Source: Betaproteobacteria bacterium
Lineage (GTDB): Bacteria > Pseudomonadota > Gammaproteobacteria > Burkholderiales > Burkholderiaceae_E
DNA length: 64,000 nucleotides
Direction of reading: 5' to 3'
Assembly: GCA_016868375.1 (NCBI GenBank)
Contig: VGHA01000002.1
Coordinates: 19,061 to 83,060, forward strand
The position numbers and the translations under genes were made by a program. Positions 1-64,000 of the stretch are shown piece by piece. Each line of letters starts with the position of its first letter. The first letter of the stretch is position 1. The notes under the pieces were generated by a model that was given only the letters and a program-made list of their open reading frames with translations, was not told the origin of the DNA and did no database searches.

Positions 1-646
1 CGATCGCAAACAGCGCGCAGGGACCTGCCGCGTTGGCGAGCATTCGGGTGAAGGTGTCGGCCGCTTGTGGCAATGAGAATCCGGCCGCAGAAAATACCAG
101 CCCCACGAAGATCGACCCGAGCAGGGGCGACACCAGCACACTGCGCGCGGCCGTGACAATCGATCCCATCAATCCGACGCGGCGGTCGCGCTGCAACTCC
201 AGGATCAGGATGGTGAGCGCAATCAGCACAATGTTGTCGGTGATGACGGCCAGGGTGACAGTGGGCAGCAGGTGATCGCCCAGCTGTCCGAGCAGCGCGA
301 GGCCAAGGTAGCCGACATTGCCATGCGAGGCGCCCAGTGCGAACGAGGCGGACTCGGACACCGAGCGACTGGGTTGTCCCAGGGCGGTGCGTCGGGCGAT
401 CAGGTAGGCGAGCCCAAAGGACGTCAGGCCCGCCACAGCGATACCCGCTGCCAGGCCGGGCTCAAACAGCTCTTCAAGCGGGCGCAGCGCCACGACGCGG
501 AACAGCATCGACGGCAGCGCGAACCAGTACACGAAGGCGTTGATGCCGTCGATCGCCCCGGCGGGCAGCATGGCGCGGGCGGCGGCGACGTAGCCGCACA
601 ACACCAGCGCAAAAACCGGAGCCGTGACATTGAGAACATCAAGCAT
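1..646 (-). CDS. AEC-family (auxin efflux carrier) permease, 3' end cut off by window edge
   Basis: This minus-strand frame is absent from the ORF track because it runs off the left edge. It starts at the ATG complementary to 644-646 and reads about 215 residues without a stop. The protein is strongly hydrophobic with repeated membrane segments. It begins MLDVLNVTAPVFALVLCGY and contains the family-like ASHGNVGYLGLALL segment, where a glycine/asparagine turn breaks a helix. AEC members are secondary exporters of small organic acids or auxin-like compounds, usually about 310 aa with ten helices, so roughly the C-terminal third is missing here. The substrate cannot be told from sequence. The gene is divergent from the beta-propeller gene at 712, with about 65 bp between the starts. 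The 80-aa and 234-aa plus-strand ORFs over it are shadows. Confidence 0.85.
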   Translation of the reverse strand, partial: MLDVLNVTAPVFALVLCGYVAAARAMLPAGAIDGINAFVYWFALPSMLFRVVALRPLEELFEPGLAAGIAVAGLTSFGLAYLIARRTALGQPSRSVSESASFALGASHGNVGYLGLALLGQLGDHLLPTVTLAVITDNIVLIALTILILELQRDRRVGLMGSIVTAARSVLVSPLLGSIFVGLVFSAAGFSLPQAADTFTRMLANAAGPCALFAI

Positions 647-711
647 CAGGCTGCCGAGTGTAGCGGTTTGCGGCACAATTGCTGTTCCATCCATTTTTTG
701 TCGAAGCAGCA

Positions 712-1740
712 ATGTCGTATTGCAGCAGCAGCGCTCGCCGTCGTTTCGTTCAACACGCAGCGGGCGCATCGGCCGCTGCCGCCGGGCTCTTGCCGCTGGG
801 CGCCCGGTCCAGCAGCCCGTCCACCGCGGCACGCCCGCCGGAGTGGGTCTATGTGCTCAACTCCCGCGACGCGTCGGTGTCTCTTATCGACAAGGCCGCG
901 CGGACCGAGTCGCGGCGAATCACCGTCGGCAAAGAGCCACACCATCTGTATCCCACACCCGATGGCCGCTCGCTGATTGTTGGCAACGCCATGAGCGACG
1001 ACCTGGTGTTTTTCGACCCGGTCACAGCCAACATCCAGCGACGTATTCCGTCGATCGACGACCCGTATCAGCTTGGCTTTTCACCTGATACGCGCTGGTT
1101 TGTCACCGCGGCGCTCAGGCTGGATCGGGTTGATATCTACCGTTACGAACGCGGCGAGTTGAAACTCGAAAAACGCCTGTCAATCCCGAAGGCGCCCAGC
1201 CATATCTGGTTCTCCGCTGACAGCAGCATGGTGTTTGCAACGCTGCAGGACAGCAATGAGATCGTCGCAATCAGCCTGCAAAAGCTTGAGCCGGTCTGGA
1301 AGCTTCGCACGGGCAAGCAGCCTGCCGGAATCGTCATCACACCCGATGATCGTCATCTGCTGGTAGGCGTCATGGGCGAAAATTTCGTCGATGTCATTGA
1401 TTGGCGTGCGCAGAAGAGCATCCGGAGGATCGTTACCGGGCGCGGCGCCCACAACCTTCGCGGGCTGGGCGATCAGCGACACGTGTTTGTCACGAATCGA
1501 GTTGACAATTCGGTCAGTTGCATTGACATGCGCACGTTCCAGGTGGTCAGCAGCTTCCCCGTACCGGGTGGCCCCGACTGCATGGAAATCACCTCTGACC
1601 GAAAAACCATGTGGATCACCAACCGCTTTGCCAGGCAGGTATCGCTGGTCGATCTCGCCGATGGCCGCATCATCCACACCATCGGTGTCGGGCGCTCGCC
1701 GCATGGCATCTTCTTCACTGATCGTGCGCCGCTGATCTGA
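712..1740 (+). CDS. Tat-exported YVTN-type beta-propeller protein
   Basis: The product is 342 aa from the ATG at 712. I prefer this start to the upstream ATG at 679 because it places a twin-arginine signal at the N-terminus: ARRRFVQHAAG followed by an alanine-rich hydrophobic stretch (residues 8-31). The mature part is built of repeated blades of about 40 residues with YVTN-like strands, such as WVYVLNSRDASVSLID, HVFVTNRVDNSVSCID and TMWITNRFARQVSLVD. This is typical of YncE/cytochrome-D1-like seven-bladed propellers, which act as periplasmic binding scaffolds and usually have no demonstrated enzyme activity. Only 14 bp separate it from the deacetylase-like gene downstream, so the two are probably co-transcribed. 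The Tat route suggests folding, perhaps with a cofactor, before export. The ligand is unknown. Confidence 0.85.
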   Translation: MSYCSSSARRRFVQHAAGASAAAAGLLPLGARSSSPSTAARPPEWVYVLNSRDASVSLIDKAARTESRRITVGKEPHHLYPTPDGRSLIVGNAMSDDLVFFDPVTANIQRRIPSIDDPYQLGFSPDTRWFVTAALRLDRVDIYRYERGELKLEKRLSIPKAPSHIWFSADSSMVFATLQDSNEIVAISLQKLEPVWKLRTGKQPAGIVITPDDRHLLVGVMGENFVDVIDWRAQKSIRRIVTGRGAHNLRGLGDQRHVFVTNRVDNSVSCIDMRTFQVVSSFPVPGGPDCMEITSDRKTMWITNRFARQVSLVDLADGRIIHTIGVGRSPHGIFFTDRAPLI

Positions 1741-1754
1741 CGCGCGAGCGCACG

Positions 1755-2576
1755 GTGCCGCTTCGCCCAACCACCCGTCGCAGGCTCTGTGTGATGGCCG
1801 CCGCAGCCTGGGTGGCTGCCGCGCCCGCCCGCGCCGCCGCGCCCGGCGCGGTCGATCCGGGTGCCAGTTACACGTGTAAAGGCTGGCTGTATCTCACTTT
1901 GGATACCGGCAGCATGCGCGACGCCGAACTGATTGCCGACATCTTGAAACGTCACCAGGTCAGGGCCACGTTTTTCCTCGCCAGCGAGAAAACCGTTCGG
2001 GGTGACCACTCCCTGGATCTTTCGTGGACACCGTATTGGCGGGCCAGGGCGGCCGAAGGGCACCGCTTCGGCAGCCATACCTTTGATCATGTGTATCTGC
2101 GGGAGGGGCGTGCCGGACAAACGCCCCAGGGGGCCTTTGTTGCGCGGCCACAGTTCGGCGAGTCGGCGGGCAAGGATCAGGTCTGGAATTCGGCGGATCT
2201 GTGTCGCGAGTTGAAACGCGTCGAGCATCGGTTCCGCGACATGACGGGGCAGGGCCTGGAGCCGCTCTGGCGGGCTCCCGGTGGTCGAGCCCCAGCCGTC
2301 GCCATGGATGCCGCTTTGGGGTGCGGGTTTCGGCATGTACACTGGGCAGATGCTGGGTTTCTGGGCGACGAGCTGCCCTCGGATAAGTTTCCGAACGACA
2401 AGTTGCTGGCCCAGGCGCTGTCGCGACTCCGAAGCGGCGATATTCTGATGGCGCATCTGGGCATCTGGTCTCGTAAAGACCCGTTTGCGCCGATGCTCGA
2501 TCCGCTGATCGCCGGTCTGCGGAAAAAGCAGTTCTGTTTTGCCACGCTCGATCATCATCCCGACTACCGACGTTAA
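1755..2576 (+). CDS. Exported NodB-type polysaccharide deacetylase-like protein with an altered metal motif
   Basis: The product is 273 aa from a GTG start. An N-terminal signal (TRRRLCVMAAAAW, then A-rich to about residue 30) points to export. The NodB-fold landmarks are present in order: motif 1 as YLTLDTGSM (D50, T51), motif 2 as GSHTFDH (H108 and H112), motif 3 as WRAPGG, and a late DILMAHLG. The family normally has T-F-D-D in motif 1, where the first Asp is the catalytic base and the second a metal ligand. Here the second is Thr, so metal binding or activity may be changed. The family removes N- or O-acetyl groups from polysaccharides or peptidoglycan; this substrate is unknown. It lies 14 bp after the beta-propeller gene and 6 bp before the hydroxylase gene. 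Confidence 0.82.
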   Translation: MPLRPTTRRRLCVMAAAAWVAAAPARAAAPGAVDPGASYTCKGWLYLTLDTGSMRDAELIADILKRHQVRATFFLASEKTVRGDHSLDLSWTPYWRARAAEGHRFGSHTFDHVYLREGRAGQTPQGAFVARPQFGESAGKDQVWNSADLCRELKRVEHRFRDMTGQGLEPLWRAPGGRAPAVAMDAALGCGFRHVHWADAGFLGDELPSDKFPNDKLLAQALSRLRSGDILMAHLGIWSRKDPFAPMLDPLIAGLRKKQFCFATLDHHPDYRR

Positions 2577-2582
2577 AACGCC

Positions 2583-3527
2583 ATGCTCGATTCACTGATT
2601 CACGCCTTTGTTGCCACGCAAACCTGGATTCACGAGACGCTTCTGCAGCCTGTCATGTTCACGCTTGGCCTGATGCATCTGAGCGAAATGGCCTTTGATG
2701 CGCTCGAATGGATTCTGATTGGTCTGATCGAAGTGGTGGGCATGGTGGTTGTGTTGGGCCTGCTCGAGCGGTGGATGCCTGCTGAACCTTCGGCCGGGCG
2801 AAAAGAATGGCGGGTCGATGTGGTGTACGCGATGCTCAGGCGGGTCGGCGTTGTGCCGCTGTTGGCGTTTGCGCTCTTTACGCCCCTGGTTGACGCGATT
2901 GAGGCGCAGCTTCGCTTCGCGGGCATTTCGCGACTTCCGCTTGATTCGGCTCTGCCGGGCATCACCGATGTTCCCTGGGTCAGTTTTCTGATCTACCTGG
3001 TGGTGTTTGATTTCGTCGATTACTGGCTGCATCGCGCGCAGCACCGCTGGCCCTGGTGGTGGGAACTGCACGCGGTTCACCATAGCCAGCGGCAGATGAC
3101 CTTCTGGACCGAAGACCGTAACCATCTGATCGACGATCTGCTGCGTGATGGTCTGATGGCGCTGCTCGCGGTGGCCATTGGCGTTGCGCCCGGCCAGTTC
3201 ATCGGCATCGTGGTGGTGTCGCGCCTCCTGCAAAGCGTTCAGCATGCGAATCTGCGCTGGCGCTATGGTCGCCTGGGCGAGCAGCTGCTTGTCAGTCCCA
3301 GTTTCCATCGGCTCCATCATGCAGTTGACTTTGGCCATGACGGTCCCGCGCGTGGATGCAACTTTGCCGTGCTGTTTCCGGTCTGGGATCGCCTGTTCGG
3401 CACCCTGAACAACCGGCCTGGCTTTGTACCCACCGGAATTCGCGATCAGGTCGAAGGGCGCGACTACGGCAAAGGTTTTTTCCGCCAGCACTGGCTGGCC
3501 ATCAGTCGGATCTTCGGGCGCGCCTGA
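2583..3527 (+). CDS. Membrane fatty acid hydroxylase / sterol desaturase family protein
   Basis: The product is 314 aa with several membrane segments (roughly residues 45-62, 88-103, 132-148 and 190-215). It carries the eight-histidine di-iron pattern of the family: HRAQH at 150-154, HAVHH at 163-167, further histidines near 181 and 221, and HRLHH at 242-246. Such enzymes use di-iron and O2 to hydroxylate or desaturate lipids in the inner membrane. The lipid substrate cannot be assigned; bacterial members act on carotenoids, hopanoid-like lipids or fatty acyl chains. The gene starts 6 bp after the deacetylase-like gene, which suggests one operon and a possible envelope-lipid or glycan role (inference). 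Confidence 0.9.
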   Translation: MLDSLIHAFVATQTWIHETLLQPVMFTLGLMHLSEMAFDALEWILIGLIEVVGMVVVLGLLERWMPAEPSAGRKEWRVDVVYAMLRRVGVVPLLAFALFTPLVDAIEAQLRFAGISRLPLDSALPGITDVPWVSFLIYLVVFDFVDYWLHRAQHRWPWWWELHAVHHSQRQMTFWTEDRNHLIDDLLRDGLMALLAVAIGVAPGQFIGIVVVSRLLQSVQHANLRWRYGRLGEQLLVSPSFHRLHHAVDFGHDGPARGCNFAVLFPVWDRLFGTLNNRPGFVPTGIRDQVEGRDYGKGFFRQHWLAISRIFGRA

Positions 3528-3605
3528 GCGCTGATCCGATTCACAGCGCAGCCGCGGCACGACTCGGGTCCGAAACGTCGCCGACCTGCGCGCAGGAGTT
3601 CATGG

Positions 3606-4388
3606 ATGGCGTTGGGTCTGATCATCATCGGTGACGAAATTCTGTCGGGCAAGCGGCAGGACAAACACTTTGCCAAGGTTCTTGAGCTGACCTCCGCACG
3701 CGGTATGGAGCTTGCCTGGGTGCGCTATCTTGGTGATGAGCGTGCCCGGATCGTTCATGCGCTGCGTGATTCTTTTGCCAGCGGTGACACCGTGCTGTCG
3801 TGTGGCGGCATTGGTGCGACCCCGGACGACCACACACGACAGGCAGCGGCCGAGGCGCTTGACGTTCCGCTTGCGCTGCATCCGGAAGCCGCCGACCTGA
3901 TTCGGCAGCGTGCGGCCGAGATGGCGCGCGAGGGCAAAGCGTCGGCCAACCCCGACGCGCCCGAGAATCGGCAGCGACTCAAGATGGGCGAGTTTCCTGA
4001 AGGCGCTCGCATCATTCCGAATCCCTACAACCGCATTCCCGGATTCGCTATCCGCCGGCACTACTTTGTGCCAGGTTTTCCTGTGATGGCCTGGCCCATG
4101 ATCGAGGCCCTGCTGGACGGCGAACTGATCGGCGAGCGCCCCGGGGCTGCGCGAGTCGAGCGTTCATTTCTGGTGTATGAGCTGGCCGAGTCAACCGTGA
4201 CGCCGCTGATGGAGGCGCTCGAGCGGGAACTGCCCGGTGTACGAACGTTCAGTCTGCCGTCGGTGGGCGAGGACGGTAGCCGCCGTCACATCGAGCTGGG
4301 CGTCAAGGGCGAGGCGGCGGTGGTCGATGATGCGCTTCAGCGCTTGCGGCGCGGCGCGCTTACGCTCGGAGGCCAGCTTGGCCCTTGA
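3606..4388 (+). CDS. CinA-like / MoaB-Mog (molybdopterin-binding) domain protein
   Basis: The product is 260 aa. The N-terminal half is a MoCF-biosynthesis/CinA N-domain: MALGLIIIGDEILSGKRQD, then GGIGATPDDHT near residues 66-76, matching the family's GGxGxTxDD loop. The C-terminal amidase (PncC-like) domain of full CinA is missing, so this is the single-domain form often labelled competence/damage-inducible protein A. In CinA this domain hydrolyses ADP-ribose or NMN-type dinucleotides; in Mog/MoaB it adenylates molybdopterin. The role here is uncertain. I chose the ATG at 3606 because the overlapping ATG at 3602 reads into a stop. It lies 78 bp after the hydroxylase gene. Confidence 0.82.
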   Translation: MALGLIIIGDEILSGKRQDKHFAKVLELTSARGMELAWVRYLGDERARIVHALRDSFASGDTVLSCGGIGATPDDHTRQAAAEALDVPLALHPEAADLIRQRAAEMAREGKASANPDAPENRQRLKMGEFPEGARIIPNPYNRIPGFAIRRHYFVPGFPVMAWPMIEALLDGELIGERPGAARVERSFLVYELAESTVTPLMEALERELPGVRTFSLPSVGEDGSRRHIELGVKGEAAVVDDALQRLRRGALTLGGQLGP

Positions 4389-4487
4389 GCGCAGAACCTC
4401 AGCGGGCTGACCGCGACACGATCGACATCCGGCAAGCACGGTCGCCGTGACAGCCTCATAATTGCCCGGAAACAACGGAGAACGCCG

Positions 4488-7400
4488 ATGAACATGCCGG
4501 CCGAGGCGATGCTGCGCGACGTGCAGCTCGATGACAAGTACACCGCAGACCAGGGTCAGGTTTACATGACCGGTACCCAGGCGCTGGTGAGGCTGCCGCT
4601 GATGCAGCGGCGTCGCGACCTGGCTGCGGGTTTGAATACGGGGGGCTACATCAGCGGCTATCGGGGATCGCCGATTGGTGCCTACGACCAGGCGTTGTGG
4701 CGCGCCAAAAAGCATCTTGATGAGCATCACGTGCGCTTTGTTCCTGGGCTCAATGAAGATCTGGCGGCCACCGCAATCTGGGGAACGCAGCAGCTGCATT
4801 TCTTTCCGGGTGCGCAGTACGACGGCGTGTTTTCAATCTGGTACGGGAAAGGGCCGGGCGTTGATCGAACCGGCGATGCCTTCCGCCACGCGAATCAGGC
4901 GGGCAGCGCCGTCAACGGTGGGGTGATCGCAATTGGTGGCGACGACCACGGCGCCAAGTCGTCCACGGTGGCCGCTCAAACCGATCATATTTTTATCGCG
5001 GTTTCGATGCCGGTGCTGGCGCCGGCCACGGTCCAGGACTACATCGATCTGGGACTGCACGCCTTTGCGCTGTCGCGGTTCTCTGGCTGCTGGGTCGGTT
5101 TCAAGGCGGTCACCGATACGCTTGAAACCGCGGGTATTGTTGACGTGTCGTCTGACCGGCTCAACATTGTGCTGCCGCAGGATGTTCCGATGCCTCCGGG
5201 GGGGCTTAACGCCCGCTGGCCCGAAGAGCCTTTCCTGAAGCTCGAAGAGCGGCTGGTTCGATGGAAGCTGCCAGCAGTGCGCGCCTACGCGCGGGCCAAC
5301 CGGCTTGATCGCAACAGCCTGGGTCGGCCGGATGGGGCGCCCGCACGGCTGGGCATTCTGTCCACCGGCAAAGCCTATCTCGACACGATGCAGGCGCTGG
5401 TTGAACTGGGCATTGATGACGCCACCGCGCGCCATATCGGCTTGCGGGTGTATCGGGTGGCCATGCCCTGGCCGCTTGAGCCCGAGAGCGCGCGCGAGTT
5501 CTGTGCCGGCTGCGAGGAAGTGTTGGTCATCGAGGAGAAGCGCTCGATCATCGAATCGCAGTTGAAAGAAATTCTTTATGGACTCGAGCAGCGTCCGCTT
5601 GTCACGGGCAAGCGCGACGAGCGTGACGCACCGCTGGTGCCGGAGGCGGGCGAACTGTCCCCCGCGATCCTGGCCCGAATTATCGCAGCCCGGCTACGGC
5701 GTCATACGGGTCGCCTGTCTGATGCGTTTGGTGAGTCCGATACCGAGATCGAGTCCCGCATGGCTCGGCGCCTTGAGGAGTTCGAGTCGCGCGAACGCGG
5801 AATGTCCAAGCTCGCAGTGCCGATCGAGCGCATTCCGTATTTCTGCTCGGGTTGCCCGCACAACACATCGACACGGGTGCCAGAAGGGTCTCGCGCCAAC
5901 GCAGGCATTGGGTGCCACTACATGGCGCAGTGGATGGACCGCTCCACGGCAAGCTTTACGCAGATGGGCGGCGAGGGTATGACCTGGGTGGGGCAGGCGC
6001 CGTTTTCCGCCACACCTCATGTGTTCCAGAACATCGGCGACGGCACATATTTCCATTCCGGCTCGCTCGCCATCCGCCATGCGATCGCCACCAACACGCC
6101 GATCACCTACAAGATTCTTTTCAACGATGCGGTAGCGATGACCGGCGGTCAGCGCCACGATGGATCCCTGACCCCCGACCGCATCGTCGCGCAAGTGTTG
6201 GCCGAGGGCGTCACCCGGGTGGTGGTGGTCACCGATGAACCCGAAAAATACCCAGCGGGATATTTCCCCGCGTCGGTGCCGGTTCACCACCGCGACGACC
6301 TCGACCGCGTTCAGCGTGAGCTGCGCGAGTTTCGCGGCGTGTCGGTGCTGGTCTACGACCAGACCTGTGCTGCGGAAAAGCGCCGTCGTCGCAAGCGTGG
6401 TGCTTTCCCCGACCCGGACAAGCGCGCCTTCATCAATGAGGCCGTCTGCGAGGGCTGCGGCGATTGCGGCGTCAAGTCCAATTGCGTGTCGATCGAGCCG
6501 GTGGAAACCGAGTTTGGCCGAAAGCGCGCAATCAACCAATCGTCGTGTAACAAAGACTTTTCGTGCGTGAACGGCTTCTGCCCAAGCTTTGTCACGCTCG
6601 AAGGCGCCAAGCCCAAACGCGGGCGGGCCAGTCAGGTTGCGCCGGATGCCGCGCAGGTTGCGCTGCCTGGGGTCACGCTGCCCGATATCCAGGGCGCATG
6701 GTCGCTGCTGGTCACCGGCATCGGCGGAACCGGCGTGGTCACGATCGGGCAGATTCTCGGTATGGCCGCGCACCTGGAGGGCAAGGGCGTCACGGTGCTC
6801 GACATGGCCGGCCTTGCGCAAAAAAATGGCGCGGTCATGAGCTTCGTGCGCATCGGGGCCGACCAGCAGGCGCTTCATGCCCCGCGAATCGGTCTGGCTT
6901 CGGCCGATGCAGTCATCGGCTGCGATGTCGTTGTCACCGCCGGGCGCGAGGCAATGCAGCGGGTGTTGTCGGGGCGTACGCGTGTCGCAGTCAATGTGGC
7001 CAGTACACCCACCGCCGATTTCACCCGAAATGCCGACTGGAGCTTCCCACTCAATCGCATGGAGCAGACCATTGCCGATGCAGTGGGCGAATCCAATGCA
7101 TCGTTCGTCGATGCAACCCGCCTCGCCACCGGCCTGTTGGGCGACGCCATCACCGCGAATCTGTTCATGCTGGGCTATGCCTGGCAGCTGGGGATGATTC
7201 CCTTGTCGGCGCGTGCCATCGAACGTGCCATTGAACTGAACGAAGTCTCGGTGGGCACCAATCTGGCGGCGTTCCTGTGGGGGCGGCGGGCGGCGGTGGA
7301 TCCGGCGCAGGTTGAGCAACTGGCTGCTCCGCCAAAGACGTTACCGCCGTCCAGAATGCTGTCCGCCACGCTTGATGAACTGATCGCTCGTCGCGTGGAT

Positions 7401-8066
7401 TTTCTCGCCGACTACCAGAATGACGTATGGGCGGCGCGCTATCGCGCGCTGGTCGATCGCGTGCGTGCGGCTGAACGCTCGCTGGGACTACCCGTCGGCG
7501 ATTCGCCCGAGGCGATGCCACTGACTGCGGCAGTAGCCAAAAACTTTTACCGCCTCATGTCCTACAAGGACGAATATGAAGTGGCGCGTCTTTACACGAC
7601 CGGTGACTTCGAACGGACAGTGCGTGAGCAGTTTGAAGGCGAGGTTCGGATGCGCTTTCATCTGGCGCCGCCGCTTCTGTCGCGGCGCAATGAGAAGGGT
7701 GAACTGATCAAGCGAAGCTGGGGGCCCTGGGTGCTGAGCGTGTTTCGAGTACTCGTACGCCTGCGCGGGCTGCGCGGAACGCCGTTTGACCTGTTCGGCT
7801 ACACCGAAGAGCGCCGGATGGAGCGGCGGCTTATCGACGAATACGAGACGCTGCTTGACCGGCTGATCGCCGAACTGACGCCGGCACGCCATGATCTCGC
7901 GGTTCGCCTCGCCTCATTTCCAGAGCAGATCCGAGGGTTCGGACACGTCAAGGAGCGCAATGTCCACGCTGCACTGGCCTCACGCGATCAGGGGCTGGTG
8001 GGCTGGCAGTCGGCGGGCACGTCTTCGTCTGATCAACCTGTTCCCCAAATGGAAACGGCCCGTTGA
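4488..8066 (+). CDS. Indolepyruvate ferredoxin oxidoreductase, fused alpha/gamma chains (IorA-IorB type)
   Basis: The product is 1192 aa, the usual size of the single-chain proteobacterial enzyme. The N-terminal region resembles the pyrimidine-binding domain. In the middle is a cysteine-rich segment, CSGCPHNTS, followed by a TPP-binding region with GDGTYFHSG and NDAVAMTGGQ. A ferredoxin-like cluster motif CEGCGDCGVKSNC follows (C654, C657, C660, C666), then another Cys-rich stretch near CNKDFSCVNGFC. The C-terminal half is the gamma-type domain (TGIGGTGVVTIGQ). The family oxidatively decarboxylates aryl-2-oxo acids such as indolepyruvate to the acyl-CoA with ferredoxin as acceptor, in aromatic amino-acid breakdown. 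A clear SD (GGAG) precedes the ATG. The stop codon lies in the loop of a hairpin. Confidence 0.95.
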   Translation: MNMPAEAMLRDVQLDDKYTADQGQVYMTGTQALVRLPLMQRRRDLAAGLNTGGYISGYRGSPIGAYDQALWRAKKHLDEHHVRFVPGLNEDLAATAIWGTQQLHFFPGAQYDGVFSIWYGKGPGVDRTGDAFRHANQAGSAVNGGVIAIGGDDHGAKSSTVAAQTDHIFIAVSMPVLAPATVQDYIDLGLHAFALSRFSGCWVGFKAVTDTLETAGIVDVSSDRLNIVLPQDVPMPPGGLNARWPEEPFLKLEERLVRWKLPAVRAYARANRLDRNSLGRPDGAPARLGILSTGKAYLDTMQALVELGIDDATARHIGLRVYRVAMPWPLEPESAREFCAGCEEVLVIEEKRSIIESQLKEILYGLEQRPLVTGKRDERDAPLVPEAGELSPAILARIIAARLRRHTGRLSDAFGESDTEIESRMARRLEEFESRERGMSKLAVPIERIPYFCSGCPHNTSTRVPEGSRANAGIGCHYMAQWMDRSTASFTQMGGEGMTWVGQAPFSATPHVFQNIGDGTYFHSGSLAIRHAIATNTPITYKILFNDAVAMTGGQRHDGSLTPDRIVAQVLAEGVTRVVVVTDEPEKYPAGYFPASVPVHHRDDLDRVQRELREFRGVSVLVYDQTCAAEKRRRRKRGAFPDPDKRAFINEAVCEGCGDCGVKSNCVSIEPVETEFGRKRAINQSSCNKDFSCVNGFCPSFVTLEGAKPKRGRASQVAPDAAQVALPGVTLPDIQGAWSLLVTGIGGTGVVTIGQILGMAAHLEGKGVTVLDMAGLAQKNGAVMSFVRIGADQQALHAPRIGLASADAVIGCDVVVTAGREAMQRVLSGRTRVAVNVASTPTADFTRNADWSFPLNRMEQTIADAVGESNASFVDATRLATGLLGDAITANLFMLGYAWQLGMIPLSARAIERAIELNEVSVGTNLAAFLWGRRAAVDPAQVEQLAAPPKTLPPSRMLSATLDELIARRVDFLADYQNDVWAARYRALVDRVRAAERSLGLPVGDSPEAMPLTAAVAKNFYRLMSYKDEYEVARLYTTGDFERTVREQFEGEVRMRFHLAPPLLSRRNEKGELIKRSWGPWVLSVFRVLVRLRGLRGTPFDLFGYTEERRMERRLIDEYETLLDRLIAELTPARHDLAVRLASFPEQIRGFGHVKERNVHAALASRDQGLVGWQSAGTSSSDQPVPQMETAR

Positions 8067-8079
8067 CCGGGCCGTTTCC
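8051..8079. terminator. Perfect 12-bp hairpin at the end of the oxidoreductase gene
   Basis: GGAAACGGCCCG (8051-8062) pairs perfectly with CGGGCCGTTTCC (8068-8079) across a 5-nt loop that contains the TGA of the oxidoreductase gene. There is no long T-run, so it may act with Rho, as an mRNA 3'-end stabiliser, or as a bidirectional terminator towards the convergent phasin gene ending at 8129. Confidence 0.65.
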
Positions 8080-8128
8080 GTGCTCTCTAGCCCGTAGGCT
8101 GGAGCTTGAGGAGGAGGCTTACGAAACT

Positions 8129-8668
8129 TCAGGCGGCTTTTTTGGCCGAGCGGCTGTTAACCGTTTTGCTGGCCGCTGCCACGTTGGCCTCAGCCATTTC
8201 CACCACTTGCTTGGTGGCGCGGCTGACCTGATCAAACGCGGTGTTGGCGGCCGAGACAGCCGATTTCACCAGCGTCATGACGCCTTCGCTGCCAGCGGGG
8301 GCATTGCGAGCCATCGAATCGATCGCGGCAAACAGCTGCTTGTTGCCGTCGGCCATTTGTTTTTCAACCAGGCGAGCCAGTTCGGCGCTGGTTTCCGAGG
8401 CGATTTCGTAGCAATGCTTGGCGTACGAAGCGGCCTTGTCGGCGCTCGGTTGCAAGGAGGTGGCCGACAGCTCGGAAAGCGACTTGACGTCTTTCACTTC
8501 GAGAAGCGACTTCATCATCTCGGCGGACTCGTCAAACGTGCTGCGGGCGGCCTGCATGTTAAGGGTGGCGAGGCGCTCAAAACCTGCCATCGACGCGCGC
8601 GCTGCGCTCTGCATCATGTCGAAAGAGGCCTTGTTTAGGGAAGCGAACTGCTCAGGAGTCTGGATCAT
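8129..8668 (-). CDS. Phasin family protein (PHA granule-associated)
   Basis: The product is 179 aa and almost wholly alpha-helical and amphipathic, with a typical phasin start (TPEQFASLNKASFDMMQSAARASMAGFERLATLN) and a Lys/Ala-rich C-terminus ending SAKKAA. Phasins coat polyhydroxyalkanoate granules, stabilise them and limit coalescence, so the organism probably makes PHA. A strong SD (GGAGG complementary to 8674-8678) lies just upstream of the ATG. The promoter carries two repeats of a TTGTTGCA element that fit control by the PhaR repressor (see the separate entries). No PHA synthase, thiolase or reductase gene is in the window. It is convergent with the oxidoreductase gene. Confidence 0.92.
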   Translation of the reverse strand: MIQTPEQFASLNKASFDMMQSAARASMAGFERLATLNMQAARSTFDESAEMMKSLLEVKDVKSLSELSATSLQPSADKAASYAKHCYEIASETSAELARLVEKQMADGNKQLFAAIDSMARNAPAGSEGVMTLVKSAVSAANTAFDQVSRATKQVVEMAEANVAAASKTVNSRSAKKAA

Positions 8669-8734
8669 GGGAACCTCCGATGGGTTTGGGGCGGGTCAGG
8701 GAGCAACTTGATTAAGGGCTGGAGGGCAACTCTA

Positions 8735-8806
8735 TGCTGCGCTGCAACAAACGAATGATGCCAAGCCTGAATCAGGTTGTCAAGCGATATTGTTGTGGTG
8801 CAACAA
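8735..8806 (-). promoter_or_regulatory. Two PhaR-like operator sites bracketing the phasin promoter
   Basis: The minus strand contains TTGTTGCAGCGCAGCA (complement of 8735-8750) over the predicted transcription start and TTGTTGCACCACAACAA (complement of 8790-8806) just upstream of the -35 box. Both share TTGTTGCA, and the second is an inverted repeat with 6-bp arms. PhaR-type repressors of beta- and alphaproteobacteria are known to bind short TGC/GCA-rich elements at phasin promoters until they are titrated by PHA granules. Assignment to PhaR is inference from position and motif style. Confidence 0.5.
8755..8783 (-). promoter_or_regulatory. Candidate sigma-70 promoter of the phasin gene
   Basis: On the minus strand a perfect -35 TTGACA (complement of 8778-8783) is followed after exactly 17 bp by CATCAT (complement of 8755-8760; 4 of 6 matches to TATAAT). 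The predicted start lies near 8748, giving an untranslated leader of about 80 nt before the phasin ATG. Confidence 0.65.
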
Positions 8807-8921
8807 AACCGGGTTCGGTCGATCAAAAAATCTTATAAATAACTGATTTTTAAATGATAAAAATCAAGCTACCAGAAAAAAATAGGGCGTATGAAGGCGC
8901 CTTCTGTTGCGGCCGCAAATA

Positions 8922-9833
8922 ATGTCGCCTTCCTTCAGGGTGGCGCTTTTGCGGTGCGTTGCAATAAGCGTGGCGCTCGGGTTCGTGATGGTCTGGTCGA
9001 CTGGCTTCATCGTCGCCCGCTATGGGGTCCCCCATGCGCCTGCGCTCAGCTTTCTCGCGCTTCGGTTCGCGGCCACGCTGCTGGTGCTTGTGCCGCTGAT
9101 CCTCGTCCTGAAAGCGCGCTGGCCGTCGCGGCACGACATGTTTCACCTTGCAGTGGCCGGTTTGCTCATTCAAGCGGTCTACCTGTCCGGTGTGTGGATT
9201 GCAATCGAGCATGGCATGCCGTCGGCCATGTCTGCGTTGATTGTCAATTTGCAGCCGATCCTTACCGCGGTGTGGGTGGCGGGGTGGGGCGAAACCGTGG
9301 GCAGGCGTCAATGGTTGGGGCTTTTGCTGGGGTTTGTCGGCGTTGCGCTGGCGGTCGCCAGCAAGTGGACTGCCGACGGTGTCAGCGTCGCCAACCTGAT
9401 CAGTTGCGTGTTGGCGTTAGCCGGCATCACGGCAGGCACGCTGTACCAGAAGCGCTGGGTGCCCAGCTTTGACCTGCATACGGGAAGCTTTGTGCAACTC
9501 GCTGCCTCGCTTGCCGTCGTGGGGCCGCTCGCGCTTATTGTTGAGACCCGACCTGTCGCCTGGAACGTTGACCTGCTGCTTGCGCTCGCCTGGGCCGTGC
9601 TCGCGATCTCAATCGGTGCCACCTTCGTCCTGTATCGACTGATTGAAAAAGGCTCGGCAACGGCGGTGACGTCGCTGATGTATCTGGTGCCACCCAGCAC
9701 GGCGCTCATGGCCTGGCTGCTGTTCGATGAGGCCTACGGGTGGTTGGCGGCTGCGGGCATGGTCTGCGCTGCAACCGGTGTGGCGCTGGTTCAGCGGGCG
9801 GGCTCGCCGCGCGCAGCCAATGCATCCCGGTGA
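8922..9833 (+). CDS. EamA/DMT-superfamily transporter
   Basis: The product is about 303 aa from the ATG at 8922; the track's start at 8907 is a TTG five codons upstream. About ten hydrophobic helices form two EamA repeats, beginning ALGFVMVWSTGFIVARYG. The region from GKWTADGVSVANLISC onward forms the second repeat, which ends ALMAWLLFDEAYGWLAAAGMVCAATG. Members are inner-membrane exporters of amino acids or other metabolites; the substrate is not predictable. The 5' region is AT-rich (about 8821-8890), unlike its surroundings, and probably holds its promoter and that of the divergent phasin gene. Confidence 0.9.
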   Translation: MSPSFRVALLRCVAISVALGFVMVWSTGFIVARYGVPHAPALSFLALRFAATLLVLVPLILVLKARWPSRHDMFHLAVAGLLIQAVYLSGVWIAIEHGMPSAMSALIVNLQPILTAVWVAGWGETVGRRQWLGLLLGFVGVALAVASKWTADGVSVANLISCVLALAGITAGTLYQKRWVPSFDLHTGSFVQLAASLAVVGPLALIVETRPVAWNVDLLLALAWAVLAISIGATFVLYRLIEKGSATAVTSLMYLVPPSTALMAWLLFDEAYGWLAAAGMVCAATGVALVQRAGSPRAANASR

Positions 9834-9924
9834 GACAATCGCGCCCGTCGGCGCTGGACGGAACCTGTGAGTCGGGCCCGCCCGTACGCCGGCACGCATT
9901 GCCAACTGAAAAGGGCCTTGAAAC

Positions 9925-10407
9925 ATGAGTGACTCTGGCGGCGCTGTGTCGCCCCGACCGGATCCCGTAGCCAGCGTTCCGGAGCGATTACCGCTTGATG
10001 GCTATCCGCATCGGATGCCCATCGTGACCCGCTGGATGGACAACGATGTCTACGGGCATGTCAACAACGTCGTCTACTACTCGTACTTCGATACGGTGGT
10101 CAACACCTATCTGATCCGGCAGGGGGCGCTGGATATTCATGGTGGCGCCGTCATCGGCCTGGTCGTCGAAACCGGGTGCCGATATTTCGCACCCCTGTCG
10201 TTTCCCGATGTCGTGGTGGCCGGGCTGCGCGTTGAGCGCATCGGCAACAGCAGCGTGCGCTATCAGGTGGGCCTTTTCCGCAACGACGAAACCGAACCGT
10301 GTGCGCAGGGGCATTTCACGCACGTGTACGTGTACCGCGTCAACCGGCGCCCGACAGCGTTGCCAGCGGCGTTGCGCGCGGCGCTTGAACCTTTGCTCGC
10401 CCGTTAA
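9925..10407 (+). CDS. Acyl-CoA thioesterase, 4-hydroxybenzoyl-CoA thioesterase-like hotdog protein
   Basis: The product is 160 aa with a single hotdog domain. The signature [20 protein letters not shown] (residues 36-55) contains the acidic residue and GHVNN turn of the YbgC/4HBT family. These cytosolic enzymes hydrolyse short or aromatic acyl-CoA esters. It lies 28 bp upstream of a nitroreductase gene, so the two may be co-transcribed. The physiological substrate is not known. Confidence 0.88.
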
Positions 10408-10435
10408 GCGGTCGGGCGCTGACTCTGGAGTCAAA

Positions 10436-11134
10436 ATGGATTACCCGCACAGCTATCGATTCGTCGATGACGCGATCATCAGCCGCCACTCGATTCGGGC
10501 GTTTCTGAATCAACCCGTTGACCGTGCGATCGTCGAAGACATTCTCGAGGTGGCCAGTCGCGCGCCTTCGGGCACCAACATGCAGCCCTGGGCGGTTCAT
10601 GTGCTGGCGGGCGAGGCGCGCCAGCGCCTGTCTGATCGCATCGTCAAGGTGTTCGACGACCCTGAGCAAAATGCCACCCACACCGAGGAGTATCCGTACT
10701 ACCCCAAGCAGTGGTTCTCGCCTTATATCGACAGGCGCCGTACGGTGGGGTTTGCGCTCTATAAGCTGCTGGGAATCGGCAAGGGCGAAAAAGACAAAAT
10801 GCATGCCCAGCATGCTCGAAACTATCGGTTCTTTGATGCGCCGGTCGGCATGATCTTCACGATCGATCGTCGCCTGGCAATCGGCAGCTGGCTCGACTAC
10901 GGCATGTTTCTGCAGAACGTCATGGTCGCGGCCCGAGCGCGCGGCCTGGACACGTGCCCGCAGGCGGCCTTCACGCAGTTCCACCGGATCATTGCTGACG
11001 AACTGTCTCTCGGCGAGCACGAGGCGGTGGTCTGCGGCATGGCGCTGGGTTATGCCGATCACTCTGTGCCCGAGAACACGCTGATCACCGAGCGTGAACC
11101 GGTATCGCAGTTCGCACGCTTTGTCGGCTGGTAA
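10436..11134 (+). CDS. Nitroreductase family FMN oxidoreductase
   Basis: The product is 232 aa. The ORF track extends to 10139, but that part overlaps the thioesterase gene. The ATG at 10436, after TCTGGAG, gives a proper N-terminus (DDAIISRHSIRAFLNQPVD) with the family's R-R/S-x-R FMN-phosphate contact region. RAPSGTNMQPW (near residues 42-52) is the FMN-binding SxxNxQPW loop, and VCGMALGYAD near the C-terminus is also typical. The family reduces nitro groups, quinones or flavins with NAD(P)H. The insert around YYPKQWFSPYIDRRR is typical of the longer proteobacterial form. Confidence 0.92.
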   Translation: MDYPHSYRFVDDAIISRHSIRAFLNQPVDRAIVEDILEVASRAPSGTNMQPWAVHVLAGEARQRLSDRIVKVFDDPEQNATHTEEYPYYPKQWFSPYIDRRRTVGFALYKLLGIGKGEKDKMHAQHARNYRFFDAPVGMIFTIDRRLAIGSWLDYGMFLQNVMVAARARGLDTCPQAAFTQFHRIIADELSLGEHEAVVCGMALGYADHSVPENTLITEREPVSQFARFVGW

Positions 11135-11165
11135 GCACCGCTGTCTTCTGGAGGAGGCAAACAAA

Positions 11166-12173
11166 ATGAAAAACAAGGGTGTCAATCGATTGATCACGGC
11201 ACGGCTGATGGCGGTCACGCTCAGCATCGGGGCGATGGCACTGTCGGCGGCAGCGCCGGTACAGGCACAGGACGCTGCCTCAGGCCGCCCGGTTCGTCTG
11301 GTGATTCCGTTCGCAGCAGGCGGTTCGGCGGACATGCTGGGCCGCCTGGTTGCGGAAGGCCTGTCAAAGGCCCTGGGCGTCACGATCACCCCGGAGAACA
11401 AACCCGGCGCAACCGGCGCGATCGGTGCCGCCGAGGTGGCGCGGGCCAAACCCGATGGGCACACGCTTCTGCTGGGTTTTGATGGCACGATCGCAATCGC
11501 ACCCGTCATCCAGGGCAATGTGGGTTTCGATCCGATCAAGGATTTTTCGCCGATCGCCCGGCTGGCCGATGTCGGGCTGGTGGTCGCTGTGCATCCGTCG
11601 GTACCGGCCCGCAATATGCGGCAACTGATCGATTGGACCCGCTCAAACCCCGGGAAACTGTCGTTCGCATCGCCTGGTCCGGGCAGCACTGCCCACCTGG
11701 CGGGCGAGCAGCTTCGGCTCGAAGCGGGGCTTGACTGGTTGCACGTGCCCTACGGTGCCTCCGGCAGCGGCAAGTTCGTCAACGACCTTATCGGAGGCAG
11801 CGTCCCGGCTGCGCTGATTTCGATTGCCGTTGCCGCTCCCTACATTCGTGATGGCCGCATTGTCGGGGTCGGCGTGCCGTCGGCTGCCCCGAATCCAGCG
11901 ATTCCGGAGGTGCCAACCTTCGGGCAGTCTGGTCTCGAGCGGTTCAACGTCTCGTCCTGGTTCGCGCTGCTGGGTCCGGCCGGCATGGCGCCGTCGCAGG
12001 TTGACAGGCTGAACGCCGAAGTACAGAAACTGTTGGCCTCGCCGCCGGTCATTGAGCGGCTGACCAAGGCGGGAATGGACGCGACGCCATCGTCCCCGGC
12101 CGCACTGGCTGAGCGTATTGCCTCGGATCTGGACAAGTGGCGCAAGGTGGCAAGCCGGATTCCGAAGAACTGA
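11166..12173 (+). CDS. Bug family (tripartite tricarboxylate transporter) periplasmic receptor
   Basis: The product is 335 aa from the ATG at 11166, which follows the SD GGAGGC. The signal peptide (ARLMAVTLSIGAMALSAAAPVQAQ) has a probable cleavage after AQA. The mature protein shows the Bug pattern: RLVIPFAAGGSADMLGR, then NKPGATGAIGAAEVARAKPDGHTLL, and a C-terminal helix region. Such receptors bind carboxylates, amino acids or nicotinate-like compounds for TctAB or act as sensors. No tctA or tctB partner is in the window, the usual situation in Burkholderiales, where Bug genes are greatly expanded. The track's upstream start (11094) overlaps the nitroreductase and is rejected. Confidence 0.94.
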   Translation: MKNKGVNRLITARLMAVTLSIGAMALSAAAPVQAQDAASGRPVRLVIPFAAGGSADMLGRLVAEGLSKALGVTITPENKPGATGAIGAAEVARAKPDGHTLLLGFDGTIAIAPVIQGNVGFDPIKDFSPIARLADVGLVVAVHPSVPARNMRQLIDWTRSNPGKLSFASPGPGSTAHLAGEQLRLEAGLDWLHVPYGASGSGKFVNDLIGGSVPAALISIAVAAPYIRDGRIVGVGVPSAAPNPAIPEVPTFGQSGLERFNVSSWFALLGPAGMAPSQVDRLNAEVQKLLASPPVIERLTKAGMDATPSSPAALAERIASDLDKWRKVASRIPKN

Positions 12174-12277
12174 GATCGCAGGGCGGCGGTCGCTCGGAGA
12201 ATGTCCGTTAGCGGCCGCCTCGGTTGACAGGGACCGCCGAATCCAGCGAACATATCCTCAGGCCGCGTCTGAGGGTT

Positions 12278-13588
12278 ATGTCGCAAGTGTTTCTTCTACA
12301 ACATTTTTCGGTTTTTTTCGCCGGCGCGGGGGTCGTGCTCGCGCTGATATCGCCTCTGGCGGCGGCGCAGTCGCAAGCCCCTCGAGGCAACGAGGCAGCC
12401 AAACCGCCTGCCACTGCGCCTAAATCAGCGCAAGGTTCGCCGGCGGCGGGCCAACGGGCTGCCAAACCGGCCGCGTCCAGTGCCCAGAAAGGTAAACGCA
12501 AGGCCAAGCAGAACAAGTCGTCTGCGCCGGCCCGGGCGTCTGAAGAGTCTCCCAAGCCCGCCCAGGGTGCTAAGTCGGGGGCGCGAGCCGCAGCGGTAGG
12601 GGCGGGCGTTGCCGCGGGTGCTGCGGCTGCCGCCGCCTCTTCGAACGGTGCTGATGCTGCTGGCGGCAGGGCGGTCACTCCCTCGGCCAGCCCCAAGCAG
12701 GCTTCGCTCGCGCCGCAGGCGCCGCCCCGTCCCTCAGTGGGCGAATCGATCGGCCTGAAAAGCGTGGCCGACCCTTTGTCGCTGCATTCGTCGGTGGCGC
12801 TGGTGGTCGATGCACGTAACGGTGACGTGCTGGTTCGCAAGAATCCCAACGCGGTCCTGCCGATCGCATCGATCACGAAATTGATGACAGCGATCGTTGT
12901 GCTCGATGCCGGGTTGCCACTTAATGAGCGGCTGCAAATCACCCGAGACGATATCGACCGCATGCGCCATACGAGTTCGCGCCTTCACCCGGGCGCCTGG
13001 CTGACCCGTGCCGAAATGCTCCAGCTTGCGTTGATGTCGTCCGAGAATCGCGCCGCCAATGCGCTGGGCCGGCACTACCCGGGTGGTATGCCTGCTTTCG
13101 TCGCGGCGATGAACGCGAAATCGCGCGCTCTGGGCCTGCATGACACCCGCTTCGTCGAACCCACTGGCTTATCAAGCGCGAACGTATCAAGCGGTCGCGA
13201 CCTGGCCCAGCTGGTCCGCACGGCATCCAGCTATCCGCTCATCCGTCAGTACTCAACTGCGCGTTCGCTCACCGTGCAACCGGCTCGCGAGGCACTCGGG
13301 TTCTACAACACGAACCGGCTGATTTCAACCGCGGGCTGGTCAATCGGTCTGCAGAAAACCGGGTTCATTTCCGAGGCCGGCAACTGCCTGGTGATGGTGG
13401 CCAACGTGGAAGGCCGACCGCTTGTATTCGTGCTGCTTGATGCGGCGGGTAAGCTTGCCCGCTTTGGCGATGCGCAGCGAATTCGCGCCTGGGTTGAAAA
13501 ATCCAGCCCCCCGTCACAGCGCATTCATGCGGAGTCCGAGCCTGCGGATCGTACGGCTCCGCTACGGGTGTCGATGGGCGCGCACTGA
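12278..13588 (+). CDS. pbpG: D-alanyl-D-alanine endopeptidase / carboxypeptidase (PBP7/PbpG-like, peptidase S11)
   Basis: The product is 436 aa from the ATG at 12278, which gives a signal peptide ending near AAAQ; the track's earlier start is a TTG. The catalytic triad of class S11 is complete: SITK (S198, K201), SEN (255-257) and KTG (360-362). The enzyme would cut D-Ala-mDAP cross-links of peptidoglycan in the periplasm. Between the signal and the catalytic domain lies an unusually long low-complexity linker (about residues 30-165), rich in Ala, Lys and Pro with runs such as GVAAGAAAAAASS. This may span the periplasm or bind nucleic acid or cell wall non-specifically. It is convergent with the IclR gene. 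Confidence 0.9.
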   Translation: MSQVFLLQHFSVFFAGAGVVLALISPLAAAQSQAPRGNEAAKPPATAPKSAQGSPAAGQRAAKPAASSAQKGKRKAKQNKSSAPARASEESPKPAQGAKSGARAAAVGAGVAAGAAAAAASSNGADAAGGRAVTPSASPKQASLAPQAPPRPSVGESIGLKSVADPLSLHSSVALVVDARNGDVLVRKNPNAVLPIASITKLMTAIVVLDAGLPLNERLQITRDDIDRMRHTSSRLHPGAWLTRAEMLQLALMSSENRAANALGRHYPGGMPAFVAAMNAKSRALGLHDTRFVEPTGLSSANVSSGRDLAQLVRTASSYPLIRQYSTARSLTVQPAREALGFYNTNRLISTAGWSIGLQKTGFISEAGNCLVMVANVEGRPLVFVLLDAAGKLARFGDAQRIRAWVEKSSPPSQRIHAESEPADRTAPLRVSMGAH

Positions 13589-13590
13589 CT

Positions 13591-13615
13591 GCTGCGCACG
13601 CTAGGCCTGCGCAGC
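13591..13615. terminator. Inverted repeat between convergent pbpG and IclR genes
   Basis: GCTGCGCA (13591-13598) and TGCGCAGC (13608-13615) form a perfect 8-bp stem over a 9-nt loop that contains the IclR stop codon (complement of 13601-13603). It sits 2 bp after the pbpG stop. No T-run follows on either strand, so factor-independent termination is uncertain. Confidence 0.45.
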
Positions 13616-14398
13616 CGGCGGCTCGTAGCCCAGTGACGAAGAAATGTCGGCTGCGGTTTTGCAGACCAGATCAATCCAGTCGTCCTGGACGAAATCGGCG
13701 GGGGCTGAAATTGAAAGACCTGCCACCAGCTTTCCCACATCATCCCGGATGCCAGCGGCAATGCAGCGCACGCCCAGCTCGAGCTCCTCGTTGTCACGCG
13801 CGTAGCCGCGCGCGCGAACCAGCGCAAGTTCGCGCTCGAGTCGGGCCAGTTCGGTGATGCTGTTCCTGGTGTGCCCGGCCAGTCCCGTGCGGGTGGCATA
13901 GGCCCGCACGTTGCGGGCGTCGTCCACCGATAGAAACAGCTTGCCGACCGAGGTCAGATGAAGCGGCGCGCGGCCGCCCACAGCGCGCACAACCTGCATG
14001 CCCGATCGCTCGGACACTGCCCGCTCGATGTAGACGATTTCGTCGGCCTGCCGGATTGACAGGTTGACGGGCTGTCCGGTTGCCCGGTGCAGTTCACGCA
14101 TCGGACCGAGCGCGGCGTCGCGCACATTGAGCCGGGTTTTGACCAGATTGCCAAGTTCAAGCAGGCGAATGCCGAGCTGATAAGTGCCCGGGTCGCTGCG
14201 GTCGATCAGGCGAGCAGTGACCAGGTCATTCAGGATTCGATGGGCGGTTGACGGATGAAGTCCTGTGGCGAGCGACAGATCTTTCAGGCTGGCTGGTTCG
14301 GTGCGCTCAGCCAGCGCGTCCAGCAGCGACACCAGTCGCTGGATCACCTGAATCGCTGTTTTGCCGTCGTCGGTCGACGGGGATTTGGTTCGTCCCAT
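13601..14398 (-). CDS. IclR family transcriptional regulator
   Basis: The product is 265 aa. The N-terminal winged helix-turn-helix spans about residues 12-75 (AIQVIQRLVSLLDAL, then SLKDLSLATGLHPSTAHRIL). A GAF-like IclR effector domain follows (VNLSIRQADEIVYIERA, GRAPLHLTSVGKLFLS, ELELGVRCIAAGI). The family represses or activates catabolic operons in response to aromatic or short organic acids; the target is not evident. The first about 92 bp overlap the 3' end of the radical SAM gene in another frame on the same strand. The HTH starts at about residue 15, so the overlap cannot be fully removed by choosing a later start. Confidence 0.92.
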   Translation of the reverse strand: MGRTKSPSTDDGKTAIQVIQRLVSLLDALAERTEPASLKDLSLATGLHPSTAHRILNDLVTARLIDRSDPGTYQLGIRLLELGNLVKTRLNVRDAALGPMRELHRATGQPVNLSIRQADEIVYIERAVSERSGMQVVRAVGGRAPLHLTSVGKLFLSVDDARNVRAYATRTGLAGHTRNSITELARLERELALVRARGYARDNEELELGVRCIAAGIRDDVGKLVAGLSISAPADFVQDDWIDLVCKTAADISSSLGYEPPAAQA

Positions 14399-15794
14399 GG
14401 TGAAATTCTATCTCACTGGATGAAATCAACCAGGAGTCGATCAACTGCGCCAGGCGCTCGGGCGCAAATCTCCAGGTGCTGTCGGTGGTTGAATACACCC
14501 AGTCGGAGAACGCGAGAAACCGGTGGAATGGCGCGCCGCCCAGCAGCCCTGTCAGCTGCTTCTCGAAGCGGCCTGAATTTCCGATCAGATCCCAGTAGCG
14601 GGCGAACCGCGCAAGTCGCTGCATGTCCGGGAAGCTGATGTCGTATGTTGCCAGCACGTTGTAGGGCGGATTGGGGTTGTACCGCATTGCAAATTGCTCG
14701 GTATGACGGGCGATTGGCGCGCCACGGAGCCGCTTCAGAATGCCCACCTGTATCTCCTGGGGGCGCAAAGCGATCAACCGATCAAAACCCGCGCCAAAGC
14801 TCTCCAGCGTTTCCCCTGGAAGTCCTGCAATCAGGTCGACGTGCAGATTGGCCTGCGTGTTCTCGCGCAGCCAGCGAAGGTTGGACTCGGCCTTGGTGTT
14901 GTCCTGCCGACGGCTGATCAGCGCCTGGACCTCGGGGTTCCAGCTTTGTATGCCGATTTCGAATTGCAGGGTGCCTGCCGGAAATCTGGGCAGGAGTTCG
15001 CGCAGGCGCTGGGGCAGGTGATCGGGTACCAGCTCGAAGTGAGCAAAGCACGGATCCTCTGGGCTGGCCTCGATCCGTTCGAGAAAAAAACGCAGGATCG
15101 CGATGCTGGTATCGATGCGCAGGTTGAATGTGCGGTCAACGAAACGCAGCCGCCTTGCGCCCCGTTGATAGAGCGCGTCGAGTTCGCCAAGGAGGGCATC
15201 AAGCGGAAACTGCACTGCGGTACGGTCGAGTGCCGACAGGCAGAACTCGCATCGATACGGGCATCCCCGCGAGGCCTCGACATAAAGATGCCGATGGGCC
15301 AGATCGCGATCGTCATAGAGCGAGTAGGGCATCGTTACCTGCTCGGGCTCGAGCCTGCCGCCCACGATTAGGTGCGTAAGTGGGCGCGTGCCGCGGCCCG
15401 CTTTCCAGGCCAGTGTCTGCTCACAGAGCTCTCTGAACTCGCGCTCGGCCGTACCGGTGATGACATGGTCAGCCGTGCGGCAGATAGGCTGCTCGAGGGT
15501 TTCGTGGCTGACCTCTGGTCCACCCAAGACGATTCTCAAGTCCGGAGCGATTCGACGAAGCATTGCCACGAGTCGGGTCGTTTCTTCGACATTCCAGATA
15601 TAGACCCCCAGCCCGAGCAGCATCGGGTTACGCGTAAGGATGCTTTCGGCTATTGACTCGGTTCGCGCACCGATGACGAACTCAAGGATTTCAGCGCGCG
15701 GCTGCAGCTCGCCCAGATTCGCCAGCAGATAGCGCAGGCCTAGTGATGCGTGCGAGTAACGCGCGTTAAGCGTCGCAAGAATGATGTCTGCCAT
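14307..15794 (-). CDS. B12-binding-domain radical SAM protein (DUF4080-type)
   Basis: The product is 495 aa. An N-terminal Rossmann-like B12-binding domain spans about residues 1-130 (MADIILATLNARYSHASLGLR, IVLGGPEVS). A radical SAM core follows, with the cluster motif CPYRCEFC (C178, C182, C185) and the usual FEIGIQSWNPEV and DLIAGLPGET segments. The C-terminal part fits DUF4080. The enzyme would use SAM and [4Fe-4S], perhaps with cobalamin, in an unassigned reaction. The last about 30 residues (HHGTNQIPVDRRRQ onward) overlap the IclR gene and look unlike the domain, so they may be an extension by stop-codon loss. It lies 32 bp downstream of pyrD. Confidence 0.88.
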   Translation of the reverse strand: MADIILATLNARYSHASLGLRYLLANLGELQPRAEILEFVIGARTESIAESILTRNPMLLGLGVYIWNVEETTRLVAMLRRIAPDLRIVLGGPEVSHETLEQPICRTADHVITGTAEREFRELCEQTLAWKAGRGTRPLTHLIVGGRLEPEQVTMPYSLYDDRDLAHRHLYVEASRGCPYRCEFCLSALDRTAVQFPLDALLGELDALYQRGARRLRFVDRTFNLRIDTSIAILRFFLERIEASPEDPCFAHFELVPDHLPQRLRELLPRFPAGTLQFEIGIQSWNPEVQALISRRQDNTKAESNLRWLRENTQANLHVDLIAGLPGETLESFGAGFDRLIALRPQEIQVGILKRLRGAPIARHTEQFAMRYNPNPPYNVLATYDISFPDMQRLARFARYWDLIGNSGRFEKQLTGLLGGAPFHRFLAFSDWVYSTTDSTWRFAPERLAQLIDSWLISSSEIEFHHGTNQIPVDRRRQNSDSGDPATGVAAGRAG

Positions 15795-15826
15795 AGGCGG
15801 GGGCGGCCGCAGAAACCCGCGCCAGG

Positions 15827-16885
15827 TCAGGCGGCTGAAGCGTGTTGAGAGTCGGCCGTTTTCGCGTGGCCTGCCAGCGCACGTGCACAGTTTCCGATGA
15901 GCTGCGGGCCACGATAGATGATGCCGGTATACATCTGCACCACATCGGCGCCGGCGTCGATCTTCGCGCAGGCATCCGCAGCTGACAGAATGCCGCCGAC
16001 ACCAATAATGGGATACCCTGCAGGCAGCCTCGCGCGAAGCGCCCGGATCACGTGATTGGACATCTCGAAGATCGGTGCGCCCGACAGTCCGCCCGTTTGT
16101 CCTGCGTTGACTTCGCCTGCCACCGAATCGCGAGATATGGTGGTGTTGGTGGCGATGACCGCATCAATGCCGTGTGCTGGAAGACCGTCGGCAATGAGGG
16201 CGATCTGTTCATCGTCCAGATCGGGCGCAATTTTCAGGACCATGGGAACGCGCTTGCCATCGCGGTCTGACAACTGTTCGCGCGTCTGCGAAAGGCCCGC
16301 GAGGAGCGCGGACAGTTCATCACCGCCCTGTAGCCGTCGCAAGTCTTTGGTGTTGGGCGAAGAAACATTGACGGTGACGTAGCTTGCGATTGCGTGCACA
16401 CGAGTGAGGCACTCGCGGTAGTCGTCGATGGCGCGCTCGTTGGGCGTGGCGCCGTTTTTCCCGATATTGATACCCAGAACGCCGGTGTATCCAGAGCGCT
16501 GTACGTTATCGATTACAGCGTCGAGTCCCTGATTGTTGAAGCCAAGCCGGTTGATGAGCGCATGGCGACGCGGAATCCTGAAAATCCGCGGACGGGCATT
16601 GCCGGGCTGGGGCTTGGGCGTGACGGTGCCGATTTCAATGAAGCCAAAGCCCAGCGCTGCCAACGCCCGCAGATGCTCGCCGTTTTTATCAAGGCCAGCG
16701 GCCAGACCCACCCGATTGTGAAGCTTGAGGCCCAGAAAGGTGACCGGGTCGTCGACCGGGTCGCCCGCCGCCCATCGAATCATCGGCTGGGCAAAGGACT
16801 GATCAAGCAGTGCAAACGTGAGATGGTGGGCACGCTCGGCATCAAGACTGAAGAGGAGCGGACGGACGAGATCGTAGGGATTCAT
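15827..16885 (-). CDS. pyrD: Dihydroorotate dehydrogenase (quinone), class 2
   Basis: The product is 352 aa, normal for the membrane-associated class 2 enzyme. It oxidises dihydroorotate to orotate with FMN and ubiquinone in pyrimidine synthesis. Visible features are the N-terminal membrane-binding helices ([21 protein letters not shown]), [11 protein letters not shown], the catalytic serine region [12 protein letters not shown], and FMN-phosphate loops near [11 protein letters not shown]. Its ATG overlaps the stop of bpt by 4 bp (ATGA), so the two are translationally coupled in an aat-bpt-pyrD run. Confidence 0.97.
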
Positions 16886-17625
16886 TCAGCGGGCGGGGTG
16901 TCGGCCATACGCTCCCAGCGTCCCTCGCTGAGTCGTTCGACGGGCCTGAAATTGGCTTTGTAAGACATCTTGCGGCTGCTGGCGATCCAGTAGCCCAGAT
17001 AGAGGTAGGGCAGGTTGAGCTGGCGGCACTGCTCGATTTGCCAGACGATGTTGAAGGTGCCGAAGCTGGCGTGCGGCACGTCCGGGTCGAAGAAGGTGTA
17101 CACCGACGAGAGTCCGTCGTTCAGGATGTCGATGATTGACACCATGCGCAGCAGGCCGTCGGGTTCGCGGAATTCAACCAGGCGCGTGTTGACCTTGCTC
17201 TGCAACAGAAATTGAGCGTACTGCTCGCGGCTGTCCTGGTCCATGCCGCCGCCGGCGTGGCGACTGGCCTGATACCGTAGGTAAAGCTGGTAGTGCTCAG
17301 GCGAGAATCCTAGCCGGGCGACGAGTGTACGGAGCGTGCCGTGTGTGCGCCTGGCGCGGCGCTGACTGCGATCAGGCTGGTACTCGGCCACCGGGACCCG
17401 CACCGGAATGCAGGCTCTGCAGCCATCGCAGTAAGGGCGGTAAGTGAACACGCCGCTGCGGCGAAAACCGGCTCGAACCAGCTCGCTGTAAATGTCGGCG
17501 TTGATCAGGTGATTGGGCGTGGCAACCTGTGACCGTGCTTGCCGGCCATCGAGGTAGCTGCAGGGGTAGGGCGCTGTGGCGTAAAACTGCAGCGCCGAAA
17601 AAGGCAGTTCCTTGAGTTGCGTCAT
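16882..17625 (-). CDS. bpt: Aspartate/glutamate leucyltransferase (bacterial ATE1-like, Bpt)
   Basis: The product is 247 aa. It shows the arginyltransferase-like N-terminus with [13 protein letters not shown] and the Cys pair region [18 protein letters not shown]-like C-terminal half contains YTFFDP and [22 protein letters not shown]. Bpt adds Leu from Leu-tRNA to N-terminal Asp or Glu, creating an N-degron for ClpS/ClpAP. It is joined by 4-bp ATGA overlaps to aat upstream and pyrD downstream, so the two bacterial N-degron transferases are made together. Confidence 0.96.
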
Positions 17626-18347
17626 GCGTTCGGAAAGCTGATTCGGACTGCCGACCAGTCTGGTGACGGCTGTGCGACCAGTTCGGAAACTTCAGAAAGG
17701 AATGCCATTCGGGGAACCTCCGTCGCACCAAGAGACGCCAGATGGCGGGTGTTCTGCTGGCAGTCTATCACGCGAAATCCTTGCGCCAACAGCAGTTCAA
17801 CCAGTGCAAACAACGCGATCTTCGACGCGTCCGGTTCACGCGCAAACATGGATTCGCCGAAAAACATTCGACCGATTGAAACACCGTATAGCCCGCCGAT
17901 CAACGCACGGTCTTCATTTCGAATTTCAACAGAGTGCGCGTGACCGAGGCGATGCAGATCGCAATAGGCAGCAGCAATCTGAGCTGTGATCCAGGTACCG
18001 TCGCCCAGGCCCTCGCGCGGCTGCGCGCAGGCCTGGATGACCGCGGCGAAGTCCTGATCGAACGCAATGCTCCAGAGGCCTTCCCGGCGGATCCTCCGAA
18101 CCGTTTTGACCAGCGAACGCGAGGCCTTGAAGCGGTCGAGCGCCAGCACCATGCGTGGGTCAGGCGACCACCACAGCACGGGCTGTCCTTCGCTGTACCA
18201 GGGGAAGATGCCAGAGCGATAGGCTTCGAGCAGACGCTGTGCCGACAGATCATTGCCGGCGGCCAGCAGACCGTTGGGTTCGCGCAGCGCGGCATGCGGT
18301 GGCGGCAGCGGGTCTTCAGCAGTGACCCAGTGAAGCAGGGGGCGCAT
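17622..18347 (-). CDS. aat: Leucyl/phenylalanyl-tRNA--protein transferase
   Basis: The product is 241 aa. Family landmarks are [45 protein letters not shown], and the [18 protein letters not shown] segment. The enzyme transfers Leu or Phe from aminoacyl-tRNA to N-terminal Lys or Arg of proteins, marking them for ClpAPS degradation. It is first of a tight minus-strand group aat-bpt-pyrD. About 45 bp separate it from the nudix gene upstream, so that gene may share the transcript. Confidence 0.97.
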
Positions 18348-18392
18348 GCTGCAGGGGTGGTCTGAGGCGGACGGGTGACGGGTTGGAGAGGA

Positions 18393-18938
18393 CTAGCGAG
18401 GCTTCGGTTGATAGCGGATGGCAGTTGTGCGCAAGGGATACGTGCCGACCCGTCGGTCTTCGAAGAACCAGCGCAGCGTTTGTTCAACCGTTCGGAACGC
18501 CAGCGTGTCCCACGGAATTTCATGCTCTGAGAACAGCTTCGCCTCAAGGCTCTCGGGCCCTGGGTCGAAGTCGATGTCGAGCAGCCGAGCGTGAAAAAAA
18601 AGATGAACCTGATCAACGTGAGGGATGTCGAGCACCGAGTACAGCGCCCCCAGCTCTATACGAGCTCCCGCCTCTTCTGCGGTCTCACGGGCGGCACCCT
18701 CTTCGGTGGTCTCACCGTTTTCCATGAAGCCAGCAGGAAGCGTCCACATGCCGTACCGGGGCTCAATTGCGCGTCTGCAAAGCAGCACACGATCCTCCCA
18801 AATCGGAATCGTGCCCAGCACCATCTTGGGGTTCTGATAGTGAATGGCGCCGCACGGCTTGCAGCAGTAGCGCGGACGGTTATCGCCCGGCGGGATCTCC
18901 AGATCGACGAGGCTGCCGCAGGCCGAACAATGTTTCAC
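18393..18938 (-). CDS. NUDIX hydrolase with N-terminal zinc ribbon
   Basis: The product is 181 aa. A small Cys cluster (CSAC at 4-7; CCKPC at 25-29) forms a probable zinc ribbon. The complete Nudix box follows with G70, E76, R84-E85, E88-E89 and G91 in [20 protein letters not shown]. This architecture resembles NADH pyrophosphatase-like and related Nudix enzymes that hydrolyse nucleotide diphosphate derivatives. The substrate is undetermined. It is transcribed away from the initiator tRNA gene and towards aat. Confidence 0.9.
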
Positions 18939-19034
18939 TGGTGCTCCGTTTCAAAAAGGTTGCTGGAGTGTACCGAAGGGATCGCACGATCGGGAAGGCC
19001 GTGTTGATTCTGTGACCGTTCATCTGCGCAACGT

Positions 19035-19063
19035 TTGCCTGGGTACGCCCTTACTGATATATT
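19035..19063 (+). promoter_or_regulatory. Candidate promoter of the initiator tRNA gene
   Basis: TTGCCT (19035-19040, 4 of 6 matches to TTGACA) and TATATT (19058-19063, 5 of 6 matches) are separated by exactly 17 bp. The tRNA begins 13 bp after the -10 box, as expected for a short leader. Confidence 0.6.
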
Positions 19064-19075
19064 CCCCTCCTCCGA

Positions 19076-19152
<77 letters not shown>

Positions 19153-19353
19153 GTTTCACAGTGCCTTGTCAGGCGCAATCAGAAACCATCCCGCAGCCCA
19201 AGGCGCGGGGTGGTCTCGTTCCTCCGGTGCCACAAGCAGTTGGTCTGTCGAGCGCAAGCGACGTTCGGCATCCGTTGATTGTGTGCAATCGGGGTCGTGC
19301 TGGGTTGGCCCGAAATTTTCGGGTTGGGCTCAGCGTTCCACGAAGCGGATCGG

Positions 19354-20040
19354 ATGAATACCGACGAAGCGAAAGCTGTGATCGAGGCAGCGCTACTGAG
19401 CGCCCAACAGCCTCTCGAAATCAACGACCTCAGGCGTTTGTTTGACGATTCGATTCCGCCCGATTCGATCCGCGCCTTGGTCGACGATATTGGTTTCAAC
19501 TGGCAGACGCGCAGCCTTCGATTGGTGAAGGTCGCATCAGGCTGGCGTTTTCAAACAGCACCTGAGTTCGCGCGCTTCCTCGACCGACTGGCAGGCGAGA
19601 AGCCGCCCAAGTACTCGCGTGCCGTGATGGAAACGCTGGCGATCATCGCCTACCGGCAGCCTGTTACTCGCGGCGACATTGAAGAGATCCGCGGCGTGAT
19701 GGTGTCGCCGCAAATCATCCGCACGCTAGAAGAGCGAGGCTGGATTGAAGTGATCGGACATAAAGATTCGGTGGGGCGGCCGTCTCTGTTCGGCACCACC
19801 CGCCGTTTCCTCGACGATATGGGCTTGGGTGCGCTGTCGCAGCTTCCCGCGCTCGAAGGTGCGGGCTCACCGGCTGACCTGCCAGCGCAGCAGGCGATCG
19901 ACTTTGATCCGCCGACGGTGCCCGCCCTGACGCATGAACCGCCTGCCGAGCCAACCGACGATTTCCAGCTTGGAGGCGACGCGCCGCAAGCCGACCCGGC
20001 TCCCCCCGCTGCAACACCCGAAACACGGGAACTCCCATGA
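19354..20040 (+). CDS. scpB: Segregation and condensation protein B
   Basis: The product is 228 aa from the ATG at 19354 ([21 protein letters not shown]); the track's longer start adds unrelated residues. Two winged-helix domains are visible, with the family core [29 protein letters not shown] and [20 protein letters not shown]. ScpB dimerises and bridges ScpA and SMC in the condensin complex. The C-terminal about 60 residues are Pro/Ala-rich and probably disordered. Its stop overlaps the rluB ATG (ATGA). Its partner scpA lies 16 kb away at 36427. Confidence 0.96.
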
Positions 20041-21791
20041 ATGATGACACCCCCACAGCGTCTGGAGCGCCTTCCGAGCGCCCCGATGCTGCCAGCGCAG
20101 CGAAGCCGTCGGCAGAGGCGGCAGGCGGTCAGTCGCCCGACGATGGTCAGGCGTCTGCCGGCAAGCCGCCGCGCCATGCGTTTCGCCGCCGCCGCGGGCG
20201 CCACCCCAACCGCACTGGGCAGGCGCGCCCTGACTCGGCTGATGGTCGCACCAATGGGCCGGATGAGGAGGCTGCGGCGGGTGCCGAGCGCCCGGTGGAA
20301 GAGGCGCCTGAGTTACCGGTGTATTCAAGCCAGCAGGCCATTGGGCTCGATGCTGCCGATCCCGCCAAACGGCGGCAACGTGATGTGCTCCCCGAGGAAG
20401 ATCTGCCGAAGCTGCACAAGCTGCTGGCCGATGCCGGGCTGGGGTCCCGGCGCGATATGGAAGAACTGATCGTTGCAGGACGCGTATCGGTGAACGGGCA
20501 GCCCGCCCACGTTGGTCAGCGTATCGGCCCGAACGATCAGGTGCGCGTAAACGGTCGCCCGATTCGCCGGCCGCCAACTTCTCTGCCGCCACGGGTGCTG
20601 CTCTATCACAAGCCGTCTGGAGAGATCTGTACCCGGGACGATCCCTCCAAGCGGGCTACCGTGTTCGAAAGGCTCCCGCGTCTGAAGGGCGCGCGCTGGG
20701 TAGCGGTTGGCCGTCTTGATTTCAATACCGAGGGTCTGCTTGTCTTCACCACCTCGGGCGATATCGCCAATCAGCTCATGCATCCGCGCTATGGTTGGGA
20801 GCGTGAATACGCGGTTCGCATTCTTGGCAGGATTGACGAAGAGACGCGCTCGCGACTGATGGAGGGCGTGGCGCTCGAGGATGGCCCGGCCGTGTTTTCC
20901 ACCGTCGAGGATCTCGGTGGCGAAGGCGCCAACGCCTGGTATCGCGTCGTGATCAGCGAGGGGCGCAACCGGGAGGTGCGCCGCATGTTCGATGTGGTTG
21001 GGCTGACCGTCAGTCGACTGGTGCGGTTGCGTTTCGGGCCGGTTGCGCTGCCTCGCGGCCTGTCGCGTGGGCGCTGGGCGGAATTGTCGCCAGCCGAGGT
21101 ACTGTCGCTGCAGCGGCTGCTGCGGGGGGGCGATCCCGCTACCGAAGCCGCCAGAGCTGCTGCCCGTGAGACCCTCGATCCGGATGACGACGATGCCGGA
21201 TGGAGCGATGCGGATGACGACTTCGAGCATCCACTTGACTCCATTGGTAACGTCGCGCTGCCCGAAGACGATGCGCCGGATGAACTGCCTCCCGAACTGT
21301 CAGACGATGAATGGCAGCCGAGTTCGCGCGATGCGCACCTCGAAGGCATTACCCGGACCGTTCGTCGCGGTGACCCTGCGCCGAAAGCGCCGGGCCAGGG
21401 GCGCCGTGCGCGCGCTCGAATGATGGGTCAGCAGGGCTTCGTGGGGCCGATGGACAGCGGCGGCGGAGCGGCGGCCACGGGCGGTGTGCCCGGCGGGCGC
21501 CAAGGCCGTGGACGCGGGGCCGGGGGGCGGGGTCCCAAAGCGGCGCCTGGCGCGCCCGGATTCTCCCTTCCCGGAGGCGGCGGCCAGCCGGGGCGCAAGC
21601 CTGGCGCGGGCAAACGCTCGGGCGGCAAGCCAGGCGGGGGCAAGTCAGCGGGCGGGCCTCGCCCTGGCGGGCAGTCGGGGCAGGGGGGGCAGCCCGGGCC
21701 GGCCTCTCCGGGTGCCGGCCGACGGCCGAGGCGCGGTCGGCGCGGTGGCGGTGGCGGTGGCGGTGGCGGGCCTGCACCCGGTGGCGCGTAA
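20037..21791 (+). CDS. rluB: 23S rRNA pseudouridine(2605) synthase RluB with long disordered tails
   Basis: The product is 584 aa, far longer than the about 290 aa of E. coli RluB. An N-terminal Ala/Arg/Pro-rich extension spans about 1-120. The S4 domain follows ([23 protein letters not shown]), then the RsuA-type catalytic domain with [14 protein letters not shown] (catalytic Asp) and [10 protein letters not shown]. From about residue 365 on, an acidic stretch ([15 protein letters not shown]) precedes a very Gly/Pro/Arg-rich RGG-like tail. The enzyme modifies U2605 of 23S rRNA; the basic tail may help bind RNA. Such tails are common in Burkholderiales RluB. Confidence 0.95.
21744..21767 (+). 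repeat. Four perfect tandem GGTGGC hexamers in the rluB 3' end
   Basis: Four exact copies of GGTGGC lie in frame near the end of rluB and encode a Gly run. The array could vary in copy number by slippage without breaking the frame. Confidence 0.85.
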
Positions 21792-21829
21792 CCGCGAGCG
21801 CTTCGCTCAGCACATTCGGATTTTCAGGT

Positions 21830-21876
21830 TATAATTTTTTGTTGTTTACCCGTCCCGGCAGGCTTTCAGGGACGGG
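21830..21876 (+). promoter_or_regulatory. rimP operon -10 box and first leader hairpin
   Basis: A perfect TATAAT at 21830-21835 is followed by an AT-rich start region and then CCCGTCCC (21849-21856) pairing perfectly with GGGACGGG (21869-21876) over a 12-nt loop. No good -35 box was found at 16-18 bp, so promoter activity is uncertain. The hairpin would be the first element of a leader RNA upstream of rimP-nusA-infB. Confidence 0.45.
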
Positions 21877-21886
21877 CTTGGGGTGA

Positions 21887-21912
21887 ATGGGCTTGCGAGC
21901 CCATTTTTTTTT
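21887..21912 (+). terminator. Intrinsic terminator (possible attenuator) in the rimP leader
   Basis: ATGGGCT (21887-21893) pairs with AGCCCAT (21898-21904) over the TGCG loop and runs straight into nine T residues (21904-21912). This is a textbook factor-independent terminator. It lies downstream of the TATAAT and upstream of rimP, so it ends transcripts from rluB and may also attenuate the nusA operon. Confidence 0.85.
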
Positions 21913-22014
21913 CCTCGGCGCCAGGCTGGGGACGGCAGGGTGGAGAGTAATAGGTTGAATGCTGGGTCGCGGACACGATCCGAGCGCGCGCGCGAACCTG
22001 TTTCGGAAATCGGC

Positions 22015-22575
22015 GTGAGCGCCTCGGGCATTCCTCATCTGCACGAGCTGGTCGAGCGAACGATTGAGCCGATGGGGTACGAACTGGTCGATGTTGAATT
22101 CGGCCAGCGCGGGCTATTGCGAATCGTCATTGATTCTCCAGCAGGGATCCGGGTTGAAGACTGCGAACAGGTCAGCCGGCAATTAAGCCATCTGTTTACT
22201 GTCGAAAACATCGACTACGATCGGCTGGAAATTTCATCGCCGGGGCTCGACAGGCCACTTCGCCAGCCGCGCGATTTTGTCCGGTTTGCCTCCAACCGAA
22301 TCACGCTTCGGCTTCGGCAGCCTTTCCAGGGCAGGCGAAACTTCGAGGGCATCCTCACCGTTGAAGACGAAGGTCGATTCGGGCTCGAACTGGTTGAGCC
22401 TGAAAACAACACGCCGCGCAAACCGGGGGCGGGTCGGCCCGCAGCGAAGCGGGCGGGCGCTGCGCGCAAAGCCGTCAAGCCCGGTGAGCAGGAAGCGCCG
22501 GTCACGGTGCGCAAACTTATCTTTTCGCTCGACGAAGTCGAGCGGGCACGTCTGGTGCCGATCGTGAAGTTTTAG
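22015..22575 (+). CDS. rimP: Ribosome maturation factor RimP
   Basis: The core LHELVERTIEPMGYELVDVEF followed by GLLRIVIDSP and SSPGLDRPL identifies RimP, needed for 30S maturation. The start is uncertain. The track's ATG at 21883 lies within the terminator hairpin and is rejected. GTG at 22015 gives the usual short N-terminus and 186 aa; a TTG at 21955 has the best SD (GGAG nine bases upstream) and would add 20 residues. An insert of about 35 basic residues (PRKPGAGRPAAKRAGAARKAV) interrupts the C-terminal SH3-like domain, making the protein longer than the usual about 150-160 aa. nusA follows after 9 bp. Confidence 0.9.
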   Translation: MSASGIPHLHELVERTIEPMGYELVDVEFGQRGLLRIVIDSPAGIRVEDCEQVSRQLSHLFTVENIDYDRLEISSPGLDRPLRQPRDFVRFASNRITLRLRQPFQGRRNFEGILTVEDEGRFGLELVEPENNTPRKPGAGRPAAKRAGAARKAVKPGEQEAPVTVRKLIFSLDEVERARLVPIVKF

Positions 22576-22584
22576 GAGCTGAGC

Positions 22585-24069
22585 ATGAGCCGAGAAGTCC
22601 TGCTGTTGGTCGATGCGCTGGCGCGCGAAAAGAACGTCGCGCGTGACGTCGTGTTTGCAGCGCTCGAAACTGCGCTCGCCTCCGCCACCAAAAAACGTTT
22701 CAAGGAAGAGGTCGATGTTCGCGTGACGATCGATCGGCTTTCTGGTGACTATGAAGCCTTCCGTCGCTGGCAGGTTGTTCCAGACGGCGAACTCGAGGAT
22801 CACGACATCCAGATGATCCTGAGCGAAGCGCATAAACAGGTCGCTGACGTTCAGGTGGGTGACTTCATCGAGGAAGAGCTTGATGCGGTTGAGCTGGGCC
22901 GAATTGGCGCGCAGGCAGCCAAGCAGGTCATTCTCCAGCGTATTCGCGAAGCCGAGCGCGAGCAGATTATCGACGACTTCCTCGCGCGCGGCGAGCCGAT
23001 CATGTCAGGCACCGTCAAGCGCATCGATCGCGAAGGCGCGATCATTGAAACCGGCAAGCTCGAAGCGCGGCTGCCTCGCGATCAGATGATTCCCAAGGAA
23101 AACCTGCGCGTCGGTGATCGGGTGCGCGCACTCGTGCTCCGCGTGAACCGCGAGGGTCGCGGACCACAGCTCATTTTGTCGCGCACCGCGCCCGATTTCA
23201 TCCGGCATCTGTTCACCAATGAGGTGCCTGAAATCGAGCAGGGGCTGCTGCAGATCAAGGCGGCGGCACGTGATGCGGGTGTCCGCGCAAAAATTGCGGT
23301 TCACACCACCGACCGCCGAATCGATCCGATCGGCACCTGTGTGGGCGTGCGCGGTTCGCGGGTGCAGGCCGTGACGGGCGAGCTTGCGGGCGAGCGCGTT
23401 GACATCGTTCTGTGGTCGGAGGATCCGGCGCAGTTCGTGATTGGTGCGCTCGCACCTGCCAATGTGTCCTCGATCGTTGTTGATGAGGACAAGCACGCGA
23501 TGGACGTGGTGGTTGACGAGGACAACCTGGCGCTTGCGATCGGAACCGGCGGCAGAAACGTCAGGCTCGCGTCCGAGCTTACCGGCTGGCACATCAACAT
23601 CATGACCCGTGAAGAGTCGCAGCAGAAGTCGGCCGCTGAGCGCGGCGAAGTACGCAACGTCTTCATGCAGCAGCTGGATGTGGACGAGGAAGTCGCAGAC
23701 ATCCTGATCGACGAGGGCTTTACCAGTCTCGAAGAAATCGCGTACGTGCCGCTCAACGAGATGCTCGAGATCGAGGCGTTCGACGAGGACACCGTGAACG
23801 AGCTTCGCGATCGGGCGCGCAATGTTCTGCTGACAGAGGCCATTGCCACCGAAGAGAAAATTGGCGCGGCGGCCGAAGATCTGCTGTCTCTTGAAGGTAT
23901 GGATCGGGACCTGGCCGCACGGTTGTCAGATTCCGGCGTCCACACCCGCGACGAGCTGGCAGAGCTCGCCGTAGACGAGCTGGTCGACGCAACCGGGATT
24001 GACGAGCAGCGGGCCCGCGACCTGATCATCCGTGCGCGTGCGCACTGGTTTGAGAGTGAGCAGGCCTGA
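22585..24069 (+). CDS. nusA: Transcription termination/antitermination protein NusA
   Basis: The product is 494 aa, the size of the E. coli protein. Domains in order are the N-terminal RNAP-binding domain ([18 protein letters not shown]), S1 (about 130-200; [17 protein letters not shown]), and the KH1/KH2 pair with [18 protein letters not shown] and [18 protein letters not shown]. Two C-terminal acidic helix-hairpin repeats follow ([16 protein letters not shown] and [16 protein letters not shown]), as in proteobacterial NusA. It regulates pausing, intrinsic termination and rRNA antitermination. NusA is known in E. coli to control its own operon, which is relevant to the leader terminator at 21887. 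Confidence 0.98.
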
Positions 24070-24107
24070 GGGCGGCTTCATCGCGCCAGGTTCAGGGAAG
24101 GACAGAA

Positions 24108-27044
24108 ATGGCAAGTACCAACGTTGCAAGTTTCGCAACCGAACTGAAGATGCCCGTCGAGATGCTGCTGGAGCAGCTGCGCTCGGCGGGTGTCGAAAAG
24201 CGTTCGGGCGACGACACGGTCACCGAGGCAGACAAAGAGCGCCTGCTGGAAGCGCTGCGGCGCGCGCATGGTGGCGGTGAAGCGCCCAAGAAAAAAATCA
24301 CGCTTACCCGGAAGCAGACCTCTGAGATCAAGCAGGCCGATGCCACCGGTAAGGCTCGAACCATTCAGGTCGAGGTGCGCAAGAAGCGCGTCTTTGTGAA
24401 GCGCGATGGCACCGAGGTGCCCGTGTCCGAGGTGCCGACGCAGCCCGCCGAGTCTCCCATCGACGAAGATCAGCTTCGTCTGCGCGAGGAGGAAGAGCGT
24501 CGTCAACAGCAGCTGCTCGAGCTTCAGGCTGCGGAACTGCGTGAGAAGCAGCAGTGGCTCGAGGAAGAGCGTCTTCGGGCCGAGGCCGCTGCGGAAGAAG
24601 CCGCGCGGCGTGAGGCTGAGGCGCTCGCCGAGCAGCAACGCCTGGCGGCTGAAAACGAAGCCCGTCGGCGCGAGCAGGCGTCGGCCGCATCCGATGTGGT
24701 GCAACCGGTTACCAATGAACAGACTCTGCAGCGCGAGGCGGAAAATTCCGCCAGACGCAAGGCGGAAGCGCAGGCCGCTGCTCAGGCGCAGGCGGCTGCC
24801 GACGCACGTCGTCGTGCCGACGAAGAGGCGCGGGTGCGGTCCGAGGCGCGGGCTCGCGCCGAGGCCGAGGTTGCAGAAATCAATCGGCTGATGAGCGCCT
24901 CCCGAAAGCCTGTTGCCAAGCCGGTTGAGGCCCTGCCGCCGGCACCGGCACCGGCACCGGTAGTGGCCGCAGCGCCCCAGCCCGCTCCCGCAGCGCCGGC
25001 TGGCGCCAAGGCGCGGGTCAAGGGCACGCTGCATCGCGCTGCCGGCGCACCCTCGCGAACCGGTCCCGCAGCACCGGCACCTGCTGGCGATGCTCAGAAG
25101 AAACACGTCAAGTCAGAGAAGCTGTCCTCGACCTGGTCAGAGGAAGCCGCCAAGAAGCGCGCGATCAAAACGCGTGGCGACTCGAGCGGTGGTAGCGCCG
25201 GTTGGCGGGGACCGCGGGGCGGCGGGTCAAATCGCGGTCGCGATCGTGGCGCCGAAGTGCCGCAGGTCGCGGCAGCGCCTGCGGAAGCGGTGGTTCGCGA
25301 GGTCCATATCGCTGAAACCGTCACCGTTGCCGATCTTGCGCACAAGATGTCGGTGAAGGCGGCTGAGGTCATCAAGACCCTGATGAAGCTTGGTCAGATG
25401 GTCACCATCAATCAGGTGCTTGACCAGGACACGGCCATGATCGTGGTCGAGGAAATGGGGCATCTTGCAGTCGCAGCCAAGCTTGACGATCCCGAGGCAT
25501 TCCTCGAGGAAAGCGGCGACTTGGGCGACCAGATTCCACGGCCGCCTGTGGTCACAGTCATGGGCCACGTCGATCATGGTAAAACCTCGCTGCTTGACTC
25601 GATCCGTCGGTCCAAGGTTGCGGCGGGCGAGGCGGGTGGCATCACTCAACACATCGGCGCCTACCATGTGCAAACCCCACGAGGCGTCATCACCTTCCTC
25701 GACACGCCAGGTCACGAGGCCTTCACGGCGATGCGGGCGCGCGGCGCGAAAGCCACTGACATCGTCATTCTGGTGGTGGCTGCGGACGACGGCGTGATGC
25801 CGCAAACCATCGAGGCCATCCGGCATGCCCGGGCGGCTAACGTGCCCGTCGTCATCGCGATGAACAAGATCGACAAACCCGAGGCGAACCCGGACCGCGT
25901 CAAGCAGGAACTGGTCGCTCAGGAGGTCGTGCCCGAGGAATACGGCGGCGATTCACCGCTGGTGCCGGTATCCGCCAAAACAGGCGAGGGTATCGATTCC
26001 CTGCTTGAAAACGTGCTGCTGCAGGCAGAAGTGCTTGAGTTGAAGGCGGTTCGCGATGGCGCGGCCAAGGGGCTGGTCATCGAAGCCCGCCTCGACAAAG
26101 GCCGAGGTCCGGTGGCCACGGTTCTGGTTCAGTCCGGAACGCTCAAGCGAGGCGATGTGGTGCTGGCGGGTTCTGCGTTCGGCCGCGTTCGCGCGATGCT
26201 CGATGAAAATGCTCGCCCGGTTAACGAAGCCGGTCCCTCCATTCCGGTTGAGATCCAGGGTCTGGCCGAGGTGCCTGCCGCTGGTGAGGAAGTCATCGTG
26301 CTGGGCGACGAACGCAAAGCGCGCGAAATCGCGCTGTTCCGGCAGGGTAAGTTCCGCGACGTGAAGCTCGCGAAGCGGCAGGCCGCCAAGCTCGAAAACA
26401 TGCTCGAGCAAATGTCGGAGGGTGACGTCAAGACACTGCCGCTGATCATCAAGGCCGATGTGCAGGGTTCTCAGGAGGCCTTGACGCATGCCATGCTCAA
26501 GCTGGGTACCGAAGAGGTACGGATCACGGTCGTGCATCAGGCGGTCGGTGGCATCACAGAGTCTGACGTCAACCTGGCGACCGCTTCCAAGGCCGTCATT
26601 ATTGGCTTTAACGTGCGCGCCGATCAGGCCGCTAAACGCCTGGCTGAAACAAACGGCGTCGACATCCGCTACTACAACATCATCTATGACGCGGTCGACG
26701 AGGTGAAGGCCGCCATGGCTGGTCTGCTCTCACCCGAACAGAAGGAAGAGACGCTGGGTCTGGTCGAGATCCGGCAGATCTTCCGGGTGTCTAAGGTGGG
26801 AACCATCGCCGGCTGTATGGTGCTCGAAGGTGTGGTGCGGCGTGGGGCCCGAGTCCGTCTGCTGCGTGACAACACCGTCATCTGGACGGGCGAGCTCGAC
26901 TCGCTCAAGCGCTTCAAGGACGACGTCCGAGAGGTCAAGGAAGGCTTCGAATGCGGTTTGTCGCTGCGGGGCTACGACGACATTCACGAGCGTGACCAGA
27001 TCGAAGTGTTCGAGGTCAAAGAAGTCGCCCGTACGACGCTTTAA
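24108..27044 (+). CDS. infB: Translation initiation factor IF-2
   Basis: The product is 978 aa. An N-terminal IF2N motif ([23 protein letters not shown]) is followed by a long charged and Ala/Pro-rich region (about 100-400) with coiled-coil character and a GGCACC triple repeat encoding AP dipeptides. A second IF2N-like segment ([19 protein letters not shown]) precedes the GTPase domain: GHVDHGKT near residue 486, DTPGHEAF and NKIDKPEA. The C-terminal domains that bind fMet-tRNA complete the protein. IF-2 places initiator tRNA on the ribosome. An internal start giving a shorter isoform, as in E. coli, is possible but not evident. Confidence 0.98.
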
Positions 27045-27053
27045 GGCGGTTTG

Positions 27054-27431
27054 ATGGCAAAGCGCAGTGCGTCTGCGGGCCCCCGAGGGGTCCGCGTCGC
27101 CGAACAGATTCACCAGGAACTCGCCCTTCTGATTCGGGGTGAGCTCAAGGATGCAGGGCCGGGTATGATCACGCTCACCGGGGTCGATCTGACCCCGGAC
27201 TATGCGTATGCCACCGTTTATTTCACTGTACTGCCGGACGATCCAGCCACCGTTGAAGTCACGACGCAGGCGCTTTCGCGCGCGGCGGGCTTCATGCGCG
27301 GCCAGATCGGTCGACGGATCCGTATTCACACGACGCCCGAGCTGCGCTTCGTTCTCGATCGCTCCACGCTGCGAGGGCTCGAGCTCGACCGCCTGATCAG
27401 CGAAGCAAACCGTCGCCAGGCCGACGAGTGA
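27054..27431 (+). CDS. rbfA: 30S ribosome-binding factor RbfA
   Basis: The product is 125 aa from the ATG at 27054; the track's start is the TTG one codon upstream. RbfA features include RVAEQIHQELALLIRGELKD, the KH-like fold with YATVYFTVL, and the C-terminal RIRIHTTPELRFVLDRS. The protein assists late 16S rRNA maturation in the 30S subunit. It starts 9 bp after infB and overlaps truB by 4 bp (GTGA). Confidence 0.96.
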   Translation: MAKRSASAGPRGVRVAEQIHQELALLIRGELKDAGPGMITLTGVDLTPDYAYATVYFTVLPDDPATVEVTTQALSRAAGFMRGQIGRRIRIHTTPELRFVLDRSTLRGLELDRLISEANRRQADE

Positions 27432-28375
27432 GCGCGGCCTCCGCAGTGCAGCAGCCGCGAGCGGCGCGAGCGGCCAGTCCGCGCGACCCCATCGATGGCG
27501 TGCTGCTGCTCGACAAGCCACGCGGGCTCAGCTCCAGCCAGGCCATGCTTGTCTGCCGGCGGCTGCTCGGTGCGGCCAAAGCGGGTCACGGTGGCACACT
27601 CGATCCAATGGCAAGCGGCCTGTTGCCGATCCTGGTTGGCGAAGCGACCAAGTTTGCGCACGACCTGCTTGATGCAGACAAAACCTATGCTGCAACACTG
27701 CATCTTGGGCAGACCAGTACCACCGGCGATGCTGAGGGACAGATCGTTATAACGGGCAATGCCCTGCCCACTGAACCTGAGCTTGTGTCGGCGCTGCAAA
27801 GGTTCGAGGGGCCCATTGCGCAGCGGCCGCCCATGCATTCGGCGCTGAAGCATCAGGGACGCCCGCTGTACGACTATGCGCGCAGCGGCGTCGATGTTGA
27901 GCGGGCAACTCGAACCGTTGTCATTCACCGGATTGACCTGCTTGTGTTCGAAGGTGAGTTTGTGCGGCTGCGGGTCAGCTGCAGCAAGGGCACGTATATC
28001 CGAACACTCGCCGAAGACATCGGTGAGGCAGTGGGTTGCGGCGCCTGGCTTTCCGATCTGCGTCGTGAAGCCGTTGATTCGCTATCGCTCGACAACGGGG
28101 TATCGCTCGATGCGCTCGAGGCGCTCGATCTTGTCGAAAGGCGTAAGCGACTGATGCCGCTTGATTCGCTGGTGCAGCGACTGCCGATCGTTGAACTCGA
28201 TGCCGCTGCGGCGCTTCGACTGACCCAGGGCCAGCGCCTGCGACTTGCCCCCCGGACAGACGACCCGCCGCAGCGCGTTCGCGTGGTTCACGCCAATCGC
28301 CTGCTCGGCGTCGCCATGCTCGATGGTGGCGTACTCATTTCGCAACGGATGATCGCCGCACCCACCACTGGCTAG
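27428..28375 (+). CDS. truB: tRNA pseudouridine(55) synthase TruB
   Basis: The product is 315 aa from a GTG that overlaps the rbfA stop. The catalytic motif KAGHGGTLDPMASGLLP with its Asp is intact, and GTYIRTLAEDIG and a C-terminal PUA-like region are present. The N-terminus carries about 18 extra Ala/Arg-rich residues before PIDGVLLLDKPRGLSS. TruB makes pseudouridine 55 in the tRNA T loop and helps tRNA folding. Confidence 0.97.
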   Translation: MSAASAVQQPRAARAASPRDPIDGVLLLDKPRGLSSSQAMLVCRRLLGAAKAGHGGTLDPMASGLLPILVGEATKFAHDLLDADKTYAATLHLGQTSTTGDAEGQIVITGNALPTEPELVSALQRFEGPIAQRPPMHSALKHQGRPLYDYARSGVDVERATRTVVIHRIDLLVFEGEFVRLRVSCSKGTYIRTLAEDIGEAVGCGAWLSDLRREAVDSLSLDNGVSLDALEALDLVERRKRLMPLDSLVQRLPIVELDAAAALRLTQGQRLRLAPRTDDPPQRVRVVHANRLLGVAMLDGGVLISQRMIAAPTTG

Positions 28376-28453
28376 TCGGCGTGTGCGTATGCCAACCATT
28401 CCGATCAATCTGCCTCCCGACGACTCTAATACCCAAGATCAGGACATCCTCCG

Positions 28454-30310
28454 ATGACATCCCAGGCTATTCGCAATATCGCAATCATTGCCCACGTTGA
28501 CCATGGCAAAACGACGCTGGTCGATCAACTGCTTCGCCAGTCCGGCATATTTCGTGTCAACCAGCAGGTCGCTGAACGCGTCATGGACAGCAACGACCTT
28601 GAACGTGAACGCGGCATCACCATCCTTGCCAAGAACTGTGCAGTCGACTTCGACGGCACGCGTATCAACATCGTCGATACACCGGGGCACGCGGACTTCG
28701 GCGGCGAGGTTGAACGGGCGCTGTCGATGGTCGATGGCGTGTTGCTGCTGGTTGATGCGGTCGAAGGACCGATGCCGCAGACACGTTTCGTCACGCGCAA
28801 GGCGCTCGCGCTGGGGTTGCGTCCGATTGTGGTGGTCAATAAAATTGATCGCCCTGGTGCCAGGCCGGACTGGGTTGTCAGCCAGACCTTTGACCTATTC
28901 GATCGACTCGGCGCAAGCGAGGAGCAGCTCGATTTTCCGGTGGTCTACGCCTCAGCGGTAAACGGATACGCGCTTGATGCGATGCGCGATCTACCTGCTG
29001 CGCAGGCCGGCGAGGCCAGCATGGCGCCGCTGTTTCGGGCAATCCTTCGCCACGTTCCGGCGCGCGCCGATGATCCCGATGGCCCGCTGCAATTGCAGAT
29101 TTCAGCGCTCGACTACTCCAGCTACGTTGGCCGTATTGGTATTGGCCGCATCAACCGCGGGCGAATCCGCCCAGGACAGCCTGTGATCATTTTGCACGGT
29201 GATGCGTCGGCGGGCGGCAAGGCGCCCATGCAGGCCAGGATCAATCAGGTGCTACGATTCAAGGGGCTTGAGCGGGTGGTGGTGGACGAGGCGCAGGCCG
29301 GCGATATTGTTGCTGTCAATGGCATCGAAGAGCTTGGTATCGGTTGCACGGTGTCTGACCCTGGGACTCCAGCCGCGCTACCCATGCTGACCGTTGATGA
29401 ACCAACCATGACGATGGAGTTTCTGGTGAACACCTCGCCAATGGCTGGACGCGAGGGGCGCTTCGTTACCAGTCGGCAGTTGCGTGAGCGCCTGGAGCGC
29501 GAGCTGAAGAGCAATGTGGCTCTGCGGGTTGAGTTCACGTCCGACTCCGACACTTTCATCGTCTCGGGGCGCGGAGAACTGCACCTCACCATCCTGATCG
29601 AAAACATGCGTCGCGAGGGCTACGAGCTGGCGGTATCCCGGCCCAAACCGCGCCTGCAGGTGGTTGATGGTGTGCGTCTTGAGCCCTTCGAAACGCTGGC
29701 AGTGGATATCGAAGATGCGCACCAGGGCGGCGTGATGGAAATGCTTGCGATGCGGCGCGGGGAACTGGTGTCGATGGAGCCCGATGGCCGCGGCCGGGTT
29801 CGGCTCGACTACCGTGTGCCGGCCCGTGGCTTGATCGGGTTCCACAACGAGTTCCTCAATCTGACGCGAGGCACTGGCATTGCGAGCCATGTGTTCGATG
29901 AATACGCACCCTGGGCGGGCGACATCGAAACGCGCCGAAACGGCGTTCTCATATCACAGGATGATGGCGCCGCAGTGACCTACGCGCTTTGGAAACTGCA
30001 GGACCGGGGAAGGATGTTTGTCAGACCCAATGATCCGGTCTACGAAGGTATGGTCATCGGAATTCATACCCGTGACAACGATCTCGTCGTGAACCCAATC
30101 CGCGAGAAGAAGCTGACCAACGTTCGTGCATCCGGGAAGGACGAAAACATTCAGCTCACCCCGCCCGTTGAATTGACGCTTGAGAAGGCGGTTGAATTCA
30201 TCGCCGATGATGAACTGGTTGAAGTCACGCCCACGTCCATCCGACTGCGCAAGCGTTTCCTCAAAGAGCACGAGCGGCGTCGCGCCTCGCGAGAAGGCGA
30301 AGCTGCCTGA
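28454..30310 (+). CDS. typA: Ribosome-associated GTPase TypA/BipA
   Basis: The product is 618 aa. The GTPase motifs are complete: [31 protein letters not shown] and [13 protein letters not shown]-like domains II, III and V follow, with the BipA-specific C-terminal domain ([19 protein letters not shown]). BipA binds the 70S ribosome and supports 50S assembly and growth at low temperature. It lies 78 bp after truB and closes the translation block. Confidence 0.97.
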
Positions 30311-30487
30311 AGCCGGTCCCGATGCCGCCGCTTCGATACAACATCCCCCTAATCTAGTGACTGCCCTATTGGCGCGCGGGCGTTTCTCCGGCATCCTTCT
30401 ACCTTGCATGGATCGGACCATTGCAAGATCAGTGTCCGTCACCAGCAAGACAGCTATCCACCCCGGATTGAACCAGGAGAGTCGAAC

Positions 30488-30907
30488 ATGGCAACTGCCA
30501 AAAAGGCCGCGAAGAAACCCGTAGCAAAGAAGGCTGCTAAGAAGCCGGCCGCCAAGGTCGCAGCGAAAAAGCCTGCAGCCAAGAAAGCGGCGGCGCCGGC
30601 CAAGAAAGTCGCTGCTAAGAAGCCCGCTGCAGCCAAGAAACCCGCAGCCAAAAAGCCCCGCACCCCTAACGCTGCCTTCATGAAGGCGCTTACCCCCAGC
30701 GCGGCACTGGCTGCGGTGGTCGGTGACAAACCGCTGCCGCGCACCGAAGTGGTCAAGAAGATGTGGGAGTACATCAAGAAGGCCAAGCTGCAGGACGCAA
30801 CCAACAAGCGTCAAATCAACGCCGATGACAAGCTGAAAGCGGTTTTCGGCAAAGCCTCGGTCAACATGTTCGAAATGACCAAACTGGTCGGCAAGCACCT
30901 TAGCTGA
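30488..30907 (+). CDS. SWIB/MDM2 domain protein with histone H1-like Lys/Ala tail
   Basis: The product is 139 aa from the ATG at 30488, which follows the SD CAGGAGA; the track's earlier start is rejected. The first about 58 residues are almost only Lys, Ala and Pro in KAAKKP repeats, like the C-terminal tail of histone H1. Residues about 60-139 form a SWIB domain (TPSAALAAVVGDKPLPRTEVVKKMWEYIKK, then DDKLKAVFG and MFEMTKLVGKHL). Similar fusions occur in chlamydiae and many betaproteobacteria, where a nucleoid role is suspected. A strong terminator follows. Confidence 0.93.
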   Translation: MATAKKAAKKPVAKKAAKKPAAKVAAKKPAAKKAAAPAKKVAAKKPAAAKKPAAKKPRTPNAAFMKALTPSAALAAVVGDKPLPRTEVVKKMWEYIKKAKLQDATNKRQINADDKLKAVFGKASVNMFEMTKLVGKHLS

Positions 30908-30970
30908 TCAGCACCGTGCTGCACTGATTGTCACGGAGCCGGTCACGGTTCCGGTTACATCGAAGCAGCA

Positions 30971-31006
30971 GAAAAGAGCGGCCTCAGTGCCGCTCTTTTC
31001 TTTTAG
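30971..31006 (+). terminator. Strong intrinsic terminator after the SWIB gene
   Basis: GAAAAGAGCGGC (30971-30982) pairs perfectly with GCCGCTCTTTTC (30989-31000) over a 6-nt loop and is followed by TTTTA. The A-run on the other side means it can also work for the convergent minus-strand gene at 31024. Confidence 0.88.
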
Positions 31007-31023
31007 GCGAGCCTGAGGGCCGC

Positions 31024-31383
31024 TTAGTCACGGCGCGGTGACGAATCGCCTGGCGGCTTTGTTCGGATAAAGTCGCCCTCAATGATCTTGCCGGGATCTG
31101 CGACCGAAGCGCCCGTTCGCGCCTGGGTCTGTCTAAGACTCTCCTGGGTGGCGCGATCGATGGTTTCGCGTAGTTGTCGCCTTAGCCGTCGCGTTCGCCA
31201 CCAGAACCAGCCTCCGGCGATCACGCCGACCGCCAGCAGTCCAGCAAAAACAAATACCGACAGAAACAGGGCAGCGGTGATCACCGCGACGCCCAGGACG
31301 GCGCCGATGAAGCGGGTGAAAGGCCCGCCGCCTTCGATCTTCGCCTGAAACTGGAGTCGAACAGGCTTGTTGGGGTCCTGCAA
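31024..31383 (-). CDS. Small membrane protein of unknown function
   Basis: The product is 119 aa. After a polar N-terminus it has one long or two adjacent hydrophobic segments (about residues 25-61; VLGVAVITAALFLSVFVFAGLLAVGVIAGGWFWW). A basic region and an amphipathic helix with Q/T-rich character follow (RTRRLRRQLRETIDRATQESL), then a short KIIEGDFIR motif seen in similar proteobacterial hypothetical proteins. I do not recognise a function. It begins 31 bp after the AsmA gene on the same strand, so the two are probably co-transcribed. Confidence 0.75.
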   Translation of the reverse strand: MQDPNKPVRLQFQAKIEGGGPFTRFIGAVLGVAVITAALFLSVFVFAGLLAVGVIAGGWFWWRTRRLRRQLRETIDRATQESLRQTQARTGASVADPGKIIEGDFIRTKPPGDSSPRRD

Positions 31384-31414
31384 AGTGATGTCTCCCGGTT
31401 GAATGGATCAGGCC

Positions 31415-33784
31415 TTAGCGCCTGGGCCGCTGCGGTAGCAGCGCCGCGGCATCGACCTGCCAGTTGGGGTGTTTCAAAGGGCCCTGAACCTGAATTGGAA
31501 GGCTCAAACGGCTCAGAGCAGTCAACAAAGGGTCATTGCCCGGCGCTTTCAGGCCAACGCGCAGACTCGCGTCAATCGCGAGTTCGCCCAGGTCGATCAC
31601 GCCACTGCCGTTGACCTTCAATAGCGGCGTTTCGATGAGCAGGTTGCGACTGCGTGCCAGGCCTTCTCCGATCAGGAAACTTGCGCCCAACCGCGTGAAC
31701 TCTGTGATGTCTGAGGCAGGACCATGCAGCGCTTCGGTATCTTCAGGGCTGCGGCGGCGGCTGTCACGGTCTCGCAGGGCGCGCAGCGCTCTGGCCTGAT
31801 CGCGCACGACCCGCGCAAGATCGATCCCATGCAGCCTGCCGTCGGCGATGGAGAGGGATACCTCACCGCGAAGGCTTTCGGCGATATCGCCATTTTGAAG
31901 CGACCCGCTCAGTTCAGCGCGTCCCTCGACCGCGCCTTCAAAACGCCGCGTACGAGCCAGGGCTTCGAGCAACGAGCCACTGTCAATCGCGCGGGCACGA
32001 GCTGCCAGCGTGAAAGCGTGCGTATGACGGTCGTAATCGCTGCGACCGGTGAGTGTCCCGCCGTGCAACGCCATTGAAAACGACGAAAGGCGTAAGCCGG
32101 ATTCGGTCGAACTCAGCGTACCCGCTACCGCAGCCGCGCGAAGCCAGTCAGCCTTCAGTCGGCCAATCTGGAAGTCTGCGGTCCACGAGTTTCCAGCGAG
32201 CAGCGTTCGGGCGGGGCCGGACGTGCCTGGGGGCGGCGATACGGGGGGACTTGCGTTCGATGAGGCCAGTGCGGGGGATGAGGTATCGCGCACCGGCGGT
32301 GGCGGCTTGCGTGCTGAGTCGAGCGCGCTGAGTACCGCAATGACGCGGTCGACATCGAGTTGATCCGCGCTGGATGCGATCGCGAGTCGACCTTCCGGCC
32401 GAGAAGGGTCAAAGCGTGTGCGAAATTTGATGAGGCTGGACTCAAATCGTGTCTCGAAGTCGGCGTCCAGTGTTCGCGCCGAAATCTCGGTATGCACTGA
32501 ACCACTGACAGGCAGCTTGAGCGCGGGCTGCGAGCCATCCGGGCCCAGCGTGATCGTACCGCTCACCTGCCCGAGGTTGACGCTTGCAGAGTCGAGGTCG
32601 GCCCGGAGGGCGCCGGTTGCCTTGAATGAGTAATGGAGCGCGCCAGGCGTGGTTTCCGCTGACAACATGACACGACTGGCTGAGAGGTTTTGGGCGCCAC
32701 CTGACAAGCCATCCAGCGTTACCTTCAGGTCCAGATCCCGCTCGCCGCGCCAGCGGCCCGCCAATTCAATCGGCTTGCCGCGGCTGGACTGGCCGGTGAT
32801 GGCCACCTCCGACATGGCTAGGCTTGCTTCAAGCGCCTCGCCGTGGAGGCGCCCCCGGGCACTGGCCTCCACGCCGATGGCTGCGAACGTCAGACGCGTG
32901 TCGTCATAGTCAAGGCTGGTGCCGCGAGCGTGCGCGGTGTCAAGTGACCAGGCCGGGCCGCCTGCCTTGATTCCGATTGCAAAGGACTCGATGCGACCGA
33001 CCAACCCAGGTCGGCCAAGCGTCACTGCAATCCGACGGGCGCGCGCGTTGGCGTCTAGGGGTTTGCCATTGCTGAACCCGCGCACGCTGGCCTCAACGCC
33101 GCGCAGGCCCGCGGTCCGCTTCACCGGGTCGACATCCAAGGTGCCGCTGATCCGCAATAGTGCGCTGATGCCTTCAGGTGATGCCACGACCCGGGCGCGA
33201 AGCGAGACCGGAGTCACCATTCGGGACTCGAGTTCGTCGAGCTTGAGTTCGATGTCGTCCAGCCAGACTGTGCGGCCCGTCGCGGGGTCTGAATACGCCA
33301 GGCTGGCCTCGGTCAGTTCGACCTTCCCAATCTCAATGCGGGGCGCCTTGACGGGCGGCTCGTCGCCCGGTGCGGTGTCCGGCGTGGCGGCAAGTGGCGC
33401 AATCAGGTTGTCGATGTTGCGCGAGCCGTCGGCCCGCTGTTCGATGATCATGTGCAGGCCCGAGACCCGGATTCGCTCAACGATGACCCGCCCGCGCAGC
33501 AGCGGCAGCCAGGCGATTTCTGCGTTGGCGCGCTCGAGTCGCGCTGCCTCACGATCTGATCCGACCTCGGACAAGGTTGCGCGGGGAACCGATATGGACA
33601 GGATGGGCCAGAGCGTCAGCGACATCGCACCTTGAAAGAGAAGCTCACGCCCGTAGCGCTCGCGCACGTAGTCGCGAACGTAATCACCGGCAGAGACGGG
33701 ATCGAACCTCGTGACCAGAACGGCGAGCAGTGCGCTAAACAGCGCAAGCACGACCGCCGCTGCAATCGCAATTCGAACTTTCAT
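31415..33784 (-). CDS. AsmA family protein
   Basis: The product is 789 aa from the ATG at 33784 (MKVRIAIAAAVVLALFSALLAVLV), which starts with an uncleaved-type membrane anchor; the track's start 12 codons earlier adds unrelated residues. The N-terminal AsmA domain (about 25-250; YVRDYVRERYGRELLFQGAMSLTLWPILSISVPRATLSE) and the C-terminal AsmA_2-like region (near GTLTGRSDYDRHTHAFTLAARA and DLARVVRDQARALRALRDRD) are visible. AsmA/YhdP-type proteins are long beta-rich periplasmic bridges thought to move phospholipid towards the outer membrane. It is divergent from the host-attachment-type gene. Confidence 0.9.
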   Translation of the reverse strand: MKVRIAIAAAVVLALFSALLAVLVTRFDPVSAGDYVRDYVRERYGRELLFQGAMSLTLWPILSISVPRATLSEVGSDREAARLERANAEIAWLPLLRGRVIVERIRVSGLHMIIEQRADGSRNIDNLIAPLAATPDTAPGDEPPVKAPRIEIGKVELTEASLAYSDPATGRTVWLDDIELKLDELESRMVTPVSLRARVVASPEGISALLRISGTLDVDPVKRTAGLRGVEASVRGFSNGKPLDANARARRIAVTLGRPGLVGRIESFAIGIKAGGPAWSLDTAHARGTSLDYDDTRLTFAAIGVEASARGRLHGEALEASLAMSEVAITGQSSRGKPIELAGRWRGERDLDLKVTLDGLSGGAQNLSASRVMLSAETTPGALHYSFKATGALRADLDSASVNLGQVSGTITLGPDGSQPALKLPVSGSVHTEISARTLDADFETRFESSLIKFRTRFDPSRPEGRLAIASSADQLDVDRVIAVLSALDSARKPPPPVRDTSSPALASSNASPPVSPPPGTSGPARTLLAGNSWTADFQIGRLKADWLRAAAVAGTLSSTESGLRLSSFSMALHGGTLTGRSDYDRHTHAFTLAARARAIDSGSLLEALARTRRFEGAVEGRAELSGSLQNGDIAESLRGEVSLSIADGRLHGIDLARVVRDQARALRALRDRDSRRRSPEDTEALHGPASDITEFTRLGASFLIGEGLARSRNLLIETPLLKVNGSGVIDLGELAIDASLRVGLKAPGNDPLLTALSRLSLPIQVQGPLKHPNWQVDAAALLPQRPRR

Positions 33785-33987
33785 CCCGCAAGCGTACCCG
33801 TGCGGCGGCCCCCCCAGCAAGGCGTGATCTGCCGCCGGTCAGGCTGACCGTAGCCGATCGCGTGATCATGCGGTCCGTCAAACGCCGATCGTGGATGCTT
33901 CGCTACTGTGCGACAGACGCTCCGCTGACCTGGCAGGCGACTGCTAGATTGTCGCAGCGGGTCCGTGCGTCAATCAGGAGATGAAGG

Positions 33988-34450
33988 ATGGATGCGGGGT
34001 GGTGGGTGGTCGTGGCGGACGCTTCGCGCGCCAGGATCTTCGAGGCGGCTGAGCTTCCGGAGCCGCTTCGTGAGATTGAGGATCTGGTGCAGCCCGAGGG
34101 GCGAATGCCCGAGCGCGCGCTGCAATCTGACCGGCCGGGGGCGCTCGTTCGAGAGTGTGGGTGGGGCCCGTCATGCGATGTCACCGCACAGCGGGCCGCG
34201 CGCCTCCAGCCGTCTGAAGTTTGCGCAGCGAATCGTGGATCGGATTGATCGCGGGTTGGCCGAAGGTCGGTTCAGACGACTGGCGCTGGTGGCGCCGCCG
34301 GCCATGTTGGGTGCGCTGCGTTCTTCGCTATCGCCTCAATGCAAGGCCCACTGTGAGCTTGAGCTTGCCAGCGACATCGCGCGGCTTGGGCGGGTTCAGA
34401 TCGAGCGCCACCTTGCGCACTCCGCCCAGGTTGCCCGGCGACCCGCTTAA
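33988..34450 (+). pseudogene. Host attachment (Host_attach) family protein, interrupted by a one-base frameshift
   Basis: Two frames together make one recognisable protein. The first frame (from ATG 33988, after SD GGAG) reads MDAGWWVVVADASRARIFEA to SDRPG, typical of the family's N-terminus. Homology then continues in the +1 frame as RSFESVGGARHAMSP, then FAQRIVDRIDRGLAEGRFRRLALVAPPAMLGALRSSL, to the stop at 34450. The break lies at a run of five G (34137-34141); removing one G restores a 153-aa protein of normal family length. The family is named for attachment to plant hosts and is related to archaeal/bacterial release-factor-like folds; the real function is unclear. It may be a true pseudogene, programmed slippage, or a sequencing error. 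Confidence 0.82.
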
Positions 34451-34568
34451 GCCGGGAGCACCCGACGAGCGTCGGCATGATCGATTCGTCCGAGGGGGCA
34501 TTGGCTGGGCTTACACCGAATGCGGTGCTAGGGTTACGCGTTACTCATCACCCCGCCTCGCGTCACTC

Positions 34569-35336
34569 ATGATCATCGTGCTCTCGCCGGCAAAAACGCT
34601 GGACTTTGAAACGCCTCTCGTTACCGAGCGCTTCACGCAACCGGACTTCCTCGAGGAGTCGGCCCAGCTGGTTCAGCGGCTCAGGAAGCTCCCTGCCACC
34701 CGGTTGGAGCAGATGATGGAGATCAGTCCGGCGCTGGCGCAGCTGAACGCTGAGCGGTTCCAGTCCTGGCAGCTTCCGTTCAGCCCCTCCAATTCGCGGC
34801 AGGCAGCGCTGGCGTTCGCTGGCGATGTGTATGAGGGCCTTGCAGCGCCCACGCTGGATGAACCAGCGCTCCAGTGGGCGCAAAGTCGGGTAAGGATCCT
34901 GTCCGGGCTCTATGGCCTGCTCCGACCGCTGGACCTGATTCAGCCTTACCGGCTCGAGATGGGCACACGGCTGGACACTGGTCGCAGCCCTGACCTGTAT
35001 CGCTTCTGGGGCGACCGCCTCGCCCGCACCCTGGCCACCGAGCTCGCCGAGCATCGTCATCCGGTTCTGGTCAATCTTGCCTCCAACGAATACTTTCGAG
35101 CGGTGCCACCGAAGTCGTTGGGGCTGAGAGTCATTCAGCCCGTATTCGAAGAACGGCGCGCCTCGGGCTGGAAGGTGGTGAGTTTTTCCGCCAAGCGCGC
35201 GCGGGGCAGCATGACCCGCTATGCCATCGATCACCGGGTTGAAAATCCTGACGATCTGCGCGAATTCGATGTGGATGGATACCGCTTTGACGAGGGCGTA
35301 TCGGACGCCGACACCTGGGTGTTCCGGCGCGGCTGA
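34569..35336 (+). CDS. yaaA: Peroxide stress protein YaaA
   Basis: The product is 255 aa from the ATG at 34569 (MIIVLSPAKTLDFETP), the standard family start; the track's much longer version reads through the previous region. Signature segments include FSPSNSRQAALAFAGDVYEGL, RILSGLYGLLRPLDLIQPYRLEMG, and VSFSAKRARGSMTRYAI. In E. coli YaaA lowers free intracellular iron and limits Fenton damage under H2O2; the fold binds DNA. It is convergent with murB, with a small hairpin (TCGGG-acataa-CCCGA at 35340-35355) between them. Confidence 0.95.
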   Translation: MIIVLSPAKTLDFETPLVTERFTQPDFLEESAQLVQRLRKLPATRLEQMMEISPALAQLNAERFQSWQLPFSPSNSRQAALAFAGDVYEGLAAPTLDEPALQWAQSRVRILSGLYGLLRPLDLIQPYRLEMGTRLDTGRSPDLYRFWGDRLARTLATELAEHRHPVLVNLASNEYFRAVPPKSLGLRVIQPVFEERRASGWKVVSFSAKRARGSMTRYAIDHRVENPDDLREFDVDGYRFDEGVSDADTWVFRRG

Positions 35337-35359
35337 TACTCGGGACATAACCCGACGCG

Positions 35360-36406
35360 TCAGACGATGACGACTTCGGGCTCGAGCGAGACGCCGAACT
35401 GTGCGGCGACCGACTCGCGAATCTCGGCGGCGAGCGCTGCGATGTCCGAGCCACGGGCGCTGCCGTGATTGACCAGTACCAGCGCGTGGTTCGCGTGAAC
35501 GCCCGCATCGCCGCGCCGCACGCCCTTCCAGCCGCATCGCTCAATCAGCCAGGCTGCGGCAATTTTGATCTGACCGGGCTGGCTGGGGTCGGGATAGGCG
35601 GGCAGTTGCGGATACTGCGCCTGCAGCGATTGCGCCCGAGCGGCGCTGATGACCGGGTTACGGAAAAAGCTTCCGGCATTACCGAGCTTTGCGGGGTCAG
35701 GGAGTTTGCGCCGCCGGATGGCACAGACCGCGTCGGCGATCTGCTCCGGTGTAGGCGGCTCAGTGCGATTGGCGAACGCTGTCCGCAGATCGGGATAGGT
35801 CAGGCGCGGGCAGGGCGTGCGCGACAGTGCGAATCGAACCGACAGAATCAACCAGCGCGACCCAGCCTGCGACCGCCGAAAGCGGCTGCTTCGGTAGGCG
35901 AATTCACAATCGGCGGCGGCGATGCGCTGCCGTTCGCCCGTGTCGAGCGATATCGCCTCAACCGAGTGCACATGTTCGCGTAGTTCAACGCCGTAGGCCC
36001 CGATATTCTGAACCGGGGCGGCGCCCACGCTGCCAGGAATCAGGGCGAGGTTTTCGAGTCCGTACAGGCTCTGCGATAGCGTCCAGAGCACAAATTCATG
36101 CCAGGGTTCGCCTGCTGCGGCGTCGACCAGGACAGTGGGTGGCTGAACACGCTCGGCGACTGACCCCGATTCGAGAATGGTCCGGCCCCGGGTGGTGATC
36201 CTGACGATCGTCCCGTCAAAGTCGGATGCGAACAGCAGATTGCTGCCCGCGCCGAGCAGAAGGGTTCGGCTTGCCGTGTGCGCGAGTGCCACCACCTGAT
36301 CGGCGTCGGCCTCGTGTGCAAGTTCAATCAGACGCTGCGCGCGAGCGGCTACGCCGAAGGCATTGAGAGCCGACAGGTCGGCGTTGTCAGTGATGTGCAG
36401 CGACAT
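35360..36406 (-). CDS. murB: UDP-N-acetylenolpyruvoylglucosamine reductase
   Basis: The product is 348 aa, a type I MurB like the E. coli enzyme. FAD-binding landmarks are LLLGAGSNLLFASDFDGTIVRI, LIPGSVGAAPVQNIGAYGVEL, and the catalytic serine region GNAGSFFRNP. The C-terminus has GVHANHALVLVNHG and the late Glu in LEPEVVIV. It reduces UDP-GlcNAc-enolpyruvate to UDP-MurNAc with NADPH in the cytosol. It lies 20 bp after scpA on the same strand. Confidence 0.97.
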   Translation of the reverse strand: MSLHITDNADLSALNAFGVAARAQRLIELAHEADADQVVALAHTASRTLLLGAGSNLLFASDFDGTIVRITTRGRTILESGSVAERVQPPTVLVDAAAGEPWHEFVLWTLSQSLYGLENLALIPGSVGAAPVQNIGAYGVELREHVHSVEAISLDTGERQRIAAADCEFAYRSSRFRRSQAGSRWLILSVRFALSRTPCPRLTYPDLRTAFANRTEPPTPEQIADAVCAIRRRKLPDPAKLGNAGSFFRNPVISAARAQSLQAQYPQLPAYPDPSQPGQIKIAAAWLIERCGWKGVRRGDAGVHANHALVLVNHGSARGSDIAALAAEIRESVAAQFGVSLEPEVVIV

Positions 36407-36426
36407 CCGGTGTTAGCCAGCGGCAA

Positions 36427-37353
36427 TCAGCTGGGCCGGTAGGCCAGCCGCACATAAATCGGCGCGAAGGCCTCGGCCTGGGTGATTTCAACCAGCGACT
36501 CGCGGGCAAGCTCGAGCAGCGCGATGAACGTGACCACAATGGCCTGTGGACCCTGGTCGACTTCGAACAGGTCTTCGAACTCGGCGAATCGCCGGTTGTG
36601 CAGGTTTCTGAGGATGCGCGTCATGAAATCACGCACCGACAACTGCTCCCGGCTGATCCGGTGATGCTGCACCAGGCTTGCCCGGCGAAGAATGTCGGCC
36701 CAGGCGTTGCGCAGATCATCCAGGCTGACCTCGGGCAGTCTGACCACGCCTTCGGTTTGCAGCATCGCCGCAGCGGGCAGGAAATCGCGCCCTGCCTGCG
36801 GCAGTGTTTCCAGGCGCTGGGCGGCAAGCTTGATGTTCTCGTATTCGATCAAGCGCCGGGCAAGCTCTGCCCGGGGGTCGGCCGCTTCTTCCTCGCCGTC
36901 GGCGCGCTTCACCGGAAGCAACATTCGCGACTTGATGTCGATCAGCAGCGCCGCCATCAGGAGATAGTCGGCAGCAAGTTCAAGGTCGCGCTCACGGATC
37001 TGATCGATGTAAGTCAGATACTGCCGCGTGACCTCGGCCATGGGAATATCAAAGATGTTGAAATTCTGCTTACGAATCAGATAGAGCAGCAGATCAAGTG
37101 GGCCCTCGAACGACTCCAGGTAGACCTCGAGCGCGTCGGGCGGGATGAACAGATCCTGCGGCAGAGACTCGAGTGGTGACCCGTAAAGCCGGGCCACGAT
37201 GCGAAGCTCAAGCTGCTCTGGTTCGCGCGATGCCGCGCCTGCCGGTGCGGGCTCCGCCGATGTGACGATGTCGGGCGGCACCGCATGGGCCGCGCCGGCG
37301 TCTGCCGTGGCTGCCGCGTCGGTCTCAGCGGTTGACGGGGCGCCGGCAGTCAA
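36427..37353 (-). CDS. scpA: Segregation and condensation protein A (kleisin)
   Basis: The product is 308 aa. A disordered Ala/Pro-rich N-terminus (about 1-75) precedes the ScpA core: VYLESFEGPLDLLLYLIRKQNFNIFDIPMAEVTRQYLTYI, then AADYLLMAALLIDIKSRMLLP and the C-terminal winged helix with FIALLELARESLVEITQ. ScpA is the kleisin that closes the SMC-ScpB ring. Its ATG overlaps the stop of the DUF3460 gene (ATGA). The scpB gene lies far away at 19354 on the other strand, a split common in Burkholderiales. Confidence 0.95.
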   Translation of the reverse strand: MTAGAPSTAETDAAATADAGAAHAVPPDIVTSAEPAPAGAASREPEQLELRIVARLYGSPLESLPQDLFIPPDALEVYLESFEGPLDLLLYLIRKQNFNIFDIPMAEVTRQYLTYIDQIRERDLELAADYLLMAALLIDIKSRMLLPVKRADGEEEAADPRAELARRLIEYENIKLAAQRLETLPQAGRDFLPAAAMLQTEGVVRLPEVSLDDLRNAWADILRRASLVQHHRISREQLSVRDFMTRILRNLHNRRFAEFEDLFEVDQGPQAIVVTFIALLELARESLVEITQAEAFAPIYVRLAYRPS

Positions 37354-37532
37354 GGCTTCTGCAAGTACACGTAAGGGCGCTGGGCAATTCGTGACTCACG
37401 GTTGCGGCGCGTGGTGTCCACGTCCTGTGGCTTGTCCCACCAGATTGAGCGGCCGTCTTTTTGAGCCTGCTCGAGATGAGGACGCTGCTCGCGCAGCGTC
37501 TTGATGAATCGGGTGATGTCGGATTCGTACAT
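37350..37532 (-). CDS. DUF3460 small protein
   Basis: The product is 60 aa from the ATG complementary to 37530-37532 (MYESDITRFIKTLREQRPHLEQAQKDGRSIWWDKPQ); the track's upstream start is rejected because it extends past the conserved N-terminus. The family is confined to betaproteobacteria and has no known function. The protein is polar and basic with a conserved WWDKPQ motif and a C-terminal AQRPYVYLQKP. It is translationally coupled to scpA by a 4-bp overlap, so a link to chromosome organisation is possible but unproven. Confidence 0.85.
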   Translation of the reverse strand: MYESDITRFIKTLREQRPHLEQAQKDGRSIWWDKPQDVDTTRRNRESRIAQRPYVYLQKP

Positions 37533-37710
37533 TCGGGTTTCCTGGGGAATTTGCCTCGCGCGTGCGCAGACAGTATTATTGACGGTTTCCTGCCGCACGG
37601 ATCTTTACCGGATCAGGTCGGGGCCTTACCCGGGTTTGATTCAGCTGACGCACCGATCCGGCGGCCGAAGGGTGGTTCATTTGCCTGAATCATACCGGGG
37701 CCAGGGGCGA

Positions 37711-37786
37711 ACCGGACGCGTTCCGGTAACGGGAACCCGCCAGGGTCATCGCGCTTTCGGACAGGTCCGATGCGCAAGCCTGTCGG
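37711..37786 (+). promoter_or_regulatory. Structured 5' leader of the rpsF operon
   Basis: Two hairpins lie upstream of rpsF: ACCGGA/TCCGGT (37711-37716 with 37722-37727) and, further on, GACAGG/CCTGTC near 37758-37783. Many bacteria have an S6:S18-binding leader here that represses rpsF-rpsR translation. I cannot match that motif confidently by eye. Confidence 0.3.
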
Positions 37787-37811
37787 GTTCGATCACAAAA
37801 ATGGAGAGCAG

Positions 37812-38198
37812 ATGCGTCACTACGAAATCGTACTGATCGTTCACCCAGATCAGAGCGAGCAGGTCCCTGCCATGATCGACCGCTACAAGGCCATGGTCGA
37901 GGCGCAGCAGGGCAAAATCCATCGAATCGAAGACTGGGGTCGCCGCCAGCTGGCCTACCCGATTCAGAAGATGGCCAAGGCACACTACGTGCTGATGAAC
38001 ATCGAGTGCGGCAAAGCCGTTCTTGATGAAATCGAGCATGCATTCAAGTTCAATGATGCGGTGTTGCGTCACCTTACGCTGGTCATGAAGCGTGCTCACA
38101 CCGGTCCGTCGCCGATGTGGAAGCAGATCCAGCGCGAGGAAGCCCGTAAGGTTGCAGCGGAATCGGCGCCCGCGCCCACCGCAGCGCCGCAGGTCTGA
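37812..38198 (+). CDS. rpsF: 30S ribosomal protein S6
   Basis: The product is 128 aa from the ATG at 37812 ([25 protein letters not shown]), the standard S6 start, with SD GGAGAG upstream; the track begins 14 codons too early. S6 core motifs include [19 protein letters not shown] and [11 protein letters not shown]. An Ala/Pro-rich tail ends the protein. S6 pairs with S18 on the 30S platform, and rpsR lies two genes downstream. Confidence 0.97.
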
Positions 38199-38205
38199 CG
38201 CAGGC

Positions 38206-38532
38206 TTGATCCCGGAATCGAACACGGTATTGCTGCACGCAGTGCTAACGGCTATGCAGTCGCTGCGCTACACGCCAGGCGGGGTGGCCATGATCGAAGC
38301 GGTGTTGTCGCATCGATCCACCCAGCGGGAAGGCGGGCACCCCCGGCAGGTTGAATTTGATCTGCCAGCACGCTTCGCGGACAGGGCAGCCGAGCAGCTG
38401 TCCAAAACCGCACTGGGTAGCGTGTTGCAGGTGCGCGGTTTTCTGGCACCAAGGCGTCGTGGCAGCCGTTCGGTGCTGCTGCATGTCACCGAGTTCGAGA
38501 CCGCAACATCGTCTGCAGTCGCATCAGTCTGA
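38206..38532 (+). CDS. priB: Primosomal replication protein N (PriB)
   Basis: Position between rpsF and rpsR and sequence both identify PriB, an OB-fold ssDNA-binding protein that helps PriA restart forks and load DnaB. The core SLRYTPGGVAMIEAVLSHRSTQ, PRQVEFDLPA, GSVLQVRGFLAPRRRGSRSVLLHVTEFE is clear. No suitable ATG exists at the N-terminus. The TTG at 38206, 7 bp after rpsF, gives 108 aa and a sensible LIPESNTVLLHAVL start; the track's ATG at 38092 lies inside rpsF. dnaB follows in the same region, which fits its job. Confidence 0.9.
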   Translation: MIPESNTVLLHAVLTAMQSLRYTPGGVAMIEAVLSHRSTQREGGHPRQVEFDLPARFADRAAEQLSKTALGSVLQVRGFLAPRRRGSRSVLLHVTEFETATSSAVASV

Positions 38533-38564
38533 ATAATTTTCGAATTCTCTAAAGAGGCTCCATC

Positions 38565-38837
38565 ATGGTCATGCGTCGTGGCATCAAGGACAAAAAGGTC
38601 CGCCGCAACACTCAGAGCGCGCTGTTCAAGCGCCGCAAATTCTGTCGCTTTACCGCTGAGAAGGTGGAATGGATCGACTACAAAGACGTCGATACCCTGA
38701 AAGACTTCATCACCGAAACCGGCAAGATCATTCCGGCCCGTCTAACGGGTACGCGGGCCCGCTACCAGCGCCAGCTGGGCGATGCCATCAAGCGTGCGCG
38801 GTATCTTGCGCTGCTTCCCTACACCGATAACCATTGA
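38565..38837 (+). CDS. rpsR: 30S ribosomal protein S18
   Basis: The product is 90 aa with the S18 core [28 protein letters not shown] and [33 protein letters not shown]. Start could be ATG 38565 or the ATG two codons later (38571). The SD AAAGAGG lies just upstream. S18 binds S6 in the 30S platform. Confidence 0.97.
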
Positions 38838-38847
38838 AGGGTGAACC

Positions 38848-39300
38848 ATGCAGATCATCCTGCTCGAACGCGTCGTCAACCTGGGGCAACTCGGTGATGT
38901 GGTTCGCGTCAAAGACGGCTACGCGCGTAACTTCCTGATCCCGCAGGGCAAGGCGCGTCGCGCCACCGATGCCGCGCTGAAAGAGTTCGAAGCACGTCGC
39001 GCCGAACTCGAAAAAGTGCAGTCGGACCGGCTTTCCGCAGCCCGCTCGCTTGGTGAACGTCTGTCCGGGTTCACCTGGCAGACCACTGTCAAGGCCGGCG
39101 TTGATGGCCGCCTGTTCGGCTCGGTCACCAACTTCGACGTGGCTGAGGGTCTTACCAGTCAGGGCTTCGAAGTCAGCAAAGCCATGGTTCGCATGCCTGC
39201 TGGCCCGATCAAAACGATCGGTGACCATAAGCTCGAGATCGCGCTGCACCATGACATCGTGGTTGAGGTCACCGTGTCGGTGCTGGGCGACACGGCCTGA
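38848..39300 (+). CDS. rplI: 50S ribosomal protein L9
   Basis: The product is 150 aa. The N-terminal RNA-binding domain [36 protein letters not shown] is followed by a long connecting helix (residues about 45-75) and the C-terminal domain with [15 protein letters not shown]9 reaches from the base of the L1 stalk and supports reading-frame fidelity. It ends the rpsF operon and is followed by an intrinsic terminator. Confidence 0.98.
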
Positions 39301-39343
39301 TGCGGTGCTCAGGTCGCCGGCCGTGCGGTCGGCGGTCTGAACC

Positions 39344-39367
39344 GGGGCGCTCGATGCGCCCCTTTTT
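39344..39367 (+). terminator. Intrinsic terminator of the rpsF-priB-rpsR-rplI operon
   Basis: GGGGCGC (39344-39350) pairs perfectly with GCGCCCC (39356-39362) over TCGAT and is followed by TTTTTATTT. It lies 44 bp after the rplI stop and 50 bp before dnaB. Confidence 0.9.
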
Positions 39368-39417
39368 ATTTGCGGCGGCTTCGCCGAAAATGTCGGGATT
39401 CTTTCGGCTGACACGCG

Positions 39418-40821
39418 ATGTTCTCAGATAGCCCCGTTGAATCCGACGCGCGTCCCGTCGATCCCGAGATCGCCGCGCTGCGGACCCCCCCGCACTCCAC
39501 TGAAGCTGAGCAGGCTGTGTTGGGCGGGCTCATGCTCGACAATACGGCGTTCGATCGCGTCGCGGACGTGCTGCGCGAGGAGGACTTCTATCGCCATGAT
39601 CACCGGCTGATCTGGCGCCAGATTGCCCGTTTGATCGAGCGCAGCCAGCCAGCCGATGTGGTCACGGTGCTCGAATCCCTGCAGACCAGTGGCCATGCCG
39701 ACGAAGCGGGCGGATTGGCCTATCTGAACGCGCTTGCCACCGAGACTCCGTCCGCAGCCAATATCCGCCGATATGCCGAGATTGTTCGCGATCGCGGGGT
39801 GTTGCGCCGGCTGATCTCCACGTCCGATGAAATTGCCACCTCCGCGCTCAACCCGCAGGGGCGCGATACCCGGCAGTTGCTCGATGAGGCCGAGTCAAAA
39901 ATATTCCAGATTGCCGAGGACGGCTCGCGCGGCGAGGCGGGGTTTCAACCGCTTCAGGATCTGCTTGGCAAAGTGGTCGAGCGAATCGACCAGCTTTATA
40001 ACCAGGACAACACCAGCGACGTAACAGGTGTGCCAACCGGCTATGTGGATCTCGACCGAATGACCTCCGGCATGCAGCCCGGCGATCTGGTCATTGTCGC
40101 GGGGCGGCCCTCGATGGGTAAAACCAGTTTCGCGATGAACATCGGCGAGCACGTCGCCATTGAGCAGCAGTTGCCGGTCGCGGTATTCAGCATGGAAATG
40201 GGTGCAACCCAGCTGGCCATGCGGATGCTGTGTTCGTCCGGCAGGCTCGATCAGCAACGGATCCGTACTGGGCGCCTGGTCGATGATGACTGGCCCAGGC
40301 TCACCAGCGCGATCTCCAAGATGCAGGAGGCGCCGCTTCATATCGACGAAACGCCCGCGCTCAACGCCCTCGAGTTGCGCGCGCGGGCGCGCCGGCTGGC
40401 CCGCCAATGCGGCAAGCTGGGGCTGGTGGTCATCGACTACCTGCAGCTGATGTCGGCATCCACCAGTGGTGAAAACCGCGCCACCGAGATTTCAGAAATC
40501 TCGCGATCGCTGAAGGCGCTCGCAAAAGAACTCGACTGTCCGGTGATCGCGCTGTCGCAGCTGAACCGTTCGCTGGAGCAACGCCCGAACAAGCGGCCGG
40601 TGATGTCCGATCTGCGCGAGTCCGGCGCCATCGAGCAGGACGCGGACGTGATCATTTTTATTTACCGCGATGAGGTCTACAACCCGGATTCCACCGATAA
40701 GGGAACGGCTGAAATCATCATCGGCAAGCAGCGAAACGGCCCGATCGGCACCGTGCGCCTCACGTTTGTGGGCGCCTATACAAAGTTCGAAAACTTCATC
40801 TCAGGCAGCGCCGCCGCCTGA
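39418..40821 (+). CDS. dnaB: Replicative DNA helicase DnaB
   Basis: The product is 467 aa. The N-terminal primase-interacting domain (PPHSTEAEQAVLGGLMLDN to about residue 170) is followed by the RecA-like motor with Walker A GRPSMGKTSFAMNI, Walker B LVVIDYLQLM, and the arginine/DnaB motif KRPVMSDLRESGAIEQDAD. It is the hexameric helicase that unwinds DNA at the fork. No intein is present. The stop lies 14 bp from that of the convergent PhoH gene. Confidence 0.98.
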   Translation: MFSDSPVESDARPVDPEIAALRTPPHSTEAEQAVLGGLMLDNTAFDRVADVLREEDFYRHDHRLIWRQIARLIERSQPADVVTVLESLQTSGHADEAGGLAYLNALATETPSAANIRRYAEIVRDRGVLRRLISTSDEIATSALNPQGRDTRQLLDEAESKIFQIAEDGSRGEAGFQPLQDLLGKVVERIDQLYNQDNTSDVTGVPTGYVDLDRMTSGMQPGDLVIVAGRPSMGKTSFAMNIGEHVAIEQQLPVAVFSMEMGATQLAMRMLCSSGRLDQQRIRTGRLVDDDWPRLTSAISKMQEAPLHIDETPALNALELRARARRLARQCGKLGLVVIDYLQLMSASTSGENRATEISEISRSLKALAKELDCPVIALSQLNRSLEQRPNKRPVMSDLRESGAIEQDADVIIFIYRDEVYNPDSTDKGTAEIIIGKQRNGPIGTVRLTFVGAYTKFENFISGSAAA

Positions 40822-40835
40822 GTGCGGGGCTAGGG

Positions 40836-42551
40836 CTACAGGGCCTCGGCGGCGAAGTCGGCGAGCCTCGAGCGCTCGCCCCGTTGCAGGGTCACGTGGC
40901 CTGAATGGGCCCAGCCTTTGAACCGATCCACCACGTAGGTGAGGCCCGATGAGCCCTCGGTCAGGTAGGGCGTATCGATTTGCGCGATGTTGCCCAGACA
41001 CACCACTTTGGTGCCCGGACCGGCGCGGGTGATCAGCGTCTTCATCTGCTTGGGCGTCAGGTTCTGCGCCTCATCGATGATCAGAAACTTGTTGATGAAG
41101 GTGCGACCACGCATGAACGATAGCGCTTTGACCTTGATTCGCGTTCGTACCAGATCGGTGGAGGCCGATCGCCCCCACTCGCCTGCCGCCGGGTCGCCCT
41201 GCAGCAGCACCTCAAGATTGTCTTCCAGCGCGCCCATCCAGGGCTGCATTTTTTCCTCTTCGGTGCCCGGCAGGTAGCCGATGTCTTCGCCCACCGGGAC
41301 CGTGGCGCGGGTCATGATGATTTCGGTGTAGCGACGGCTCTCCAGCACCTGCGTGAGGCCCGCCGCCAGCGCAAGCAAGGTCTTGCCGGTGCCCGCCTGA
41401 CCCAGCAGCGTCACGAAATCAATGTCGGGATCGAGCAGCAGGTTGAGCGCGAAGTTCTGCTCACGGTTGCGTGCGCCCACGCCCCAGACCGCATGGCGAT
41501 GGTGGCTATGGTCTTTGAGCGTTTGCAGCACCGCGGTCTTGCCGACGATTTCGCTCACTCTGGCCATCAGCGGGGCATCGCCTTCGAGATAGACGAACTG
41601 ATTGAGCACCAGCTTGCTGATCAGCGGGCCCGAAATCCGGTAGAGCGTTGCACCATTCTGCTGCCATGACTCAACGCCCTTGCCATGGCGGTCCCAGAAA
41701 TCGGCGGGCAACTCGAGCGTCCCGCTGTAGAGCAGGTCGGTATCCTCGAGAACCTGATCGTTGAAGTAGTCTTCAGCGGGAAGGCCCAGCGCATGCGCCT
41801 TGATGCGCATGTTGATGTCTTTGGACACCAGTACGACTTGACGGTCCGGGTGCTGCTCCTGCAGGGCCCGTACGACCCCAAGAATCTGATTGTCCGCTTT
41901 GCCCATCGGCAGGGATGCGGGCAGCATGGCAGCAAAAGACTGCGTCTGGAAGAAGAGGTTGCCTGACGCGTCACGGTTGCCCAGCGACGCCAGTGGCAGA
42001 CCCGCTTCAAGGTTGGCGTTGGCCGCTGCGATCAGCGCATCGAGCGAGCGGCTGACCTGCCTGGCATTGCGAGACACCTCGGACATGCCCTTTTTGTGGC
42101 CGTCGAGTTCCTCGAGCGTCATCATCGGCAGATAGACGTCATGCTCGGCAAACCTGAATAGGCTGCTCGGGTCATGCATCAGCACGTTGGTGTCGAGAAC
42201 AAACAGCTTGGGTGGTGTGCCCGCCGCGCGAGACTGAGCGGGTTTGCTGGCGGGGGCGGGGCGTTTCGCCTTGCCGGCGCCGCGTTCTGCGTCTGCGGCG
42301 GCAACCCGGTAGGGCAGCGGCAATCCGCTACCAGGCGGCTGAACACGTGTGGGTTCGGTGATGACGGGCTTTGCCGCGGGCGCGAGATTGGCAGCCGCCA
42401 CGCGCTCGCTTTTCTTTGACGGGCGGGCCGGCTTGACGGCTGCTTCGCTGGCCGCTGCGACCGCCTGGCTGGCGACGCGACTCTTGCGCGCGCCTCGCGC
42501 GGAGTCAGCGATGGTCGAGGCCGGGCCGGTCGGGGGTTTGGGGAGCGGCAT
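40836..42551 (-). CDS. PhoH family protein with N-terminal PIN domain
   Basis: The product is 571 aa. A low-complexity Ala/Pro/Lys-rich leader (about 1-112) is followed by a PIN nuclease domain (KLFVLDTNVLMHDPSSLFRF, with acidic residues in LEELDGHKKG and VLVSKDINMRIKA). A PhoH ATPase domain has Walker A GQAGTGKTLLALAAG and Walker B FLIIDEAQNLTPKQMKTLITRAG. This PIN-PhoH (PhoH2/YlaK-like) architecture is an RNA helicase-ribonuclease in characterised actinobacterial members. No antitoxin-like partner is seen next to it. Confidence 0.93.
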   Translation of the reverse strand: MPLPKPPTGPASTIADSARGARKSRVASQAVAAASEAAVKPARPSKKSERVAAANLAPAAKPVITEPTRVQPPGSGLPLPYRVAAADAERGAGKAKRPAPASKPAQSRAAGTPPKLFVLDTNVLMHDPSSLFRFAEHDVYLPMMTLEELDGHKKGMSEVSRNARQVSRSLDALIAAANANLEAGLPLASLGNRDASGNLFFQTQSFAAMLPASLPMGKADNQILGVVRALQEQHPDRQVVLVSKDINMRIKAHALGLPAEDYFNDQVLEDTDLLYSGTLELPADFWDRHGKGVESWQQNGATLYRISGPLISKLVLNQFVYLEGDAPLMARVSEIVGKTAVLQTLKDHSHHRHAVWGVGARNREQNFALNLLLDPDIDFVTLLGQAGTGKTLLALAAGLTQVLESRRYTEIIMTRATVPVGEDIGYLPGTEEEKMQPWMGALEDNLEVLLQGDPAAGEWGRSASTDLVRTRIKVKALSFMRGRTFINKFLIIDEAQNLTPKQMKTLITRAGPGTKVVCLGNIAQIDTPYLTEGSSGLTYVVDRFKGWAHSGHVTLQRGERSRLADFAAEAL

Positions 42552-42646
42552 GATGTTCCTGAGGTGTGCGGCCTAGGGGCCGGGGCAGGACGGTTGCACG
42601 ACCTTGCCTAGAAGCGGTGGATCGTGGCCTTGATGGCGGTTTTGGA

Positions 42647-43108
42647 TCAGACGGCTCGGACCGCCTCCAACACCTCAGCCGCATGCTGGGCAACCTTGAC
42701 GCCGCGCCACTCACGCACCAGGCGGGCGCTGCCGTCTATCAGGAACGTGGAGCGCTCAATGCCCCGCACCTGCTTGCCGTACATGTTCTTCAGTTTCATG
42801 ACGCCAAACAGTTCGCACAACGTTTCGTCTGGGTCTGACAGAAGATGGAATGGCAGGCCGAGCTTGGCGCGGAAACCCTCGTGCGAGCGCAGGCTGTCGC
42901 GCGATACGCCCAGAACCACAGCGCCTGCTTTTTCAAACTCGGCATGCAGGTCGCGGAAATCGCCGGCTTCAGAGGTGCAGCCGGGGGTGTTGTCTTTGGG
43001 GTAGAAGTAGATCACCAGCTTCTTGCCCTGGATGGCGGACAGGCTGAATGGGCCGCCGGTTCCTTCGGAAGTGAAGTCGGCAAGCTTGGCCCCGGTCTTG
43101 AGAGTCAA
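42647..43108 (-). CDS. bcp: Thioredoxin-dependent thiol peroxidase (Bcp/PrxQ-type peroxiredoxin)
   Basis: The product is 153 aa with the peroxidatic cysteine C44 in YPKDNTPGCTSEAGDFRD. The Bcp/PrxQ resolving cysteine five residues later is replaced by glycine. The only other Cys is C98 (DETLCELFG), so the enzyme is either 1-Cys or uses an unusual resolving position. It reduces H2O2 and organic hydroperoxides in the cytosol. It is followed, about 95 bp on, by the PhoH gene on the same strand. Confidence 0.93.
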   Translation of the reverse strand: MTLKTGAKLADFTSEGTGGPFSLSAIQGKKLVIYFYPKDNTPGCTSEAGDFRDLHAEFEKAGAVVLGVSRDSLRSHEGFRAKLGLPFHLLSDPDETLCELFGVMKLKNMYGKQVRGIERSTFLIDGSARLVREWRGVKVAQHAAEVLEAVRAV

Positions 43109-43220
43109 CGCGGTTTCTCCGGATCAGGTGTTCTGAGTGGAATGGGTCTGAATGCACCCGGCAACCGTCGAAACTTATCACAGCGGTTGAGGTTGCCCGG
43201 GTACAGACCGCAAGCCTCAC

Positions 43221-43628
43221 TCAGATTGGCAACAGGGCGGCGATGACCCGGCGACCTTCGGCCACCAGGATGTTGTAGGTTCGGCAGGCCGCCGGCGTAT
43301 CCATGACATCGAGCCCGATCCGGGCGCCAGCCAGTGCCGCGCTGACGCGAGGATGTGGAAAGCGTTGCCGCACGCCAGTGCCGAGCAACACGATCTCGGG
43401 CGTGTGCGCGAGCAGTTCAGAGACGCACTGGGGGTCGATCTGCTCGAACTGGGAGACGGCCCAGTTGAGGATGGGGCCCTCGGGCAGCAGCAGCAACGCG
43501 CCCTCATGTCGTGCGCGATTGACTTCGATAAAACCCGGTCCGTAGCCGGTGACCGTATTGAGCGACGCGGGAGAGTCAGTGTGGAGTTTCAACGCGGGAA
43601 CCGAATCAGGCTTGGCGGCACGAGGCAA
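43221..43628 (-). CDS. Mth938-like domain protein (DUF498)
   Basis: The product is up to 135 aa. The core from LKLHTDSPASLNTVTGYGPGFIEVN, then GALLLLPEGPILNW, PEIVLLGTG, and GLDVMDTPAACRTYNILVAEGRRVIAALLPI matches the Mth938/NDUFAF3-like fold. The function in bacteria is unknown; the mitochondrial relative assists complex I assembly. An internal start near residue 13 would remove a polar N-terminal extension. The gene is divergent from alaA, with about 97 bp between them. Confidence 0.87.
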   Translation of the reverse strand: MPRAAKPDSVPALKLHTDSPASLNTVTGYGPGFIEVNRARHEGALLLLPEGPILNWAVSQFEQIDPQCVSELLAHTPEIVLLGTGVRQRFPHPRVSAALAGARIGLDVMDTPAACRTYNILVAEGRRVIAALLPI

Positions 43629-43725
43629 CGCGATAAACGGCTAAAATAGCAGTTTGCATTTTCAATCGGCAAAAATTCCCTGTGCATGGCCAGCGATGCG
43701 CAGGGGGCGAGCCTTCCGACACCAA

Positions 43726-44949
43726 ATGAAAACCATCCAGAAATCGGCCAAGCTTGCCAACGTCTGTTACGACATCCGTGGACCGGTCATGGCCCGAGCG
43801 CGCGCGCTCGAGGAAGAGGGCCATCGGATCATCAAGCTCAATATCGGCAACCTTGCGCCCTTCGGGTTCGAGGCGCCTGAAGAGGTGGTACGCGACGTCG
43901 TCATCAACCTGCCCAGTGCTGCGGGGTATTCCGACTCGCGTGGTCTGTTTGCCGCCCGCAAGGCGATCATGCAGTACGCCCAGACCAAGGCCATCGCCGG
44001 TGTGCAGCTCGACGACATCATCACCGGCAACGGCGTGTCCGAGCTTATTGGTTTGTCAATGCAGGCGCTGCTGGATTCCGGAGACGAGGTGCTGCTGCCA
44101 GCGCCCGACTACCCGCTGTGGACCGCTGCGGTCAGCCTGGCGGGGGGCGTGCCGCGGCACTATCTGTGCGATGAGTCCAGTGGCTGGCTGCCTGCGCTCG
44201 ACGACCTGGAGCGCAAGGTGTCCGAGCGCACCAAGGCCCTGGTGATCATCAATCCGAACAATCCCACGGGGGCCCTATACCCCGACGACATGCTGCGCGC
44301 GCTGGTTGATTTCGCCCGCCGCCATGGTCTGATCATTCTTGCCGACGAGATCTACGACAAAATGATCTATGACGGCCAGCAGCACACGTCAATCGCATCG
44401 CTGGCCGATGATCTGTTATTCATCACCTTCAACGGTTTGTCCAAAAACTACCGGGCCTGTGGTTATCGCGCGGGCTGGATGGTCATTTCGGGCAACAAGC
44501 GCATCGCCTCCGATTACATCGAAGGCTTGAACATGCTCGCCACCATGCGGCTATGCGCCAACGTACCTGCGCAGTTCGCGATCCAAACCGCTTTGGGGGG
44601 CTACCAAAGCATCAATGACCTGATCAACCCCGGGGGCAGACTCTACCGCCAGCGCGAGCTCGCCTGGAGCCTGCTCACCCAGCTGCCGGGCGTCAGCTGC
44701 GTCAAGCCGCAGGCTGCGCTGTACCTGTTCCCGAAGCTTGACCGCCGGATGTATCCCATCACCGACGATCAGCAATTCATTCTGGAGCTGCTCGAAGAAC
44801 AGCATGTGCTGGTGGTGCAGGGCACTGGGTTCAACTGGCCTGATCCTGATCACCTTCGAATTGTGTTCCTGCCGAACGCCGACGATCTGCACGATGCAAT
44901 CGGTCGCTTCGGCCGGTTCCTGGACGGCTACCGACGGAGGCACGCCTGA
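43726..44949 (+). CDS. alaA: Alanine-type aminotransferase (AlaA-like, class I PLP)
   Basis: The product is 407 aa from the ATG at 43726 (MKTIQKSAKLANVCYDIRGPVM); the track's start 24 codons earlier adds unrelated residues. The PLP lysine is K240 in FNGLSKNYRACGYRAGW, and NPNNPTGALYPDD and ADEIYDKMIYDG are typical. AlaA-type enzymes make alanine from pyruvate and glutamate. The stop lies 1 bp before the homoserine dehydrogenase ATG, so alaA-hom-thrC are probably one transcript. Confidence 0.93.
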   Translation: MKTIQKSAKLANVCYDIRGPVMARARALEEEGHRIIKLNIGNLAPFGFEAPEEVVRDVVINLPSAAGYSDSRGLFAARKAIMQYAQTKAIAGVQLDDIITGNGVSELIGLSMQALLDSGDEVLLPAPDYPLWTAAVSLAGGVPRHYLCDESSGWLPALDDLERKVSERTKALVIINPNNPTGALYPDDMLRALVDFARRHGLIILADEIYDKMIYDGQQHTSIASLADDLLFITFNGLSKNYRACGYRAGWMVISGNKRIASDYIEGLNMLATMRLCANVPAQFAIQTALGGYQSINDLINPGGRLYRQRELAWSLLTQLPGVSCVKPQAALYLFPKLDRRMYPITDDQQFILELLEEQHVLVVQGTGFNWPDPDHLRIVFLPNADDLHDAIGRFGRFLDGYRRRHA

Positions 44950-44950
44950 C

Positions 44951-46285
44951 ATGAGCACCCAGTCACCGATTCGCGTCGGTCTGCTCGGAATCGGTACCGT
45001 GGGCAGCGGTGCGTACACCGTGCTCACGCGCAATCAGGCCGAGATCATGCGCCGCGCCGGCCGCGGCATTGCCATCACGCACGTCGCTGATCTCAACGTC
45101 GAGCGTGCTCGCCAGCTGGTGGGGGCCGATGTGTCCGTCAGTGCCGACGCCTTCGCGCTGGTTCGCAATCCCGATATTGATGTCGTGATTGAACTTATCG
45201 GCGGCTATGGCGTGGCCCGCGAACTGGTGCTTGAGGCGATCGCGCACAGCAAGCATGTGGTGACCGCGAACAAGGCGCTGCTTGCCACTCATGGCAACGA
45301 AATCTTTCGTGCCGCGGCCGACAAGGGCGTCATGGTGGCGTTCGAGGCGGCGGTGGCTGGTGGTATCCCCATCATCAAGGCGCTGCGCGAGGGACTCACA
45401 GCCAATCGCATTGAATGGATCGCAGGAATCATCAACGGCACCACCAACTTCATTCTGTCCGAAATGCGGGACAAGGGTTTGCCGTTTTCCCAGGTCCTGG
45501 CCGAGGCGCAGCGCCTGGGCTACGCAGAAGCCGATCCCACTTTTGACATTGAAGGGGTCGATGCCGCGCACAAGGCCACCATTTTGGCTGCGATCGCATT
45601 CGGTATCCCGGTGCAGTTCGACCGGTGTCACGTTGAAGGCATCACCGCCCTGCAGAGCGAAGACATCCGGTATGCCGAGCAGTTGGGCTACCGTATCAAG
45701 CTGCTCGGTATCGCTCGACGGCGGGCGCTGGCCAACGGCACGGATGGCCTTGAGCTGAGAGTGCATCCCACGCTGATTCCGTCGCGTCGACTGATCGCCA
45801 GTGTCGAGGGTGCAATGAATGCGGTCTGGGTCAAAGGTGACGCGGTCGGCCACACCATGTACTACGGCAAGGGCGCTGGCTCCGAACCCACCGCCAGCGC
45901 AGTGATCGCTGATCTGATCGACGTAACCCGCACCTTCAGTGCAGATCCCGGGCACCGGGTGCCCGCTCTGGCGTTCCAGCCTGAATCGCTGTCAGACATT
46001 CGCATCCTGCCGATGTCTGAGGTTGAGTCGGCCTATTACCTGCGAATGCGTGTGGCCGACGAGCCGGGCGTGCTCGCCGACGTCACCCGAATCCTGGCCG
46101 ATCTGAAAATTTCCATCGACGCAGCGCTTCAGCGCGAAGCGGGCGAAGGTGAAAGCCAGACCGACTTCATCCTGCTGACGCATCTTGCGGTCGAAGGGCG
46201 CGTCGACGAAGCCATTGGCCGCATCGAGGCGCTGCCCACTGTACTGTCCAAGGTGGTTCGGCTTCGGATGGAAGAGCTGTCGTGA
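44951..46285 (+). CDS. hom: Homoserine dehydrogenase
   Basis: The product is 444 aa from the ATG at 44951; the track's start lies inside alaA. The NAD(P) loop GLLGIGTVGSGAY, the HVVTANKALLATHG segment, and the catalytic region GIINGTTNFILSEM with EADPTFDIEGVDAAHK are present. A C-terminal ACT domain (about 365-440; MRVADEPGVLADVTRILAD) suggests feedback control by threonine. The enzyme reduces aspartate semialdehyde to homoserine. The next gene, thrC, begins with a GTG that overlaps its stop. Confidence 0.97.
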   Translation: MSTQSPIRVGLLGIGTVGSGAYTVLTRNQAEIMRRAGRGIAITHVADLNVERARQLVGADVSVSADAFALVRNPDIDVVIELIGGYGVARELVLEAIAHSKHVVTANKALLATHGNEIFRAAADKGVMVAFEAAVAGGIPIIKALREGLTANRIEWIAGIINGTTNFILSEMRDKGLPFSQVLAEAQRLGYAEADPTFDIEGVDAAHKATILAAIAFGIPVQFDRCHVEGITALQSEDIRYAEQLGYRIKLLGIARRRALANGTDGLELRVHPTLIPSRRLIASVEGAMNAVWVKGDAVGHTMYYGKGAGSEPTASAVIADLIDVTRTFSADPGHRVPALAFQPESLSDIRILPMSEVESAYYLRMRVADEPGVLADVTRILADLKISIDAALQREAGEGESQTDFILLTHLAVEGRVDEAIGRIEALPTVLSKVVRLRMEELS

Positions 46286-47706
46286 ACTATCTGTCAACAC
46301 GCGGTGGGCTTGCACCCGCGCGCTTCTCCGAAGTCTTGTTGGGCGGCCTGGCGCCCGATGGCGGGCTGGTCGTGCCAGAGCAGTATCCGCGCGTTGATGC
46401 GGCCACGCTTGGCCGCTGGCGGGGCCTGTCTTACGCTGAACTGGCCTTCGAAGTCCTGAGTCTGTATGCCACCGACATTGAGCCTGCGGTGTTGCGCCAG
46501 CTGACAGCCTCTGCCTACAACGCCCAGGTGTTCGGCACAGACGAAATCACGCCCCTGTCGCCCCTGGGCAATGACGGTCTGCATCTGCTTCATCTGTCCA
46601 ACGGCCCCACGCTCGCGTTCAAAGATATCGCGATGCAGCTGCTGGGGCGCCTGTTCGAGCATGTACTTGCGCGCAGTGGTGCTCAACTCAATATTCTCGG
46701 CGCCACGTCGGGCGACACAGGCAGTGCGGCCGAGTACGCCATGCGTGGACGGCGCGGCATTCGCGTTTTCATGCTGTCGCCCCATGGGCGTATGAGCGCG
46801 TTTCAGGCCGCACAGATGTATTCACTGGCGGACCCGAACATTTTCAACATCGCGGTTGACGGCGTGTTTGATGACTGCCAGGACATGGTCAAGGCGGTAT
46901 CCGCCGATCTGGGCTTCAAACAGCGCTATGCCATTGGCACGGTCAACTCAATCAACTGGGCCAGGGTGGTGGCGCAGGTCGTGTACTACTTCCGAGCCTA
47001 CTTCGCAGCCACGCAACAAAACGAGCAGAGGGTGTCGTTCACCGTGCCCTCAGGCAACTTCGGCAATGTGCTTGCCGGGCACATTGCGCGCGAGATGGGG
47101 CTGCCCATTTCTCGCCTGGTGGTGGCCACCAACGAAAACGATGTGCTTGATGAATTCTTTCGAAGCGGACGCTACCGCGTTCGTGGGTCCGCTGAAACTT
47201 TCCAGACCAGCAGCCCCTCCATGGACATCAGCAAGGCGTCAAACTTTGAGCGCTTTGTGTATGACCTGGTCGGCCGGGACGGCGAACGAGTGGCGGCGCT
47301 CTGGCGAGATGTCGATGCGCGTGGCGAGTTTGATTTAAGCGCAAGCCCTGAGTTCGCCGCCATCTCGCGCTACGGTTTTGCGTCGGGGCGCAGCACGCAC
47401 TCCAACCGGCTCGACACAATCCGGGCGGTCCATGCCCGGTATGGCCGAGTGGTCGACACGCACACTGCAGATGGGCTGGCGGTCGCTGAGCGCTGGCGCG
47501 AGCCCGGCATTCCCATGATCTGCCTCGAAACGGCGCTGCCCGCAAAATTCGCCGACACCATTCGTGAGGCGCTAGGTGCTGACGCGCCCAGGCCTGCCGG
47601 GTTCGACGGTCTTGAGTCCAAGGTCCAGCGCTTCGCGTTAATGCCTGCGGATGTGCCCATGCTCAAGCACTACATCGCGGCGCGCTGCCCGCTAGCCGCG
47701 GCTTGA
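46282..47706 (+). CDS. thrC: Threonine synthase
   Basis: The product is 474 aa from a GTG that overlaps the hom stop by 4 bp. MNYLSTRGGLAPARFSEVLLGGLAPDGGL is the standard N-terminus. The PLP lysine is K114 in LAFKDIAMQLLG, with GATSGDTGSAAEYAMRG as the phosphate-binding loop. This is the longer, fungal/gamma-type form. It converts phosphohomoserine to threonine. The homoserine kinase (thrB) is not in this window. Confidence 0.97.
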   Translation: MNYLSTRGGLAPARFSEVLLGGLAPDGGLVVPEQYPRVDAATLGRWRGLSYAELAFEVLSLYATDIEPAVLRQLTASAYNAQVFGTDEITPLSPLGNDGLHLLHLSNGPTLAFKDIAMQLLGRLFEHVLARSGAQLNILGATSGDTGSAAEYAMRGRRGIRVFMLSPHGRMSAFQAAQMYSLADPNIFNIAVDGVFDDCQDMVKAVSADLGFKQRYAIGTVNSINWARVVAQVVYYFRAYFAATQQNEQRVSFTVPSGNFGNVLAGHIAREMGLPISRLVVATNENDVLDEFFRSGRYRVRGSAETFQTSSPSMDISKASNFERFVYDLVGRDGERVAALWRDVDARGEFDLSASPEFAAISRYGFASGRSTHSNRLDTIRAVHARYGRVVDTHTADGLAVAERWREPGIPMICLETALPAKFADTIREALGADAPRPAGFDGLESKVQRFALMPADVPMLKHYIAARCPLAAA

Positions 47707-47711
47707 CGGTG

Positions 47712-48656
47712 ATGTCAGAGCAGGCGCTGTCCTGGCGGCAGGTTCTGCTGCTGCTGGCAACCTCAGCGAGTTTTGCCTCGTCGGTCGTGCTTAACAAACT
47801 CATGGTGACGGCCCTGCCGCCGTTTACGCTGGCTGCCAGCCGGGTGCTGCTGGCGCTACCGTTTTGTCTGGGTGCGATGCTGATGATGCACCGGTCCTTG
47901 CCGCGCGCACCGCGCGACCGGACGGCGGTGGGGTTTGCCTCGCTGGGCATCATTGTCGTGCCCTACACGGCGCTTGCTATCGGACAGCAGACCATCGCAA
48001 GCGGCCTGTCGGGCATTCTGTACTCCATCATTCCGCTGCTCACGCTGTTGTTGGGGGCGCTTTTTCTGCGCGATGAACGCCTGGGCCTCGCGCGGTTCGC
48101 GGGTATTGCCCTCGGTATGGTGGGGGTGGTGGTGGTTATCGGGCCGTCGGTTCTGGGCGGCCTGGGCCAGCATGCGGTGGCTGAACTTATTACGCTGTGC
48201 GGGCCGATTGCGTATGCGTCGGCAATGGTGCTGATGCGGCGCTTTCGGCACATTGATCCGGTATCGCTCACGGCGGGTGCGTTTGTCGCCGCGTCGCTGG
48301 TGCTGGTGCCGCTCGCTTTCATTTTTGAAAAGCCGCTTGAGGCTCGCATTGGTGCGGGCGTCATGCTTACGCTGCTGGCATTGGCCACCGTCGGCACCAT
48401 GCTTCCGGCAATCCTGAATTACCTGCTGGTTCAGCGGGTCGGCGCCACGCGGGCGGCCATCGCCATGTTCCTGATGCCCGTGCTGGCGGTGTTTGGCGGC
48501 TGGGCATTCCTTGGCGAGCGTCTGGGTATCCATGCATTCGCAGGGCTTACGCTTATCCTCGCAGGCAGTTATTTGGTCAATGGTCGATTGAGTCGAATGA
48601 AGACGACAGAATCCGCTGAAACCCGGCCGCCGGTCGCCGCCCGCGGAGCCGAGTGA
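47712..48656 (+). CDS. EamA/DMT-superfamily transporter
   Basis: The product is about 314 aa from the ATG at 47712 (MSEQALSWRQVLLLLATSASFASSVVLNKLMV); the track's TTG at 47703 is less likely. Ten helices in two EamA repeats are visible. It follows thrC by 5 bp, so it could export threonine or homoserine, as related RhtA-type proteins do (inference from position). The stop overlaps the alternative GTG start of moeA. It differs from the DMT protein at 8922 in sequence and context. Confidence 0.9.
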   Translation: MSEQALSWRQVLLLLATSASFASSVVLNKLMVTALPPFTLAASRVLLALPFCLGAMLMMHRSLPRAPRDRTAVGFASLGIIVVPYTALAIGQQTIASGLSGILYSIIPLLTLLLGALFLRDERLGLARFAGIALGMVGVVVVIGPSVLGGLGQHAVAELITLCGPIAYASAMVLMRRFRHIDPVSLTAGAFVAASLVLVPLAFIFEKPLEARIGAGVMLTLLALATVGTMLPAILNYLLVQRVGATRAAIAMFLMPVLAVFGGWAFLGERLGIHAFAGLTLILAGSYLVNGRLSRMKTTESAETRPPVAARGAE

Positions 48657-48658
48657 TC

Positions 48659-49894
48659 ATGAGCAAGGCGCCGCTCTTATCGTTTGATGATGCCCTGGCT
48701 TCGCTGCTGGCTGCAGCGGTCGTTGTGGCCGAGTCTGACACCGTGTCCACGCTCGATGCGGTTGGCAGAGTGCTGGCTGCCGACCTGCGGTCCAGCCTGA
48801 ACGTACCGCCCGCCGACAATACGCAGATGGATGGCTACGCCCTGTGCGCGGGCGATCTGAAAGGCGTGCAGGGCGCACGCTTGCGAGTAAGCCAGCGAAT
48901 CCCGGCAGGCCAGTTGGGTGCGCGTCTTGAGCCCGGCACAGCGGCACGAATCTTCACGGGCGCTTTCATTCCTGAGGGCGCGGATACGGTGGTCATGCAG
49001 GAGCAGGTGCGTGTCGAGGGTGAGCACATCGTGCTCGACCATCTGCCGCGTGCGGGTGAATGGATCCGTCGACTGGGCGAAGACATTGCCCAGGACAGCG
49101 TCGTGCTGGCTGCAGGGACACGACTGACGCCGCAGGCCATCGGTCTGGCGGCGTCGGTGGGGGCTGCCACGCTGCATGTTCGCCGACCGCTCCGCGTTGC
49201 CTGCTTTTTTACCGGCGACGAACTGACCATGCCGGGCGAACCCTTGCGACCCGGGGCCATCTACAACAGCAATCGTTTCGTGCTGGTAGGGCTGTTGCGC
49301 TCGCTGGGATGCGACGTTACCGACTTTGGCATCGTGCCCGATTCACTCGAGGCCACGCGCTCGGCGCTCCGGCGTGCGGCGGTAAACGCTGATCTGATTC
49401 TCACCTCCGGTGGCGTCTCGGTTGGCGAGGAAGACCATGTGAAGCCGGCGGTGGAGGCTGAAGGCGAACTGGCGCTCTGGCAGATCTCCCTGAAGCCCGG
49501 CAAGCCGCTGGCGTTTGGTCGGGTGCGTCGGGACGACTCAAGCGCCGCGGCGCCAGCCTGGTTTATCGGCCTGCCCGGTAACCCGGTTTCCAGCTTTGTC
49601 ACCTTTCTCATGATGGTTCGTCCGTTCCTGCTGCGCTGTCAGGGCGTAATGGATACCGACCCGCCGCGTTTGCCCATGCGCGCTGACTTCAACTGGCCCA
49701 AGCCCGACAGGCGTCGTGAGTTTCTTCGCGTCTCGTTGAATGCTGGCGGCGGGCTCGAGCTGTTCTCCAATCAAAGCTCGGGCGTGCTCACCTCCACCGT
49801 TCGGTGCGACGGGCTAGTGGATAACCCCGCAGGGCGGCCTATCGCGCCTGGGGACACGGTTCGCTTTATTCCGTTTTCGGCGTTGGGTGCATGA
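48659..49894 (+). CDS. moeA: Molybdopterin molybdotransferase MoeA
   Basis: The product is about 411 aa from the ATG at 48659; a GTG two codons earlier overlaps the preceding stop. Features are PPADNTQMDGYAL, GTAARIFTGAFIPEGADTVVMQE, the active-site region LTSGGVSVGEEDHVK, and GLPGNPVSSFVTF. It inserts molybdate into adenylated molybdopterin. It is joined to moaD by an ATGA overlap. Confidence 0.97.
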   Translation: MSKAPLLSFDDALASLLAAAVVVAESDTVSTLDAVGRVLAADLRSSLNVPPADNTQMDGYALCAGDLKGVQGARLRVSQRIPAGQLGARLEPGTAARIFTGAFIPEGADTVVMQEQVRVEGEHIVLDHLPRAGEWIRRLGEDIAQDSVVLAAGTRLTPQAIGLAASVGAATLHVRRPLRVACFFTGDELTMPGEPLRPGAIYNSNRFVLVGLLRSLGCDVTDFGIVPDSLEATRSALRRAAVNADLILTSGGVSVGEEDHVKPAVEAEGELALWQISLKPGKPLAFGRVRRDDSSAAAPAWFIGLPGNPVSSFVTFLMMVRPFLLRCQGVMDTDPPRLPMRADFNWPKPDRRREFLRVSLNAGGGLELFSNQSSGVLTSTVRCDGLVDNPAGRPIAPGDTVRFIPFSALGA

Positions 49895-50148
49895 AGATCA
49901 CCATCCTGTATTTCGCATCGCTTCGCGAGACGCTTGGGCTCGAGCGTGAATCGGTCGAGGTTCCTGCAGAGATCGCCACCATGGGGGCGCTGCGCAACTG
50001 GTTGCGTCTGCGGGGCGGTGCGTGGGCGGAATCGCTTGTTGAGGGGCGCGCCGTTCGAATGGCGGTGAATCGTCAATTGGCAGGCCCCGAGTCTCTGCTT
50101 GTCGACGATGCTGAAGTCGCTTTCTTTCCGCCGGTAACCGGCGGTTGA
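49891..50148 (+). CDS. moaD: Molybdopterin synthase sulfur carrier subunit MoaD
   Basis: The product is 85 aa with a ubiquitin-like fold (MKITILYFASLRETLGLERESVEVP) and the essential C-terminal Gly-Gly in FFPPVTGG, which carries the thiocarboxylate. It overlaps moeA by 4 bp and is followed by moaE after 15 bp. Confidence 0.97.
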   Translation: MKITILYFASLRETLGLERESVEVPAEIATMGALRNWLRLRGGAWAESLVEGRAVRMAVNRQLAGPESLLVDDAEVAFFPPVTGG

Positions 50149-50163
50149 TGGCAGAGCATTCCC

Positions 50164-50673
50164 ATGGGTCAGGCGACATCATTGGTTCGAGTCCAGCACG
50201 AAGACTTTGACCTGACCCGGGAAGTCCAGGCGCTTCGGCAGGGCGATGCCGGCGTAGGTGCCGTGGCGGTGTTTGTTGGAACGGTCCGCGATGTGAACGA
50301 AGGCAGCGGCGTGTCCACGCTTACGCTGGAGCACTATCCGGGCATGACCGAGTCTGCGCTTGAGGATATCGCTGCGCAGGCGCACCAGCGCTGGCGTCTG
50401 AACGGCACGCTGATCATCCACCGCTACGGTGAACTGCAGCCCTGCGATCAGATTGTGCTGGTCGCGGTAACCTCGGCGCATCGTGGCGACGCCTTTGAAG
50501 CCTGCGAGTTCATCATGGACTTCCTCAAGACCCGAGCGCCGTTCTGGAAAAAAGAGCAGACGCCCGCGGGCACCCGATGGGTGGATGCGCGTCGGGCCGA
50601 CGATGAGGCGGCTGCGCGTTGGGACGAATCTTCGCCCAACACCGATCGCGTCCGTTCATCGCCCGCTGGCTGA
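50164..50673 (+). CDS. moaE: Molybdopterin synthase catalytic subunit MoaE
   Basis: The product is 169 aa. GAVAVFVGTVRDVNEG, TLEHYPGMTESAL, and the catalytic lysine region FLKTRAPFWKKEQ are intact. MoaE with two MoaD thiocarboxylates converts cPMP to molybdopterin. The C-terminal about 20 residues (WDESSPNTDRVRSSPAG) extend past the usual end and are probably disordered. It lies 15 bp after moaD. Confidence 0.97.
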   Translation: MGQATSLVRVQHEDFDLTREVQALRQGDAGVGAVAVFVGTVRDVNEGSGVSTLTLEHYPGMTESALEDIAAQAHQRWRLNGTLIIHRYGELQPCDQIVLVAVTSAHRGDAFEACEFIMDFLKTRAPFWKKEQTPAGTRWVDARRADDEAAARWDESSPNTDRVRSSPAG

Positions 50674-50698
50674 CCGCCACGCGATTCAAGCGCCCAGC

Positions 50699-51076
50699 AT
50701 GTCACTGACTCTGCTCGGTCTGGCTGCGGTGGCCTCGGGCGCCGCCGTGGGCGCGAGCCTGCGCTGGGTGCTCAGCGTGGCGCTTAACAGCCTGCAGCCC
50801 GCGCTACCCATCGGTACGCTGGTTGCCAATCTGGCGGGCGGTCTGCTGGCGGGTGTCGCCATGGCCTGGATTGCGCGTCACCCGGAACTGTCGCCCAGCT
50901 GGCGATTGTTTATCACGACGGGGTTTCTGGGTGGGCTGACCACTTTCTCAACTTTTTCAGCCGAATCGCTGGCACTGCTGATGCGGGCTGAATTCGGCGC
51001 GGCTGCGCTCCACTCAACGGTGCACTTGCTGGGGTCGCTCGGCGCGGCAGCGGTGGGCTATCGACTGGCGAGCTGA
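50699..51076 (+). CDS. crcB: Fluoride efflux channel CrcB/Fluc
   Basis: The product is 125 aa from the ATG at 50699; the track's frame begins inside moaE. Four hydrophobic helices and the signature segments GAAVGASLRWVL, GTLVANLAGGLLAGV, and FITTGFLGGLTTFSTFSAESL identify Fluc. These dual-topology dimers export fluoride. No fluoride riboswitch can be seen in the 25-bp gap after moaE, so expression probably comes with the moa genes. Confidence 0.94.
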   Translation: MSLTLLGLAAVASGAAVGASLRWVLSVALNSLQPALPIGTLVANLAGGLLAGVAMAWIARHPELSPSWRLFITTGFLGGLTTFSTFSAESLALLMRAEFGAAALHSTVHLLGSLGAAAVGYRLAS

Positions 51077-51086
51077 GCGGCTCAGC
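51072..51086. terminator. Short inverted repeat across the crcB/OYE convergent stops
   Basis: GCTGAGC (51072-51078) and GCTCAGC (51080-51086) are perfect 7-bp arms with one base between, holding both stop codons (TGA at 51074-51076; complement TCA at 51082-51084). The tiny loop makes an RNA hairpin of this exact form unlikely, so the function is uncertain. Confidence 0.35.
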
Positions 51087-52200
51087 GCTGCGCCGTACGG
51101 ATGTCTCCGAACAGCGTGGGATGCTCGCGCGGCTGACTGCGCCAGTACTGCCGTGGCGCGGGCACCTGCGCCCCGAGCGCGGCGGCAGCGTGCCAGACCC
51201 AGCGCGGGTCATAGAGCATAGCCCGGGCGAGTCCGATCATGTCTGCGTTGCCTTCAGCCAGAATCTGCTCGGCCTGCTTCGGTTCCGTGATCAGCCCGAC
51301 CGTCATGACCGGTATCCGCACCGCCTCGCGGATCGCTTTCGCAAACGGCACCTGGTAGCCGGGTCCCAGGACGATTTTCTGTTGCGGCGAAATGCCAGCA
51401 CTCGACACATCGATCCAATCAACACCCAGGGTTTCACACCGCCTGGCAAATTCAATGGCTTCAGTGAGCTGCCAGCTGCTGGTGTCGATCCAATCGGTGG
51501 CTGACAGCCGCACGCCGAGGGCCTTGTGAGCGGGCCAGGCGCTTCGTACCGCGGCAAGGACCTCCAGCGGAAAACGCATCCGGTTATCCAGCGATCCACC
51601 GAATTCATCGGCGCGCTGATTGGCAACCGGAGACAGGAACTGGTGCAGCAGGTAACCGTGAGCTGCGTGGACCTCGACCGCATCAAAGCCTAACCGGTCA
51701 GCCCGGGACGCCGCCGCAACGAACTGGTCCCGCAGTCGATCAAGATCCTCGCGCGAGAGGGCGTCGGGCGCGGCTTCGCTTTCCTTGAGCGGCACCGAAC
51801 TGGGTGCGATGGGCTTCCAGCCGCCCTGATCGGCGGGAATCAGCGCGCCGCCCTCCCATGGCCGGCCGCTGGATGCCTTTCGGCCCGCATGGCTCAGCTG
51901 AATGGCCAAAGGAATTGGCGCCACACTGCGAATGACTTTCAGGACGCCCTCAAGTGCCGACTCGCACGCATCGTCATACAGACCCAGGCAGCCGGGCGTG
52001 ATGCGGCCGCGTGGCTCAACCGCGGTGGCTTCCAGAATGAGCAGTCCGGCGCCGCTCAGTGCAAGCTGGCCCAGATGAGCGGTATGCCACGCCTGGGCGC
52101 GCCCGTCGATCGCCGAGTATTGGCACATGGGTGCGATCACGACCCGGTTTGGCAGGCGAAGCGATCGCAGGGAGAGGGGTTCGAACAATTGAACGGTCAT
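51082..52200 (-). CDS. NADH:flavin oxidoreductase, Old Yellow Enzyme family (YqjM/NamA type)
   Basis: The product is 372 aa from the ATG complementary to 52198-52200 ([30 protein letters not shown]); the track's start lies 64 codons too early. Motifs include [51 protein letters not shown] with the His pair, and [14 protein letters not shown] marks the thermophilic-like OYE class, whose Cys near the flavin tunes redox. These FMN enzymes reduce activated C=C bonds and nitro compounds. It is divergent from clpB. Confidence 0.95.
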
Positions 52201-52218
52201 CGGCAGGGCTCCGAAGGG

Positions 52219-52246
52219 CTTGAAATCCGCGGGAATGGCCCGCACG
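52219..52246 (+). promoter_or_regulatory. Weak candidate heat-shock (sigma-32) promoter of clpB
   Basis: A perfect -35-type CTTGAAA (52219-52225) is followed after 13 bp by CCCGCACG (52239-52246), a poor match to the CCCCATNT -10. It lies about 70 bp before the clpB ATG. The position is right but the -10 is weak. Confidence 0.35.
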
Positions 52247-52315
52247 TCGGTGCAGACATCGCTCGGTAGCGGCGCTTTGCCGCGCAATCTGGCACGGCTC
52301 AAAGGATACTCCGAC

Positions 52316-54916
<2,601 letters not shown>

Positions 54917-55155
54917 TGCGATCCTGGGTCGCAGTGTAAGGACCTTGCGCTAACGCGCCCGCGGGCTTGCTTCTCGGCAAGTCCCGCTCGGATCGCCAAT
55001 TGCGGTCCCCGCTGTCGCTTTTTTAATCTTGCCTCTCGTGTCGGTGCGCGCCGCGGTGCGCGTCGATACGAAGCCCCGCAGGTCAACGATCACGGGGTTT
55101 CGTCGCCGTGTCGCATTCGCGAAACGGCATCACTCAACGAGACGGAGAGCGACAG

Positions 55156-55365
55156 ATGTCAACAGCACTCAAAAAATTCTGGCAGGACGAGTCCGGCGTC
55201 ACGGCGATCGAGTACGGCCTGATTGCAGGCCTGCTGGCGGTGGTGGTGATCGCCGCGGTGACCGCCGCCGGCGGCAACCTCAGCGCGATCTTTTCGCTGG
55301 TCTGCAACAAGCTGAACGGTGCAGTGACCGCCGGTGGCGGCACCGCAGTGGGCTGCCCAGCCTGA
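55156..55365 (+). CDS. Flp family type IVb pilin
   Basis: The product is 69 aa from the ATG at 55156, with SD GGAG 8 bases upstream. A short polar leader MSTALKKFWQDESG is followed by VTAIEYGLIAGLLAVVVIAAV, the prepilin peptidase site G-VTAIEY and the hydrophobic stem of Flp/Fap pilins. The C-terminal region has two Cys and is Gly/Ala-rich. Flp pilins form the Tad pilus used for adherence. No tadA, tadB, rcpA or prepilin peptidase gene lies nearby; only a shortened TadC-like gene follows. About 240 bp precede the gene, with a GC-rich hairpin near 54961-54987 and a short T-run near 55019. Confidence 0.9.
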   Translation: MSTALKKFWQDESGVTAIEYGLIAGLLAVVVIAAVTAAGGNLSAIFSLVCNKLNGAVTAGGGTAVGCPA

Positions 55366-55437
55366 CCACGAGTGCGTCGATATGCAACCTATCGAGGTCC
55401 ATGTCAATCAGCCAAGCCTGATTGAGGTCCGTCGCTA

Positions 55438-56058
55438 ATGGCCTTCGATCTCTGGGTGGTCCGTCTTGGTCAGTTGGGTTTGGCGCTGCTGCTTGCAGCC
55501 AGTTGCGTGAGCGATTGGCGGGGGCGTCGCCTTGGGTCTGCTGCTGCTGCCTTATTCGCGGGGATGGATTGGGGCTGGCAGCGTGAAATCTTCGAAGCCT
55601 TTCCCGACGCGCTCGACCTGATGCTGGTCTACGTCGAGTCGGGGCTGGGGCTTGATCTTGCGATCCAGCGTGTCGCGACCGAAATTCGGCTGCGATGTCC
55701 TGCGCTTTCTGATGAACTGGAGCTGGTCTGCGCGGACGTCAGGGCCGGGTCGACGCGAGAGCGCGCGCTGCAACGCCTGTCCGAGCGAATCGGGCTCGAT
55801 GAAATCACTGGATTTTCCGCAATATTGACCCAGGCCGATCGATTTGGCACCAGCATCGGTGACGCGCTGCGGGTACAGGCCGATGCGCTTCGAACCACGC
55901 GTCGACTCCGCGCTCAGGAGGCCGCGGCTAAAGTTCCAGTAAAACTGATGCTGCCGCTGGTGTTCTGCATCTTTCCTGCCATGTTTACCGTGCTGCTCGG
56001 GCCGGCTGCAATTCGAATATGGCGCGTACTCGTACCGGCGCTGAAGTCGGCGAGTTGA
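55438..56058 (+). CDS. Shortened TadC-like (type II secretion F domain) protein
   Basis: The product is 206 aa, against about 300 for typical TadC. The T2SF core is clear: EAFPDALDLMLVYVESGLGLDLAIQRVATEI, then RCPALSDELELVCADVRAGSTRERALQRLSER, FSAILTQADRFGTSIGDALRVQAD, and the final membrane segment KLMLPLVFCIFPAMFTVLLGPAAIRIW. The N-terminal membrane region is reduced to one helix (LGLALLLAASC) followed by an unusual SDWRGRRLGSAAAALFAGMDWGW. It stands alone with flp, so it is either a relic or an orphan platform component that works with a Tad locus elsewhere. Confidence 0.82.
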   Translation: MAFDLWVVRLGQLGLALLLAASCVSDWRGRRLGSAAAALFAGMDWGWQREIFEAFPDALDLMLVYVESGLGLDLAIQRVATEIRLRCPALSDELELVCADVRAGSTRERALQRLSERIGLDEITGFSAILTQADRFGTSIGDALRVQADALRTTRRLRAQEAAAKVPVKLMLPLVFCIFPAMFTVLLGPAAIRIWRVLVPALKSAS

Positions 56059-56122
56059 GCGGCTTGATGGCGTGGCACAATCGCGCCCGCTCCCCTTAAA
56101 CGCTTCTCACGCACGATCCCTG

Positions 56123-58540
56123 ATGTCATCCACGCTTTCCGATGCCGCGCAGGCACGCATTCTGCGCACGCTTTGCAATGAAATTTCTGCGAAACCGGTC
56201 CAGGTTGATGCCGCCGTGGCGCTACTGGACGAGGGCGCTACGGTGCCATTCATCGCGCGATACCGTAAAGAGGTCACTGGCGGCCTCGATGACGGGCAGC
56301 TGCGCACGCTGGAAGAGCGTCTCGGGGCGCTGCGTGAGCTCGAGGAGCGGCGCGCCACCGTTCTGGAGAGCATTTCGTCGCAGGGGCGGCTGACCCCGGA
56401 GCTGGCTGCGCTGATCGATACCGCTGAGACCCGCAGCCGCCTGGAAGACCTGTACCTTCCCTATCGACCGAAACGGCGAACGCGGGCGGACATCGCTCGC
56501 GAATGTGGGCTTGAGCCGCTCGCCGATCTGCTGTTGGCCGAACCCGAGCGGGTCCCCGCCGAGGAGGCCCAGCGCTTCATCCGACCGCCGGATGCCGCGG
56601 GCGAGCACGGCGTGGCCGATATCAAGGCGGCGCTGGAAGGAGCCAGGGACATCCTGTCGGAGCGGTTTGCGGAGCGACCCGAAGTGCTCGGCACCTTGCA
56701 GGACTGGCTGTGGGAGCGAGGCTGGCTCGCGTCAAAAGTGTTCGAGGACAAGCGTGCTGAGGGCGAGAATTTCCGCGACTACTTCGACCACGCCGAACCG
56801 ATCGCGGCCGTGCCGTCCCATCGGGCGCTCGCGCTGTTTCGAGGCAGACAGCAGGGCGTACTGTCGCTGCGGCTGGGGCTTGAACCAGCGCTGGAATCGC
56901 TGACACCGCATCCTGCGGTTGTCCGGCTGGCCGGCCTGACCGGGTTGGCTGCGGCGATCGGCGGCACGCGTGCCGCCGACGGCTGGTTGGCCGAGGTGCT
57001 GCGCTGGTGCTGGCGGGTCAAGCTGTTACCCCACTTCGAAACCAGCCTGTTTGGTCGAATTCGCGAGGCCGCGGAAGGCGAGGCTATCCGGGTGTTTGGC
57101 GCCAATCTTAAGGACCTGCTGCTGGCCGCGCCTGCTGGCGCGCGCTCGGTAATTGGGCTTGATCCCGGCCTTCGTACCGGCGTGAAGGTGGCGGTTGTTG
57201 ATGCAACGGGTCAGGTGGTCGATACCACCACCATTTATCCGCATGAGCCCCGACGCGATTGGGAGGGTTCGCTTGCGGTGCTTGCTGCGCTGGCGTCGCG
57301 CCACCGGTGTGAGCTGGTCGCGATCGGTAACGGCACCGCCTCGCGCGAGACCGATCGCCTGGCGGCTGATCTTCTGCGCCAATGCCCCGAGTTGAGGCTG
57401 CGCAAAGTGATGGTGAGCGAGGCGGGTGCCTCGGTCTATTCGGCCAGCGAGCTTGCCGCCCGTGAAATGCCGGACCTGGATGTGACGCTGCGGGGTGCGG
57501 TTTCGATTGCACGTCGTCTTCAAGACCCGCTTGCCGAGCTGGTCAAGATCGATCCGAAATCGATTGGTGTCGGCCAGTACCAGCACGATGTGAATCAGCG
57601 TGCGCTGGCAAGAGCGCTTGACTCCGTGGTTGAAGATTGCGTGAACTCGGTGGGCGTTGATCTCAATACGGCCTCGGTCCCGCTGCTGTCTCGCGTCTCG
57701 GGTCTCACGGCAAATGTGGCGCAGCGCATCGTCGATCAGCGCAATACCAAGGGCCCCTTCGCGAACCGAGAGGCGTTGAAAGAAGTGCCATGGCTGGGTG
57801 AGCGGGCCTTCGAGCAGGCCGCAGGCTTTCTCAGAATTCGCGATGGTGACAATCCTTTGGACGGGTCGGCGGTTCATCCTGAGGCCTACCCGGTCGTCGA
57901 ACGCATTCTGGCCAGACTTGCCCGGTCGGCACGCGAGGTGATCGGTCAGCGCGATCTGCTGCGTCGGGTCACGCCCTCAGAGTTCACCGATCATCGCTTT
58001 GGTGAACCAACTGTGCGTGACATTCTGGCGGAGCTTGAAAAGCCGGGCCGAGACCCGCGTGGCGAGTTCGTGACGGCCAATTTCAAGGAGGGTGTTGAAT
58101 CGATCGCCGACCTGAAGCCCGGCATGCGGCTGCAGGGGGTTGTCACAAACGTGGCGAATTTCGGCGCGTTCGTTGATATCGGTGTTCATCAGGACGGGTT
58201 GGTGCATGTGTCGCAGTTGTCCGATCGATTCGTGCGGGACCCGCGCGAAGCGGTTAAAGCGGGGCAGGTTGTCAGCGTCACCGTGGTTGAGGTGGACGCC
58301 GCGCGCAAACGCATTACACTGTCAATGAAGAGTAAGCCAACGCTGGCCTCGCGGCCGGGTGATGAGCGTGCTTCGTCCGGCGGCCCGTCCAAGCCCGCGA
58401 CATCCGGGGCCGGGCGCCCGCCTGCATCGCCAGGCAGCAATCCTTCGCGCCCGTCTTCAGGCGGTACAGGAAGACCGTCGGCAGCTGCTTCCGAGCCAAC
58501 GGCGCTGGGCGCCGCACTGGCTCGCCTGATTTCGCGTTGA
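56123..58540 (+). CDS. tex: Tex-like RNA-binding transcription accessory protein
   Basis: The product is 805 aa from the ATG at 56123 (MSSTLSDAAQARILRTLCNEI); the track's start adds 17 unrelated residues. Domain order follows Tex: N-terminal helical region (AALLDEGATVPFIARYRKEVTGGLDDGQLRTLEERL), YqgF/RNase H-like (VIGLDPGLRTGVKVAVVD), helix-hairpin-helix (GVDLNTASVPLLSRVSGL), and a C-terminal S1 domain (GMRLQGVVTNVANFGAFVDIG, near 640-715). A disordered Ser/Pro/Gly tail follows. Tex affects transcription of toxin and stress genes and binds RNA polymerase-associated nucleic acid. Confidence 0.96.
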   Translation: MSSTLSDAAQARILRTLCNEISAKPVQVDAAVALLDEGATVPFIARYRKEVTGGLDDGQLRTLEERLGALRELEERRATVLESISSQGRLTPELAALIDTAETRSRLEDLYLPYRPKRRTRADIARECGLEPLADLLLAEPERVPAEEAQRFIRPPDAAGEHGVADIKAALEGARDILSERFAERPEVLGTLQDWLWERGWLASKVFEDKRAEGENFRDYFDHAEPIAAVPSHRALALFRGRQQGVLSLRLGLEPALESLTPHPAVVRLAGLTGLAAAIGGTRAADGWLAEVLRWCWRVKLLPHFETSLFGRIREAAEGEAIRVFGANLKDLLLAAPAGARSVIGLDPGLRTGVKVAVVDATGQVVDTTTIYPHEPRRDWEGSLAVLAALASRHRCELVAIGNGTASRETDRLAADLLRQCPELRLRKVMVSEAGASVYSASELAAREMPDLDVTLRGAVSIARRLQDPLAELVKIDPKSIGVGQYQHDVNQRALARALDSVVEDCVNSVGVDLNTASVPLLSRVSGLTANVAQRIVDQRNTKGPFANREALKEVPWLGERAFEQAAGFLRIRDGDNPLDGSAVHPEAYPVVERILARLARSAREVIGQRDLLRRVTPSEFTDHRFGEPTVRDILAELEKPGRDPRGEFVTANFKEGVESIADLKPGMRLQGVVTNVANFGAFVDIGVHQDGLVHVSQLSDRFVRDPREAVKAGQVVSVTVVEVDAARKRITLSMKSKPTLASRPGDERASSGGPSKPATSGAGRPPASPGSNPSRPSSGGTGRPSAAASEPTALGAALARLISR

Positions 58541-58575
58541 AGCGATAACGCAAAGCCTCGTAGCGGAGACCCCTG

Positions 58576-60267
58576 ATGCACGATCTAGTGATCCGTGGCG
58601 CGTTGTTGGTGGATGGTAGTGGCGCAGAGCCTCAAAAGGCCGATGTGACGGTATCCAGCGGACGCATCGCTGCGATTGAGGCCCCTGGTACGAAGCTTGC
58701 CGCGCGCGAAACGGTGGACGCCGACGGGCTCGCACTGATGCCCGGCATCATCGATAACCATACGCATTACGACGCGCAGGTCACCTGGGATCCCTGGTGC
58801 TCGCCGTCGCCCCAACTGGGCGTGACCACGGCCGTGATCGGCAACTGTGGCTTCACGATTGCCCCATGCCGTCCCGGTGACCGCGACCGCATCATGCGCA
58901 ACCTCACTCAGGTGGAGGGCATGTCCCTGGAGGTGCTGCGGGCGGGCATTGATTGGCAGTTTGAATCCGTGCCCGACTACCTTGCGTTGATTGAGCGCCG
59001 CGGAACCGTCCCGAATGTCGCGGCATTCGTCGGGCATTCGTCCCTTAGAACCTTCGTCATGGGTGACGACGCCTCGCGTCGACCCGCCACACCAGCCGAA
59101 ATTGCGCGGATGCGAAGCCTGCTCGCGGAGGGTCTGCGCGCGGGTGCGATCGGATTCGCCACCTCCACCTCGCCGGCGCATAACGGTGAAGCAGGAGTAC
59201 CCATGCCCTCGCGCCTGGCCGATGATGGCGAACTGCGCGAACTGGTCGCATCGCTCTCCAACGCGCCCGGATCCGTGTTCATGCTGACCAAGGGCGGCCA
59301 CACGCGAATCGATTTTCTGGAAGATCTGGCGGCGCAAAGCGGTGGGCCCGTGATTGTTGCCGCGCTGCTGCACAACAGCACCAACCCGGGCGCAGTGTTC
59401 GCAGACCTCGACGCGATTGAAGCGGCGCGCGGCCGTGGCCGTCGGATGGTGGGTGCCGTGTCCGCCTGTCCGCTTACTAACGATTTCACGCTGCACTCGC
59501 CCTATCCGGTCGAAGGGCTTCAGTCCTGGCAGCCGCTGTTGCCCTTGAAGGGTGCGGCGTTTGTTCGGGCGTTGAAGTCACCTGAGCGGCGCAATGCGAT
59601 TCGCGCCGAGCTTGCCCAACCTGCGGTCTTTCGGCTGTTCAACGGCGAGTGGGACAAGGTTCAGGTGGTCGAAACCCAGCGTGCGAGCCACCGACATTTT
59701 GAGCACCGCAGCATTGCTGAACTGGCGGGCGAGGCCGGCGTTGATCCGCTCGATTTCATGCTCGATCTGGCGATTGCAGAGGGGCTGGATACCGTGTTCT
59801 CGGCGGTTCTTCTGAACTCCGATGAAGAGGCGGTTGCGCGCTTGTTGCGCCACCCTGCAAGCCTGGTGTCACTGTCCGACGCGGGCGCACACCTGACATT
59901 TTTCAACGATGCCGGCTTTGGGCTTCATCTGCTGGGCCACTGGGTGCGCGAGCGTGGCGTGTTGAGCCTTGCCGAGGCGGTTCGAAAGCTGACGGCAGAG
60001 CCTGCCGCCGTGTTTGGCCTGGTTGACCGCGGAATGATTCGACCGGGTGCCTGGGCGGATCTGATGCTGTTCGATCCATCGACGGTGGCGCGCGGTGGCA
60101 AGACACGGGTCAACGATCTTCCTGCTGGGGGTGCGCGGCTGATCACGCCGCCGGTCGGGCTCCATGGCGTGTGGGTCAACGGCCAACGTGTGATTGATCG
60201 CAACGGACAGCCTGTTTCGATGCCTTCCAAGGATCGCTGGCCGGGTCAGTTGTTGCGAAGTCGCTGA
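58576..60267 (+). CDS. N-acyl-D-amino-acid deacylase-type amidohydrolase
   Basis: The product is 563 aa. The amidohydrolase N-terminal barrel has the HxH pair in IIDNHTHYDAQVTWDP (H62, H64), and C91 in IGNCGFTIAPC corresponds to the metal-binding cysteine of D-aminoacylases. FVGHSSLR, SLSDAGAHLTFF near the C-terminus, and a final beta domain complete the family pattern. Members cleave N-acyl-D-amino acids or related cyclic amides in the cytosol, and the 563-aa length is normal for the larger D-aminoacylase-like group. The exact substrate is unknown. It starts 35 bp after tex. Confidence 0.9.
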   Translation: MHDLVIRGALLVDGSGAEPQKADVTVSSGRIAAIEAPGTKLAARETVDADGLALMPGIIDNHTHYDAQVTWDPWCSPSPQLGVTTAVIGNCGFTIAPCRPGDRDRIMRNLTQVEGMSLEVLRAGIDWQFESVPDYLALIERRGTVPNVAAFVGHSSLRTFVMGDDASRRPATPAEIARMRSLLAEGLRAGAIGFATSTSPAHNGEAGVPMPSRLADDGELRELVASLSNAPGSVFMLTKGGHTRIDFLEDLAAQSGGPVIVAALLHNSTNPGAVFADLDAIEAARGRGRRMVGAVSACPLTNDFTLHSPYPVEGLQSWQPLLPLKGAAFVRALKSPERRNAIRAELAQPAVFRLFNGEWDKVQVVETQRASHRHFEHRSIAELAGEAGVDPLDFMLDLAIAEGLDTVFSAVLLNSDEEAVARLLRHPASLVSLSDAGAHLTFFNDAGFGLHLLGHWVRERGVLSLAEAVRKLTAEPAAVFGLVDRGMIRPGAWADLMLFDPSTVARGGKTRVNDLPAGGARLITPPVGLHGVWVNGQRVIDRNGQPVSMPSKDRWPGQLLRSR

Positions 60268-60342
60268 GCGGGTCTCGGCTTCGTCGGGTTTTGTGGTCTA
60301 CTTGAATCCTTCTCCTATCTCCAACCTCACTTTGGCGACACG

Positions 60343-62586
60343 ATGAAATACCGTTTCCCAATCGTCATCATCGACGAAGACTGGAAGGCCGAATCTGCAA
60401 GCGGCCTGGGCATCCGTGCGCTCGCCAAGGCGATCGAGGATCAGGGCTACGAAGTGGTGGGGGGCTTCACCTACGTGGATGTCACGATGGTGGCCAACCA
60501 GGCGGCGCGTGCCTCGGCCTTCGTGGTCTCGATCGATGACGAAGAAATCAACGAAGACGGGGCCGAGAGCAAAGCGGTTCAGGAACTTCGGCAGTTCATC
60601 GCCGAAACGCGCCGCCGCAATGTGCACATTCCCGTCTTCCTTTTTGGTGAGACGCGTACGTCTCAGCACATTCCGAACGACATCCTGAAGGAGCTTCACG
60701 GCTTCATTCACATGTTCGAGGACACCCCTGAGTTCGTTGCCCGCTACATCATTCGCGAGGCCAACAACTATCTGTCGTCCCTGGCGCCGCCGTTCTTCAA
60801 AGCGCTTGTCAACTACGCGCATGACGGCTCTTATTCGTGGCACTGCCCGGGGCACTCGGGTGGCGTTGCCTTCCTGAAAAGCCCGGTCGGACAGATGTTC
60901 CACCAGTTCTTCGGCGAGAACATGCTGCGCGCGGATGTCTGCAACGCAGTGGACGAACTTGGCCAACTGCTTGACCACACCGGGCCGGTTGCCGCCTCAG
61001 AGCGCAACGCGGCGCGCATCTTTAACGCCGACCATCTGTTTTTCGTCACCAACGGCACCAGCACGTCGAACAAGGTGGTGTGGCACTCAACGGTGGGCAC
61101 TGACGACGTGGTACTGGTCGACCGGAACTGTCATAAGTCGATCCTGCACGCCATCATCATGACAGGCACGGTGCCCATTTTCCTGCAGCCCACGCGCAAT
61201 CACCTGGGCATCATCGGCCCCATTCCGCTTGAAGAATTCGACCCGGCCAGCATTCAGAAGAAGATCGACGCCAACCCGTTGATTCACGACAAGAGCCGCC
61301 GCCCGCGCGTCATGACGATCACGCAGTCCACCTACGACGGCGTCATGTACAACGTAGAAACCATCAAGAAATCGTTGGGCAGCTACATCGAAAATCTTCA
61401 CTTCGACGAGGCCTGGCTGCCGCACGCGGCGTTTCATCCGTTCTATCACGAGTTCCATGCCATCGGCACGAACCGTCCGCGCTGCGCCGATTCCATGGTG
61501 TTCTCCACGCAATCCACGCACAAGCTGCTGGCCGGTCTGTCGCAGGCCTCGCAGATCCTGGTGCAGGACTCCGATTCCCGCAAGCTCGACCAGTATCGGT
61601 TCAACGAAGCCTACCTGATGCACACCTCCACCAGTCCGCAGTACGCGATCATCGCGTCGTGTGATGTGGCTGCAGCGATGATGGAGCCGCCAGGTGGCAC
61701 GGCGCTGGTCGAAGAATCAATTTTCGAGTCGCTCGAGTTCCGGCGTGCCATGCGAAAGGTCGATGCCGAATTCGGCCAAGACTGGTGGTTCACGGTGTGG
61801 GGCCCCAAAGACCTTGCCGAGCGCGGTATTGGTCGCCGTGAAGATTGGTTCCTGCGGTCCAGCGATCGCTGGCATGGCTTCGGCAAGCTGGTCACCAATT
61901 TCACGATGCTTGACCCGATCAAGGCCACCATTGTTACGCCGGGGCTCGATATCAACGGCCGATTTGCGCAATGGGGAATCCCGGCAGCCATCGTCACCAA
62001 GTACCTCACCGAGCACGGCGTGGTCGTGGAAAAGACCGGCCTCTATTCGTTTTTCGTGATGTTCACCATCGGCATCACCAAAGGCCGCTGGAACTCGCTG
62101 GTCACTGAACTGCAGCAATTCAAAACCGATTACGACGCCAATCAGCCGCTCTGGCGGGTCATGCCCGAGTTTGTTCAAAGCCATCCCGAGTATGAGCGGG
62201 TAGGGCTGCGCGATCTGGCTCAGCAGATCCACGAGGAGTACAAGCGCCACGACGTTGCGCGCGTGACGACCGAGATGTATCTGTCGACCATGGAACCCGC
62301 CATGAAGCCATCTGATGCGTTCGAGTGTCTTGCGCATCGCAGGGTCGACCGGGTTCCAATCGATGAGCTCGAGGGGCGAATCACGACCATGCTGGTCACG
62401 CCTTATCCGCCAGGCATCCCGCTCTTGATCCCGGGCGAGCGCTTCAATCGCTCAATCGTTGAATATCTGAAGTTCGCACGCTCTTTCAACGCGCGCTTCC
62501 CAGGGTTCGATACCGACGTGCACGGTCTGCTGGTCGAAAAACGCGACGGTGTTGATCAATACTTCGTGGATTGCGTGAAGGTCTGA
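60343..62586 (+). CDS. Orn/Lys/Arg decarboxylase, fold type I (arginine/lysine decarboxylase-like)
   Basis: The product is 747 aa, the length of the AdiA/CadA/LdcC class. The N-terminal wing/flavodoxin-like domain (about 1-130) is followed by the PLP domain with STQSTHKLLAGLSQASQI, where K394 is the PLP lysine, and HFDEAWLPHAAFHPFYHEF holding the PLP-contacting Asp. A C-terminal domain ends VEKRDGVDQYFVDCVKV. These enzymes decarboxylate basic amino acids for acid resistance or polyamine synthesis; which substrate applies cannot be decided by eye. The stop codon abuts that of the convergent RDD gene. Confidence 0.92.
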   Translation: MKYRFPIVIIDEDWKAESASGLGIRALAKAIEDQGYEVVGGFTYVDVTMVANQAARASAFVVSIDDEEINEDGAESKAVQELRQFIAETRRRNVHIPVFLFGETRTSQHIPNDILKELHGFIHMFEDTPEFVARYIIREANNYLSSLAPPFFKALVNYAHDGSYSWHCPGHSGGVAFLKSPVGQMFHQFFGENMLRADVCNAVDELGQLLDHTGPVAASERNAARIFNADHLFFVTNGTSTSNKVVWHSTVGTDDVVLVDRNCHKSILHAIIMTGTVPIFLQPTRNHLGIIGPIPLEEFDPASIQKKIDANPLIHDKSRRPRVMTITQSTYDGVMYNVETIKKSLGSYIENLHFDEAWLPHAAFHPFYHEFHAIGTNRPRCADSMVFSTQSTHKLLAGLSQASQILVQDSDSRKLDQYRFNEAYLMHTSTSPQYAIIASCDVAAAMMEPPGGTALVEESIFESLEFRRAMRKVDAEFGQDWWFTVWGPKDLAERGIGRREDWFLRSSDRWHGFGKLVTNFTMLDPIKATIVTPGLDINGRFAQWGIPAAIVTKYLTEHGVVVEKTGLYSFFVMFTIGITKGRWNSLVTELQQFKTDYDANQPLWRVMPEFVQSHPEYERVGLRDLAQQIHEEYKRHDVARVTTEMYLSTMEPAMKPSDAFECLAHRRVDRVPIDELEGRITTMLVTPYPPGIPLLIPGERFNRSIVEYLKFARSFNARFPGFDTDVHGLLVEKRDGVDQYFVDCVKV

Positions 62587-62592
62587 TCAGAC
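62581..62592. repeat. 12-bp perfect palindrome at zero-gap convergent stops
   Basis: GTCTGATCAGAC is a perfect palindrome whose centre joins the TGA of the decarboxylase gene (62584-62586) directly to the TCA (reverse-complement TGA) of the RDD gene (62587-62589). No other intergenic sequence exists. Confidence 0.9.
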
Positions 62593-63117
62593 GTCAACGG
62601 ATCGCGTGGCAACCGGTCTGGGATCATGAACCAGCCGGGTGCGCGCCACCCGGTCGTACAGGCTCTGATGGTCGCGGTCAATCAGGCACCAGACCCAGGG
62701 GAGCGGCAGGGCCAGAAAGAACCAGCCCGATCCGTACGTGCCGGCGGCCAGCACTGCAATGGGCATGGACAATGCCGCAGCGAATCGAAGCAGCGCACGC
62801 CCCAACGACAGTGGCTGATCATCGGCCGTAAGCACCCGCACGCCGATGGTTTTCATGGGTAGCGAATGCCGCCCGCGACTCCAGAAAAACCCGAAGTAGC
62901 CAGCGAGAACCAGCGTGGTGAAGGTTTGAAATGCTGTACGCAGTGGCCCCGGTTCCCCGCGAAACTGGGTGACGGCCGAGAACGCGTAATCGGCGAACCA
63001 GATGACGCCGAACAGGATGATGCTTTCGTAGGTGATCGCCATCATCCGGCGCCAGGGGGTGGCAGCCGCGAAGCGATGGGAGGCTTCAGCCCGAGTGCGT
63101 GAGTCGAGTGTTTCCAT
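62587..63117 (-). CDS. RDD family membrane protein
   Basis: The product is 176 aa. Four hydrophobic segments are visible, with the RDD features at both ends: a conserved Arg near the first helix (TPWRRMMAITYESIILFGVIWF) and the characteristic loop DRDHQSLYDRVARTRLVHDPR near the end. The motif GRHSLPMKTIGVRVLTADDQPLSLGRALLRF is typical. RDD proteins are inner-membrane proteins of mostly unknown role; some act in ion or proton antiport. It is convergent with the decarboxylase gene and divergent from ilvB. Confidence 0.9.
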   Translation of the reverse strand: METLDSRTRAEASHRFAAATPWRRMMAITYESIILFGVIWFADYAFSAVTQFRGEPGPLRTAFQTFTTLVLAGYFGFFWSRGRHSLPMKTIGVRVLTADDQPLSLGRALLRFAAALSMPIAVLAAGTYGSGWFFLALPLPWVWCLIDRDHQSLYDRVARTRLVHDPRPVATRSVDV

Positions 63118-63308
63118 GAGACGCGAGATTATGCTGCTAAACTCGCGGTTCGCCTTGTAAAACTCTTGTCCCGAGTACGCTCAAGAGGCGTGCGACGGAC
63201 AGTCAATCAACCCCCTGGGTCCTGTTGCAAGGTCTGTGTCGTCGTGGCGTTAACGCGTCAGGGTGGCACCGGCGGGCGGGCTCCCCAGGCCTTGAAGGGA
63301 CTGACTTC
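63118..63308 (+). promoter_or_regulatory. Leader region of the acetolactate synthase gene
   Basis: The 190 bp between the RDD start and the acetolactate synthase ATG hold an AT-richer start (63126-63160), a GCGTTAACGC palindrome (63248-63257), and GC-rich potential stems up to the SD GAAGGGA. A reading frame across it encodes CVVVAL just before, but has no stop. Betaproteobacterial ilv operons can carry structured leaders; I cannot confirm one here by eye. Confidence 0.35.
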
Positions 63309-64000
63309 ATGGAACTCTCCGGCGCGGAAATCGTCGTCCGCTGCCTGCAGGCCGAAGGCGTCAAGCACATCTTCGGATACCCCGGCGGCGCAGTGCTCTA
63401 CATCTACGACGAAATCTACAAGCAAAACAGCTTCGAACACATTCTGGTCAGGCACGAGCAGGCCGCCGTGCATGCGGCTGATGCATATTCACGTTCCACC
63501 CAGCAGGTGGGCGTGTGTATCGTCACCAGCGGCCCCGGTGTAACCAACGCTGTGACCGGAATCGCCACCGCCTACATGGATTCAATTCCGATGGTGGTCA
63601 TTTCAGGCCAGGTGCCCACGCACGCCATCGGTGAAGATGCCTTCCAGGAATGCGACACCGTTGGCATTACCCGGCCCTGCGTCAAGCACAACTTTCTGGT
63701 CAAAGACGTCAAAGATCTCGCCGCGACCATGAAGAAGGCTTTTCATATCGCGAGCACGGGGCGGCCCGGCCCGGTGCTGGTCGACATCCCCAAAGACGTC
63801 ACCCGCAACAAGTGCCGGTTTGAGTATCCCGAGTCGGTTCCCATGCGCTCTTACAACCCGGTGGTCAAGGGTCATCAGGGCCAGATTCGCAAGGCCCTGT
63901 CGCTGCTGCTGTCGGCAGAGCGGCCCATGGTGTACACCGGCGGCGGCATCATTCTGGGCGACGCTTCGTCTGAACTGAACCGGTTTGTCGACCTGTTGGG
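63309..64000 (+). CDS. ilvB: Acetolactate synthase large subunit (biosynthetic), 3' part beyond the window
   Basis: About 230 residues are visible from the ATG at 63309 (MELSGAEIVVRCLQAEGVKHIFGYPGGAVLYIYDE). The TPP-activating Glu lies in VRHEQAAVHAADAYSR, followed by GVCIVTSGPGVTNAVTGIATAYMDSIPMVVISGQV and FQECDTVGITRPCVKHNFLV, all typical of biosynthetic AHAS. It makes acetolactate for valine/leucine and acetohydroxybutyrate for isoleucine. In this lineage the gene (also called ilvI) is normally followed by ilvH and ilvC, which lie outside. The ORF is missing from the track because it has no stop here; the 125-aa ORF at 63166 is a shadow. Confidence 0.96.
   Translation, partial: MELSGAEIVVRCLQAEGVKHIFGYPGGAVLYIYDEIYKQNSFEHILVRHEQAAVHAADAYSRSTQQVGVCIVTSGPGVTNAVTGIATAYMDSIPMVVISGQVPTHAIGEDAFQECDTVGITRPCVKHNFLVKDVKDLAATMKKAFHIASTGRPGPVLVDIPKDVTRNKCRFEYPESVPMRSYNPVVKGHQGQIRKALSLLLSAERPMVYTGGGIILGDASSELNRFVDLL

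Follow-up and report, generated by a model that had tools for sequence, protein, structure and literature searches.

Locus organization and anatomy of the leader

The window (the whole 64,000-nucleotide stretch of DNA that was analyzed) carries scpB, rluB, a leader region and then rimP-nusA-infB-rbfA-truB, in that order. The features that bear on the leader and its operon are as follows.

19076-19152, tRNA-Met gene with initiator features (a C1-A72 mismatch and a GGG/CCC anticodon stem)
20037-21791, plus strand, rluB (23S rRNA pseudouridine 2605 synthase), the upstream gene, from the open reading frame list (NCBIfam NF007976, 291 bits, over the cut-off)
21830-21835, plus strand, TATAAT -10 element of the putative leader promoter, with a weak -35 and a predicted start at about 21841-21844
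21849-21876, plus strand, hairpin H1, from the inverted repeat and the fold, with arms CCCGTCCC (21849-21856) and GGGACGGG (21869-21876)
21886-21912, plus strand, intrinsic terminator, AATGGGCT (21886-21893), TGCG and AGCCCATT (21898-21905), then a T run
21955-22575, plus strand, rimP (NCBIfam NF000929, 175 bits, over the cut-off, for the version starting at 21955)
22585-24069, plus strand, nusA (TIGR01953, 406 bits; TIGR01954 C-terminal repeats), whose product is proposed both to sense and to exert the feedback discussed below
24108-27044, plus strand, infB, translation initiation factor IF-2 (TIGR00487, 862 bits)
27051-27431, plus strand, rbfA, a distal operon gene (TIGR00082, over the cut-off)
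27428-28375, plus strand, truB, a distal operon gene (TIGR00431, over the cut-off)

The leader begins downstream of the rluB stop codon (21789-21791). H1 consists of 8 bp with 100% complementary arms around a 12-nt loop and has no U-tract, and the terminator has an 8-bp stem, a 4-nt loop and nine T at 21904-21912. A sequence-only reading had described a TATAAT, a perfect 8-bp hairpin and a nine-T terminator upstream of rimP, and all three are exact when the sequence is read directly. Both hairpins are present in the predicted fold (-29.1 kcal/mol, z = -1.97), with 8 of 200 shuffles as good. The start of rimP is ambiguous between TTG 21955, which stands behind GGAGAG, and GTG 22015; the mechanically assigned start, GTG 21883, falls within the leader just 5' of the terminator stem. 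Either of the two later codons is the more likely start, and the conserved domain of RimP begins near residue 28 of the 21955 version.

Two further observations concern the upstream genes. In E. coli, the initiator tRNA gene metY lies directly before rimP, whereas here scpB and rluB separate the tRNA-Met gene (19076-19152) from rimP. The C-terminal tail of rluB (window positions 21400-21790) is very G/C-rich and encodes low-complexity sequence rich in G, R and P, with a run of GGTGGC repeats at its end, just before the stop codon.

The terminator is the conserved part of the leader

On the plus strand between 20000 and 24000, the sole terminator found by a consensus scan is the leader terminator, and because the shuffle mean is 3.2, this one match is meaningless when taken alone. 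What lifts the leader terminator above chance is comparison, since its motif occurs once in the genome and nearly all relatives carry it at the corresponding position. The pattern ATGGGC-N(2-12)-GCCCATTTTT has one copy in the whole 4.67-Mb genome, at the leader terminator. The related pattern TGGGC-N(2-14)-GCCCATTTT was found somewhere in 132 of 150 Burkholderiales genomes, leaving 18 with no match. Among the matches listed, 75 genomes had both a motif place and a RimP match that could be compared, and in 68 of these the motif preceded RimP by 28-232 nt in the sense orientation, with none on the opposite strand upstream of RimP; the background in the same 75 genomes, again among the matches listed, was 68 other motif places scattered genome-wide.

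Loci fetched around nusA gave the same picture. GGGC...GCCC with a T run was present upstream in 106 of the 107 betaproteobacterial loci with enough upstream sequence (a set that includes some genomes fetched twice and holds 97 distinct leaders), and in 24 of 30 gammaproteobacterial loci; in both sets, the conservation of the four core stem pairs is partly built in by the GGGC...GCCC search pattern. The sole betaproteobacterial exception, L077, carries GGGT...ACCC, a compensatory variant. In Achromobacter, the regular expression sets the terminator one GGGC too far downstream, which leaves the counts unaffected and makes the loop and gap values wrong. Terminators downstream of rpsT were intended as a control, but a clean terminator was present there in only 4 of 28 usable loci, too few to serve as one. 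Judged from these surveys, the terminator is the conserved core of a rimP-leader.

Throughout the leaders, the stem is constant while the spacer, H1 and the loop vary, and GGGATGGGCGTTTCGCCCATTTTT is common to Pseudomonas and Rhodocyclaceae. A covariation check across Burkholderiales, which the sequence-only reading had put forward, yielded essentially no covariation in the terminator stem; because the stem sequence is nearly invariant, this check is uninformative and says nothing either way.

A fixed stem set among a freely changing spacer and upstream hairpin raises the question of whether termination depends on the stem sequence or on stability alone. In one alternative, attenuation would be set by the terminator sequence and not by the general NusA level, with a specific protein reading the near-invariant AUGGGC/GCCCAU stem and promoting or blocking termination; candidate readers would be RimP, IF2, the RNA-binding domains of NusA or some unknown factor. 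Beta- and gammaproteobacteria with differing loops and spacers have kept the sequence of the stem and not just its pairing, the GGGATGGGCGTTTCGCCCATTTTT shared by Pseudomonas and Rhodocyclaceae points the same way, and the same argument has been made for the described class (PMC2965389). Against this, the GGGT...ACCC of L077 indicates that the sequence can change with pairing kept, and GGGC...GCCC was itself the pattern by which the set was collected, although it cost few of the assessable loci. We regard such a sequence-specific reader as unlikely.

Predicted promoter and leader length

The TATAAT is perfect, as the sequence-only reading had it; judged against the consensus, however, the full promoter is weak and its -35 poor. 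The consensus promoter scan accepts no -35 box at the leader, and at a spacing of 17 nt from the -10 the upstream hexamer shares only 3 of 6 positions with TTGACA. A 17-nt block around the -10, TATAATTTTTTGTTGTT, is identical in two congeners and has a close variant in the third, and TATAATTTTTTGTTGTTTA is likewise identical in two congeners. In the third congener (L005), about 120-130 nt of a different leader separate TATAATGTTTTGTTGT from the terminator. Among the 97 distinct leaders, 60% have a strong -10 within about 120 nt upstream, compared with 13% of shuffles.

These -10 elements bear on a second alternative, in which the hairpin would be a plain terminator or insulator that ends rluB transcription and damps leaky starts, with rimP-nusA expression held constant by read-through or by another promoter and no feedback involved. 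Its position directly 3' of rluB on the same strand fits this account, and the strong U-tract would suit an ordinary terminator. Conserved -10 elements between rluB and the terminator make little sense for a pure gene-end terminator, however, the stem sequence is conserved beyond what such a terminator needs, and the same position is kept in lineages that have a tRNA instead of rluB upstream. We rate this plain role as distinctly improbable.

From the start predicted near 21842 on the basis of the -10, a terminated RNA of about 70 nt would follow, in agreement with the sequence-only reading. Across the relatives, where predicted starts rest on -10 hexamers, predicted leader lengths range from 23 to about 200 nt with a median of 73. 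In five leaders (L029, L030, L025, L050 and L055), the terminator stem begins about 0-15 nt from the predicted start, giving leaders of 23-40 nt; as start and stem nearly touch, polymerases are predicted to terminate around the point of promoter escape. A mapped Firmicute leader in which termination comes 31 nt from the start (PMC4448216) makes leaders of this size plausible.

Leader length also bears on whether the RNA of about 70 nt, with its two hairpins and U tail, might itself be the product that matters, as a trans-acting sRNA that binds Hfq or ProQ. The two stable hairpins and U tail of the predicted fold are what such an RNA would have, and one list of ProQ-bound RNAs derived from attenuators includes the rimP leader of enterobacteria (PMC5391140). 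The upstream sequence and the length change fast even within the genus, with predictions running over the whole range given above, and there is no conserved seed in the leaders. A function in trans thus described appears highly improbable to us.

The upstream hairpin is probably accessory

In three congeners, all 8 H1 pairs are kept and two pairs are changed on both sides, one from C-G to U-A and the other from U-A to C-G through U-G. With three sequences only, 222 of 500 shuffles do as well, and this covariation is only suggestive. Elsewhere in the family, a different hairpin stands at the place of H1, and many lineages have no hairpin there at all. H1 is probably a real structure in the lineage of the window, but an accessory one; a place for it in the conserved core does not hold, as many relatives do without H1 and congener L005 has a different leader. 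Pairing of the H1 5' arm with GGGACGG at 21929-21935 was considered and rejected, being absent in the congeners.

In Rhodocyclaceae, the place of H1 is taken by a hairpin similar to E. coli t1, CCCGCC...GGCGGG with T-rich sequence after it. Four Rhodocyclaceae loci (L105, L073, L085 and L098) have tandem terminator-like hairpins upstream of rimP that resemble E. coli t1-t2, the first being CCCGCC...GGCGGG with a T run and the second GGGCGTTTCGCCC with a T run.

Another upstream element is found in family relatives such as L007, L035, L034 and L040, in which GGCGTGCTC is followed by a purine run no more than 30 nt upstream of the terminator. This block and purine run are kept in 18 of 34 family leaders despite differing hairpins and lengths, and the GGCGTGCTC block is absent from the window and from its genus. 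A boxA role for the GGCGUGCUC (GUGCUC) block of these relatives was rejected after comparison with rrn leaders of the family, whose boxA cores are CTTTAACAAT or close variants; the GGCGTGCTC block of the relatives has no such core. Nor does the window hold a boxA like those of the family's rrn leaders, as a boxA/NusB-S10 antitermination leader would have.

Terminator arms and antiterminator pairing

Pairing of the terminator arms with the upstream leader was compared with dinucleotide shuffles in 56 leaders, and no pairing beyond the shuffles was found (mean z of 0.04 and -0.43 for the two arms, with 4 of the 56 leaders below 0.05 for each arm), in a comparison of modest power in which the E. 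coli control was also non-significant. In the window, GGGCUUG is repeated, once in the 3' flank of H1 and once in the terminator, so that the 3' arm of the terminator could switch partner. As an antiterminator, this switch was rejected, since the congeners do not keep it and the 56 leaders have no excess pairing. The leaders also contain no conserved NusA binding signal that could be found.

Relation to described leaders

The rimP-leader attenuator was described by Naville and Gautheret in 2010, who called it the most ubiquitous attenuator and considered NusA the best candidate effector (PMC2965389). The class is marked by a GGGc...gCCC terminator stem and a T stretch that stand immediately before rimP-nusA-infB, and its members have no clear antiterminator; here the stem, T stretch and position are shared, and no conserved antiterminator was found. 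A further trait of the class is that terminated short transcripts and read-through long ones share a start, and the window leader would be expected to give both. Its members are found 4-130 nt ahead of the start codon, within the operon's 5' UTR; in the window, the end of the T run is separated by 42 nt from TTG 21955 and by 102 nt from GTG 22015. The class stem with its T stretch is matched by AATGGGCT/AGCCCATT and nine T, and the conservation of the stem sequence across orthologous operons was observed in both the betaproteobacterial and the gammaproteobacterial surveys. By position, stem motif and conservation, the leader belongs to the rimP-leader class. It differs in having an extra upstream CCCG...CGGG hairpin without a U-tract, and in occurring in a betaproteobacterium with rluB directly upstream instead of a tRNA; the figure legend of PMC2965389 names Firmicutes and Gammaproteobacteria for the rimP-leader.

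The Rfam family RF01770 (rimP), a gammaproteobacterial model, gives the leader 14.7 bits (E = 5.2) against a gathering threshold of 47, whereas E. coli and its relatives reach 93-103 bits, and the leader is not a member of RF01770 as modelled. At the gathering threshold, Rfam matched nothing in the window but a tRNA. Sub-threshold matches to sR084 (24.8 bits, minus strand), Bp1_162 and BSnc115 were dismissed as far below the cut-off and as owing their scores to a hairpin and an A run. The tandem arrangement of RF01770 and of E. coli t1-t2, CCCG...CGGG and then GGGC...GCCC with a U tail ahead of rimP, is nonetheless shared by H1 and the terminator, with the difference from E. coli t1 that H1 has no U-tract; no antiterminator pairing was found in the window leader. 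As Rfam misses the betaproteobacterial form, its recognition would let annotation catch Burkholderiales leaders.

Two Firmicute leaders offer further comparison. In B. subtilis, as here, the nusA operon has a leader with an intrinsic terminator that gates the transcription entering the genes (PMC12288461); NusA dependence was shown there, whereas here we infer it, and the terminator in the window differs in having a long uninterrupted U-tract. The S. agalactiae gbs0413-gbs0418 leader terminates 31 nt after its start (PMC4448216), like the shortest betaproteobacterial leaders predicted here, while the window leader is about 70 nt long with an extra hairpin. The same attenuator appears to be borne by the nusA operon across distant bacteria, and the leader of the window adds one more case of an established switch and is no new type. 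What would go beyond published accounts is the betaproteobacterial survey, with its fixed stem, variable spacer and optional H1; the new points are the near-invariant stem across beta- and gammaproteobacteria and the leaders as short as 23-40 nt that are predicted in some relatives. In other respects this is an ordinary, well-precedented and real regulatory leader.

Attenuation and feedback by NusA

NusA is an essential protein with a general role in transcription termination and pausing. The attenuator proposed in the sequence-only reading is well supported: promoter, terminator and rimP keep their order across Burkholderiales and in lineages outside it, and attenuators of the rimP-leader class have been described before. 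The explanation that we consider probable is a leader attenuator that works without an antiterminator, in which NusA sets read-through and exerts negative feedback on the rimP-nusA-infB operon. RNA polymerase would start at the promoter with the TATAAT at 21830-21835 and make the leader of about 70 nt, and most polymerases would stop at the terminator ending at 21912 while the remainder would enter the operon. NusA, encoded in that operon, would raise termination at the leader terminator, so that more NusA would give less read-through and the operon would hold its own level. A competing antiterminator hairpin would be unnecessary in such a mechanism, and the terminator may also shield the operon from rluB transcription.

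NusA feedback in this organism is likely, as a transfer by homology and not as a new idea. The loop has been demonstrated in B. subtilis, where NusA controls its own gene by stimulating termination in the nusA leader (PMC12288461). For E. coli, terminators t1 and t2 lie upstream of rimP, and more operon RNA is made when NusA-mediated termination is reduced, by which a feedback loop is indicated genetically (PMC6511841). In S. agalactiae, a short terminated RNA and a long mRNA share one start, and NusA feedback has been proposed (PMC4448216). In B. subtilis, the greatest dependence on NusA is seen at weak terminators or at those whose U-tract is interrupted (PMC12288461), and NusA might matter little here because the nine-U hairpin looks stronger than these. 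This strong-looking terminator is the main doubt about NusA control, and the poor -35 also counts against the attenuator explanation.

A more specific form of the mechanism, which we offer tentatively and consider doubtful, is that the AUGGGC/GCCCAU terminator is a dedicated termination signal read by sequence, its stem being recognized by NusA or another protein. Where the stem lies about 0-15 nt from the start, feedback on nusA would then act at promoter escape and not by ordinary read-through.

A minor observation concerns the relatives used in the comparison. Four of the loci (L032, L047, L050 and L072) come from metagenome assemblies titled Bordetella parapertussis, and their NusA is 70-95% identical to that of the window. 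They group among other Burkholderiales relatives, and the Bordetella parapertussis titles look wrong.
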